Shown here piece by piece: positions 1 to 64,000 of a stretch of DNA of 64,000 nt. The DNA lies in the NCBI GenBank assembly GCA_963678705.1, contig OY783203.1, positions 45,694,347-45,758,346 on the forward strand. Direction: 5' to 3'. Made by a program: the position numbers and the translations under genes. The stretch is from Panorpa germanica (taxonomy: Eukaryota; Arthropoda; Insecta; Mecoptera; Panorpidae). The notes under the pieces were generated by a model. The model saw only the letters and a list, made by a program, of their open reading frames with translations. It had not been told where the DNA came from and did no database searches. Position 1 is the first letter of the stretch, and the number at the start of each line of letters is the position of its first letter.

Positions 1-1880
1 ATTTAAATTATAAGGTTAACCATTAAAGAAAATATTATTCTAAATTCATTCTTTAAAAATATATTAAAATTAAAGCTTACTAACTAACGCTAATCTTAGA
101 ACATGTATTAAAAACCTCGTAAATTTGAGTAATTAATATTCTGATAGAACACGAATCGACATTTATTGTCGACTTTATTATATAAAACAAGTAAAGTACC
201 CCGTCATATACACACTTACATTCAAACATTAAATATTTTATTTATACTTGTAAATTACATTACAATGATTAGCTGCATAATGATGTAACATGTAACATGT
301 ATGAACAGTGCGTTACGTATCGGGTAACGGGTGTACGGGGGTACTACTCAAATCTCAACGTGTAACGTGTGCGTAGTTTTACGATCTAAAACACGTGCTA
401 GTTATTGAATTGTGGGTAGAAAATCAATTATGATGCATGGCATTTATATCTCTAAATGTACGACTATGTTCCACGATTTTGTGTTTGAATATTAAACAAT
501 ATTAATATATATCGTAATATTTTTTACCTAAAATTACGTTTTATTATTTACCGAAGAGTAATATAATTCTGTTACTTTGTCATTAAATATAAAACCTATG
601 CGCAAATAATTTTAAAAAAAATTAGGTTGCATAGATACTAAATGTATAATATATTTTTAATGACGTGTTTTACCCTCTTGGAAAATAGACCGACGTTAAA
701 TAGAATAATTAAAAAAATAAGCATTGGTTAAAGTTAAGCTGCATATATTTTTTTCACGAAGCGAAAATTAATTGTTTACATAAACTCAATATTGCAATAT
801 TCACAGTACATAAATGACCAGTTTTAATATTACTTTAAAAGGATATCCAAAATAAATATTATTTTATTTTACTGATAACATTTTATAAAACACCCTGTGG
901 TTGTGAGTTTACACAGTGGGGATGTGATAAAGGGTACAAACGAAGAAACCTTAAACGTTCGTCTAACATCACTTTTCAATTAAATTAAAAAGAAAACAAT
1001 TATAGTACAATATTTAATTGATTCCTTGAACTATATTTACGAAAGCGCTACACGTCCAGCTCTAAAAATAGCAGGTTACTGATTATTGACATCACAAGTT
1101 AGTTCAAACATAAACACAGTGATATAAATAATTGTTCATGGTCTAATATGTTTGGAATTTAAAATATTACATAATTTATGTAAATAGTTTTACAGTATAA
1201 GTAATACATTTACATAAAATCTAATCAAACATAAACAAAACCATGTCTACAATGTCATCTTGTTCATTCACTTAATATTTATGTAGCAGATACGTTTACA
1301 GGTAAATTATACGTAAATGATTAACATAAGGTTTGTCAACTCGATTAATAGTTTACCACTTCGAGTTTGTGTAGCTGTCGCGTTTGGTAAGGTGGGTGTA
1401 ATTTTAAAGTAAATCAGCAAATTTCATGAAAACCAACAGCTTTGAACAATAGTGAACAAACGCATGAGTTATACATTAAAATTTATTTTCAGAATGTTTT
1501 CACTGAAACTATTTTAAATTTATTTTCATTACATAAAACAAACACTCAACAAAACAACGAGTCCAAACTATTTGGTTAGTGTCAAGAGAGCTAGTGTTCT
1601 GTTGTTGATAGCTTTGGCATTGTTTTAATATTTTCGATTGTTTTTGTTAGATTTTTATCAAAAATTTTCATAGATATGTACTTATATTACTCATTCTTTA
1701 AGTATTACAAATAAATTTAAATTAAAGAAGAAGAGAAATATTTGCATGATGTTATTTATATGTTTATAAATGCTAATAAAAATATTAAATTTATTTAAAA
1801 TATTCAAAATATTACTGGCAAAGTGCGGAGTACATTAGTTATTCAGTTATGTAACAAATAGCCTTATTATTATCAGATGC

Positions 1881-1912
1881 ATTTATTATTTATTATTTAT
1901 TATTTATTATTT
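1881..1912. repeat. Tandem heptamer (ATTTATT)n
   Basis: Four and a half perfect copies of the 7-bp unit ATTTATT. A simple AT-rich microsatellite with no other content seen. Confidence 0.9.
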
Positions 1913-2735
1913 GAATTCAAGTCGTTCGTCATTCATCGTTCGTTTTGCTGTCGTTTGTTTGTAGACAGGTATTTGCATCAATAACTGACGACTAACATCT
2001 AGGCTAGGTTATATTCATAGTTACTACTGCGAAACACATACAGATTATTTCCAAGGCATTTCAAAAATGTTATCAATAATATTTAGATATTATAAAATAT
2101 GTATAATGAATACATTACATGCTTTAATTTTAATATTTAACGTTATCTTAATAACTGAATAGGCAAACTTATTATGTTCTCGGCAAGCTGTCTACAAGAG
2201 GTCGAAAGTTTATGCAACTTCTACGAAATTGTCTATTGTTCAAAAAACATTTCTCATAGTACAAAATGGCATATGTAAAAAGGTGCAGATATATAAATGA
2301 AGTTGGAAACACCAGCTGACGCCTGACGGAGTTTATTAGCACAATTGCGTACGTAGAATAATCGCTAGTGTGGGCTTAGGTGTAGGATAAGCTCTCTCAT
2401 AACAAACCGTTAAACCGTTTCAACCCGGTCAATGGAGCAACTTGTTATCAGTCTAGCACAGTGATAACATACACGTAATGCATGCAATTGACGAGAGCAG
2501 TGATGTCAGTGTTCATATTGTTTTTCATGTCGGTAAATAGAGATAACAAAATAGGAGTTATGATGCATGATTAGTTTGTTGGTAGCTTGAAGTTCTTTGC
2601 TGTCTTCAGCATGCCTTCAGATGCATATGTTAAGCCACCTTGTATGCTTCCAACGTGAGAAGATATTCGTTTCCAGACACTGAGATTTTCTGTGTCAGAT
2701 TGATGACAGAGTATTAAGCGCACACTGCCACAAGC

Positions 2736-2767
2736 GGTACGTCTGTACGTCGGTACGTCGGTACACC
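2736..2767. repeat. 8-bp tandem array, four copies
   Basis: Units read GGTACGTC, TGTACGTC, GGTACGTC, GGTACACC with exact 8-bp spacing. GC-rich compared with the surroundings. One of several period-8 arrays in the window. Confidence 0.85.
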
Positions 2768-3111
2768 TCCGCAACTGGACTTTACTACCCACGAATGTAA
2801 GACTTCTAAATATAACCCAAGATTCTAAATTTAAGTCGCGAAACATCTTAGTTATATTTTTGGCTTGCGGTTTCAATCTTGAGCAATGGAGTCATCGACG
2901 CTCGGGAGTCTAACACTATGACCAGGAGATTTTATTTTGATTCTTGCATAATACCATACGTACACGTACGGGAACGAGTCTAGATCATCCCGCTCTCGCC
3001 TCTCGGACGTCACAGATGGTCGGTGGTTTATTCGGCATCTGACTCACTGCAAGTGCGTATTTGTGTATATTAGATTCCGCCTGATTCGCGCTTCGTCTGA
3101 TGGTCTACTGG

Positions 3112-3143
3112 CCTGCTATCCCGCTATCCTGCTAGCCTGCTCA
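3112..3143. repeat. 8-bp tandem array, four copies
   Basis: Units read CCTGCTAT, CCCGCTAT, CCTGCTAG, CCTGCTCA at exact 8-bp spacing. Same period and copy number as the array at 2736, but an unrelated unit. Confidence 0.8.
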
Positions 3144-3821
3144 CGTATACATGTTCATCTTACATGCCTTACTACACAAATCAGTATAAATATCTGAGAA
3201 TCGTACTTTGTCTTACGTCCTTCTTTGCGGCGCCAATTTTGCAGATATTTTCGGTTCATGATTCTTCGTTCCAAAGTTATTTTAACAGATCACTACAGAT
3301 GTTACGTTAAAAATAGCCTATGTTGTTATTTGGAGAGTATGAGCACGATGTGCGAGTATATTTATCAGCTGTGAACACGTCATCGGACCAGCACCCCTGC
3401 ACTCCTGCACCCGTTCCTCCCTAACTCAACGTCGCGGCGGTCGTCCCAAACATTCCGACGCCAGTCGTATTGCCACCAAGCACAGAATACAACCACACAA
3501 CTTTATTAAGCTAACTAATTTATTTTTAATGCTTGCGTTCAGATTTGTGCTCCAATCATAAATGTTAGAATCCGTAGACTGAAAAAAATATTATTCAAAT
3601 GGCACGTGCCTGGGATGCGGCTGCTGGTAGCATTGCCTGGATAAAAAACATAGACATGTAACGTAGGCATAGACCTGGACCATAGAGCTGGAGCTAGAAG
3701 CGCGCGGTGTTCGATGTTTTCTGGTTTACGGGCTTAATGCTTTAGTGCTTTCACAGTTTAACGTTAACGTGAACGTACGGACGTAACATGAGGCGTCGCG
3801 TGTCGCGTTCAGTGGTCGTTG

Positions 3822-3858
3822 GATCACCGATCACCGATCACCGATCAACCGATCAACC
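3822..3858. repeat. Tandem array switching from 7-bp to 8-bp unit
   Basis: Three GATCACC copies (3822-3842) are followed by two GATCAACC copies (3843-3858). The unit gains one A part way through and both versions are repeated, so the array recorded an insertion and then its duplication. Confidence 0.85.
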
Positions 3859-4084
3859 GAACCGATGCGATGCACGGTGGACAGTGATGTAGGTATAAGT
3901 ATAATACAAGCTCCGTATGCCAGTATACGACTTACGGACGGTGGTCCACAAACTGTACGAATACGGTGGACAACGGATAGAGTCCTCCCCTCTCCTTCTA
4001 CTGCCCTACTCGCTTACCCGCACGGTGTTCCATCGCTTCACGATCGCTAACCTGTAGCATGTATCTATTGTATATGCAGTCAAA

Positions 4085-4100
4085 CGTCACCGTGACGTCA
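4085..4100 (+). promoter_or_regulatory. Perfect CRE palindrome plus adjacent CRE half-site
   Basis: TGACGTCA, the palindromic CREB/ATF consensus, lies at 4093-4100. A half-site CGTCA lies directly upstream at 4085-4089. They are about 160 bp upstream of the predicted Egr start site. CREs of this kind mediate cAMP and calcium induction of vertebrate immediate-early genes; use here is inferred from position and sequence. Confidence 0.6.
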
Positions 4101-4171
4101 CTTTAAAGCAGCGCGCGATGTATGTGGAGGGGATGGTTTGGAGGGGAGACCGCGGCATGCCGTGCTCTCGG

Positions 4172-4176
4172 ATTGG
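4172..4176 (-). promoter_or_regulatory. Inverted CCAAT box
   Basis: ATTGG on the + strand (CCAAT on the minus strand) inside GATTGGCCGCC, about 80 bp upstream of the predicted start. This is the usual distance and an acceptable context for NF-Y. It is a short motif, so it rests on its position between the CRE and the CArG box. Confidence 0.45.
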
Positions 4177-4194
4177 CCGCCATCCCTGATTACG

Positions 4195-4208
4195 ACTTCC
4201 AAATATGG
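4195..4208 (+). promoter_or_regulatory. CArG box (serum response element) overlapped by an Ets-type site
   Basis: CCAAATATGG at 4199-4208 fits the SRF consensus CC(A/T)6GG exactly. ACTTCC at 4195-4200 (GGAAGT on the minus strand) is an Ets core abutting and overlapping it. SRF with an Ets-domain ternary-complex factor on such a composite site drives MAPK-dependent induction of vertebrate Egr1 and Fos. The site lies about 50 bp upstream of the predicted start. Function in this insect is inferred. Confidence 0.6.
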
Positions 4209-4223
4209 GACAGATGCTCCATT

Positions 4224-4287
4224 CATAAAAGTAAAGTCGCGAACGCGTCGCGACCAGTCTACGAGCGACCGCCAACGATAGAGGTTG
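4224..4287 (+). promoter_or_regulatory. Predicted Egr core promoter (TATA-like, Inr, DPE)
   Basis: CATAAAAG at 4224-4231 is a TATA-like box with one mismatch. CCAGTCT at 4254-4260 resembles the insect initiator TCAGT and would place +1 at A4256, about 30 bp downstream of the TATA-like box. GGTTG at 4283-4287 fits the DPE consensus RGWYV at exactly +28 to +32. Each motif is weak alone; the correct mutual spacing and the CArG, CCAAT and CRE sites upstream support the call. No transcript data were available. Confidence 0.45.
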
Positions 4288-4843
4288 TGTCGCAAAGGTC
4301 TCCAGACCTTGACCCGTCGTATACCTACGCTATACGTATCTACGCCATCGAGTAACGACTGAGTAGCATTAATTGCTTCCCACCAGTGACATATAGAGTA
4401 GACTAGTATAGTCGTGTTTTATTCCCGCGGTGTTTGTTTATACGGCGTCAATCCTGACGGCCACCGGGTGTGCACTGTTTTGGATCCCTCTCCCTCCTCC
4501 CCCCGTTCGACCACTTTCTTCCTCTGATCCTCCCTGGCCCTGCCACCTGTTTGACACTTCCTATACCATCTTTGATACAGTATCCGCAGCCCCCGTAGTG
4601 CCAATTACCCTCTTGGAATCCTCTTTGGAAAGTGCAGTTGGTGTGGAGCAAATTGTTCCAGTGTCCCACGAAAGTGTGAGCGTGAGCGTGAGCGTGAACG
4701 TTGATGACGGAGATCTAAATCCAATCAACGATTTTAGTGAAACAATTGTCAGTGTAATTGACGGTGATTCTTGTATCGTCTCAGGCGTCGCAGGTCCACC
4801 AGCACCAGCGGCTCATCCGGGAGTTCCTACCCCGCCGACGACC
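4256..4843 (+). other. sr: Predicted Egr 5' leader with one tiny uORF
   Basis: From the predicted start to the first in-frame ATG there are 588 bases with a single ATG, at 4704. It opens a four-codon uORF (MTEI, stop at 4716-4718). The preceding 448 bases contain no ATG, well below chance, as expected for a scanned leader. The coding frame is also open without a stop from 4412 to 4843, so part of this region may be translated from a non-AUG codon or an unseen upstream exon. It includes a 6-bp repeat GTGAGC around 4675-4698 that would encode alternating Val-Ser. Confidence 0.5.
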
Positions 4844-5168
4844 ATGATCATGGACGGGCTGGAAACGCTGACCCCACAGCACCATCACCATCACGCTTCC
4901 GCCTTCCTTCTTACGGAAACTGCGGCTGCGGCGGCTGCACATTTCAACGTGCTAAGTTTTGACACGTGCCTCTACAAGGGCTCCGGTCCGTCTGGGTGTG
5001 ACAGCGGGGGAAGTCCGGCTCCGGGAGTCTCTGCATCGGCTTCTGATCTTGCCGAAAGTGCGGCCTCGGAGCCCCAACCAGGAGATCTCAACACCCCTGT
5101 GACAACATCCGGAGATATACCTTCCTTCTTCGGGCCATCAACAGTTGTGGAACCACCCCCAATTACAG
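4844..5168 (+). CDS. sr: Egr/stripe zinc-finger transcription factor, coding exon 1 (N-terminal region)
   Basis: Encodes residues 1-108 plus the first base of codon 109. I chose ATG 4844 because it is the first in-frame ATG, in a good context (gacgaccATGA); a second ATG follows at 4850. The segment has a His run (PQHHHHHAS), an Ala run (TETAAAAAAHFNVLSF) and Ser/Pro/Gly-rich stretches typical of an activation region. It ends at the donor ACAG|GTAAGC. The phase (one base carried) matches the exon at 16194, and the junction codon is GGT (Gly). The frame is open 144 codons further upstream with no ATG, so the true N-terminus may be longer. Nothing in this exon alone is diagnostic of EGR; the call rests on the phase match and the zinc-finger exon. 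Confidence 0.8.
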
Positions 5169-5381
5169 GTAAGCTAACATCAACCAATTTTCTATGTCAT
5201 TCTGCTGTAATTGTCACATTTGCCATTTAGTCATTGACTTAGTCGCGATTTGCGATTCGCGGTTCACCGCTAAACTAATAATGACACTACTTAGAGTATT
5301 ACTGGCGGTGACATCATTCCCGTTGCCCGTAGTGTAATGACAACATATCGTACCGACATAAAACACTAAACACAGAACACA

Positions 5382-5402
5382 TAGCACACAGCACACAGCA
5401 CA
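5382..5402. repeat. Tandem heptamer (AGCACAC)3
   Basis: Three copies of AGCACAC near the start of the Egr intron, within a wider AC-rich stretch (about 5365-5409). Confidence 0.75.
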
Positions 5403-6179
5403 CAGCACGTGCTATTCACTCCAAAACAAATCATACACAAGTATCGCATATTGTTGTTATTTTTAATTGCTTCAATCCTTACACATCATCAAAGCCTGCT
5501 ACTTCTGATGCCGCATCAGCTGTGATCTTAGCCAGATTTGTTACCTTTATCACGAGTACTATGCATCGCAGTAATTTAAGTACATCCCCTTTAATACTCG
5601 TATCCGACACCACTGCCTGCGAAACTTTTAACATTTGCTGTATTCCAATTTTCCACCCCTTCGTAGTTTCCTATCCTTATACAAAATTCATGATAATATA
5701 TGATGATAAGAGATAAATGTCAAAACATCTTATCTTAATCTTTCCAATAGAGTGCACCCTGTGTGTATTTATTCCAGACAAGGACATTACCTACAAAAAA
5801 TGTTTGGAATTAACATTCCTTTAGCAGAGCTAATGTCCTTACTTGTGAACTGGTATTAGGTGAAATGGCAAATGTTGAAATTTGTTTGTCATATAAAACA
5901 GACCAAATTAATTTGTAGGTATCATTGTAATTGTGGCTAAGACGTCTACGACTGCGTTTAGCTATTTTGTTGAATTGCGAGTACCATACCTGTAATTCCT
6001 CATACCTATTATTCCCTCGCGTGCATGATAACTATGTTGTGTAACTAAGTGCGATAAAATAATCAATTTTCAATGGAAAATAAAATATACGGTGGAAAAC
6101 TGAAAATGACTAGCAAAATGTATTTATCGCGGTAATCCGTTGCCGTCGGTAGTGTTGTAGTGCGGCAGTACGCTAGTGG

Positions 6180-6211
6180 TTGCCGATTTGCCGACTTGCC
6201 GTTTTGCCGTG
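6180..6211. repeat. 8-bp tandem array, four copies
   Basis: Units TTGCCGAT, TTGCCGAC, TTGCCGTT, TTGCCGTG in exact 8-bp register. The last two positions drift while TTGCCG is constant. A third locus with period 8 and four copies. Confidence 0.85.
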
Positions 6212-9200
6212 GCTAGTAGCCGTAGAATATAGTCCGGTCGAATTCGTACATGTCGCACAGTCCTGTTACGTGTATTAATAACCAAATAGTCTGCAACATG
6301 AAGACTTTGCGCGATCTATTTATTTTCGTACACTCATTTCCATTTTATGTGATTTGCACGTTTACAAGCGTTACGTCATCATATGATCATTTTATGTATG
6401 TATTTGTAGTTCTTATGTTAAAATAGGATCCAACCAAATATTATCTTTGTGTGGAAAGTTTCTGAATCTCTGTTAAACGTTTCGCTCTCTGCTTAAAGCT
6501 GAACTTCTGTTCCGCGCCGAAGTTTATCAACTTTATGAAAGAATTTTTCCATCAAAGGAATGAAATATATTCATAACTGAAATATTTCACAGCGTTAAAT
6601 AAAAAATTTCATTAAAAAAGCTGAAACTAAAAATGTTTGATGTAAACAATCATAATGGAAAAATGTTACATAGTTGTTTGAAAATAAATCGGAGTTTTTA
6701 ATCTGGTTACAATTTTTTTTACTTAACTTAATATTATAATACTTTATTTATTACGTCATTCTTTAATAATACATTTAACTTTAGTATTTAACTCTATTTT
6801 CAAAATATTGAATTTTATTGATTTATTTGATGGTGGTAATTATGTTATGTTTTACATGCCAGTCAGATTTTTCGTTTGCATTCTAATAAATAATTATTTT
6901 ATTTCTAAATCATAACTCAATTGTGTCTCCATTAACTGAACAGTAACTGATTATCGAATCAATTACTAATATATTTTCTGTAATAGTGTAGAACTTTAAA
7001 ATATTGTAACAAATAAACAGAAAATGATTTTGGGCCATGACCTTTCACGTAATATTGATTTTTCATTAAAGTATAATTTAATTAAAATACCAAAAAATAT
7101 AAATTAATTTACGTAATGTAAAATAGATAAATATGTTAAACGAAATGAAATAACAGAAACCAAAATAGAAAAGAATTCAATATTATTTCAATTAGCTGTG
7201 TAGTTCAATTTCACACGAACAAATTCATATAACACAAACTATGTTTTTGAAGCATTCCATTAATTTATGAGTATACTACTAGTGAGTATATGGTTTACGG
7301 GTACGGGTATACATTACAGAAGCAATAACACAAAGATCAGGTTCATAATAGAGAATAATACGAGTAATAGCATATAATAAATATAGAAAAGATAGAAAGA
7401 AGAGAAAAACAATACGATATAAATGTTTGTAATATTCTTTCCGCTAAAATAAATGTGATATTTATTTGATTAAATAATTAAACAACAGTAACCGTGCTAT
7501 TATTTATTTACAAAACATATCCTTGAAGCATGCATTATATTTTTAAATAATAAACCTAAATATTTATGAAATACAACAGATAAAATATTTATTGACATAT
7601 ACATAATCAATTATTTATAAACAAAAGCACATATTGCTATCACTTCCAGTATTTCTTCAGATGCGTCGTTAATACGAGTTATCTATTATTAGTGAAAAAT
7701 CATATTATACATACGCCTATAACCGCAAATATTGTAAAACTCTAGCAATTTGATTCTATATTATTTTATTTTATTTATTTAGGCTTGGGCTTATTCAGCC
7801 TTTTCTTATTTAATATTTTGTATACAAGATAACTTATTTTCTAAGCGTATCTTAAGCGTAATATCAAAAAATACCAAAGCTCATTATTTTTCGAATTCAT
7901 TCATCTATCTGAATAGAAGATAACCACTAAACACACTACTATATATTTTACATAACATTGTCGTAGTTTATGTAAAATTTCAATGCATAATGTACTTCAG
8001 TTAAAATGTTTTCATATTAAGAATATTTTACATATTATTTACATAAGAAATTGTACAGAGTAACGTTAAGTGACATATATATAATATGAAAATGCTTGCA
8101 AAAATGTTACTTCTGCATAAATAATATATAAAATCTTAACCGGGTTTATTATGTAAAACTTATTAAAATTTGACGTAGTATTTATATTTTGGGTTTGAAC
8201 ATCGGCATGAATTTCTAGAAGGTTGAGGTGTTGACACCAGGTTGCTAATATAACGTTTATGAAATATGAACATTAAATATCGGTGAACAGTGACGCTTTT
8301 TTAATTCTCTTCGTGTGGAGAAAGCATTCGTGTGTACGCCAGACCTAATCTGGAAAGTGTACGTTTATAAATTATTATAAATATTATATCATTTTCTAGT
8401 AATAGAATGACAAATAGAAGAATTACAGCCTGTTGAAAAATCATTTCAAAAACCACAAATTCAGTTATTAGTTATTATTTAAAATAGTGACTCTGTTCCA
8501 GTGATAAGTTATCACAATGTAGCTATGTTCTTTTTAAAAGAACAGATTGAACTTCCATTTTGCTGTTTCTCTTATGTTATATTTTCTATACTCGGTTTTG
8601 TTCTGGATTTAACTCAGAGATGACGCTACTGTGTTGGTATATTTAATTTTCTTTTTACAACACAATTTTTTATATAAAAGATAAAACAGTATTTGTGTTT
8701 TCTATTTAACAATGTTTCAAATGATTATATAGTTTTGTAGTTGATAGATAATTAAATTTTAAAAATATATAAACTATGGCAACCATAACCTAAAAGTTTG
8801 GAAATATTCATTTAATTTATGTACCATTTGAGGATAATAATGGCTTGTTTGATTGAACTCGAACATTATTGAACGTGTCGTTTTAATGGCATTGAATATT
8901 TGTTATTAAGCATTATTTAAACATTCTAGTTTATAATAGTTTTCCGTTAGTTCTACTATCATTGTTATTCGAGTTATATTTAGTTGAAATATTTATCAAA
9001 TATTAAATTCCAATTAAGGATATTTGTTTTTCAGTTTAGTAAGCAACCAGTTCAAACAGGAAAACGTAGGTAACACACAAAACAATGATTATTTATTGAA
9101 ATTATTCTAAAATTGCAACTTATTGGAACCATTTATTGATCAATTCAATTCGATCAACGCGATTTAATCAATTTTAAAATTAATACACGAAATCAATCAC

Positions 9201-9956
9201 ATTAGTGCATTATCAAGTAATTAATCGAACTTTAAAAAATTTGTGTTACACGGTTTGTGCGCTATTCTTTTCTATATTTTTACTAACTGGTTGTTAATCT
9301 ATATTTATAAACAAAAATATTTTTTTAAATGAAATTTGTAAGTTTGTCATTTAAACAGAGCAAAGGAAGTTCCAGAAATTATTTAATTTTATTTATATAT
9401 ATTTACTAATTTCAAAACTATTTATCTCTACAGCAGTCCTATTTTATTCATTGCGAGCAATAAATTCATCGCAATAGAACTCCAACTTATTAACAATCGT
9501 GATTTTATAATGGCGCCGGTACTCTGCTCTCCCGGTAACTGCGTAATAACATCTAATTGTTTATATCATACTTTGTTAAATCACTTTTGTTTTATAAACA
9601 TAATCAAACATTGTGTATTGATTTAAACCATGGACTACTATAGCTTGCTTGTATAATTTAGACATTGCATTCATATATGTTTAGTAAATAAAAAGTACGT
9701 ATAAACTGCACATCATATTAGGTTAGCGGAATTCATGTTGTTTACTTTTTTACTACAATAGTCATTGACATTTTATTTATACCTTAAAATCAGGTAAATA
9801 GTATAGTCTTATACTGGCGATATGTTTTGAAATACTGAATGGACTTTCACGGACTTTCTTTATATGTATAAAAATATTAAACATCAATTTTTGCATATTT
9901 AAATGGTTTATGTATGTGTTTAATATGTAAAAAAATTCAATAATTTTTTTTTAAAC

Positions 9957-10035
9957 AATGTCGCGGGAATCCAACGCGACGATACGTACAGCAGTCTGAT
10001 TTCAAGCTCAATGGTCTCGGCCATAGTGCCGTTGG
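9957..10035 (-). mobile_element. tRNA-derived SINE or class II tRNA pseudogene
   Basis: Read on the minus strand, ATGGCCGAGACC (about 10013-10024) matches the A-box region of Leu/Ser tRNAs (TGGCCGAG). About 40 bases later GTCGCG and CGCGAC (9961-9980) flank a degenerate B-box loop, making a 6-bp T-arm-like stem. An A-rich tail follows on the minus strand (the T/A runs at about 9935-9956). Its sequence between the boxes resembles the minus-strand piece at 21959, so the two look like one SINE family. No intact cloverleaf is present, so it is not a working tRNA gene. Confidence 0.55.
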
Positions 10036-11085
10036 TTATATATTTAACAACTATATTATTATAAATAATTTTCCTAATTGAGTACTATATGTGATGGCCC
10101 ACGCTCTATATAAATAGCAATTAAAAACGATTTTTTAATAATTTTAATTATAAAAAATTCATAACAAAATAATTAAAAGTATATTTTTTTTATATATATT
10201 AACTATTTGTTTTTATTAGCAATTTGTATAGTAACTGCAATATACTCTTATCAAAGTACCAATTCAGCCTAAGGTGGAAGAGATTAGATGATTGTGTCAT
10301 TTTCTCACATGCATTTTAATAAATGATAATCATCTGCTTTTCATTATTTTTTACGCTGTCTCAAAAATTTTATAGAAGGGGAATAGACACCAACGATAAG
10401 CCTAATTGTTATTGCATTACAACTTTTCAAACACAAAGAATATTCTTTTTGTATACAGATTGAAAAAATGGAAGAAAATGACAATAAATCTTTCTATAAA
10501 AACAAAAAATATTCCCTTACGTGGTTCTAAACTGAACTGACGATACATTTTCATATATGTCATTATCATTAACTTGAAAGTCAGGCAGTTATATTCTCTT
10601 CAATTGTCGCTACTCGATTTTGATTATTTTAAAAATGAAAATTGTGTAGTAAATTGAACTTAATCAAAGTTTATTTTAAAAATGTAATTATACAGAATGT
10701 GTTTAAAGATAACAGATAACTGACTACTATTGATAACAGAAATACAATACAACACAATTTGAAACTCACTTGGACAGCAGAACTTAAGTGGTGATAAAAT
10801 TAATTATTCATTACTCGTAGCTCGTAGCGATTCAACCAGAAGTACGCGGGCTTTAGATTAAGTTTTATATTTTTTTATTTATTTTAAATTTTGGGTTTTT
10901 CTTTCCTTTTTTTTTATCTTAGAGACTTCTAAATGACTTTCTAAATTTTGATGAACCTACTCTACATATAACCAGAGATTATCTTCATACACTGAAAACT
11001 AAGCCCTATAATGTAACTTCGATTCGTTTTTCGTTTATGTACGAATGGTAAAGTTTACCTAGGAATTAGACGAAAAATGTTAACG

Positions 11086-11104
11086 TATATATATATATAT
11101 ATAT
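11086..11104. repeat. (TA)n microsatellite
   Basis: About nine uninterrupted TA dinucleotides inside the Egr intron. Confidence 0.9.
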
Positions 11105-11466
11105 TACGTAAATATCATAATAAAATATTTATTTTTTAAATCATTAAGTACATTTTGCGTATTACCCTCGATTGTTGAGCAAGAATGATTGCACGTTTCG
11201 TTACATAACATTTTACCATTAATTTATGTAATATTTCCATATTGTAATATATATATTGGTTGAATCCAACCAATCACATTCGCGTTATTACATTTTTGTA
11301 TATTATATGTAGGTAATAGAAAAATTCTATTGTGTAAGCATCTTTTCAAAGAAAATATTTCCATCAAAGTTTTAAAAATGGACAAAAAATAAATTGAAGG
11401 TTTATATTGGTAAGATCAATCAAAATGAAATCCTCCTTACTTTAATACAATGCTGAACTTGACCTT

Positions 11467-11515
11467 GGTTGTTGTTTGTTGGTTGTTGGCTGTTGGCTGT
11501 TGGTTGTTGGTTGTT
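11467..11515. repeat. Tandem heptamer array GGYTGTT, seven copies
   Basis: Seven consecutive 7-bp units: GGTTGTT, GTTTGTT, GGTTGTT, GGCTGTT twice, GGTTGTT twice. The neighbouring identical variants suggest slippage or segmental duplication. Confidence 0.85.
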
Positions 11516-11752
11516 GTTTGGTTTTTGTTATCTACGGAAATATTTATTCCTGTGTACAATGTTTTATAAATACATCACATCTTCAACAAGCTTATGGATA
11601 ACGTAGGATGCCAACGTAGATTACATTTTTTATTTGTTCTAATATTTTCAATACATTATTGTACATCATGTTATATATTGCTAGACTCGTTAGATTTCTT
11701 AGGTTAGGTTTCTACGTGTGCTGTACTTGCATCATCATGAGACAGGCCATTT

Positions 11753-12127
11753 GTGGTCTTTCCTGAATTTCATAGTTCTTTTTATAAATTTCAACGGGCG
11801 CACCCAATTCGATGCGTTAGTTCTCTTAACAGATTTATTGAACAAAATATCAGTGACGGCTGCGGGCTCTGGAACTCAGTGACCGGCGACGGGAACTCTG
11901 GGACTCGGGTTCTACAGGACACCACTCACTGGGCACTCGGATTATTTCTACATTTATCTGAAAAGCCTTATATGGAAACGAGTGAGGATTATTATGATTT
12001 CAATAGTTTATTCTCTCAACTTCAGGCCGCGCCTTCACATACGATTATTACTTTAGTACGGAGCCAAGTAAATGCATTAAATTATATATTCAATAAATCA
12101 AATCGATTTATAATTATAAATAACTAA
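11753..12127 (+). other. GC-richer intronic island with open frame and a CArG box
   Basis: A 124-codon open stretch beginning at GTG, not ATG, with clearly higher GC at 11855-11945 than the rest of the intron. The translation matches no family I know. It contains a perfect CArG box, CCTTATATGG at 11966-11975, and an acceptor-like CTCTCAACTTCAG at about 12015-12027. It could be an intronic enhancer or an alternative exon; I cannot decide between them, and chance is possible. Confidence 0.3.
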
Positions 12128-13158
12128 TATATTTTTTTATTAGGAGTATATATTTTAATTTGTGTTGTGGTTTTATAATCTATGCTTTATTTTCAATGCA
12201 ACATTTTGATTTTTTTGATATATTTATTTAATTAAATATCGTTCAGACATATATCCCACTGTTATTTCAACCGGTCTGTGATTATAATCTACACTGGCCG
12301 AAGCACGGCCCGCGGACTGCATATCAGTTTCTTTATTTCACGCTATTACTGTACAGGTATTCCTTCTTTTCAGCTTAGAGGGCAATATCATAATCATAAA
12401 AACGGATCAGCCATAAACTTTCAAAAATTTTCATTTTTGTGCATTTCTCGATATAGTATAGTATAATCAAACATTAAGATGAGAATCTTAACTTGAGTCG
12501 GGAAATGTAAATGAAGAGACATTTTAAAGAAGACACCCCTGGCTCCTGATTAAGATGACCCTGTACAGCTATGGTCCGTCAAATATTTACTTCATTGTAA
12601 CGCGTATAGAACAAGTTTTCGTAATAATTTTTCTGTGAATTTTATTCACATTAAATAGTGGGAAAATTCATCAAAATTTTTTCTTGTATTACAGTAACAA
12701 AAAGCCAATTATGTTTAAGTAGAATTCAAGTTAAAATAAATTAAAGGTGTGTTTTACATTTGAGTAAATATAAAAATAATTTATTAAAATAATAAACACA
12801 CTACCTAATGTTATTATATTGTGAATACCATCTAATACTTTTTATACTTAAAAAAACTTAACCAAACAATTCAAAATATTTATATAATAAAATAATAATA
12901 AAACTTACAGAATTTTATGAATGAAGTTGATAAATTTTAATATTATTTTTGACTATTTATTAAATGATATAAGATTTTTTTTTAGAAGGTTAACTTCTGT
13001 TAATTAATTTTATTAATAAATTAAATAAACTGGTGTTGATAATTAGTAATTAAACTCATTGTCAAAGATCGTACTACTACAGAAATGTTGAAGTATTATT
13101 GTTGGTCTGTAAAGAATTCTCTACGTGATCTGTATGTGTGTACTCGTCGTACTGAACA

Positions 13159-13295
13159 CAGGGGCGCATTTAGAACTGAATATACTAAGTCCGTCTTTCC
13201 TAGACGGTGTCTCGATGTACTATAAGCACTAATAACAAGTTATCATTGGAAAGCGTATATGGGGCCCCTGTTCTTGGGCCTCTAAGCCGCCACTG
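13159..13295. mobile_element. Short hAT-like MITE
   Basis: The left end CAGGGGCGCATTTAG and the complement of the right end CAGTGGCGGCTTAG form imperfect terminal inverted repeats of the CAGnGGCG type common in hAT elements. Length 137 bp. An 8-bp target duplication is not clear (left ACTGAACA, right TACCATTA), so this is an old or truncated copy. Confidence 0.45.
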
Positions 13296-16174
13296 TACCA
13301 TTATTAATTACGTTTGAATATGTATTTGTACTTTGAGAACCCGTGTAAGCGTCTCGTCACTGCACTGTTTAACGGAGTCACTTCTTTGGAGTAACGTTGT
13401 CATAAATAAGTATTTGTGTTTCTTTAACATTAAACTTTAAAAACGTATAAATGAAAAGAAGAAGACTCCTTTTCACTTCTTTGACCTCGTGTATTATGAT
13501 TTTACATTTAAATAAAAGCCATAAAGTTAAGAAACATGTTCAAGAAGAACTTGCGTTCAGTTTTATTACTAAAATATAGTCGGACTCAGACTCGGACTCG
13601 AATAGCACACGATACGAATACGACTTATATTGTGTGATACTAATATTTACGTTATTGTATTATTATGTTCTTGACACTGACATACATCACTCGAATTACG
13701 CGGTATTTCTTTAACGCGGTTCTACTTAAGCGGAGTTTAGTAAATTGTAGGTTTGTTTTGAGACTTTTTATTTACTAGTTTTAAATACTCTTTTTCATAA
13801 CATATTGACAGATTATAGTAATTGTACAAATAGAGAAATATTTACAAGTACTTATTTAAATTCTATTGCAACAAGGTAATTGCATACTTATATATTTAAT
13901 AACCTTTTAACATTCGTCATTCGATTATATTAATCCTGGAACAAAGCGCAATGCACTGTAATGTTATTTTCGTGTTAGATTTCAGCTGAAAATATTTTTT
14001 AGTTTTAATCAATACGTACAAATATTTTAAAGTTTGTTATAGAAATATTGTACTAAATAAATATCAATATCTCATATTCCAAGATATCATATGATGTAAG
14101 AAAATAACTGCAGACTGCAGACGTGCAGGAGCTAGTCAAAATGAATTTTGCTTTATGCATTGAATCTGCATAAAAATATGACACGAGTAATATGATCAAT
14201 ATCATACCTAACCTATAAATTAAACATTTTTAATTATTAAAAATTTATAAATAAATTTATATATTTAAACAGTAAATTGCATAACGTCAAGCAGTAACAG
14301 TTGTTAATCAGATCAGTTCATACGCACATACTCGTACGAATATTACAGCGTTCATATAACACGAATAAATTCGTTTTTCTATTAACAACTACTGCAAAGT
14401 AACTCAGTAACAGGAATTTCAAAGCATTTTACAAAAAGTAAACCAACAGTCTGATATCTTACAAGTATGAATTGTTTTATATAAATTTAATATAAAAGCT
14501 AAGAAAGTGAAACATCAATTTATATTTTATATTCGTTAAATCTTTTCATTCGCAAAAAGCAATCAGAGAAACCGGAAAAGGTATTATTTTATCTCAAATA
14601 TAAATCAATTAACTTCAGAATATTGTTACAGTGGTTTCAAATACTTCGTGCATTTAGTACACTATCGGTTTAATTGAAATAAAGTTAAAGAAACGAATAT
14701 TTTCATGTGTAGTTTTATGATATTAAAAGAAACGTTCGTATTTCATATGTCACAAGAATACGAATGTATCTCAAATGGTTTAGTGTTTATTAACACAAGT
14801 CGAATGTATAATGTGTAACGTGTAATGTGTTTGGAACATTAAAACGAGACGATCGGATCGACCCATCGAGCGACATTTCCGTCAGTATAGTGAGATTTTT
14901 ATATTTTTAATACATGATTTAAATGTGAAATATTGATGACATAAAAATGTAGCATAAAATTATTTTTATTTGCTTTTCAAATTTAATTAATGTTATATAC
15001 TTTAATAAATATATTAAAGTAGAAAATAAACCTGCAAAAATAGCATTAAAACGGTTTTAAAATAAGCTTGTTTATTTAACTTACACTGAACATCCATTAA
15101 ACTTCATTGGCGCAGAGTTTAACGCTTCTAACATGTCCCCAATCTTATGGTACATATAGTCGTACATCTTGTAATTAACTTTCTTAATGTTTCATATAGC
15201 CATGACTAGTACTACTGCCTGCTTGATGCATTATACTGTAAATTAAGAACACCAAATTACTCGGCAGTTAACAGCTTTTGTCTATTCTTAATGTGGATTA
15301 TAAAGACAATTAACTTCTCTATCCTGTTTAGTGTTAATTCTGAGTAATTCCTGACTACTGACAGACTATTGAACGGTCAGGTCGAGTCGGTCCACTTTCG
15401 CTAACTACCATCAAGTCTTCTATCAATAAGCATTACTTAAATAATTTCATTATTAACAATACTTGCATATTAAGTTTGTTTTTTAAATATGGTTCTATTC
15501 TGCCGACATTATATACTCGTACATATACATGAAAATCTAAACAACATGAAATATTATATTTCATTTGCATTTAATGAATTGTGTTTTCGAGATTGTTGTT
15601 AACATTTTAATTTCATTATAAGAATGATAAAAATTAGAACGGAAATAAACACGATAAATAAGTTAATATTGTTACTAATGATAGTAGCAGACCCACAGGA
15701 AGTTAACAGTGCAGCATTTGGTCCATTTAAGCATTATGTTGAGACTGTTATCCCAGAAATCATAAACGTTCATAATATGAATATCAGCCTGCGTCGTGTC
15801 TGGCCGTCGCCTGTCGTCCATCGGCCGCCGGGCGTCAATGTTTTACTGAATATGCTGAAATGTATGTACTCGTATGTATAATTAAAAAGACCCAAAGAGA
15901 TTTTATTTCTGGTTTCGGTTTAGACTGAATAGTTTGGTTCCTAAAGCACAACTATCATGATTAATTTGCGACCCTGAACATTTTGACAGTGAAACAAAAA
16001 TGAACGTTGCTGTTATGAATGAAATCATTTTTCAAACGAACTGTCGGGTAGCAGTCAAACTTGTTTTGTGATCCCGCTATTCTGAAACAATTCACACATA
16101 TTTTGATGGTATCGAAAGCCACCTTTTTTAATGTTCTTCTATGAGTGTTTTATTGGTGTTTTCGAGTTTTCTAA

Positions 16175-17566
<1,392 letters not shown>

Positions 17567-17813
17567 GTGTTTAGTGAACTATGGTGTATGTGTGTGTGTA
17601 AAGGACAAGAACCTGGTGCTATTGCATTGCTGTGATTACGTGGAAGCTAAACTCTCGTTGTGAAATACGGGCACGTAAATGTAAGCCCGGAATCGGAAGA
17701 CATTTCGCTATCGAATTAGAGTGTATGATGAGTTCCGATAAGTGTACCACGAGTCTGATTGCAAGAAGGGTAATTGTAACTAATAAATAGACATGATGAA
17801 TTGTTTAATTTTA

Positions 17814-17819
17814 AATAAA
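17814..17819 (+). terminator. sr: Proximal poly(A) signal AATAAA
   Basis: AATAAA with a GT-rich stretch (TGTCCGTGTTTTATG) starting about 10 bases downstream, about 250 bases after the stop. A second AATAAA lies at 17782-17787. Confidence 0.45.
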
Positions 17820-18498
17820 ACATGCTGTCCGTGTTTTATGCTGCCATAATTAAGATTAACAGACGCCTTCAGAGAACGACCTCGGCCTCCTGGAGGCTGA
17901 AGCTTCAGCAGACGTCTTCTTTATTGATTCTCATTATTTTAAGACGCAATTCATTGTAAAAGGTAACGCAATTTGGTTTCTCGATAATTATCGATTTGTT
18001 GCATTCTGCAGCACGTCGCAAATCAATAATCTATGCGACGGCACAGCATTCTGATCGCGATCTCACTTTTAACCCAGTCCTGTCGCGGAGCCCACTTGCG
18101 TTACATTCATTGATATGCGCCGCTTAGTTCTTTAACGCTGGCATAACTAGAGTAAAGATTTAACAAAATGGCTTTAATTACTAAATAATTATAAAGAACA
18201 AGTCTAAATAGAATTTTACGTGTTGCCAAATAACATAATTTTAACTACTTTACGAAACATTCCAAATCGTAGATTTTTTACAACTTGTTGGCTATATATT
18301 GGTATTTTATTATTAAAAATATTGTTGAAGTTGACATGTCGCATTCAAGTGCACATGTAAAAATATGGACAGGACACTAAAACTAAGAATGATTCAATTA
18401 TGCCGGGAAATTGCCTTAACTTAAGTGTCTTTAGCACGTCTTATTGGATAACATTGCATTATGTTCTCGATTCTCAAACCAAGTCAAGTCGCCTAGAG

Positions 18499-18750
18499 TT
18501 ACCAAAACGAATAGCGTAATGTGCTGATCTCACTCCGCATTCCTTCACCGTCCTTCACCGTCCTCCTCATCCTCAACTCCCCTGGGTCAAAGCCCATCCT
18601 AATGCACCCATTGTTTCCTGGACTTCTCGAACCATCAACAGTAGTGTCCGTCTCCCGCTCAACAGATAGAGGATCATGATGTATCTGAATCTTCTGCTTG
18701 CAAGAAGCTGACAAAGCTCCTTCAGAAGATGAATCACATGAGTTCGTTTA
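18499..18750 (-). other. Unassigned open frame, possible pseudogene or TE fragment
   Basis: On the minus strand 82 codons are open between TAA at 18748-18750 and TAA at 18499-18501. The peptide is Ser/Glu/Arg-rich (begins TNSCDSSSEGALSASCKQK, ends STLRYSFW) and the local GC is higher than around it. There is no early ATG and I recognise no family. It lies inside the predicted Egr 3' UTR on the opposite strand. It may be a decayed transposon ORF1 or chance. Confidence 0.25.
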
Positions 18751-19127
18751 ATTGTCATTTTATTATTCTTGAGCGAAACCGTTCTACTATTACATTTGAT
18801 ATAATGGAAGGGTTGCGCACAGAAAGCCAATGTGAGATATAAAACTTGATATAAAGAAGCCTTCTATTACGAATAAAATTAATGACTAATACTGTTCTGT
18901 GGATGCTTGCCACACAAAAATAAGCGTACAAATATATTTTCGGCCTAAGAGCCATGAAAAATAGCCAAATACTTGCACTGAGGAAACTCGCTGAAAGGCT
19001 GGACTGTCAGTGGAGGGCGAGCGAAAAATATATTATAAATAATATTGTAAATATAGTAAAAAAACAAAACGACTAAAAAACCTTTATGTGTATATAGAGT
19101 ATAAAATATCAAATTATTTAACTATTA

Positions 19128-19133
19128 AATAAA
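19128..19133 (+). terminator. sr: Distal poly(A) signal AATAAA
   Basis: AATAAA followed by a long GU-rich region (about 19140-19175, TTGTTG, GATTGTTGTATTGTGT), a textbook downstream element. It would give a 3' UTR of about 1.6 kb. Confidence 0.45.
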
Positions 19134-19227
19134 TATAATATTGTTGACTATCCCGATTGTTGTATTGTGTACCCTGATTTCCCAAAATAATTCTGAGAAA
19201 TGTTCAATGTATTATGTTGTGACCACG

Positions 19228-19312
19228 CGAAATGCAGTTGATTCTGAGGCTAACAATGACCATTTCATTGACCAAGACTAATTGAAGATTGCCCAGATTA
19301 AACTGCATTTCG
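19228..19312. other. Perfect 12-bp inverted repeat, pre-miRNA-sized hairpin
   Basis: CGAAATGCAGTT at 19228-19239 and its exact complement AACTGCATTTCG at 19301-19312 bound an 85-base unit. Weaker pairing continues inward for several bases. The size and stem position suit a small hairpin RNA, a tiny MITE or a chance palindrome. No known miRNA was recognised. Confidence 0.3.
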
Positions 19313-20372
19313 AGTTTATGTGTGAAGTAATATATGTCCAAGACTTCGCCATGTTGAGCCTAATATTTACACAAAAATCAAAGTATTTTTGATAACAAAA
19401 AACATAATTTATAGTGATTTGTTTTGGCGCCAATAGCGATTTATTTTGTTTTAGTCTAAATGCACAAAGGCAAACAAATATAGCTTTTTCTATAATGTAG
19501 ACTTTGAACTATTTTGAAAGCGTTTTCTTGGGACTAGATACAGTGATTCGTTAGAACTCAGTTAATCGATCCCGGCCATCTGCCGGCCGTTTGACAGACT
19601 ACAGACTACAGACACAATCTACACGAAAGGCTGTTGTATTTATTGTGATATTTGAAACATAAATTATTTAACAAAAAAGGTAACTAAATAATTGTTTTCT
19701 TGAATACGTAATTTAAAATATATGTTATTTTCCTAATACTTTATTAAAATAATAAACAGAAATATAGATATATAAATAATTGTTAAAACACAAATCTTAC
19801 TATCTGAAAAATCCATGATAGTACGAGTATATTTATTCTCATGAAGCATCGTTATTAATCGTCATAATAATATTTCTATAAATTTATTACTATCTTAAAA
19901 GTCTATTGAGTATTTAAAATTATATTAAAGAAATATCTTTCAAGTTTTTTTCTTGGTAAGTAAATTAATTAACATAATATTGGGTCGTTTTTTGTTATTG
20001 AATCGAAAGTAATATATTTTTTACATGATGAATGTAGTATTTAAAAAAAATGTTAAACGAAAATTGTATGTAAAAAAATTTAATAATAATTACAACAATA
20101 TAGTTGTCTCAATATAATTATTTGTCTTTTCTTATTATGTGATTTAAAGTCCAGCTCTCCACCTTCCAAAAATATCATTGTCATTGTCATTATCATTTTC
20201 ACAGTAATATCAAAAGCACAGAGTAGAGAACTTTGCTTGCGTCAAGTGTACAGTGGCCTATCCTGACGTTCGCTCATTGGTAATCCATACAATTACATCC
20301 ATACATTACAAGAAAGAATAGTTTCCGTCACATTACTACACCTAGTAAGCGAAAGTCAGGACTGTACAATTC

Positions 20373-20567
20373 AGTTCTATTAAAAGTCAAATAAATCCAC
20401 AGAAAACACGAAGCTACGTGAAATGTGCAACTGGTGGAATGTGTTAATCGATTTTTCAAAATACAAATATTATAATATACAACATAAGATTTTTCAATAA
20501 AAATTTCCGTTAAGTGCTTCAGATGTAACTGCAGTATTCCGAATTAGTGAATGTGAATTTGATTTAG
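20373..20567 (+). other. Candidate non-coding first exon
   Basis: TCAGTTC at 20371-20377 matches the insect initiator, and GATTTAG|GTAAGT gives a perfect splice donor at 20568. No TATA box or DPE fits. There are stops in all frames, so this could only be a leader exon. Chance occurrence of both motifs is quite possible. Confidence 0.2.
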
Positions 20568-21952
20568 GTAAGTTTCATACCAATTGTATTATCCTACAAG
20601 ATGCACCAAGAAAACATAATCATTAATACACCAGTCGCTGCAGATGTGTGAACATCCTTCGCTTCAATTATCTTCTAATCTGGATTTCAATTATAACTTA
20701 ATTCAAATCAGAAGTTAAACTTTTAAAAATTTTCCGCCTATGTTTTTGTATGTATTTGTGTGCGTTCTACTGTTTGTATAGCATAACTATACGGTGCTAG
20801 ATTGGTAGCAGCAATAGAACTGCAGATTGATAATTTTTTTTAAATTTGAAACAACATTACAGGGCAGTTTAAAAGACAATGTCTAAATCATCTTAGTGCG
20901 TGTATTATTCCTACAAAGTTAATAAGACTAATACAAATACAAATTCGTGTGATATTTAGAAAAATAAATATGTAAAATGTGTATAAACTTCTATATATAA
21001 ATCCTATAAATTAGGACACAAACTGCAATGGTTTTTAAGAAAATTCATTGACAAAACTATATTTGTGTACTACCTGATGCATACGATTGTCTGAAAAAGA
21101 ATGAAGCCCTCGAAATAGCCTTAATATCTATTAAGTACAATTTTGAATCATTAAAATATAAATTTGGTCTATATTGTTTGGCACCACTTCTGCTGATGAG
21201 GCCATGCGAGGTGTAGATTCAGTTATTTATTTCTAGTTCTAATTTCTTATTTCTAGTTCTTTATTTCTAGTGATCGTTTATTTATTATCTGCCTATTTTC
21301 GATGCTAAGTCCTATCACGGATGACTTCCTACTATGTTGGCATCTTTTTTACCGCTGCTCATTATTATGTACATATGTGCATAATCAATTTAAGGTAGTT
21401 GTATCGTGACAGTCATGCTCAAAAGTATAACTCAGCAACCTAAAATTATAATGTAGCTGAAACGTTAGTGTCAAAGAGTCTCGTTAAAAACTTTTGTGAA
21501 AGTACAGTCCCACTGTTCTCACTACATGTAAATAGTATCTACACGTACATACACATACACAGTCATTTCTTGATTTTATAAAAATTTTCAATGTTTACAA
21601 AATTTTATTTCTGTAATGGCGTGGACAATAATTTCCATTTTTTTTTATGTGATTAATAACTACTGTTTCTATAATATATTAAATTTTTATTGAATTCCTT
21701 TGAATCGTTTTTATTTTATTCGATAAAAATAACATTGAAATTACTATTTCCCATAAGAGCCTGTGTTAAAATAACAAAACTTTAATATCGTTTTTCTCAA
21801 TAATGGAGTGGTAAATTTTAATCGACCTGAGGTCAATATGTCTTATAATTAATTAAAGAGCAATTAAATGAAGTTTTATTAAAATCCTTTGAAAAGTCAT
21901 TCCACGATACAACTACCTTAAGTTGATAACAACCAAACCCAAAGAATATTAC

Positions 21953-22036
21953 TCTTATCCGGGGATCGAACTCGAAAATACAGCAGTAAGTATCAAGCAT
22001 CAATGCTCTCGTTCCGTCGTCAAACTGTGTCGTCAT
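21953..22036 (-). mobile_element. tRNA-derived SINE fragment
   Basis: On the minus strand GAGTTCGATCCCC (21960-21973) is a good B box. It is preceded by CATTGATGCTTGAT and ACTGCTGTA, which align with CATTGAGCTTGAAAT and ACTGCTGTACG in the piece at 9957. The two copies therefore share a tRNA-like head. Downstream on the minus strand the sequence becomes AT-rich and unrecognised. Confidence 0.5.
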
Positions 22037-22364
22037 AGCATATTTACAAAAAACCTATTTAATATCATTTTTGTGGAATAAACTAAATCTGAATCTTAAA
22101 TTACAGTGCGTACCAGGTCAGCAGCTTGTGTCATGTATCTTCCTACACAGATTATTCGCTTCCGATCTACTTTAATTCAGCGACGTCATGTATGGTTATT
22201 TTCACTGTTTTATTAACTCTTTTGACGTGTACTAAAATGGCTTATTTGACAGCTATTCGATTTACCGTTACCTTAATACTGGAATAACTTAAAAGGTAGC
22301 ATAGCCAAAACAACTAATACACTATTTTTTAATTACATCATTTCTTAAATTTGTGTATTATAAT

Positions 22365-22460
22365 CAGGGCTGTAAAGTCAAATTCGGAGTCGGAGGCAAT
22401 TTCTTGTTACAGGAGTTTGAGTATTTAAAATTGGACCGACTCCGACTTCGGCTTGAACTA
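22365..22460. mobile_element. hAT-type terminal fragment (CAGGGCTGT, AGTCGGAGTC type)
   Basis: CAGGGCTGTAAAGTC is followed by CGGAGTCGGAGG, and CCGACTCCGACTTCGG lies about 60 bases later in inverted orientation. This is the subterminal pattern of a widespread hAT class with AGTCGGAGTC repeats. The far terminal repeat was not found, so the copy is truncated or fused. Confidence 0.4.
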
Positions 22461-23689
22461 CGTACAGTGAAAAAATTAAATATTTATTATTTTACTAAAA
22501 TATTTAAATAATATGTATAAATAAAAAAATAATTAACAAATATGTGGAGTATAAAGATGATTCAAGACATTAATATTTCGTTAATATTTTAGAAATTTTT
22601 GACAATTTAATTATCCTGGTTCTTTAATGACGGGTTTAATTGTTAATATCTTCAATAATATAGAAGATATTTAAAAAAAAAACACATTTGACATCTCGAT
22701 AGTAACGATGGGATATATGGACAATTGTAAAAAGACGACTACAACCCAATATTTATAAAATGTATAGACTTAAGATTAATGTGCACTAGGTGGAATGGAA
22801 TCAGTCGCAATTTATACTAGAACTCTATTGGAACGTGAAATAAATTTAATCTGGAGAAAATTGAATCTAAGATAAATAAAACTTACAAATTCGCACTGGA
22901 TGAAATAGTATCCTAATATATAATGGTTTTTAGTAAATTATAAGTTTAGATTCATTTCAATTTTAGTTTCATAATTTATAATGAATTATAATGATTTTCT
23001 GGATTATCACAATGGCGTTAATGTCGATCCGTTTGCATAACTTATTGGTTTCACAATATTCAAACCCCTCATAGTTATATATGCATTACAAATTTAGCAG
23101 ATATTTCCTATCGCCAATATAACCAACAGTCTAATAGTAAAAAGTCAATATTTATTTGCTCGAAGATGTATATATATCACTTTGTGTTGTCATCGTGGCC
23201 AAATTGTTTAAGTCATCGATCAATACCAATATTTATTCCGTGATTGGTATATGCTAGGCTTTGACGCCATAAACCGACGAATATGGCGAAACAAATTCAG
23301 TGAACCTAGAATGTAACTTAGAATATCTAAATTACAAATGTATCGAAGATATTTCTTTGTTATCTAATGTTATCTTTTGTCGTTATCAATTCGAAAATAC
23401 TGATTAAACAATACAGATGTGCTTTAAGTAAGGGATGTTACTCTATACTGTCTACGTGGTTTACATATAGAACACTTCGAAATCAGAATTAACAGTTAAA
23501 TTAGTTAGTAAATTAGGAGATCATATAGTATACGATTAAGAGGCAAGAATTCCTGTAACAACACAATTGCCCCTGCAAAGGGCTCCTGCTTTAATGAGAA
23601 CACTAGACAAATACAAACATGAAGATGATTTTAGTCTACGGGAAGAAGAAGAAGTAGTAAAAAAAATTATCTCGATAGATAAAATAAAA

Positions 23690-23800
23690 AAGGAGGAGTG
23701 AATGAAAGATTGGAGAAAGATGGAGAAGTAGGAAACAAATGAAGGTGAAAAGCAAAAAAGTAAGGAGAAGGAGAAGAAGAGAGGGAAAGTGCGTTGTGTA
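23690..23800 (+). other. Purine-rich tract
   Basis: Strong A/G bias on the + strand, like the LINE-derived tracts at 44.5, 46 and 47.5 kb. It may be a fourth, more decayed LINE fragment, but I could not read a recognisable peptide. The 107-codon minus-strand open stretch over it is an effect of this bias. Confidence 0.3.
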
Positions 23801-25020
23801 AAACAGGTAGAGTGTAATAAAGTTAATGAATGTAACAAAATTATAAAAGATGTATTCAAAAATAAGAGGGCTTTATTATTTTTAAAATACCCGCACTACT
23901 TACAATCTTGTATTTTAGAAAAATTTATTGGAATAATTTCTAGATACACCGCCAATTATTCGCCATAACATTTTAAGACAGACAAGTACAGAAATCTATT
24001 CAAATATCAATAACAAACTAAAAGTCACAGATCCTTGATAAAACACAAAATTAAATATTCATTGTGGGTTGAATTACAATTATTGAATGAGCTCTAGATA
24101 GCAATGACACGTTTAATGCAAGTGCCACGTTCAACTCAACATCATAAACACATTGTACATATGAGTAAGTGGAGGAACTCACAGACCTTAAGCACGAGCA
24201 CATTTTACGCTTGCACAAGTATAAGATCTACTTAAGACAGCTTTTACTCAGATTTTAATTAAGTTAAAATACATTCAGATAATACACATACTGGTATATT
24301 ACATTCTCATAAAATACTAACGTTTTAGGTGTTTGTAAACTTTATTAAAAGACACTAGAAACAAACTTTTAAAACGATCTTTTGAAGTAGATTTTTGTTA
24401 ATTCAATTTCTGCTTTTTAACTATACCGACGATTTGTGTTAGCTCCATTACGGTCACGGAAGCACTATGTGGTACTAAGTCAAAATTAAGTGGGTGTTGT
24501 AAGTTAAAAAGTTGTTGAGCTACTAAGTTGCATCTTTAGAAAATTAGGAAAGTGTGTGGTTCATCTATTTCAAACTCCTCGTAGAAATTCGGAGCTGCAG
24601 CGCTTCGAACAGTGAGTAACCACGTTTATCAAGTTGGTCCTCTACGACTTTCGGATCAAATGCTCAGAAAGGTTGTTTCAACCAAAATAGTAATAAGAAG
24701 AATACGAAAAACTTCTTTAATTTTTTAAATACAGAAAGAAAATTACGGTCTAAAACTGTGTACAACTCATAACGAAAAGCATAAAAAAAATATTTTGTCT
24801 GTAGATCATAGTCTGGTTCATTTTTTATGTTACTCACCCAGATATAACCTTTTTCTATATCAACAAACTTTAAGATTTTCCAAAGATTAAGCTGTAAAAT
24901 AGTGATTATTTTTCAAAAACCAATAAAATGCACAAAACGTTACCTATTAGGTAACATTGTTTACGTAACATAGAACTGTTATGTTAGATAAAGTTTAAGT
25001 AATCCTTACTATGTCTAGCG

Positions 25021-25071
25021 AATATATATACACACACACACAGGTATATATATATATATATATATATATAT
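25021..25071. repeat. Compound microsatellite (TA)n(CA)n(TA)n
   Basis: A TA run, a CA run and a longer TA run in succession. A second TATATA cluster lies at about 25170-25190. Confidence 0.9.
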
Positions 25072-26360
25072 TGGGCGTGCTTATAATATACAAAAAACAA
25101 TAAATATTTTTAAATAAAATCTTTTTTATTTACTTAAAATAAAAAATTAATGAATTTAGTATGTTTGGTATATATATAGGAGTATATATATAAACAGTTT
25201 TTAGTATTACAAAAAAATATGAATGTTACATCAAATAAAACAGATTGAATTACTCTTGTACCTGGCTCCGCCTACATTTATTTTTCTTTTATCTTTTAAA
25301 GAAGTTATGCCCACCTTATTAGGTTTGCTATATGGCAAATCTCTACGTAACAGTTTATTGTACATAAGTATATTAGCACACATTCACAGTATACATATAT
25401 ATGTTAATATTTATTGATGTATACAACTTGATTAAATAATATTATTTGCAAATATGAATACAAATGTATGTGTAGTAAGTTCCTTATGTATATGTACAGT
25501 CGACCAGGTGTAATCCCGCATTAATTTATTATGCTCGTATATATATAAATAACATTTAATATATATCATATAGTATAATTAGCTTTACAAGTTTGAGACT
25601 TGCTAGAGAAGCGTACCTTCACAAAATTAAAGAGGTCAAAAAAGTAAATTTATTTTTAGTTATTCAATATTGAGCGCCGAGTTGTGGCAGCTACCAATTA
25701 AGAAAATTACAATATATTTTTCGAAATAGTAATTTTGTTTTTATAGGTAATATTGTTAGATTGTTCTAATTCTTATTTATGAAATATCCAGTGAATGTGG
25801 ATGCCCTGAAAAAGTAGACCATAGCATAAGCGATTGTTTGTTGATTATTGCTTCAAAATTTCACAGTTAATACTAAATATTTGTTAGGTTCATTATTGAA
25901 TTATTTTATATTTTTTTTAAATTCAGAAATGGATTATTAAATAAAAATAATTATTTTTCAAATATGCTCGTTCAAACTATATTTTGAACAAATTGAATCA
26001 AATTCAGCTCAAATATAAAACTGTGTTAGTGTGTATCAATCAATTAAAATCAATCAATGAGTTACTTAACCTATGGTACAATTAGTGACAGTCTGAGAGA
26101 TTCCGGGCCCTGGACCGCACCACTTACAACAATGGGCTTGTGAACACATTTTTTAGGTGTTGTTTTTTTAAACTTTTGATTGAAATATAGGTTAATAAAA
26201 AAAAAATTTAAAAAAAGTTTATTTATTGAAATATCCAATAATTGTCCTTTTACCCGTGACGCTAGGTTTGTCAACCACTAAATCTGCGTTTTACAAATGT
26301 CCTTTAAAAATGCATAGTTGCTCCGAATGAATGAATGAACAAACGCAGCGCCAAACGCGA

Positions 26361-26397
26361 GTTAACCTGAGTCCCTGCAGTTAACCTGGTGGCTGCA
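26361..26397. repeat. Two-copy GC-rich tandem repeat in an unidentified GC-rich patch
   Basis: GTTAACCTGAGTCCCTGCA (26361-26379) is followed by GTTAACCTGGTGGCTGCA (26380-26397). They sit in an unusually GC-rich patch (about 26340-26480) amid AT-rich DNA. The patch resembles no family I can name; a SINE or a structured-RNA pseudogene is possible. Confidence 0.4.
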
Positions 26398-26887
26398 GCA
26401 GAGGATTTGCATCAGGTGGGGCACCCAGGCTATGAGGCACACCTTCACATGAGACTGGCTTGGCGCCTTTTACTACCACGCACATTTTGTTGTTTATTGA
26501 TAGTTTTTGTCAGAAATATTGTCATAGACGACTTTGAATCAATTTCAATCAGATTTCAATGAGTGTTGACAGTTTGAATTATATTTTGGAATATTCTTTT
26601 TTAATTTATGATTGTTTTTTATCCAAAACTTTAAAATTATATGTGTGTATTATACTTATACTAATTAAAGTGGGTATCACAGAAGTTATTTTTTAATTTA
26701 AATGAGTTTCTGCAAATTTATATATTTCTTTTAATGATGGTGATGAAGAACTTAATGGATTTAATGGAGTGATGAAAGACTTAAGTTCTGGATCCAAAAA
26801 CCTTTTTTCGACATATATAGGCCGTTCGTGCTAGAACTACTGAAATACTGTAGTCTGTAGTAGAAATACTGTATTTTGAATGTTGAA

Positions 26888-26945
26888 CTCTGGGAATCGA
26901 ACCCAGTCATTATGCATGAAAGATTATAACAATATATGTCTCTGT
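26888..26945 (-). mobile_element. tRNA T-arm-like fragment, likely SINE
   Basis: On the minus strand positions 26906-26890 read CTGGG, TTCGATT, CCCAG, a perfect 5-bp T stem with a canonical 7-base loop and a B box. The upstream half does not fold into a tRNA, so this is a tRNA-related SINE or pseudogene piece, not a working tRNA. Confidence 0.45.
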
Positions 26946-28271
26946 AGTTTTCGGATCATTTCCAATTTTGTATTGAGTTAGTTTTGTTTTTTATTTGATT
27001 TCTATAGATTATTACAATCTGTCCTGTTTAGAGGACATTTAGTGATAGGTATGTAAAAATAATAAAGTGTCTTGCGCGGGATGTGCCCAACGACTCATCC
27101 ACCATCCATCACAATTTGTTTGGATGTTCAAGTATTCTCTCTTCGTATGCTTTTGTTCTAAGCACTATTTCTTCATTAACTGTGGGTATATCCAGATCCC
27201 GATGTATTACGTTAGTATGATATGTATTGAATTAGTACGCAATAAAATGTTACGCTTGCTGCATTTAAAATTCTTCTAACTTTTCGAATTTGCAAATGGT
27301 AAATTAACATATGTACAGATCCGAAGATTACAGAGATTTAACAATTTTCGTCTCTTATAAGTATCTGAAAAGATTTTTGAGCGAATGCAAGATTTCCTCA
27401 TTTATAATACCCACATACCCCATATATAAACTTGAATTTAAAATACGAATATAGTATTGTAATCGTAAGAGAATCCAAAACAATTCATTGTATATATATA
27501 CTATCGAACTGTCTTCGACACGTAATCCGAAAGAAGAAGCAGAGTTAAAATGTGCTTTGAACGACATTGGACAAATAGTAAATAGCAATAGTAATCCATG
27601 ATCTTCGAATTTCCAACGGTACGACATATTTTCTGTAGGGATGATATATAATACATTAACTATTTAAAGTCAAATCGATATTAATATGCGTGACAAGATA
27701 TGACTTCGATTTGCCGCTATAAGAATATGTTTCAATAGCAAAGACGCGGGTTAGTTAATGCTCCGTTATAGAAAATACCAAACAAACTCTCACAACCCAT
27801 TCACTAAAATATATGCCATTTTAACTTTCACTTTTGTCACTTTTTAGAATTCCTCGCATGTAATAACACAATCTGCGAGTATAAGCGTCAATCTCTATAC
27901 AGATTCAAATAATGTTCAATAATAAACCGAATGGCTGGTACAAATCCATGAACATTTGTTTGTGAGTAATTTTCCGACGATCCCTCCCCTGGAGGTCCTT
28001 GAACATAACGGGGGGTGGCTCTGCAGGCGGTCGTCGGTTTCTCTTTTTTTCTTTCCCTACTTACTTTAATGTATTTTTTGTAATAAAGATTATTTTTAAA
28101 CCACTACAGTAGTAACTTTGATTCAATAACAGTATTTCCATAACCAGTTTCATTTTCATTTTAATCACTTCATTCATCTTTTTCCTTTCATTCTCTACTT
28201 TTAAGTGAACAAGAGAAATACAGACGGATCGGAACTCCAAGGTGATAAAGTCATAAATACGTACAATGAAG

Positions 28272-28412
28272 GATAAAGACGTCCCAAACTCAGTTCAATT
28301 ATGGCAGATACAAATTAATTTTGGGTGAAAACTAAAAAGAAAGGTAATTTGAAATAGGTTAGAAAGGAATTGGGACTAGTAGATATAATTGATTCCGTAT
28401 GTGAGCTGGATA
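28272..28412 (+). repeat. Dispersed repeat, copy 1 (related to the hAT-like MITE at 29894)
   Basis: The run from GACGTCCCAAACTCAG to GATTCCGTATGTGAGCT aligns along its length with 29943-30082, for example AAAGGTAATTTGAAATAGG against AAAGGTAATTTCAGATAGG. It is a diverged second copy of the same interior. Terminal repeats were not found. Confidence 0.55.
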
Positions 28413-29893
28413 CAATTGTGTTTATTAAAGAAAGCACATTTGTTTGTACATAAAGCTTATTAATGTAAATAAAAGTACATACATTCTGCACATTATAAAC
28501 TATAATGTTTTATTACTTATATCTGCCTTTACATAACAGCTTCAGGAATTAACCCTTCTATAAAATGCGCATATGTAACATTAACCTGAAAGCCTAATTC
28601 GGACGTGAAGGCATCGTGCTTAAAATTTCGGATTTCTAGCTAAACAACTGCATCTGGCTCTTAGAAACCATTCTTTTTTCAATCTATTGCAAATTTGCAT
28701 TTCTGATCTTCTAAAAAGCTGAAAAATAGTTACCCATATTTATAATAAATAAAATTACATGAATACGTCGACTTATTTTTAACGAAATATTTTAGTAAAT
28801 GATCCCATACGGATGGTATAATCCAGGTACAACCAAAAACTAAAAACTGTTTCCAAATAATGCCAATGTTCCCAACTTTGAAAAAACCGTAATCATAAAT
28901 GAGATCCCAATGCAGCAGCGTATGAACAAATTGAATCAACAAAGACTGACAAGTTCAATAACAAGATAGTTTTGCCTCTAGTGTGCAACCGCTTTTACAA
29001 TAAACAGTAGTTGTTATGTGAAGACGTAGGGACATAAGTTATGAACTCTCTGTCTGTAAGAAATAATACCATAAAGATAAAAGCGTAAACAGACTTATTG
29101 CGCAGACAATAGAAAACCAAAGGTTAAGCTTTGCTTTCATCCCTTTGATAGGAAAAATAGCATTCTAAGTATATGTTGTATAAATACATTCTATTGAAAC
29201 AGACTTACAGAAGGACAGTTGCTATATTTATTCGATATAAATATAACAGCAACACCTCTTACTTGTCTGTTCTTATTAATAACGTTGTGATGCTTTCACA
29301 GTCTAGGTCTAATTATGGCCAATAATACGAGGAAAATAACACAAAGCTTTTATAATTCATTTGACAGATTTCAGAAAACTGCTCTGCTAAACATATCACA
29401 AATTATTTAGAGACAACAAAGTGAGATGTTATAAAATATTTCTGATAATAATATCAAAGTTATTAATAATCAATCGGTACTTATGTCTATCTGTTTCAGG
29501 GTCGTGCTGTGCTATGATGCAGAGAGATGAAAATTCCATTTCAACCATTCAATAATCAAACACTTTTACGCAATATATAAAGCATTGCATGGATGAAGGT
29601 GTAACGTGTGAGGTGTAACAGTCAGTATTACATTCAAGGCCATTTTAGGCCATGCATGCTCTTAGGCCCCCATCTAGAAAGTTAAAAGAAATGCGAATGA
29701 AAACGTTTCGTGGTTATTAGAAATAACCTTCATAGCTAGCTTCATAGAAATGAATTATAACAGAAGAGATTTGACTTACGGTTTCGGTTACGGCTTACGG
29801 AGATGACGGTTTCTTTCTGGATTTCTGTTGTAATTTTTTAAGGATATCACTTCCTGTTTTCATGATTGACAAGTAAGTCGTTCTTATAACATA

Positions 29894-30132
29894 CAGAAGC
29901 GTAGCGAGGTAGGGGCGGAGTGGGCGGCCGCCACGGTCTAACTTAGACGCTCAAAAACACGGTTCAACTGTGACTATATACAATTGATTTTGCGTAAGAT
30001 CTAAAGCAAAAGGTAATTTCAGATAGGCTGAAAAGCAATTGAGACTAGAAGATACAATTGATTTCGTATGCGAACTAAAAAGCTCTCATAGGGAATATCG
30101 CCAAGGCTCCCATTAGACTCGGTACGGCACTG
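29894..30132. mobile_element. hAT-like MITE with 8-bp target duplication
   Basis: The left end CAGAAGCGTAGCGAG and the complement of the right end CAGTGCCGTACCGAG match at 11 of 15 positions. The flanking 8-mers ATAACATA and GTAACACA agree at six of eight, suggesting an old duplication. Length 239 bp, non-coding. Caveat: the sequence just outside the right end is also similar beside the related end at 47956, so the exact boundary may differ. Confidence 0.5.
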
Positions 30133-33106
30133 GTAACACAGTCATTGATAATTCAATTTTTATTTTTTTCAGCCGTGAAAATGAGCGCTTTTTATATAGG
30201 TCTATGTTATACCCTTATTGATAAATACGAATTATAATTTATCGCACTCATCTGCATAAGCGCCTAAATAATTATTAAAACACTACTAAATAAGTTCAAT
30301 AAGCCAAAAGAAACTTAGAAATCTGTCAATTTCAATTTCAATAGACTATCTGCATGGACTACCACTCTGACTGCACATCCCTAATTCACGAATTTAGTAA
30401 TGTATGAAATAATAATAACAAAATATAAATAATAATTTCAGTACATTCGTTACAGAATTAGGTATTTAATTTCGCTCTATTAGTGCAACCTTAGCCTAAG
30501 AAAGAGGTGCCTAAAACACTTTTTCGACAGATTTCTTTAACATTGTAGCTATGAATACGAGTACCATGCTAATGCAAAATTGATTGTTACATTAAATTTG
30601 TTGTACTTTACATACAAGGGTCGTGTTATACACAGTTGTTGAAATAATAAATTTATCTATTTTTGAAAGTATTCACCTATTTAGAAACTATTTTTATGCA
30701 AACCCCTTCTGATCAGGAGACATTACAAAGAGATGAATAACGACAATGTTTTCAACCATCATCAACCATTTGTTGATGAGAAAAGCGGAGAATATTAATT
30801 CCGACCCTAAACTTCAAAACATATCCGAAAGCCAGACGTACCAGACACGATGTAAGCAAAAGTAGCCCACTCCTGCTACTGACTTAAACAAACAACTAAT
30901 AATATGTAAATCATTTTTATCAGTTATTCAATATTTCCAATTTACTTGTAGATCCTACGTACACTGTTTTGAATATAACTCCAATAGCCGCGGCAGTAAT
31001 ATATTATTAAATTTCTATTAACAAAAGTTTTCAAGAAAATCAATATTCCCGTAGTACAGCGCTTATATACATATACATATTTTTATGCAAAAAAAAGGAA
31101 CGAAACTCACAAATATTCGTAACTGAAAACAGTTTGACCAAGCTCGCAAACAATTCACCGCGGCAATAAAAGTTTAGCAAAAGTTCCGTAGCTATTTGTA
31201 ATATTGACATAGACACGGTAAATTCCGGCACACATTTCACTCCGATATTGGATCAAAACTCAGTCATTTCGCTTATAAATGTATACATTGATAATGTCAG
31301 ATCACTTATATTAGTTATGTTATAAAATTATATGTACATTCTTAAATAAATTATAGTAAGGACAACAAAGAGAGGTATGGTAAATTAAAATATGTTTTCT
31401 ATTAAATCACAGTTCGCAGTAATGTAGTTATTTACTTGTATTTAATGGGACAATATTATTAGTTTTAATCTTATCTACGGGTATTGGTATATAATGCTTG
31501 TTGAATGTCCATATTTGTCACTACCAGTAATTGCTGCTTGTTACAATGTAGTCATTATTATCGAGGTTAAATCTTATACGGCTACGAAAGTCAATGATGT
31601 TGTTAGAAATGTTAATTAACAGTCATAAAAATGCAAAGGTTGATGGCATTTAAGATGATTTACTAAATGCTCGTACTTTAAGGAAAGTTAGATTTTACTA
31701 TTGGATATATTATTCGTAAATTCAATGCAATATAATATAATAAAATGTTAATTTATATTATATATTTACAAATAAGAGAATGATAACTTATGGGTGATTT
31801 CATATAAAGTGAAATTTCTTATTTTTGAAAGGTAATGTACCCTTAGATAATATTCAAAGTCTTAGGGGTCTATTTTGTAACTGCTTACCTGACGTCTGTT
31901 AACTTCTGACGATTTTTCAAAGCAGACACTAACAATGTTAAAAAATGGAGAATTTAGTAAACTTTAAACTGACGATATCTCGAAAACCTTGCGGCTTTTA
32001 CGAAGGTCATGTTAGGTTTATTGGAATCGTCTGAGACAGGTCTACCTACGGTGTCAGTTTGACGTGCTACTTTTGAGACACCTTGCATAATAATACGTCA
32101 ATGCATTTGGGTATGTTACATTAATAATGAATTATTGATTGTATAGATACTCAGTAATAGCGAGAATATCGTCGTACCAGGTAAGTGTTACTGAGGTATG
32201 AGGATCAAAAATGATATTATTTGCGCTGTTTTCATATGCATAATTTGCATTTTCCATATTTTCACAGTTTTCATATGTACAATTAATGTAAATAGCAACC
32301 AGCATTATTACCGGCATGTGTTTTCCAGATCACTTAGCTACAGCTATTTTTTCATAGTGATTCTCACTTTCTCCTGGAGACTGAGTGTAGCTAGACCCCA
32401 ACACAACACAACAGTCATATTTCTTCACAACTTTACCACCCACATTGTTTACGAGATGTTGAACATTTATATAATATAAATCTTAAAGTTTTAAGCGGAT
32501 AATAACAGGTATTGGAAGTATTAAAAGTCCGTGAATCAGTGAATCCGTGAGAAACAGATCGATGCAACACCATCTGTGAACAAGAGACACAAGTTACCCA
32601 TAATTATTTTGATTTATTTAATTCTTAAATCAAATGTATCTTAGTACAGCATTGTTTTCCGTCGGTTGTAATGCGCCGTTTACGTAGATGCGACAAGCAA
32701 CATTTGTTGAAAGAAGTTGTATAACACGCAGGACCACTTTTAAACATAGGCAAAATAGGCAGAGGCATAGGCCACGCTACAAATCCATAGTGATACAAGT
32801 CCTTTTTATGTTTTTCTAAGAAATGACCTTTTTCCATAAGTAAAATATTTTAATAAACAAAAAGGAGTCTGGTCTCTCGTTTGATCGAGTAAGGTCGAAT
32901 TGCTAATATTGGATAATTTAGTAATAAAAGTCAGATTTCATTTGGATTTAAGTTTACAAAAAAAACAGTACATTTAATAATTTAGTGTCATCAAGCCTCA
33001 GTCTCATATAGCATGTACGATATACAAACGTAAATAATATTTTTCTAAACTATAAAGGAAAAAATATAATAAAAATACACTGAATTAGAGTTTATATGTA
33101 TGTCGC

Positions 33107-33240
33107 ATGTTGGAATCGCAGTAGTTTGGCCTATAAAATTTCAACAAATTCAGTTCACTCATGTGTAAATAACGTCAACTTATGAATAAAAATATATGAA
33201 TGTTGGAGATCACATATTGAAGTTGCAGTAGTTTGGACCA
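33107..33240 (+). repeat. Local direct duplication
   Basis: TGGAATCGCAGTAGTTTGGCC (33111-33131) recurs about 105 bases on as TTGAAGTTGCAGTAGTTTGGACC. The shared core is GCAGTAGTTTGG. Origin unknown. Confidence 0.4.
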
Positions 33241-35149
33241 CATTTAACAACGTTTAACAAAAATCCCCTTCAAGTAAAACAACTATTGTTTAATTTCACA
33301 GTTTTAGGTAAAAACTTTAATTTTCTTTTCAAAGTTTCGGCCGCAAGGTTACCAGCCGCCAAAGGTATCAATTAAATATAAAGTTTTTATACAACTTGTA
33401 AATGGAGTTTGTTTTTTTTTATACTCGTATTTCAGAGTAAGTCTCCTTGTTTGGACGATTCTGTGTTTTAAATCAAGTACAGATGTGTTTTTATTTCAAT
33501 ATCACTTTATTGTTTCTCTTTTGTTAACGATTTAAGAAAGATAAAGATAATATGCTTGGTAACAATTCTAATTATTTTCTTGTTTTATTTTGTTTTATAT
33601 TTTAACTAGCAACAATATACTTTTCTACTATGTTTAGATTAATTAGCGATAACGATAATTATTAAATGCTTTCAATAATGTGTTTTTGTTGTATTGTTAG
33701 TAATAATTTAAAATTAGAATAATTATAACCGACTAATTAAATACGTACGTAAACGTAAGCGTAAACGATATATCGTAAGCGTCGAAAAAAATCTATTTTT
33801 ACAATCTCAAATTTCTGGATATTTTATTTGTTTTTCATGAGATTTTCAAATAAGAAAAAATGTTGTTATACTCGTATTTTACAGTGCAGTGTTTTTGTAT
33901 TTTATTGAAAAATATCAGCGGAACAATATCTATGAAAAAATATTGAAAATGATACACTAAATAGAAATAAGGGTTATTATAAAAGTAATTGAGATATTTA
34001 TTTTTATCAAGGGTGTCCACTGGTGCAATATGAAAGGGGTAGCAATCTACCATGAGATGCTAAAAAAGAGATCGGTTTTATGATTTCCATTTTGCAATTA
34101 AACTAATAATCATTTTTTATTGTTATTTAAATACACTTTTGGTTTTTGCTTTTCATTTCTTAATATAGTTTTCTTAAACTAAAAAACATTATTAATTGTA
34201 AAAACAATTGTATCCAGTCAGAATTTCCTTTAAGATAGTCAATTGTATACAGTAACAATTGCTTCCTGATAAATATAAATATTTAAACTATTTTTCTCAA
34301 ACATATTTCTCTTTAGTGTATTACTTTTAATATTTTTCATGAATGTTATAAACTGTTTTCCAATATACATTATTTTTATTATTATCCTTTTGACATAAAC
34401 ACATTTTGACAGGACAAATTTTGATGTGACGTGCTCCACAACCGAACTAAAACGATAAATAACAATTAATTTAATCTTTAATGATTGTCAGAAGCTGTGT
34501 TAATAATGCGAGTACTCGTAATATCATAATTATCATCAAAAGCCGGACAAGAGATCAACAAATCAAGTCTGCAGCATCTTCCCCTTCCCCTTCCCCTTAC
34601 CCTTCATGCGTGTGTGAGTGTGACAGTGTGTGTGTACCATACCGTGTATAAGGAGGCCCTGTGAGTTTCAAAGTAGGAAACATAACATAGTTCTAATAAT
34701 AGAAGTGGAGTCACTGGGTGCTCAACTCGACATGCAGATATCTGTGACGTAGACATTGTACAAGTACTATTATAACGTAAAGTACATAACATGAGCTCCA
34801 AAATATTTAATCAGTTTTACAGAATGTCAACATAATTTATATATTAAATAAATTTTATCAATTTGTGCATTAGAACTTGTGACTTTTTTTTATAATTGTT
34901 TGAATGAGTTATATTGGCATATTACTATAGTTGTGTAGATACTATATGTACAAGCAGCACGCTATATTTCCCGTCGTTCACCCAATGGGATTTATCCTTA
35001 TGTATAACAATTTTATACACATAAAGGTGACAATGGTGCAATCCCTTCAGTATAAAATGAAATTTTCTTTTTATTATGATTCTTCTTAAGTTCCTGCACA
35101 ATCCAGAGCACATTGCTTTCTTGGCTTTAATATATTGTTTTATTTTATA

Positions 35150-35305
35150 TTTTATTTTCTTCCAGTTCCTCCACCCGCCACAAATGTTATGAATCGTCAA
35201 TGTCCATGTCCACCAATCTGTTACTAACTGTTACTAATCAGAACTGGATTTGAACCCAGATAGTACATGGTTGAATTCAATTTAAGCCACCCCGTTCAAT
35301 AGCAT
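35150..35305 (-). mobile_element. tRNA-derived SINE
   Basis: On the minus strand TGGCTTAAATTG (35289-35278) is an acceptable A box and GGTTCAAATCC (35256-35246) is a perfect B box, spaced as in a tRNA. A non-tRNA body follows (about 35240-35160) and runs into A-rich sequence (about 35120-35160 as T-rich on +). The acceptor stem is not preserved. The head differs from the copies at 9957 and 21959, so it is probably another subfamily. Confidence 0.5.
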
Positions 35306-35544
35306 TCATAACCCAAATCATCGGACCACAACAACGACACCATAACACTATATTAAAAATTCAAAAATTCTATTCGGTTTTTCAAAAAAAATTTCAGGAA
35401 AAATATGAAGATGAAAAAATAATATACAACTTTTTCAAAAACATTCCATTTTTGAATATGGAAATGCATAAATTAAACTATCACAAAATAAGTTTTCAAT
35501 TTATATTATTTATTTTCTATATTATAATGTTACAAATATATCTT

Positions 35545-36035
35545 TATATGTTTGTTTGTTGCCAAAACTGTTGCTATTCCGTAGAGAAATAAATTTTAAG
35601 AATTTTGGCATCCTCGAATTTTTCCCTGAACTTCCAGTAAACTCGTAAGTGGAAAAGAAATATTCACTGTTTCCCATATAATTTTTAATTCATAAAAGAT
35701 GGTAAATTGATAGAAGAGGCGCTGAGAAATTTAGGGTGCCCAGTAGGAAACTTTAGAGAAACCTCAAATTTTGAATTGTGCATCAAGATTGAGATATGGG
35801 CTAACTTTGGTACCTAATTTACAATAAAAATAACGAATAAATTGATAATTGATTGAAATTGATAATATATTTTTTTAGTCAGTTTATACCAAAAATTATT
35901 TGTTGTTATATGTAAAATTAATATAGATCGATTTAAATATTTCAATTTAAAAATGGAATTAATATTTGAAATGACATTCAATTCACACACAAAAGACAGT
36001 CGTCGCTTACGAAGGGGATAAACGCTAGTTATATA
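35545..36035 (-). mobile_element. Dispersed repeat, longer copy (minus orientation)
   Basis: Its complement begins ACTAGCGTTTATCCCCTTCG and ends near the block AGTTCAGGGAAAAATTCGAG and GATGCCAAAATTC. The same blocks occur in the same order on the + strand at 40750-41015. The ACTAGCGTTTACCC-type terminus is familiar from abundant insect repeats, but I cannot assign a class. Confidence 0.5.
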
Positions 36036-36758
36036 TAAAGTTCTTATAAAATAACATGAAAATTAGAAAAACTTTGTTATTTTGAAATATGCTATAATAT
36101 GATGGTTAAATATATACCCGAACATTTTCAAGAAAATTTCTAATATTTCAAGAACCGTATGCTTCGAGCTTTGCAGGGTTAGACGTGAGGTGAATAATAT
36201 CTCCCGGATAAATAGTATACATTCTACAATTTCATATTTCTCAAAAAATGTATGTCTCTTTTATAAACGCATATCTAGCGTTCTTTATGGCACCTTCTAC
36301 AGCATCATTCCGTTGTGCGTGGCCACCCGCCTCAGCAACAGAGGACTACAGTAACATTCAAACTACCCCGAGCTAAATTCAATAAAAGACACGTACCAAC
36401 ATTCTCAGAAAAATACGTTCCATCCCATACAACATTCTTGCCAACTGAAATTACTGTCACTGCTTAATACATTTTTTATTCATTTACACAATTACAACTG
36501 GTCTCATAATCAACCAGCAATTTATCCATAACGTATGCATGTACATAACATACGATATTAAAGATCGTCCATTGACATCTCCTTAAATTACACTAGTCTT
36601 CCACTTAAGCCTTCTACGGGGGCAGTTTGATAAGGCAGTTACTTTTTGAATTTCCCGCGCAGTAACTTTAAATGCAGCACTGCTTCCGTCAAGTGCAATC
36701 TTTTAATAGACTACTAATACTAATATTTGGAGAGAATAAAGAAAGAAAAACGCTGGAC

Positions 36759-37254
36759 TAAGGCCCTCCGCACACGAGGCGACTGGTTGCAAACCTTAGC
36801 CCCGAATCTACCCGAAGCGAATGTGATTACAACTGTTGTTAGTGAGAGATCGAGATATGAGATAAAACACGAGAAAGGCACAAGAGTCGGCTGATTGCAA
36901 ACTAAACGCAAACGAAGTTTTCAATGAAAACGAGCACGAGCCATGTCGAGCCGTGTATCGTGACTCTATAGAATTTTTAACATATTTGATTTTATGTATG
37001 TATTTAAATACTTTTCGTAAACATCTCTGTTGATGATGTCATCATGAAACCAATAGTTCCCTGCGAGAAATCTAGTCGCTGAATATATGCTCAAAACCAG
37101 TTTAACATCGGTTTAGTTACGTTCGTACCGTGTGTTTTATCTCACTCGTAAACACTTTCGTTCTTTTATTAACAACACAGTTGTAATGACATTAGGTTCG
37201 GGCAGATTCGGGGCTAAGGTTTGCAACCAGTCGCGTCGTGTGCGGAAGGCCTAA
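36759..37254. mobile_element. PIF/Harbinger-like MITE with 74-bp inverted termini
   Basis: The element 36762-37251 is 490 bp. Its ends (36762-36835 and the complement of 37178-37251) match at 68 of 74 positions and begin GGCCCTCCGCACACG and GGCCTTCCGCACACG. It is flanked on both sides by TAA (36759-36761, 37252-37254), the TWA target site typical of PIF/Harbinger. There is no transposase; the 63-codon minus-strand open stretch over the left end is not meaningful. Confidence 0.75.
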
Positions 37255-39954
37255 GTGTATCGAGCTTAATGAAGACTGTGTTGATAAATAACTAACTGAC
37301 AAGTAACTGAATTATCAAACTACCCTCGTAATTAAAGCTTGGTTGTTCAACAATTGGACTACCTCGTTATTTGGATGACAGGTAATGTGTTCTTCTTTTG
37401 TGTTGCGTTTCATATTTACTAATTGCAACATTGACAGCTCTCATATATGAATTTCATGAATGTAATATATTGAATTGAATATATGAAATGAATCAGAGCT
37501 GTATTTGAAGCGGTATCTATTTCGAATGTGTAATTAAAAAATTATCATTAGCCATTACTCATTAAATAATTATTCATATTACCATAGTAAATAAAACAGA
37601 AGATACAGAAATAAAAGTAACAATATTGCCAGATTTGACTCGACTCAAAATGTTTTGTGGTTCAGCACCAGATGTCTTAATGATTGGCAGGTCTGGACGT
37701 AGCACGGCGTAAAATAATATTTTCGTCATTAAATTTTCGCATGCTATTGACATTTATCCGATTGGTGAAAGATTATGTCAAATCAAATGTGTTTCACTTT
37801 ATTGGATCATATACAGGTGAATATTGAAATAATATTTATACAGGGTATTCCGACATTCAGAATAAAAATTTCAGAAGTCAGTAATTTTTTTATTTTATTT
37901 ATATTTGTCTTTATATATTTTTAATGGCTTCCTAGGACCCCAGTTCATTTTTCGCCATATAGTCTGCACTGCCACTTATTCCAACTCTTAACTTAAAATC
38001 CATCGAGACTGGCAGCGCAATATGGAAAATCAGGATGACTAAATAATGAATAAATATTATCTATTCAAATATTTAAAACTTATAAGTAATATCTGGTTCA
38101 TTACTAATACAATTCAAAACTCACTCACTCAAAACTCAGAGTTGACTACTTAATGAACTCTACAATCGATATGTACTTATTTAAAAATACTTCATGAGTA
38201 TCTTTGGATGCAGGTATAATTGACTGAAAATACAAATTTGATTTTCAACACACTATTTCTTTCTAAATAATTGATATACTACTTAATGATCTACTTATAA
38301 AAAAAGCTTAAACATTTCTCTAAGGTGTAGTTTTTATATGATTTAAATAGGTCCATCGTGTGCAAAGTTATTAACGTTTTCTTATTTGAAAACATGGAGT
38401 ACTGGTACAAAGTTGCAAATCGATTGTCATATTAGTACACTGGTGTCATCTATATCTAACTGTATAACCATGCAGTAATGTTTGTCTAACGAGGCTCTTC
38501 TAATTTTTCTCCTGTAATATTAAACTTCTGATATTGTATCTCTAAAATATGTAACAAAAACATACATTGAAAGTAAACACAAAGAGTTAGTCACCGTACC
38601 GCACACAAAACACAGTGGTGTTAATGAGAAGAAAACCTTGAAAAACAAAAATGTTTACAAGTAGCAATATAATGAGTGTGTTAATTAGACAAGAAAAGCT
38701 TGACACATGAGAAAACGTATGAAGTGTTCGAGTGTATACTACTTGTAATGTGTATGCCTGAACGCCCCCCTCCCTTCCTCCATCTTCCTTCATACCTGAT
38801 GCCTGCTGTCGCTATCTAATTAACAAAACAAACAACCTTACTATCTGAACAGTTATAAACATTGAGATTCACAATTACGTAACGTGATCAGATTCCTTCA
38901 TCTTTATAAATTTATTTATTTGTAAGACATTGTTACTACATGTTTCAATTGTTCTTCTTGCCGACCATTGCTCGCAAAACAATCATTTTCATAACATATA
39001 CAGTGCATTTTCATAGAATTTTTTAACAAATTCAGACAAACATTCATCTTAAAAAAAATTAATAACGAGTTCTTAATTTTAATACGGATTTGTCTATTAA
39101 ATTTGTATTAAAATTTAAACAGCGTAAAATTAATAGCAATTCCAGCGAACAAATAAAACCTAATCGTAAACAAATAAATTCACATATATACATATAGATT
39201 TCTAAGTGTAAGGATTTTATACTGATAAATATATATATATAGTTAGATTAGAATATAGTTATTTGATAGCAAAAGTAATTTGTTTTATGTAATTTGACAT
39301 TATATAACATAAAATGTTTTATGTAAAAAGTAAAACATTTATTGCAAAATAATATATATATAGAATTTAGCATTTGTGGCGAATTTGGTCAGTGGTGACG
39401 ACAACGTTGCTAATTGCTAATTATGACCATACAGCTGCATTCAGTGGACACTACATCGCACCGCAATCCACAAACAACGGATTTGAGTAATTTATTTCTG
39501 GTAACAGTTACTTTTTGAATGACTAATAATTTCTTCAACAAAAAATATAAACAAAACCTTGAAAGTTATTCTCAGAACGAATCTTCAGTATTACTATTAC
39601 ACTGGTCCTGAAGTAGCATAGCGATATTACCAAGGTTTTATAAATAGTGTTATGACATATATTTAATGCTCATCTTTTTGAATAGTTTTGTAAATTAAAT
39701 AATTATCAATTAAGAAAAAAAACATAACTTAAATTTGTGGCTACTAGTGGATTCGATTCTGGAAGCTGCTAATATTTTCTCCATTCAAATATAATCACAA
39801 AATCATTAGCCAGCGGTGTGTAAGTTTGTAATAAAATAACTTAAATAACTTATAAATGGAAGCACTATTAAGAAATCCATATGATTTTTGGAAAAACTTC
39901 CGTTCAAGCAGAGCAAGGACTTGTCAAGTATAATTCGGACTATGGTATTTCGTC

Positions 39955-40105
39955 CTATTAAAAAGCAATGCTTTAAAAACACACGAAGTTCAAATTTTTC
40001 TATTGTTTTAAAAATAACAAAAGTAGCGTCACTAAAACCATTATAACTCTTAAACTACTAATCAAAATATCATGAAATTTTAACACATATGTATTAAAGG
40101 TTGCG
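39955..40105 (+). repeat. Dispersed repeat pair, copy A
   Basis: ATTAAAAAGCAATGCTTTA through AGTAGCGTCACTAAAACC and on to CATGAAATTTT aligns with 54438-54540 in the same orientation. It is diverged and its class is unknown. Confidence 0.5.
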
Positions 40106-40749
40106 CCATCTATATGTCATCCTACTAATTTATTAAGTGATCTAGGACAGCCTTCGATTTAGGAACCTATATATGAAAACTACCACTCTTGTCAAGTATG
40201 GCTTTATTTCTTCCTGAAAAATATGGTCACAATAGAAACACTCTCGAATTCACACTCATTGTACTCTTTCCTTTATTGCTAGTCTATTTTCAAATTCATA
40301 AACAGAATAGACAGTTCAAAAATTAAATTGTCTAGCTTTTAATAAAGTCTCAAAATATCCAATAAAACAGAAAAGAACTTAATTTACTGGTCTAAATATT
40401 TTTTATATTATAATATTTTAAGAATTAGGTAATTATATGTTTTCAATATAATTTTGTGATTTATATAGGTCCCTCGGCACACATAAAATCAATTAATATA
40501 GAATTTAATTTTAGTTTTGTCGCGACAAGGTTAAAATATATGCAGTTGAGGTCAAAATTTTGAGGACAAGCAAAAATTAAAGTTTTTGTTTTCTTTACTT
40601 ACTTTTTGAGCTCTATGAATTGTGTAAAAATACTTATTTGTTAAGCATTTTCAAACATTGATTCGCTTCTAGGAATTCGCGTAAGTGAAAGACTCACTGT
40701 ATTTATATATTATTGTCCAATATTCTTGCTTTGGCAGAACATATACTAA

Positions 40750-41015
40750 TACTAGCGTTTACCCTTTCGCAAAGCGACGTGTGCATGATTTATATTCAAT
40801 TAAATGATTCATATTTTTATTTCAAATTATAATTCCATTTTTGAATTGACTTATTTCTCTTGAATACAATTATAATAATAATAATATAAATATAAAAAAT
40901 ATACGTTCAACACAATAATAAATTCTTTCATTTTTTAATTCAGGAAATTCAGGGAAAAATCCGAGAATGCCAAAAGTTATGGAATTTTTAGTACCAAACA
41001 TATAAACACATAAGA
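40750..41015 (+). mobile_element. Dispersed repeat, shorter copy (plus orientation)
   Basis: It starts with ACTAGCGTTTACCCTTTCG, then AATTCCATTTTTGAATTG, then ATTCAGGGAAAAATCCGAG and AATGCCAAAAG. The block order equals that of the inverted copy at 35545-36035, with the middle portion missing. Confidence 0.5.
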
Positions 41016-41482
41016 ATATAAACATACACCTGGAATATTATAATAGTAGGTGGAAACAATACAGAGAAGAATATGCTATGCAAAATCATCTACGCATTTG
41101 AATTTATCAGAATTCATTGTCATGTCTTTGTAATAATTTCAATTAATTTAAAAGTAAAATTCATTTATCTAACTTCTTATCTAGAAGGTTAACAGTGTGG
41201 AACTAATAATTAGTGATCTAATAGATGTCATTTCGAGGGTTGAAAACTAAGCTAAGGATATGTGTAACAATATTAGTAATTAATAGTTTTCCTTTTAAAT
41301 AAAGGCGATCCTTAAATGTACATTAAATACCAGTAAAGTAAATATATAAGCACAAGCTATTTACTAAACTACCATATTTTCTTTATTTACTAATTATAAA
41401 ACCATTACATTAAATTAGGTTAAACGTATTATCTATGCACATATTACCATCTAAATACAACTTACTGTGGCACTTAGTTAAG

Positions 41483-41580
41483 CAGAGGCTGCCAAACATT
41501 TCTCATATTGGGCCTGATATCTAAAGACGACAATTGATATGTAATTTATCGCCTGCAGGCTGACTATTTAATCTATTGTA
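41483..41580. mobile_element. Possible hAT terminal fragment
   Basis: CAGAGGCTGCCAAACATTT resembles the widespread hAT terminus CAGTGGTTCCCAAAC. No opposite end was found. Confidence 0.3.
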
Positions 41581-42433
41581 AAGAAATATTTCTTATTGCT
41601 TTATAATTTTTACTTAAATTTATTTAAGGAGGTATAAGATCTTTACGTAAATGGACAAAATACTCAAATCGTTAAATTTAGCGGATCGACAATAGTTGTA
41701 ATACATGCAAATACAATACAGTCTCAAAATTTTAGTGACCTAGGGTTCATAGATTTATTGCTGCATCCATTCAAAAATTAATTTATATATATATCATAAC
41801 TTTTAACATTGAAAAAATTAGGACATGTTTTTCAAAAACACCGTATTTATAAAAAAATTTTGTTGAAACTATTAAAAAAAGAAAATTACCACATGGTTGC
41901 CTATTTACGCAAATAATTAAATAACAGCTACAGTAAATGACGAGAGGGAAATTCAATTCAAAATAAAAGGAGATCATATTCCAAGAAATGAATAAAGTTA
42001 AGCTAAGTGTTACACCATCATACGTTTCTCTTATTTAAACTCTAATAATAGAGAAACTTCGCAAATGCCCCAACACTGCTGCTGTTGCTGCTTTGATGTT
42101 TCTCTACCATTCATATATATTTTCTTGGGTAAAGATAACCTTGCGAAAATATTAATTTTATTTATTTTCATAGATAATCCGCAGGCCGGAATCTGTTTAC
42201 ATCTGATAGAGCACTAATCAGAGTGTCAGTCAATAAAATGCTTCAACAAACCAGATGCATTAATGTGCAGTGTACAGCACACACCCACACAAACACATTG
42301 ACATTGGTCACACACATACATCTCATACGAGCATGCAATTGAATCAGTATCAGTCTCCAGTATCACTATCAAGATTCTAGATGTTTAGTTATCTTTGTTT
42401 TTAATCGCATCTCGGGAGTGCGGAGATATCAGG

Positions 42434-42482
42434 GTAACAGGTAACAGGTAACATGCAACATGCAACAAGCAGCAAGCAGCGG
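42434..42482. repeat. Heptamer array with stepwise drift
   Basis: Seven 7-bp units read GTAACAG, GTAACAG, GTAACAT, GCAACAT, GCAACAA, GCAGCAA, GCAGCGG. Neighbouring units differ by no more than one base, except the last pair, which differs by two. The two ends share only three of seven positions. Confidence 0.85.
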
Positions 42483-43105
42483 TCCAGTGCGTGTTGACGT
42501 TGATCTCCAAAGATACGATATCATCAGGTAGAACTTAGATAAGCTCTAAAGCGGCTCTTGGATATCTTAGAAGGAAATTAACACAGTTATACTGCTTTAA
42601 TAATTATTTATCTGATTATAAATATATTATCATAGATTTCATAATTAAAAATATTTTGTCAACGTGTATGAATATCACCTCCGGCTGCGGCGGTCCATTG
42701 AAGTTCATTGCGCTACTGTTTAACAATTTCCTCTCTAGTCTCTAACGATTTGACGGCAACATTTATTACCATCAGAATTGACGGCTAAAATCAGAGTCTT
42801 CAAAGCTACCAATATTTTACTACAACATTAATACAAATTAGACCTTTGATATAATATTAGTAAATACATCTTTTAGACCCTTATGTGAAAACTTATTTGC
42901 AACTCCAAGAAAGAAGTGCAAAGGAAAAGAAAAGAAAGCAAAAAAGAAGAAGTACCAACCAACGGGAATTTCTTTCTCTCTGTTTAGCAATGGCCTACAT
43001 TCAGTTTGCAATAGTTACTATAGGTAAACTGTAAATGAATGATAAATAATAAAACACTGTACCGGAACTGGACACGTTTTCTTTATAGACAACACTTTGG
43101 GCGCG

Positions 43106-43187
43106 TCCACTAAGCTATCAAAACGATCACGGTTGCCAAGTTTGTATGGGAGAAAGAATGTTTTGATCATTGTGAACGCTTAGTGGA
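43106..43187. mobile_element. Tiny inverted-repeat element
   Basis: GTCCACTAAGCTATCAAAAC on the left and the complement of the right end, TTCCACTAAGCGTTCACAATG, share CCACTAAGC. A second inner pair (ATCAAAAC and GTTTTGAT) is also inverted. About 80 bp, non-coding; a very small MITE or foldback. No clear target duplication. Confidence 0.35.
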
Positions 43188-43744
43188 ACTTTAATTATAG
43201 AATTGTTCAAAATATTTATAGCAAATATTCGAACTCCATACTACAAACTCTCAATAGGAGACGTGCATATTTTAAAGCTCCTTTAAACTGGGAAACAATT
43301 TAAGCATGGTATAAATAGAAGCTTGTTCAATAAATCGAAATCTAATAATTAAAAAGTCATATTTGATGGATCTACTACAACACACGGCACACCGTTAAAA
43401 CGCCAATTAATTTTGCCTGCTGTAGAGACGAATCAATTTCAACTATTACGGCAATTAGAAATATACATAAAGTTTATAATGAAAGTCAACGTAGCTTTAA
43501 TGGCTTAAAGCGTTTTCCAAATATTTTGCGAGGAGGTATAGACTATAGGTTATTATACACGAATACGATACGATATACTCGTACGGATATATTCACTATA
43601 TACCCTTTAAATGTAAAGATAAATAACTCATTGGCTGTTTAATTAGTATTCACCGATTTCTACCCCTTTAAAAAAGGGTTGAGTAGGCGTGTTACGAGCT
43701 GCGATGCTTTAAACATTTCCCAAAGCTATTAGATATTGATGACA

Positions 43745-43788
43745 GGTAACAGCAGGGTAACAGCACGGTAACAGAATGGCAGAATGGC
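43745..43788. repeat. Tandem repeats, 11-bp then 8-bp period
   Basis: GGTAACAGCA recurs at 43745 and 43756, and as GGTAACAGAA at 43767. Then AGAATGGC occurs twice at 43773-43788. It resembles the GGTAACAG units at 42434. Confidence 0.7.
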
Positions 43789-44508
43789 AAGGACATGAGC
43801 GTAAAGCAATAAATGATGCTGCGTTATTTAATATCCTATTCCGGGGTGGATATATGTCAGTACCTTTTTTTTAACATAAAAACACAGTTTAAAAGGGCAT
43901 TGGACAGTCATGCTAAGGATGATCAGAAATAATTAATCATATATAGAACTCGATTGATTTATATCGATGATAATGGAACCAGAGCTTAACTACACGCAGA
44001 TACAGATTTAGATCTAAGAGAGAGCTCATCATTCGCTGATTCATAGCCTTTTGGGACAATATTAGACCTCTCTTAGCCTCTATATACGTACTTCATATTG
44101 CAATGACCCAGAAATTCAATCTTTGTAAATCTAACCCTAATTTTTTTATGTTCAACGCTTTTTACATCATAGAAGGGTTTGAAAAGCTCAAAGTTTTACT
44201 TTTTACATTTGCAAAGGAGTGCTTTTGACTACCTAATTAAATCCTAGTAATATATAATTAAAAAAGTTATCATTTCATTATTTTATTGCTATTTAAAAAT
44301 ACTTTAGTCCTCTGGATGTTCAGAAGAAGTTTTATGATTATGTTATTGTGAAAAAAGTTAGGCTTATTTTTCAAAAAGCCGAAAAGTGACTCACACAACG
44401 TTGTATATTAAATAAATTTGTTTACGTAAAAGGTAACTTTTTAAACTCATATTTTATCTAAATACACAAGGAAATAAAATACAGAAAGTTCACTTAATAA
44501 GGAACTAA

Positions 44509-44690
44509 GAAGGGAAAATATGCGGTATGTGCGGAAAGAAAGAGGAAAAATTAGAGGACATTAAGAGCAGGTGTCGGAAGAACATGGTGAAGATTCTTTA
44601 AGGAAAGAGCGAAGGAAGAGTATGGTTGGTAGAAATAACGAGAAAGAAAAGAGAGAAAAAAGAAAAACGAGAGCAAGATATACATTAATT
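44509..44690 (+). pseudogene. Decayed LINE fragment (zinc-finger C-terminus)
   Basis: Reading from 44521 gives CGMCGKKEEKLEDIKSRC, then a stop, then SEGRVWLVEITRKKREKK in the same frame. The CxxC...C module followed by a Trp-containing Lys/Arg/Glu-rich tail is the C-terminus of a non-LTR retrotransposon type I associate with Hymenoptera. The His expected in the finger is not seen. Purine-rich DNA and an internal stop mark it as dead. Confidence 0.5.
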
Positions 44691-45556
44691 ATAAATTTCA
44701 ATGTATACATACAATGAAGTGGCCTTTAACATTGGTAACTTAGAAAATGAATTGTGAAATAAATGTAAACAGATTGTAAGTACAAAAAGGCAAATACAAT
44801 CAGAATAAATACAATACAATAGTTAATAAATAAATTATAAATATTTTATTTTTATTTAAGATTATGTAAAATAAATTTCATTCATCATTTTATTTTTTTA
44901 TACAATTAGTGAATTTTAATTTTTACATTAATAGTCGATAAAAATCAAAATTACTTCTATTATCAGTAACTGTGTGATAAATAATTTTCTTTATAGAAGA
45001 AATAACACATCACCACTTTTTAAAAAAATATATTTATTTTGATCTCATTCCTGTTTAGATTGTGTAACGTTATATGTTTGATAAGTTAAGTAAGTATACA
45101 ACCAAGGAACGCACGCTATATTTCCTCTAACGCAAACTACAATCACTATGTGAGTGCGGGCCTAAAATGTTATTAATATTGCATTTGACTAATTACAGGA
45201 AGGAATAAAATAAAATTCACCATCGTATCGTCATATAGGTCCTCTAACCCCTTTCAAGCCTGAGTAACCGACGAACTCACGTAATTTGACCTATAGTATC
45301 TAAAATATTATATTTCAGGAGCCATAAACTTTAAACGATCGCGTAACTTAGTGATCATAGCGGTTCCTATGATTTCAACGATTTTCACTTCGAATCTATT
45401 CAATATCATCCTTTAAAATGAAAGTATTTCATAAAGTAGATATGTAGCTAAATTGTCTAACGACATAAACTATAAAATAATAAAAAAACATATGAAACTT
45501 TTACATGTTTAAAGTAAAAAACCAGGAAATGACTACGATCAGCAAACAGGTCGCGT

Positions 45557-45580
45557 GCCACCATGCCACCATGCCGCCTT
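45557..45580. repeat. 8-bp tandem array, three copies
   Basis: GCCACCAT, GCCACCAT, GCCGCCTT in exact register. The units happen to resemble a strong translation-start context, but no long frame follows. Confidence 0.75.
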
Positions 45581-45999
45581 GCTCGAATTCCTTGAGGGTG
45601 CCGACGATATAAAGTAACAGGTGCATTTGATATCGTACAGCTTGGTAGTAGAGTAAGCTTAAGCATACTTGATCGATTTAAGAGCTATTAATAACACTAC
45701 CCATACTAATAAAGTCTATGCAAATTATGATTCATAGGACGAAAATAGAATGGAAATGTATTCTTAAATATTTCAAGTATTTTTGAAGAACAAAAACTTA
45801 TTAAAATGAATAAAGGAGAATATATATATTTAGTAAAATCATAAACCACAGAGAAAACAATATGGCTGTTATCAATCTGTACATTCTATTGATAAAGAAA
45901 TTTAATTCAGTTATTCAAATCACTCATCTAATACAGAAAAGTATCCGCAGTGTATGTAAGGTTTATGTAACATAAGAAAATTAACTTTTATATAAATAA

Positions 46000-46560
46000 T
46001 TTTAGGTGTTTTATATGCTTGATTTATTTTATTTATTTATTTATTTTATATTTTATAATTTTATATGCTTTCCTCTCTATTTTTCCAGTATCTCTTGCCT
46101 TTCTCTTCGTTTCCCAATCTTCTTTTCTCGTATGTATTTCGGTATCTCTTTCTCTTGTATCTTTCATTATATTTTTTCCATTCTTTTCTGCTGCAAAGCA
46201 TCTCTCTGTCTCTGCTTCTTAGCTCCACTTCCACACTTGTGCCTTCTTCTCTTCTTCTCTCTGCCTCTTCTGTCGTTATTTCATTCCTTTTAAAGCACTC
46301 CTTTCTCCTTTTCGTTCCTCCTCTTCCTCTCTTATTTTCTTTAGGATCTCGCCTACAGTATTTCTCATTTTCTCCTCTAATCTAATTGGCCTTCTTCCTA
46401 CTTCGGTTTTATTTTGTCCCTTTTTACCTCCTTTATTACCATATATTCCGGCGTGCACTTGTCCAGCCCTAATACCCATTTTACATATCTTTCTTGGATT
46501 TTTTTCAATAAATATATAGTCAATTAAACCCAGAAAATACAACGATGCTGAAAATCGATC
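46000..46560 (-). pseudogene. Decayed LINE fragment, post-RT region
   Basis: On the minus strand 46506-46401 encodes ERYVKWVLGLDKCTPEYMV and then KEVKRDK, a segment found between reverse transcriptase and the terminal zinc finger in non-LTR elements I associate with Hymenoptera. After a frameshift it continues as VGRRPIRLEEKMRNTVGEIL and, after another, as KEIPKYIREKK. Frameshifts and stops make it a dead copy. The strong C/T bias of the + strand over this region, which opens long spurious + frames, is the complement of Lys/Glu/Arg-rich coding. Confidence 0.65.
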
Positions 46561-47339
46561 CCGAAGGCACAAGAACCTGCCGAAAGCTCCTCAATGCTCT
46601 CGTCCACTATCCCACCTGGTTGAAAATTACATATCAACTGTGCAATAGACTTAGCATAGATATTCAAATTTTCTACTGTTGACAAAGACAATTTTGTATT
46701 ATAATGTTTCAGTGATCAATACTTTAACAATTGTGAGACCGACGATTCATTTTTCAATTACTTTATTGCCTTATATATTTTAACGAGTATGTGACATGTA
46801 AATAAGCACATAAATAATAATTAGCAGACGATAAAGCCACGGCCACGGCCCTCTCGTATATAAGGCGTAAACAGTTATTATATGTCACCGATCACTGATT
46901 GTATTTGACAGAAGCGAAAACCAAAAGACAACCATGTTTTCCCAAGAGACTAACTCGAAATTAACACTGAAAATAACAGTAATCGAGTATTAATAAAATT
47001 ATAGTTCATACACGTAAATGTCACAAGAGAAACTTGTCCCGTACCGATGTCACCTGAAAACAAATTAATAAGGTAGATTCACAATTGGGTGGATAACTAC
47101 AGCTAAATACATTTTGTAACGTTTATATAATATTTACCTTTAAACGTATTTGCTACATTCTTTTTGTATATTTATTTATACTTTATGCCTTACGGTTTTA
47201 CTAATCCCTTACATTTTATTTAATTTCATTACAACACATTCTCATCTCACTAAAATACAACAGATCTCTGTAATACAACTATTTCCTGTACTTCAACTGA
47301 ACCAGTTTCTTCCGTTGTCTTGTCTCCAATTTAGAGAGC

Positions 47340-47830
47340 GTTGCCCTCCGTAGAGTCGTTATTCCTTTACCTCCCCTTCTCGTATTTTTTCTCGTATTTT
47401 TCCTGATTTCACGTCTAGTCTTCCTCGATACCTATGTATCTTCTATTTAGCTTTGTTATTAAATTCTAGCTAATTTCTTGCTTCGCTTTCTTCCACTACT
47501 TTAAACATTTTTAAATTCTAATAGTGTTCGTCTCTCTTATTCTGCTCCATCTCTTTTTCTACTACGTCTTCCTTCCTACCTATCATAACCTGTCATTTCT
47601 CTACTTCCTCTGTTTTCATTGCCTATCCTAAATGTCGCGATCGTTCTAGTTTATTTACTTCCCTGTCCTAGATATTTCGACCTCCTTCTCGTCCACAGTT
47701 TTCTGTATCTTACATTATACCACGATTCCTCTATCTTACTCAACCTTTTCTGCTGCTACTCTTCTACATCACATTCTCTTATCATCCCCTCTATTCTCTT
47801 TCCTCTTCCTTCACAATAACCTCTCCTTTC
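47340..47830 (-). pseudogene. Second decayed LINE fragment, more C-terminal
   Basis: On the minus strand about 47735-47690 reads IEESWYNVRYRKLW, and about 47641-47583 reads ATFRIGNENRGSREMTGYDR with stops between. These match the xESxYNxxY and xARFRLGNExR-type blocks before the zinc finger of the same LINE class. It is a separate copy from that at 46000-46560, since it carries a more C-terminal part yet lies upstream in the minus direction. Confidence 0.6.
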
Positions 47831-47904
47831 CTTGGCCCATCTCGTATTCTATTTCACACATTTTGAACATTTAAAATTTATATGTGTAAATCTAACTGTA
47901 TAGA

Positions 47905-47956
47905 ACATCTAAAAAGCCCCTGTAGTTTCGGATTCTTGTATATCAGTACGGCACTG
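47905..47956. mobile_element. hAT-like terminal fragment
   Basis: The complement of the right end reads CAGTGCCGTACTGATATAC and matches the right terminus of the MITE at 29894-30132 (CAGTGCCGTACCGAG). The opposite end was not found. Confidence 0.4.
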
Positions 47957-48611
47957 GTTATGGTAACACAACATGTTTTCACAAACAACACGCGAATATT
48001 GAGTTTTACTCGTAGTTTTAAACTTTAATAAACCCAAGCAAACTAAATTAGGATCCAGGAGTGTTATTACAGGTAATAACTAATTGAATATTGTGAAACT
48101 TATATATTTACGTAATAATTTTGCATCAGAATTTAAAGTATATAAACTTAACGTCAACATTATTGCTGAAACTGAGAGTTTTACAACACTGTCAGACTGT
48201 GCAACCAGTATGCAAAAGTAATCAAACCATCAGAACGGGACACTGTCAGAAACAAATGTTTCTACTACTCGGATAAAGAATTGTCAAAGGTACATATACT
48301 AAATATTGTACAAATTATTATTTTTATTAAATTTTATGACTGTACTGTAATTTCGAGTTCGATTTTTAGACCGCCGCATTCTGGGTTCACTTATTGTTTT
48401 TAATAATGGATTGTATAAAATATATAATAGAAAACAAACTATTGAATAGTTTGAAGCCCTCGGGGTAGCTCTTGCTGATTAATACCTCTCCGCTGCTAAT
48501 AAATATGACACAATTGATACATAAATATAACTTTTCTTAAATAACTTTAATTCATGCACTTAACTGTTGACTCTGATACTTATACCATTAGCGATTTGTT
48601 AATTATGTATG

Positions 48612-49225
48612 GTACAGATTGGTGCGACATAAACATGCAACATCCAACATTTATATATTTTCATTTATAAGTTGACATTATTTAGACATGAGTGTAGTTA
48701 CTAAATGTGTTGTACTTTATCATATACCCTAGTGCGACATAAACATGCGACACTAATAAAACCCTTACTTATGCTATTTTTTAAAATTCTAGGTAGTATT
48801 TTTATGAAACAAAAATGTTTCAATCCTAAGTCGGAACATCTAAAGAAATTACGGTTTTGAATGTGATCTCGTCCTACCTACCTACCAGTATAATCTCAAT
48901 GTGCGTTGACGTTTTTTTTAGTTGTGTACAGTAAATAAATAACAATAATTGAAAATGGTGTTGAAGTGGACAAATGAAATAGACCTCAACAATAGCCTTA
49001 GAATAGAGTTAATAGAATAGAAACACAGTTTGACAGAAGTAATTACGAGTTAGCAGAGACCTTGCTAAATAACTGAGTTTTTTTTCTAAAGCTGGTTGAG
49101 GGAATTCGTTCGAAATATGAAAGCTTCCGACATATTAAGTTGCACGTCGCACTAGTGTGGACCTGTTGTACAATTTCTTACAACAAATGTTGGATGTCGC
49201 ATGTTTAAGTCGCACGTATGTGTAC
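48612..49225. mobile_element. Foldback-like element with iterated subterminal repeats
   Basis: The terminal 43 bp (48612-48654 and the complement of 49183-49225) match at 37 of 43 positions around GTGCGACATAAACATGC. The same motif recurs in direct orientation at 48732-48752. An inner inverted pair CTAGTGCGAC occurs at 48729-48738 and 49146-49155. Total 614 bp with no coding capacity. No clear target duplication, so the superfamily is unassigned; iterated termini fit foldback, MULE-like or P/hAT-derived non-autonomous elements. Confidence 0.65.
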
Positions 49226-49936
49226 GAGTCTTAACATAGCACATATGAGAGGAGTATGAGGTGAAAATATGAATCAAAACGAAACATCAGGAAACAGGGA
49301 AGGTATTAAACTTTCCTCTATACAATATAAAGTCTGGTGTCAAAGGAAACTCACTTCTACAGTCAACAGATGTTTCGATGTACTATATTTCATATTTCAT
49401 TGGATATGCAAATATGCAAATATACTAATATGCAAATATGTTATTCTACAAGTATACAAAACAGGGTAATATTATATGTTTCTTGAATGAGATATAAATT
49501 AAAACATTTATTTACAATTTAAGACCAATTGCGACATATGTCATACCTCGGTATACTTCGGTAAAGTTCGGTTTGCAATATATAGAAGAAATGAATCAGT
49601 AATAAAAAGAACCTGTGTCATAAATGAATTTACACCGCAATATAGAAAAATAATAAGTGCTCGCGTGTTAAAACTATATATAGTTTAATTTATTTACGTT
49701 ATTAATTAATTTATTACTTTATATATTGTAATAATATACTTTTATGTAACATTTTATATAAATTGTTAATTGCAAGTTATAAGCGTTAAATTATATGGAA
49801 TAAATATCTAAAATCAACAATAGAAGATAATAAAAAAAATTTATTTTCATTCTGGTTTAATTTGTGTACAAACAAATTGTAAAAGAAGATTATATCCACA
49901 AAAATACAAATGTAAGACTGGTGGGTCTGCTGGTTC

Positions 49937-49941
49937 AATCC
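49937..49941. other. Target-site duplication AATCC, left copy
   Basis: AATCC directly before the left LTR, repeated directly after the right LTR at 53668-53672. A 5-bp duplication is usual for Ty1/copia integration. Confidence 0.9.
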
Positions 49942-50146
49942 TGTTGGAATTACAATACATTCATTCTTAAATTAAATTACTGAAACTGGTTTTGTTTTTG
50001 TTTATATAAAACTATTATATTAAATTCAATTGTTTTATGTCTATAAGAAATTTTTACTGATTTTTTTCTGTATAATTTCAGTCTGAGGACTTATTGATTA
50101 ATAAAATATTTAATATATAACTGTGCATATAATATCTGCTTCAATA
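49942..50146 (+). repeat. Copia element left LTR (205 bp)
   Basis: Begins TGTTGGAATT like Drosophila copia LTRs and ends TTCAATA. By eye it is identical over 205 bases to the right LTR. TATATAAA at 50003-50010 is a probable promoter TATA box, and AATAAA at 50100-50105 a probable polyadenylation signal. The 3' terminus is ATA, not the usual CA; the target duplication and the adjacent primer site fix the boundary. Confidence 0.92.
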
Positions 50147-50160
50147 GGTTATGGGCCCAG
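50147..50160 (+). other. Copia primer-binding site (half initiator tRNA-Met)
   Basis: GGTTATGGGCCCAG directly follows the left LTR. It complements the anticodon-arm region of initiator tRNA-Met (CTGGGCCCATAACC, containing CAT), not the tRNA 3' end. This is the priming mode known from Drosophila copia, which uses a 5' half-fragment of initiator tRNA. Confidence 0.85.
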
Positions 50161-50169
50161 GCAATTAAT

Positions 50170-53100
50170 ATGACGACATCAGTGAGTGCTACAAGATTTG
50201 AGCTGTTGAGTAAGGACAATTATGAAGCCTGGAAAATTCATGTTGAGGCGCTATTGATCAAAAATGATTTGTGGGAATATGTCAGTGTTGAAAAACCGAT
50301 TCCTGTTGCTGCGGAAAATAATCAAGAAGAAAGAAATGGATGGATAAAAATTGATCGTAAAGCTAAGTCAGAAGTAATATTAGCAATTAGTTCAACGGAA
50401 TTGCAGCATGTCCGAGGTTGTAATACTTCTCATGAAGTTTGGCAAAAACTTGCCTCAGTTTATGCTTCCAAAGGACCTGCAAGAAAAGCTTTATTGCTTA
50501 AGCAACTTATGCTTCACAAGATGTCTGAATGTGGTGATGTCAGGGATCATGTAAACAAGTTTTCGGATATAGTTGATCGACTTGGAGCTATGGATATTGA
50601 AGTGAATAAAGATTTATTGTCTGTAATGTTATTATATAGTCTACCAGATAGCTATGAAGGCTTTAAATGTGCTATGGAATCACGTGATGAACTCTTGGAG
50701 GTTGAAGCTCTTAAGGTTAAGATACTTGAGAAGAGTGAAATTGGTTCAAATTCAGTTGTTGAGTTAGCTGGAAATGTAAGGGCTGAAAATCAACCGAGTT
50801 ACAAAAATATTTTTAAAGGATATTGTTTTAAATGTGGAAAACAAGGACATAAGTCTCCTGAATGTCCAACTCAATTGAAACCAAATTTCAGAAGAAATAG
50901 ACCAGATAGACAGAATAGATACACACAAGAAAACCAATGTTCTCAAGCGGATGATGATACTTTTGCAGTACTTAATGTTGAATTTGCTGGTAGTGTTCCA
51001 AGTTGTCGACCTTGGATTCTTGATAGTGGCTGTACAACACATTTATGTGGTGATAAACAATTATTTAAGTCTTTAAATGAAGAAATTAGTGGGAAAATAA
51101 ATTTGGCTAATCAAGCAAATAGTGAAATCAAAGGAAAAGGTACTGTTAATTTGTCGATTAGTAATGGTAAACAGCTGAGGTCAGTAGATTTTTCAAACAC
51201 ATTATTTGTACCAGATTTAAGGTCAAATCTAGTATCAGTTGCTAAAATTACTAATAAGGATCATGAAATTCTATTTAAAAAGGATTCAGCTGTAATTATG
51301 GATATGACTGGAAATGTTAAATTTGTTGCTGAAAGGCGTGGTGATCTCTATTATTTACAAGAAGGTAATGAAGAAGCTTGTATTGGAGAAGATAAAGCTA
51401 ATTCTGAGTTATTGATGTGGCATTGTCGTATGGGTCATTTAAATGCTAAGGATTTATTTCGGGTGATTAATCAGAATACTACAAGTAAAGTAACCTCTGA
51501 ACAATTGAAATGTTTGTCAAGATGTGAAGTGTGTCTACGAGGCAAGATGACAGGGTTACCGTTTTCAGGAAGTGAACGACAGAGTGAAGAACTTCTTGAA
51601 ATAGTTCATACAGATATTGTTGGACCGTTTAGGACACAATCAGTGAATGGAGCAAAATATTTTATTACATTTATTGATGATTATTCTCGATGGTGTGAAG
51701 TATACTTTCTTAAACAGAAGAGTGGTGCACTAGAAGCTTTCAAAATGTATCAAAATCAAGCTGAACGTATGACAGGGAAGAAGATTAAGTATCTTCAAAG
51801 TGATAATGGTAAAGAGTATTGTAATACTGAGATGGATTCTTTCCTGCGTAATCAAGGTATTCAACGTCGATTAAGTGTTGTAAGAACACCTCAGCAAAAT
51901 GGTGTTGCTGAACGTTTAAATCGAACATTAGTTGAAATGGGACGATGTTTATTACTTCAATCAAATTTATCGGATATGTTTTGGACTGATGCTGTAGCTA
52001 CAGCATGTCATTTGAGAAACAGATGTCCTTCAAGAAGTATTAATGGAGATACTCCTTATCAGAGATGGTTCAACAGGGATAAAGTTCATTTAAATTATTT
52101 ACGAGCATTTGGATCAACTGTATATGTCTTAGATAAAGATCCAACAAAAGGCAAATTATCTGATAGATCAATGAAAGGAATTTTTGTAGGTTATCCACGT
52201 GAATCAAAAGGATACAGAATTTGGTTACCAGAAAAGAGAAAATTTATTGTTGCTCGTGATGTGAAATTTATTGAAGATAATGTTACTACAGTTTTAAAGA
52301 ACCAAGAGATTAAACAGCTGATTATTAATGATTTTGAAAACAAGGATAAACCATGGATTGAATTGATAACAGGATTTAAAATTAGTAATGAGACAGAAAC
52401 TTTAGATGGAATTCCAGAAGAAAATTTAGAAGATAATGAAGAAAATGAAAATTCATCTGGTATTCAATCATCTATTCAAGAAACTCCTAGAAGAAACTCA
52501 AGAGAATATACTAGAGAAGAAAGAAGAGGACCAGGAAGACCAAAATTAATTAAAACAGGTTTGAAAGGACGTCCCAGAAAATTATCTTCAAAAGTTAATA
52601 ATTGTGAAGTTAAAGAAAGGATTGAATCTGATTCTAATGAAGATGATAATGATAATGATAATATATTTGTTGGAGTAGCTGAAGTTAAATTGGAAGATGC
52701 TATTAATTCTCAAGAGTGTGCTGAGTGGAAGAGAGCAATTAAATCAGAAGTCATAAGTTTATTAAAAAATGATACTTGGAATATTGTAAAATTACCTGAA
52801 GATCAAAGTGTTGTGGGAAGTCGAATGATTTTAACAAATAAATTTGGATCAGATGGGCTTATTGAAAAAAGAAAAGCTCGTATTGTTGCAAAAGGTTATA
52901 GTCAGAAATATGGTATTGATTATGATCAAACTTTTGCTCCAGTTGCAAGAATGGAATCAATGAGACTTTTAATTGCATTGTCTGTGGAATTAAAACTTGT
53001 AATAAGACAATTTGATGTTGTAACTGCCTATTTAAATGGAATATTAGAAGAAAATGTTTATATGGAAATACCGGATATGCTACATGAAATTTTGATGTGG

Positions 53101-53433
53101 ATAATTGATGATAGTCAGGTGTCTGAAGAATTAAAAAATAAAGCAATATATTTAAATGATTTATTGACTGAACTAGAGCAAGAAAAATTTTTGAAAATTA
53201 AAATATTAATTGACAATCGTGGAGCTGAACAACTGGCAATGAACTCGATTTATCATGCACGTACAAAACATATAGATATTCGTCATTATTTTGTTCGTGA
53301 TGTAGTTGATGAAGGAATTATTAAATTACGTCATGTATCAACTAATGAAATGGTTGCGGATATTTTAACAAAAGCACTGCCAAGAGAGTTACATGAAAAA
53401 TTCACTGAAGGATTGGGACTTCAAATTATTTAA
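50170..53433 (+). CDS. Copia gag-pol polyprotein with in-frame RT/RNase H deletion
   Basis: 1087 codons from ATG 50170, with no frameshift. Domains in order: Gag (UBN2-like, about 1-200); CCHC zinc knuckle C219, C222, H227, C232; aspartic protease motif D285-S-G-C; GAG-pre-integrase around 415-465 (WHCRMGH, CEVCLRGK); integrase core with D482, D545 and E581 (D,D-35-E); two AT-hook-like motifs at 787-792 (GPGRPK) and 800-803 (GRPR); start of reverse transcriptase from W853 to about 1004, including D949 in QFDVVTAYLNG; then a jump to late RNase H (ILIDNRGA with D1015, KHIDIRHYF, ADILTKALP). The YVDD active-site box and the first RNase H acidic residues are absent, removing roughly 300 residues relative to the family, yet the frame is kept. 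It should encode Gag, protease and integrase but no active polymerase. Confidence 0.93.
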   Translation: MTTSVSATRFELLSKDNYEAWKIHVEALLIKNDLWEYVSVEKPIPVAAENNQEERNGWIKIDRKAKSEVILAISSTELQHVRGCNTSHEVWQKLASVYASKGPARKALLLKQLMLHKMSECGDVRDHVNKFSDIVDRLGAMDIEVNKDLLSVMLLYSLPDSYEGFKCAMESRDELLEVEALKVKILEKSEIGSNSVVELAGNVRAENQPSYKNIFKGYCFKCGKQGHKSPECPTQLKPNFRRNRPDRQNRYTQENQCSQADDDTFAVLNVEFAGSVPSCRPWILDSGCTTHLCGDKQLFKSLNEEISGKINLANQANSEIKGKGTVNLSISNGKQLRSVDFSNTLFVPDLRSNLVSVAKITNKDHEILFKKDSAVIMDMTGNVKFVAERRGDLYYLQEGNEEACIGEDKANSELLMWHCRMGHLNAKDLFRVINQNTTSKVTSEQLKCLSRCEVCLRGKMTGLPFSGSERQSEELLEIVHTDIVGPFRTQSVNGAKYFITFIDDYSRWCEVYFLKQKSGALEAFKMYQNQAERMTGKKIKYLQSDNGKEYCNTEMDSFLRNQGIQRRLSVVRTPQQNGVAERLNRTLVEMGRCLLLQSNLSDMFWTDAVATACHLRNRCPSRSINGDTPYQRWFNRDKVHLNYLRAFGSTVYVLDKDPTKGKLSDRSMKGIFVGYPRESKGYRIWLPEKRKFIVARDVKFIEDNVTTVLKNQEIKQLIINDFENKDKPWIELITGFKISNETETLDGIPEENLEDNEENENSSGIQSSIQETPRRNSREYTREERRGPGRPKLIKTGLKGRPRKLSSKVNNCEVKERIESDSNEDDNDNDNIFVGVAEVKLEDAINSQECAEWKRAIKSEVISLLKNDTWNIVKLPEDQSVVGSRMILTNKFGSDGLIEKRKARIVAKGYSQKYGIDYDQTFAPVARMESMRLLIALSVELKLVIRQFDVVTAYLNGILEENVYMEIPDMLHEILMWIIDDSQVSEELKNKAIYLNDLLTELEQEKFLKIKILIDNRGAEQLAMNSIYHARTKHIDIRHYFVRDVVDEGIIKLRHVSTNEMVADILTKALPRELHEKFTEGLGLQII

Positions 53434-53451
53434 ATTGTTGAAATGAATGTC

Positions 53452-53462
53452 TTGAGGGGGTG
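53452..53462 (+). other. Polypurine tract of the copia element
   Basis: TTGAGGGGGTG lies immediately upstream of the right LTR, the expected place and composition for the plus-strand primer. Confidence 0.8.
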
Positions 53463-53667
53463 TGTTGGAATTACAATACATTCATTCTTAAATTAAATTA
53501 CTGAAACTGGTTTTGTTTTTGTTTATATAAAACTATTATATTAAATTCAATTGTTTTATGTCTATAAGAAATTTTTACTGATTTTTTTCTGTATAATTTC
53601 AGTCTGAGGACTTATTGATTAATAAAATATTTAATATATAACTGTGCATATAATATCTGCTTCAATA
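53463..53667 (+). repeat. Copia element right LTR (205 bp)
   Basis: Same 205 bases as the left LTR. AATAAA falls at 53621-53626. The LTR is followed directly by AATCC. Confidence 0.92.
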
Positions 53668-53672
53668 AATCC
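53668..53672. other. Target-site duplication AATCC, right copy
   Basis: Matches 49937-49941. Removing one copy and the element rejoins the flanks as GGTTCAATCCAATGACC. Confidence 0.9.
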
Positions 53673-54437
53673 AATGACCAGTGATATTTTCTGCGTTTAA
53701 TTTTGTATCTTCGCTATGCCGGTTTTGTTTACTAAAACAGTTTTTGAAGATAAAAATGTTTTAGGAACTGTTCAATGTTTACAAAACATTGGTGTTTTTG
53801 TTCAGGAAAACAGCTTTTGTTTGTGTTTTGTTGTTTTGTCTCTCTGGTGTGAAACCGGCATTAGATTGATTTTTGCTAAATATTTAGTTATTCACCAGCC
53901 TATGTCAATGCCAGTAAAACTTTGTGCCCTTTTCCTTTTACCCTTTTACGTGTACATACGATACGTGTAAAGAACTGCGACTTAATCAATGTATCCGATT
54001 CAAAAACTCAAAGTTTCATTCACTGATACCTTATCAGTTACTTAATTATCTAGATATTAAAAATGCATTATTGAAATATATGAATAACATTTCCAGCCAA
54101 ATTTATTAAAAAGAAATCCTCTAAATTATGTACAGTCGCATATCATTACAGTGATTACTTCCTGTTCGGTAGAAAATTGATACGAACTGAAACTACTGTT
54201 TTTGTACTATTTTATATCTTTGTTGTAAATCGAATGCCATTTTTAACAGTTATGCTCAAGAATAAGTGCAGTGAGCATCTACTGACCAGATTAAAGAAGT
54301 CAGTGTTGTTATAATGTATCAGATCACTCAATAAGTGCATTACTTATATAGTACCAAAATAAGTTAGATAATACAAAACTTCAAAATATTGGAATATTTT
54401 ATATAGCCATTGCTTTGCTTGAAAGGCATATTCCCAC

Positions 54438-54540
54438 CATTAAAAAGTAATGCTTTATTATTACCCAGAATTCAGATTTTTCAATTGTTTTCAAAATAAT
54501 AATAGTAGCGTTACTAAAACCTCATGAAATGTTGACCACA
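54438..54540 (+). repeat. Dispersed repeat pair, copy B
   Basis: ATTAAAAAGTAATGCTTTA through AGTAGCGTTACTAAAACC and CATGAAATGTT aligns with 39955-40105. Confidence 0.5.
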
Positions 54541-55439
54541 AATGAATTCACGTTGAATTAATCTTGTAAAATCTACACTGTATGTCATATGTATGTGCAA
54601 ATGCAAAGGTATGTACATATCATGTATACACAGGATAATATTTTCACATTATGGAACATATTTGGATATTAAAGGAATATCTAATGTTATGTGGGAAGTG
54701 ACCGAAATCAGTACAGATAAGTATCTAAAATAGTTATGAGTTAATTTTCATGTGTAATTAAGTACACTGGATGGACTTATTTTTTTATTATATTGTATTC
54801 AATAATATTTGCAGTATACAAAAATATTGTTTATGATCTATATACAAAATCTAAAATATAACAATTATAAAATAACTCTTGTCCATACTTGTCATAAGGC
54901 TCATAAGTTTCATTGTCTATCCTCTAGAAATATTAGATGATAGTAAATGCAATTCTGAATATATGCTTAAGCCTGAAAAAGGATTACTAATAATTTCTTA
55001 TTGATATATGTCTGATTCATAGTACCATTTTTCCAAGGATACCCAAACTAACCTTCTAAGTACCAATTATAATCATAAATTTGCATGCAGCGGTGTAGTT
55101 CCATAAACCATACTGCTAACATTAATATAAGTGTTATCGTCGATAAAAACATAAAATCGAACATTAACATACATATTAATCAACGAATACAAAAAAACTT
55201 CTGTTGAACTCGCAGTAAAATTTTAATTAAAAAATAATTCGCTGGAATTAATTATTAAAACGATACAGCAAGTCGTTCGTGGAAATAAAATGCATTAAAA
55301 GTTTGTTTTATAAAATTCTAAGTATTTTATTTCCAACGCAACTAGTTTCATATTCATTAATTTCTATATTACTAAAGGAAAAATGAATAATAATTTTTTT
55401 CCATATTTATGGTATTGCTGGTATTGCGGTACATGTTAT

Positions 55440-55705
55440 AAAATTGCGAGAGAGATGAAGCGTTTTCAGTTGCATCGATTTTCCACGACGTGCTATAGCA
55501 GCGTGTGACTACGCTGCATAACGGGACCTTGACCGTGCCATTGACAATGGGAATTTTCCTGCAGGGAGCTTAACTGAAGCTTTAACTATAGTGTGAGCCG
55601 TCGCGGTTCTCGGTTGCCCATTATATACCGCATGGCCCCAAGCAACCGTCGCGTAACCAGCTTAAACCATCGTAGCCGTAGCACTACATGAAGCGTAGCG
55701 ATCTC
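55440..55705. other. GC-rich patch with short hairpins, unidentified
   Basis: Markedly GC-rich amid AT-rich DNA. It contains the perfect inverted repeat GCAGCGT with ACGCTGC (about 55499-55518), the hairpin CCATTGACAATGG, and CCGTCGCGGTT with CAACCGTCGCG in direct orientation. There is no open frame of note. It may be a non-autonomous transposon or a CpG island. Confidence 0.35.
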
Positions 55706-57408
55706 ATAAAGATGAAAGGATACGGTTTACGAAAGGTACGGTTATGTAAAAAAACAAATATTACGTAAACATCGTTTATATTATATACTCGTATGTATAA
55801 AAACCTTTTTTATTCCTTTTACCTTTATTTTAATAGATATGTAATTCAAATTGCTTTTTTATTATCCTGTATTTTACTACAGTCTGTTTCAATATAAAAA
55901 ATTCAATAAATAAAAATTCTTTCTTGAATGGAAGGTCTATGGATATGAATTCAGTGTCAAATCTGACAAGAATGGAACATTTACTATCTTTACGGAATGT
56001 ATATAAGAAGAGTAGGCACGTATTTCTTCTGGAGCTTCTTTATTTTCAATATGATATTTTCTGGTTGAATATTTAGTAGATTCTATTTCATGTATAATTG
56101 GTACAGAAAGATGTTCTAAAAATTTCAATATCAAAATATCTCACCAACGCTATATTTTCTGGGTTTGATTGTTACCAAAATTATTTTTATTACATATTAA
56201 TAAACATAAAAAGTTATGAGACAGCGTTGTGTTACACATATATGAACATAAGCAAAAAAATTAATTAAAAATCATTTTTTCCACAATGCATAATTAACAT
56301 CATCTTTCTTTTTGGGTAAAGTTTTAGTAAAGAAATGACTTCCTAAGCCCACAAGTCTTATTTCTCTATACGATGTAAGATGGCTCGAAACCAACAAAAT
56401 GTAAATTTTGCATCTATCATCGATTAAAAATGAATGAAGTCAAAATAATAGCTTTTAAAAAAGTGACAGTTTATTAAATATAATAGTTTTTGCAAAAGCT
56501 TCTACTGAATATGTACACTATAAAACTATTTTCATTAGATTTTCCCTTTCATTATTTTATTATACAGTAATTATTATAGCTATTTAAAATTACTAATAAC
56601 CGTTTTCAAAACCTTTTTCAGTACCTGATTTAAATGTAAGGCAGCGGAAACTAGTATCTTATGGGTTTAACTATGATTAAATTATTTACTACACGTAATC
56701 AAAAAATGAAAATATTTATATGAGACTCCAACACTTGTCACATTTTATACAACCAACCACAATAACTACGAACATAGAGGTATCGAAAACAGGCCAACCT
56801 TAAATAAATTAAAAAGATTTTCATTTTCATATACTTAATAAATGTTCCGTATTTATTATTTAAGTACGTATAAATAAATAAAATAACAATCAAAATAAAC
56901 TTTCGACATAATATTCACTAACAAAACTACCATCATTGTCGTTTCCTCTCTGGATCTGTGTTGTAGTCGCAAGCCAAACCTGCCGGATCCGCAGTTATCT
57001 ACATTTTTTGGTTTTCCATTTCACGCATCACGCGATTTTAATTTATATTTAAAGTCAGTCTGCAACGCTTCACTACAGCTGCGGGGTACCTAGTAGAGTT
57101 CAATTATGTTTTTTGTATTTTAATCACAGTTTGACAACTGCGATAGGTCTTGACTATATTCAAAAGTACTTAAACACTTGCCATGTGATTTGGTTACGTT
57201 TTAACTATTTAATTCCCTTGATAGTGGTTGGTTCCTGTTAGGCTTAAAGATACAGAATACTTTGTGGATATCTTGATACATTCATCAATGACAGAATCAT
57301 GATAAAACTTAGCAGATCCACTCTGATAAACTAAAGTACATGGTCTTAGCTTTCTGAATCTATTTCTCAAATCTGAAAGTATTGATAATGTGAAAAAATT
57401 TATGATTT

Positions 57409-57564
57409 ATGACTAACGAAGCTATTCACGACGACATACAACTACCCAGGGTCAAAGGCAAAATTATAAAGTACAAAGACCGACTGGATCACCATCCAAA
57501 CACCCTACGGTACAGAGAGCGTAGACTAAATAGGAAACTACCAAGCGAGTTAGTCGACGACTAA
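57409..57564 (+). pseudogene. 5'-truncated jockey/CR1-like LINE, ORF2 C-terminus
   Basis: The frame from ATG 57409 reads MTNEAIHDDIQLPRVKGKI, then KYKDRLDHHPNTLRYRERRL, and ends KLPSELVDD at TAA 57562. The order I-H-x-D-(L/I)-x-(I/L)-P-x-V, then a KYxDRLxxHPN block and a basic RRLxR tail before the stop, is the classic end of jockey/CR1-group ORF2. Upstream sequence has stops and no RT, so this is a typical short LINE relic. Confidence 0.65.
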
Positions 57565-58266
57565 GTAGCTAGCAGTCCAAAATATTCAGGTGTACCATAT
57601 ATGCTCTTGAAAGGAATACTATCTTATAAGGATATATCATTGGATATATTTCTTTCATGACTATAATATGCTATTTCATTTATATACTAAATATCCTAAG
57701 GGATAGATTGTAAAATTCTGGAATGCTAATAAAAATAATTTTAAAAAAAGCCCGAGCAAGTTATCTTTCCCTCTCTAATCTACGAGACCGCCACAAACAC
57801 CAGGATAAAGAACAAAACTGTAATAACTCAAACAAAACACGTTTTTCCGAAATCTCGAAAAGCTCATTTTCAAATCGAATGGACAATGCTTTTGTTGGTT
57901 CAAGCAAATTAGTTTATAGAATCCAAGAAATGATTTAATAAAATACCTTCATTTTTTACTTCATTTTTTAATTGATACTGTTTCGATTTAGGTTTTTTAC
58001 TATCTACCGAAGATGTCAAATCCTTCTGAACTTTCTGGATGCAAAATTATGAAATTGCTAAAATATGGTAAAAGATGACTGAATTAGAATAAAATGAATT
58101 CCTTTGAATTAAGTGTTTACGTACAATATTACTGACAAGTACTACTATGAAATCAGTTCTCTTAATTAATTAGATAATTATTTATATACATCGTAAATAC
58201 CAATCACGCCATTAGTTATTCGGACTTTATTTTAGCATAATTTCCAGAGCTAATTCCCTAATCGAA

Positions 58267-58301
58267 TATAAAATGCACCGCTAGCATAATTTCAGTAATC
58301 A
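58267..58301 (+). promoter_or_regulatory. Candidate core promoter (TATA plus Inr)
   Basis: TATAAAAT at 58267-58274 is followed by two initiator-like motifs, TTCAGTA with A at 58294 and TCAGTT with A at 58301. A GC-rich tract without long ATG frames follows (58320-58420) and a perfect CRE lies at 58544. It may start an unannotated transcript running right. No coding exon was found. Confidence 0.35.
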
Positions 58302-58543
58302 GTTCTTGGAAACACTGACTGACGTCGTCGTCGTACGTTGTCCAATATCCACAGTCGCTGCCACAGCCACAGCCAGCGTCCGCGCCTTCCTCAATAATAC
58401 CATCGACCCATTTTACGCGCCACCCCTTTCATTTGGACTTGTTCTTCCTTTCCCTTTGCCCCTTACAACTCCTAGTCTGCGTTCACTCATACGACGCTTT
58501 TCGACGTTGCATGTCGACCACCACACCTGTTGATAGCCGCCTA

Positions 58544-58551
58544 TGACGTCA
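58544..58551 (+). promoter_or_regulatory. CRE palindrome TGACGTCA
   Basis: Perfect CREB/ATF site in the GC-rich stretch after the candidate TATA/Inr. One of four within 3.5 kb. Confidence 0.45.
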
Positions 58552-58781
58552 CGAAAGTTTCATATCACTCGCGAGTCATTAAACCAACAGATTTAAGAGG
58601 GAACTGAAACATCATTTTCCAGTCAGCCTTCATCGATTGTTTTCCTTAGAGTATAGTCCTCATTTAACATTGTATCTGATTTCTGTTTCTTTGTTGAATA
58701 TGTTGATACTTGCTTTTTGATTATCTAAAAACATACAGAGATATATGAATTTATTTTTAAAATAACCGGTAAAATTAGGTC

Positions 58782-58789
58782 TGACGTCA
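58782..58789 (+). promoter_or_regulatory. CRE palindrome TGACGTCA
   Basis: Perfect CREB/ATF site, 238 bp after the previous one, in AT-rich surroundings. Confidence 0.4.
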
Positions 58790-58929
58790 CAGTTATTTTA
58801 AATATACCAAGGACTGCGTTTGCACCGATTCGATATGCGTCTTTCTTCAAATCTTGTAAATTACAATTGGTCTACTTAATTACCTAGAGGTTTTATAGTG
58901 TTTCTAATGAATTTTGAACTTAATCCATC

Positions 58930-59311
58930 CTAGTACCCAGTGGCGGCATTAGCCATTGCGAGGCCCCGGGGCGGCAGATTTTTGCGAGGCGTTTGTTCTT
59001 TTTGTAATTTATGTAAATTGAAATAAGTATTTTTGATGATGATTGACGAGAAATGCAAAAGTTATAAATAAATAAATGTAGAGTTTTCAAATTTTATATT
59101 GGAAGATTTATAAAAGTTAACACAAAGCATAAAGTAACGTAAAGCATAAAAACGCCAAATAGTAATAATGATAAACAAAGATCGTAAAAGATATACGCAG
59201 TGATTCAAATACATATATAGTAATTAATTTTTCTACTTGGGTTCCGGGTGGGTGCGAGGCCCCGGGCGATTTCCCTGCTTGCCACCTCCTAAGGCCGCCT
59301 ATGCTAGTACT
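58930..59311. mobile_element. hAT-like MITE with 8-bp target duplication
   Basis: The element 58938-59303 is 366 bp. The left end CAGTGGCGGCATTAG and the complement of the right end CATAGGCGGCCTTAG are imperfect inverted repeats. CTAGTACC (58930-58937) and CTAGTACT (59304-59311) form an 8-bp duplication with one mismatch, the hallmark of hAT. GCGAGGCCCCGGG occurs near both ends in direct orientation. The interior is AT-rich and non-coding. Confidence 0.7.
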
Positions 59312-61840
59312 TTATCTGATTTAAAATAAACTTTTGATTCAATGATGCAGTTCTGAGATGAAAGCGTTTTGCGTTTAGTATTTTGTTTCGGATAGAAATT
59401 CTGTGTCTGATATAAATACAATCAACTGTGATAAAATGGATTCCAAACCTGACGACGTGTCTACCCCTAGTTTCTTCTATAATATTCCTAAATACAAAAT
59501 ATAATTATTACATAAAATAATACAAGCTTTGTAATATTTTATGTTGCACTTTTAGAAAAACATGTATTTTACATATCGAAAGCTATCATACTCGCTACTT
59601 GAACATGGGAGCGCCCCGTGCCTGCTTATCATATTTGCATAGCGCTACGCTGTGCTGTGACGTAAATGTATTTTAGGTACACATTCATTACTGTCAGCTC
59701 TTAACATTTTAATCTTAGTATATCTTAATTATGAAATTAATGTTTTTGCCTTAATGAAGTAAAGAGTGACAATATGTTAATTTAAGCGGAGTTAGAATTC
59801 TAGATTATAAACGTGTCTATAGCGATTAGAACCAAGCAGTATACCATACATAACATACTAGTATATTGTTATTAAATTTTATTAATTCCTAATATATCAG
59901 AAGTAAGACAGAAAAAAGAATGAAACAAGGGTGCGCGATGAGTCCAGCCCTCAAATGTCTAATTATTTTTAATAACTCCTTATATTTCAGAAGATAAAAA
60001 CAATTTAAAAAGTCATTTTAGCTATTTGATTATTAAAGCGATATTAAAGGGAAGAGTGTATTAACATTTATTTCAATTAAAAAATAAAATAAAAAACTCT
60101 AAAAAATGAGTTCACAAGGCCATTCTTTCTTCATTGTCTACTAATGACGATAATCGGTATTGCACTCAATTTATACTTCAGACTATTATTCAATAATTAT
60201 TAATTAACATTTCTGACTTACACTTACACTTTCTGTGAAAAAAGTAAAGTGACACATTCGTTATATTTTTACTTAGAGCAAGCCTTATTAGCCTAAAAGA
60301 TCACATTCGCGTGACGCGTCACTGTACCATTAGATTAACATCTGCAGTGTAATCTTAACTTGGAAGATAAACTTGCTTGAGTGTACTATATGGATTTTCC
60401 GTAAATCTTTACATGGACTCGTGCTATATAAAATGTAATTTAAAACCGCATACGGAGTATGACCCCCATTCCCTTCAAAAAAAGTTAAAAATAGAATAAG
60501 TTTAGCAAAGATGAATTATTTCAAAATAAATTATGTTTTGATGAAACAAATCAACCACAAATCAACGAATTCGAAAAAGTTAATTATAAGATACAGAAAT
60601 ACGACAAGGAGACAATGTTTGATCATTGAGTCCAAACCTATCTAACGTCATCTAAAAAAAAGTTTATATTGGGGGATTCAACTTCTTCTTTAACTATGAT
60701 TTATAACTTTTTCCCAAATAAGCAGCGTAAGTAGATCATATTAACTTATGTAATTCAACATAGAAACTTAACTTCTTTAATTTACAGCAATCTGAATCGG
60801 TCATATAAAAGTTGGATGCCGACAAGTACCGGCACTTTATTAGCACTTAATTTTCTTTATTATGAAGAATACAATTCTTAAACTGACTTTATATTAATAA
60901 CAACGCAAAGATTTGAGTGTATCTTTCTATCATTATGTTGATTTCAGATGACTCATAATTATGTATTTGTAAGATGCTGTTATTTGTTAATGTGAATGAA
61001 CAACGTCAGACAACGTTTGTACAATTTGTAACAAAACAGCGCGTTGGTAAGAACCTATAACCTATAACCTATGACCTGTTGATGACTGGACTAGGCCCTT
61101 GACTTAGACCTTTTCTTACGGTACAATACTCGAACAATATACATATTATAAATAAGCAACAGGTGTGGGTCAAATTCAATTTTTTACCAGTACAGTCAGT
61201 TCCCAACTTACGAAGGGTTTTCCTTTCGCAATTTCCGTCATAAGTCAAAATCCTCAAAAGAAAACAGACATATGGCCGCTCATTGTTTTTAAGGTGTACG
61301 ATTAATAATAGTTTTTAGTTATTTGAGTTTATTACTTACTATTATTTTTACCTTCTACATTTTTGTATACGCGTAATTAATGGGTTTTTTTTTTCTTTTT
61401 ACTAAAATATTATTTATACGTTTTTCATAACTCATGAAATTATGTCCTTCTGAGTTATTTCCACTGTTTTAATTTACATGTAATTAATATTTGTTACGGT
61501 CTTATTAAATATTTTTGTTACAACCAAAAAGTAAATACATTTTTTACTTTATTTGCGTTTCTTATTTGATCAGATATGTTTATACAGGGATATAATATAC
61601 ATATTCTATATTTTTCTTTTATTTTCAGGACATATACATCATCATACATATTTTAATATTTACTCCTGATATTAATAACTTATGTTATTTTATCAACCTC
61701 TTCCTCTCTTCCCTCCCCGTCCCGCACCGTTACTTTCTATGTACACATGAGCCCCCATAGTACTATAACGTATAAATTCAACTTTCCGGACGTATTGGGC
61801 GCCTTGGGCAATCGTTACATCACTACGGCTCACGACTGTC
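59312..61840. other. AT-rich DNA without recognised genes
   Basis: No gene or RNA is recognised. There is a short CCTATAA tandem (about 61047-61066). Open stretches do not exceed 62 codons. Confidence 0.6.
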
Positions 61841-61845
61841 TGTAG

Positions 61846-61909
61846 CGCTACGTCGCTACGTCGCTACGTCGCTACGCCGCTATACCGCTACAACGCTATA
61901 ACGCTTGCT
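61846..61909. repeat. 8-bp tandem array, about eight copies
   Basis: CGCTACGT three times, then CGCTACGC, CGCTATAC, CGCTACAA, CGCTATAA, CGCTTGCT. CGCT stays fixed while the second half drifts toward the right end. It is the longest of the period-8 arrays and borders the CRE-containing island. Confidence 0.85.
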
Positions 61910-61929
61910 ACGACCTAGTAGCAGTCTCC

Positions 61930-62036
61930 ATGGCGACGTTTATTCTGACGTCATTTTAAAGCACAATACATTACGTCAGAGTTTCCCATAGTCCTCGAGA
62001 ACCGGCAATTCCCTTCGGCATACATATTTGACGTCA
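61930..62036. promoter_or_regulatory. Two CRE palindromes in a GC-rich island
   Basis: TGACGTCA occurs at 61946-61953 and again at 62029-62036, with a half-site TACGTCA between (about 61972). CCATGGCGACG at 61928 opens a 9-codon frame in a strong start context, ending TAA at 61959. The island (about 61.7-62.3 kb) is GC-rich and could be a promoter or leader exon. Orientation is undetermined. Confidence 0.4.
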
Positions 62037-62403
62037 TCTGGAAAAACGTGTGAAAAACGATAACGTTAGATTGACGTACGTACACACCGTACGCCGTACG
62101 TCGCACAGTTTATCGTTGTACAAAGATTGTATCCACTTATCCCTCTCCACTCGGCGTCTACTAAGTGTACTCGTATGTACGCACAAATAGCGCAATGAGG
62201 CGTCCTGGGACCCCCCCTCCCTCTTCCTCATCGAACGTCGAAGGAGAGGGGCGCTTAGAACCACTTCAAGGCAATTGTTTTCTCTTTCTGTAGAACAATT
62301 ATAGAAGTACCTTAAGTATTTCTTACGCAACTGTGTATTTATAAAAACAAAGATATTTATATTGAAGGGATTATTGATAGATTGTTTTTACATGCCATTA
62401 TTA

Positions 62404-62749
62404 CAGGGTGTTTGTCCATCGATGTCAATCTTAAAGAAGACTATGGATGAAGTCAAAAGTCACTGGTATTCCTACTTTGAAAGACACGTATTTATATCAT
62501 GACAATTAGTTGAAGTTTGAGTTTTCCGTAATATTTTGAATAGCCTCCTATAATCAGATACCCATTTTCGTGAAATAAAGGCAGCATATGTGCCGGTTGG
62601 TAAATTCATAGTTATCGGAATATTTAGTAGACCATGTAGTCCTCGATTCAAGTACTAACTACACTCAATAATATCCAACGAGAGCGACGAATTTAATTTA
62701 CGGACCAGCGCGAAGATTTCTGGGTTTAGTTGGTTGTCCATACACCCTG
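62404..62749. mobile_element. Possible MITE with CAGGGTGT termini
   Basis: CAGGGTGTTTGTCCATC at the left and the complement of the right end, CAGGGTGTATGGACAAC, form imperfect inverted repeats over 346 bp. Flanks ATTA and ATATTA are AT-rich and suggest but do not prove a TA-type target. There is no coding capacity. Confidence 0.45.
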
Positions 62750-64000
62750 ATATTAAAGAAGATTAAATAAGAGAAACAGATAATTATGTGAAAGTGATTC
62801 TAGGTTTTATTTACTGTCACTGTGCTAACAATATCATTGATTCATTTAATTAACTTTACATATATCTCAAGTTGTGTTTTACCACTAGTAGAAGCCAACA
62901 GATTTCCAAAAATTGATACAAAAATAAAAAATTTATTTTAAAAATAGAATTTTATCACTTATTTACCAGATAATGAACAATTGTGTTTCAGTGAATGAAA
63001 TCATAAAATAGGGGAAAAAAGGGAATAGCGCCGATCCGAAACCATTCAAAAAAAAGGAAAAAACTTTATGCTTTCTCTGAAACTGAAATATTTGAACAAC
63101 TAAAATTACTCTGAATCTGTGGTAAAACCATATCCCAAGTCTTTATTACATTTTAAAAGTCATAGGATTTCTATATCTTTTCGCATAAAGAGGAATTAGT
63201 GTTAGATGTAGACACAGAACATCTTTGGAAAGTTATGCCCTGTGCAAGGAAAGAGACCCGGGGCAACTAATGTTTTTGAGGGGCCTTAAAAAGTATAAAT
63301 TACCAAACTCTGTTACACCCAGTAAAATGTACTAACTTGATGATAAATGAACTTTCTTCTTTTGTCTCACGTCCAATTCAATTCTATCCAGTAACAGTAC
63401 CTTTCCCCCTTTAAAAGACACGGTTTTGTGTATGTGTTTGTGTGTACAATCACACGCACACACACATATTCATAACACCTTACATGCCTTCGTTATTAGC
63501 AATGGATATTCACGCTGTCGTAATCCCTTCCCAGTTGAGTTAATTCCTTTGACTAATAAATTATAAAGCTCTGTCGTAGAATTCGAATATTTCAACTATT
63601 TCAATTAATTAGTATTTTGTACATCAAAAGCTTTCCAAGTCAATAATTGTCGAATATAATCGTCATTACTATAGAATCACTAATAACATTGAAGCTTTAA
63701 AGCTTTTTAATACACATGGAAAGCTTTGTGAACTTGAAATGAACGAGATTTACTCAGACCATGTACTTGTATCATGAACTTGGCATTCATGTACTGTGCG
63801 ATTCAGTTACTATTGCTAAAGCTCCAAAGCTCCCACCTGCTGCAACAAGATCAATAAAGAGCACGTGGTTGCTTGCCTGCTAGTTGCCAGCCTCTAAAGT
63901 TGAAAGGGTTAGTTTCATTATTCACGAACTAAAGTGTTCTATAAACTGAGCCCCTTTCTAATTTAATATCGGCAACCAGAATAACTTTGATTTCGTAACT
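62750..64000. other. AT-rich DNA without recognised genes
   Basis: Nothing coding is recognised. A self-complementary TG/CA microsatellite (about 63426-63468) has TGTGTATGTGTTTGTGTGT on the left and ACACGCACACACACA on the right, able to fold into a hairpin. Confidence 0.6.

Follow-up and report, generated by a model that had tools for sequence, protein, structure and literature searches.

The Egr gene of Panorpa germanica raises the question of whether the DNA at its 5' end holds a recognisable stimulus-responsive promoter, and at which base transcription would begin in it. The initial annotation had proposed such a promoter with CREB- and SRF-type sites, inputs that would be ancient or convergent, and a start at 4256. 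The window referred to below is the whole stretch of 64,000 nucleotides that was analysed.

The Egr gene and its upstream elements

The gene in the window is a homologue of Egr (stripe), as the initial annotation had stated, with 78 of 86 finger residues identical to EGR1 of PDB 4x9j. EGR1/Zif268 chains were the best solved-structure matches across the full three fingers, while long multi-finger proteins outscored them solely through repeated partial matches. The coding frame runs from the ATG at 4844 to the stop codon ending at 17566; a splice donor (GTAAGC) is found at 5169 and an acceptor (TTGCAG) ends at 16193, and exon 2 is spliced in frame to the exon adjoining the promoter. Read by eye, positions 4771-4784 hold a possible splice acceptor (TTGTATCGTCTCAG) in exon 1 before the ATG, to which a different first exon further upstream might be joined. 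The elements upstream of and within the gene are as follows, with distances counted from A4221, the probable main start.

4084-4089, plus strand: CRE 1, core ACGTCA, at -137; overlooked by the initial annotation
4093-4100, palindromic: CRE 2, perfect palindrome TGACGTCA, at -128
4136-4151, plus strand: GA-rich stretch close to the position of the polyneopteran GAGA motif; weak, differs from the consensus
4172-4176, minus strand: inverted CCAAT box (ATTGG), at -49
4193-4211, plus strand: conserved SRE block CGACTTCCAAATATGGGAC, reverse complement of a primer in PMC6140108
4195-4200, minus strand: Ets core ACTTCC (GGAAGT on the minus strand), with 4199-4200 common to the CArG box
4199-4208, no strand assigned: CArG box CCAAATATGG, SRF-type site, at -22 to -13
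4219-4224, plus strand: initiator CCATTC, fits the published consensus YCATTC; probable main start at A4221
4224-4231, plus strand: CATAAAAG, the TATA-like box of the initial annotation, just 3' of the probable start and within 4217-4236
4237-4253, plus strand: GC-rich stretch between the initiator and AGTYY, differs from the literal consensus; overlooked by the initial annotation
4256-4260, plus strand: AGTCT, fits the published DPE AGTYY, at +36 to +40; the initiator of the initial annotation
4283-4287, plus strand: GGTTG, fits RGWYV, the DPE of the initial annotation at +28 from 4256; probably incidental
4221-5168, plus strand: exon 1 of Egr-B with 5' UTR, coding from ATG 4844; 5' end predicted
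16194-17566, plus strand: exon 2 of Egr with three C2H2 zinc fingers, up to the stop codon

A closely similar arrangement has been described. Watanabe et al. 2018 (PMC6140108) report conservation of roughly 200 bases surrounding the egr-B start among hemimetabolous insects, Tribolium castaneum and Daphnia pulex, the cores being 161-239 bp long. Their Table 2 places these cores at NC_007417.3:2997452-2997620 in Tribolium, LC215247:1518-1711 in Gryllus and ACJG01000376.1:1584357-1584191 in Daphnia, and lists none as conserved in Drosophila and Apis. The published set consists of two CREs, a CCAAT box, an SRE, the initiator YCATTC, a GC-rich motif and the DPE AGTYY. The layout and its antiquity were already published there, and the ancient origin suggested by the initial annotation agrees with it as regards arthropods. 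PMC6140108 was the only description of this promoter retrieved in a literature search whose scope left out most subscription journals.

Conservation in Panorpa was judged via the primer sequences and consensus motifs given in PMC6140108. The SRE block is present and is identical to the published primer site at 19 of 19 positions. Two CREs are found, the perfect one exactly where the initial annotation had placed it; as a pair (ACGTCA-N4-GACGTCA) they have the spacing of the published forward primer with its 4-base spacer. That primer matches 4081-4100 at 14 of 20 positions, a score equalled elsewhere in the window and so weak alone; the two CRE cores are retained at the same spacing, and the bases around CRE 1 differ. 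The inverted CCAAT box, also correctly located before at 4172, is present as ATTGG, and the available passages give no orientation for the published box. YCATTC is followed downstream by AGTYY, and the promoter lies at the 5' end of the Egr gene, as in the published class. Measured between the first primer base (4081) and the last base of AGTYY (4260), the region is 180 bp long.

Two of the published strings were not found in their literal form. The GAGA consensus GRGAGGGRVGGAGAGS differs from 4136-4151 at 5 of 16 positions, and a better match in the window, with 2 mismatches, lies at 29908. According to the same source, as far as available, the GAGA motif, situated about 80 bp upstream, occurs in polyneopterans only and is absent outside Polyneoptera, so it is not required for membership of the class. 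The GC-rich consensus GCGCSSSGGCGCGC has its best local match with 5 of 14 mismatches.

The complete match to the SRE primer, together with the set of elements and their order, indicates that the window holds a copy of the known promoter. We consider it likely that 4081-4264 represents the Panorpa version of the egr-B core promoter conserved in arthropods, with a start near A4221 and a paused polymerase that would be released upon stimulation. The stimulus-responsive insect Egr promoter of the initial annotation is in this respect in agreement with the published set. Added here are the Ets core inside the conserved SRE block, one further species and the remapped elements.

The SRE 19-mer was also searched in the species' own genome (464 Mb, 249 contigs), where one exact copy, one copy with 2 mismatches and 34 with 3 were found; the reversed control gave 23 matches in all. 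In the 2-mismatch copy (L010), no CRE, CArG, CCAAT or YCATTC occurs over locus positions 1300-1750. A genome search with the CRE pair gave 28 matches, several of them one palindromic place on both strands, and 9 with the reversed control. Among these 28 the motif scan covered four loci (L013-L016), all rejected as relatives since none has a CArG box over locus positions 1300-1750; one of them (L014, G000:C1:30126228-30129244) is an array of approximately 11-bp tandem repeats with ACGTCA, giving a false CRE-pair match. The SRE 19-mer had no match in viral contigs and a single match in the genome contig collection, on a Bacillota MAG contig (L021) of which about 250 bases, inspected by eye, look unrelated. 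A distant blastn search of 4000-5200 against plasmids gave no match.

Several other features were observed in the window and the genome. Four further perfect CREs (TGACGTCA) lie at 58544, 58782, 61946 and 62029, a span of 3.5 kb with no perfect CArG box near, and perhaps mark another promoter. An open frame of 1111 aa at 50098-53433 (plus strand), inspected by eye, resembles a Copia-type gag-pol; its reverse-transcriptase portion seems to be truncated ahead of the RNase H end. GC skew is strong, with -0.37 at 46001-48000 and about +0.25 at 50001-54000. A COX1 family search of the genome gave 20 matches, one on a 16.4-kb contig (C249), likely the mitochondrial genome, and 19 partial matches elsewhere (e.g. 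C16, C1, C3, C21, C5), likely nuclear mitochondrial copies; COX1 of this genome reads under the invertebrate mitochondrial code, and the COX1 and ND2 frames have a beetle-like look.

Possible signalling inputs to the CREs and the SRE block

For the cricket, the available passages of PMC6140108 report that egr-B is induced by neuronal hyperexcitability and that about 1.6 kb of upstream DNA drives an activity-induced reporter. According to the legend of Figure 2-2, egr-B was raised by the phorbol ester TPA, with no obvious change with other drugs, forskolin included, while the discussion states that single pathways failed to induce egr-B; in these passages legend and discussion are not fully in accord on TPA. 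Because TPA raised egr-B and forskolin did not, a PKC/ERK-type input to egr-B has some support, while a cAMP input is unsupported in the cricket test. The cAMP input to Egr suggested in the initial annotation finds no backing in the cricket, the one insect tested. A review of immediate-early genes in social insects names Elk-1/ETS and CREB/CRE as potential egr inputs (PMC6514070, in the part available). Among fly activity-regulated genes, the enriched upstream motifs include Lola, Eip78C and Rel, and SRF and CREB are not named in the available passages (PMC5148613).

The CREs may then have no cAMP role at Egr and may instead be used by other bZIP factors (ATF, AP-1-like) or for basal activity, with SRF/Ets as the main input, a reading to which we give somewhat less than an even chance. 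The forskolin and TPA results point in this direction, but they come from one dose, one time point and whole brain of another species, and the CREs themselves are reported as conserved in the available passages of PMC6140108.

The SRE block contains both strings of an SRF/TCF element, as the initial annotation had described: a perfect CArG box with an overlapping Ets core. Joint binding of SRF and an Ets factor at 4195-4208 is nevertheless uncertain, because the Ets core has bases 4199-4200 in common with the CArG box. In a word search of PMC6140108, Ets, Elk, TCF and ternary gave 0 mentions, and TATA appeared solely within "TATA-binding protein".

Position of the transcription start

In the cricket core (1518-1711) the cap-mapped start is base 1668, 43 bases before the core end (PMC6140108). 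The GC-rich motif of the same paper sits between start and DPE, some 30 bp past the start in basal insects; it is stated for most hemimetabolous insects and is not universal in the published set. In Panorpa, YCATTC occurs once on the plus strand of 3000-5168, at 4219-4224, a site overlooked by the initial annotation and situated inside the second primer block. The second reverse primer of PMC6140108, as printed in the available passages, matches 4217-4236 at 16 of 20 positions; a site on the opposite strand at 12907 scores as well, and the match is weak alone. Among the 33 YCATTC sites on the plus strand of the window, only 4219-4224 has a CArG box within 35 bp upstream. The sole exact match to AGTYY in 4060-4300 is at 4256-4260, and 49 of 20,000 shuffles produced a YCATTC that had AGTYY at +25 to +45. 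Applied to A4221, the cricket offset gives 4264 (4221 + 43).

With the published initiator consensus at 4219-4224 and the published DPE at the site formerly taken as initiator, 4256 is probably not the main start. The consensus strings place the main transcription start most likely at or near A4221, about 35 bases upstream of 4256. At +36, AGTYY lies past the usual position of the fly DPE.

The initial annotation had instead taken A4256 as the main start, in which case CATAAAAG would be a TATA box at -32, CCAGTC the initiator and GGTTG a DPE at +28. We judge this arrangement, or a softer form of it with tandem starts at 4221 and 4256, to be unlikely, although all of its strings are present and in register. 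A TATA-like box, YCAGTY and RGWYV at +28 did not arise together in 20,000 shuffles of 4080-4265, and among the 56 YCAGTY sites on the plus strand of the window only 4256 has both an upstream YATAAA and RGWYV exactly at +28, but this triplet was picked after inspection of the sequence. The initiator string CCAGTC (4254-4259) departs from the fly consensus TCAGTY at one base, and RGWYV is a weak motif, found every 67 bases on the plus strand of the window and every 48 bases in 3000-5168; GGTTG was for this reason rejected as stand-alone evidence for the 4256 start. CATAAAA is part of the stretch matched by the second conserved primer, and AGTYY too is a conserved element (PMC6140108), but the cap-mapped cricket start precedes the GC-rich motif and then AGTYY, which places AGTYY downstream of the start.

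If transcription begins mainly at or near A4221 within the YCATTC initiator, the following sequence of events can be proposed. CREB/ATF-family factors would bind the paired CREs at -137 and -128, a CCAAT-binding factor the box at -49 and SRF the CArG box (-22 to -13), while an Ets factor on the overlapping core would either cooperate or compete with SRF. A paused polymerase may be held with the help of the GC-rich stretch and AGTYY, and ERK/PKC-type signals arriving at the SRF/Ets site, probably with other inputs, would lead to its release. Egr would in this way be a fast, stimulus-induced gene.

Placement of the SRE at -22 to -13 depends on the proposed start, and is perhaps already apparent from the figure in PMC6140108. 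A +1 at 4221 puts the CArG box near the TBP site of TATA promoters, so that SRF/Ets could act on the initiation complex itself. More tentatively, and with considerable doubt, the composite Ets/SRF site may be part of the core promoter of arthropod egr-B, its occupancy placing or blocking the initiation complex, with the TATA-like/AGTYY pair 35 bp downstream as an alternative start.

Chance expectation and relation to known promoters

The frequency of the elements was estimated in 20,000 shuffles of 4080-4265. A CRE arose in 80 dinucleotide shuffles and a CArG box in 125 shuffles; a CCAAT box, which alone means little, arose in 6,494. Overlap of Ets core and CArG box was seen in none, as was the combination of CRE and CArG under dinucleotide shuffling. 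The SRE primer block was approached no closer than 3 mismatches, a level that a single shuffle reached. CRE and CArG box lie 106 bp apart, closer than in any other of the 25 combinations of 5 CREs and 5 CArG boxes in the window, the next distance being 4,917 bp. Taken alone the CArG 10-mer is common in the genome, with 539 + 534 matches, compared with 337 + 340 when the reversed control was searched. That the motif cluster is a chance assembly within a GC-rich, CpG-rich first-exon region is scarcely credible: CCAAT and RGWYV are common, the CArG 10-mer occurs 1,073 times in the genome and CpG is not depleted at the locus (observed/expected 1.3), but the failure of CRE and CArG to arise together in any shuffle and the full match to a published conserved block speak against it.

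Compared with the egr-B core of PMC6140108, as far as its available passages describe it, the Panorpa region is the same in the spacing of the CRE pair (according to one primer), the CCAAT box, the base-identical SRE block, YCATTC, the downstream AGTYY and a similar length. It differs in the literal GAGA and GC-rich strings and in the flanking bases of CRE 1.

Few promoters are recognisable by sequence across arthropods, and finding the SRE block base-identical in one more species helps to reveal which bases matter. Two details can be tested, the Ets core overlapping the CArG box and the SRF site right at the start. The promoter fragment is ready for use in neuronal-activity reporters in Panorpa germanica.

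With vertebrate Egr1 and c-fos promoters, the Panorpa promoter has in common SRF- and CREB-type sites near the start of an immediate-early gene. Vertebrate Egr1 carries several SREs, further upstream. Panorpa Egr, unlike vertebrate Egr1, has a single CArG box, located at -22 to -13 of the probable start and having two bases in common with an Ets core.
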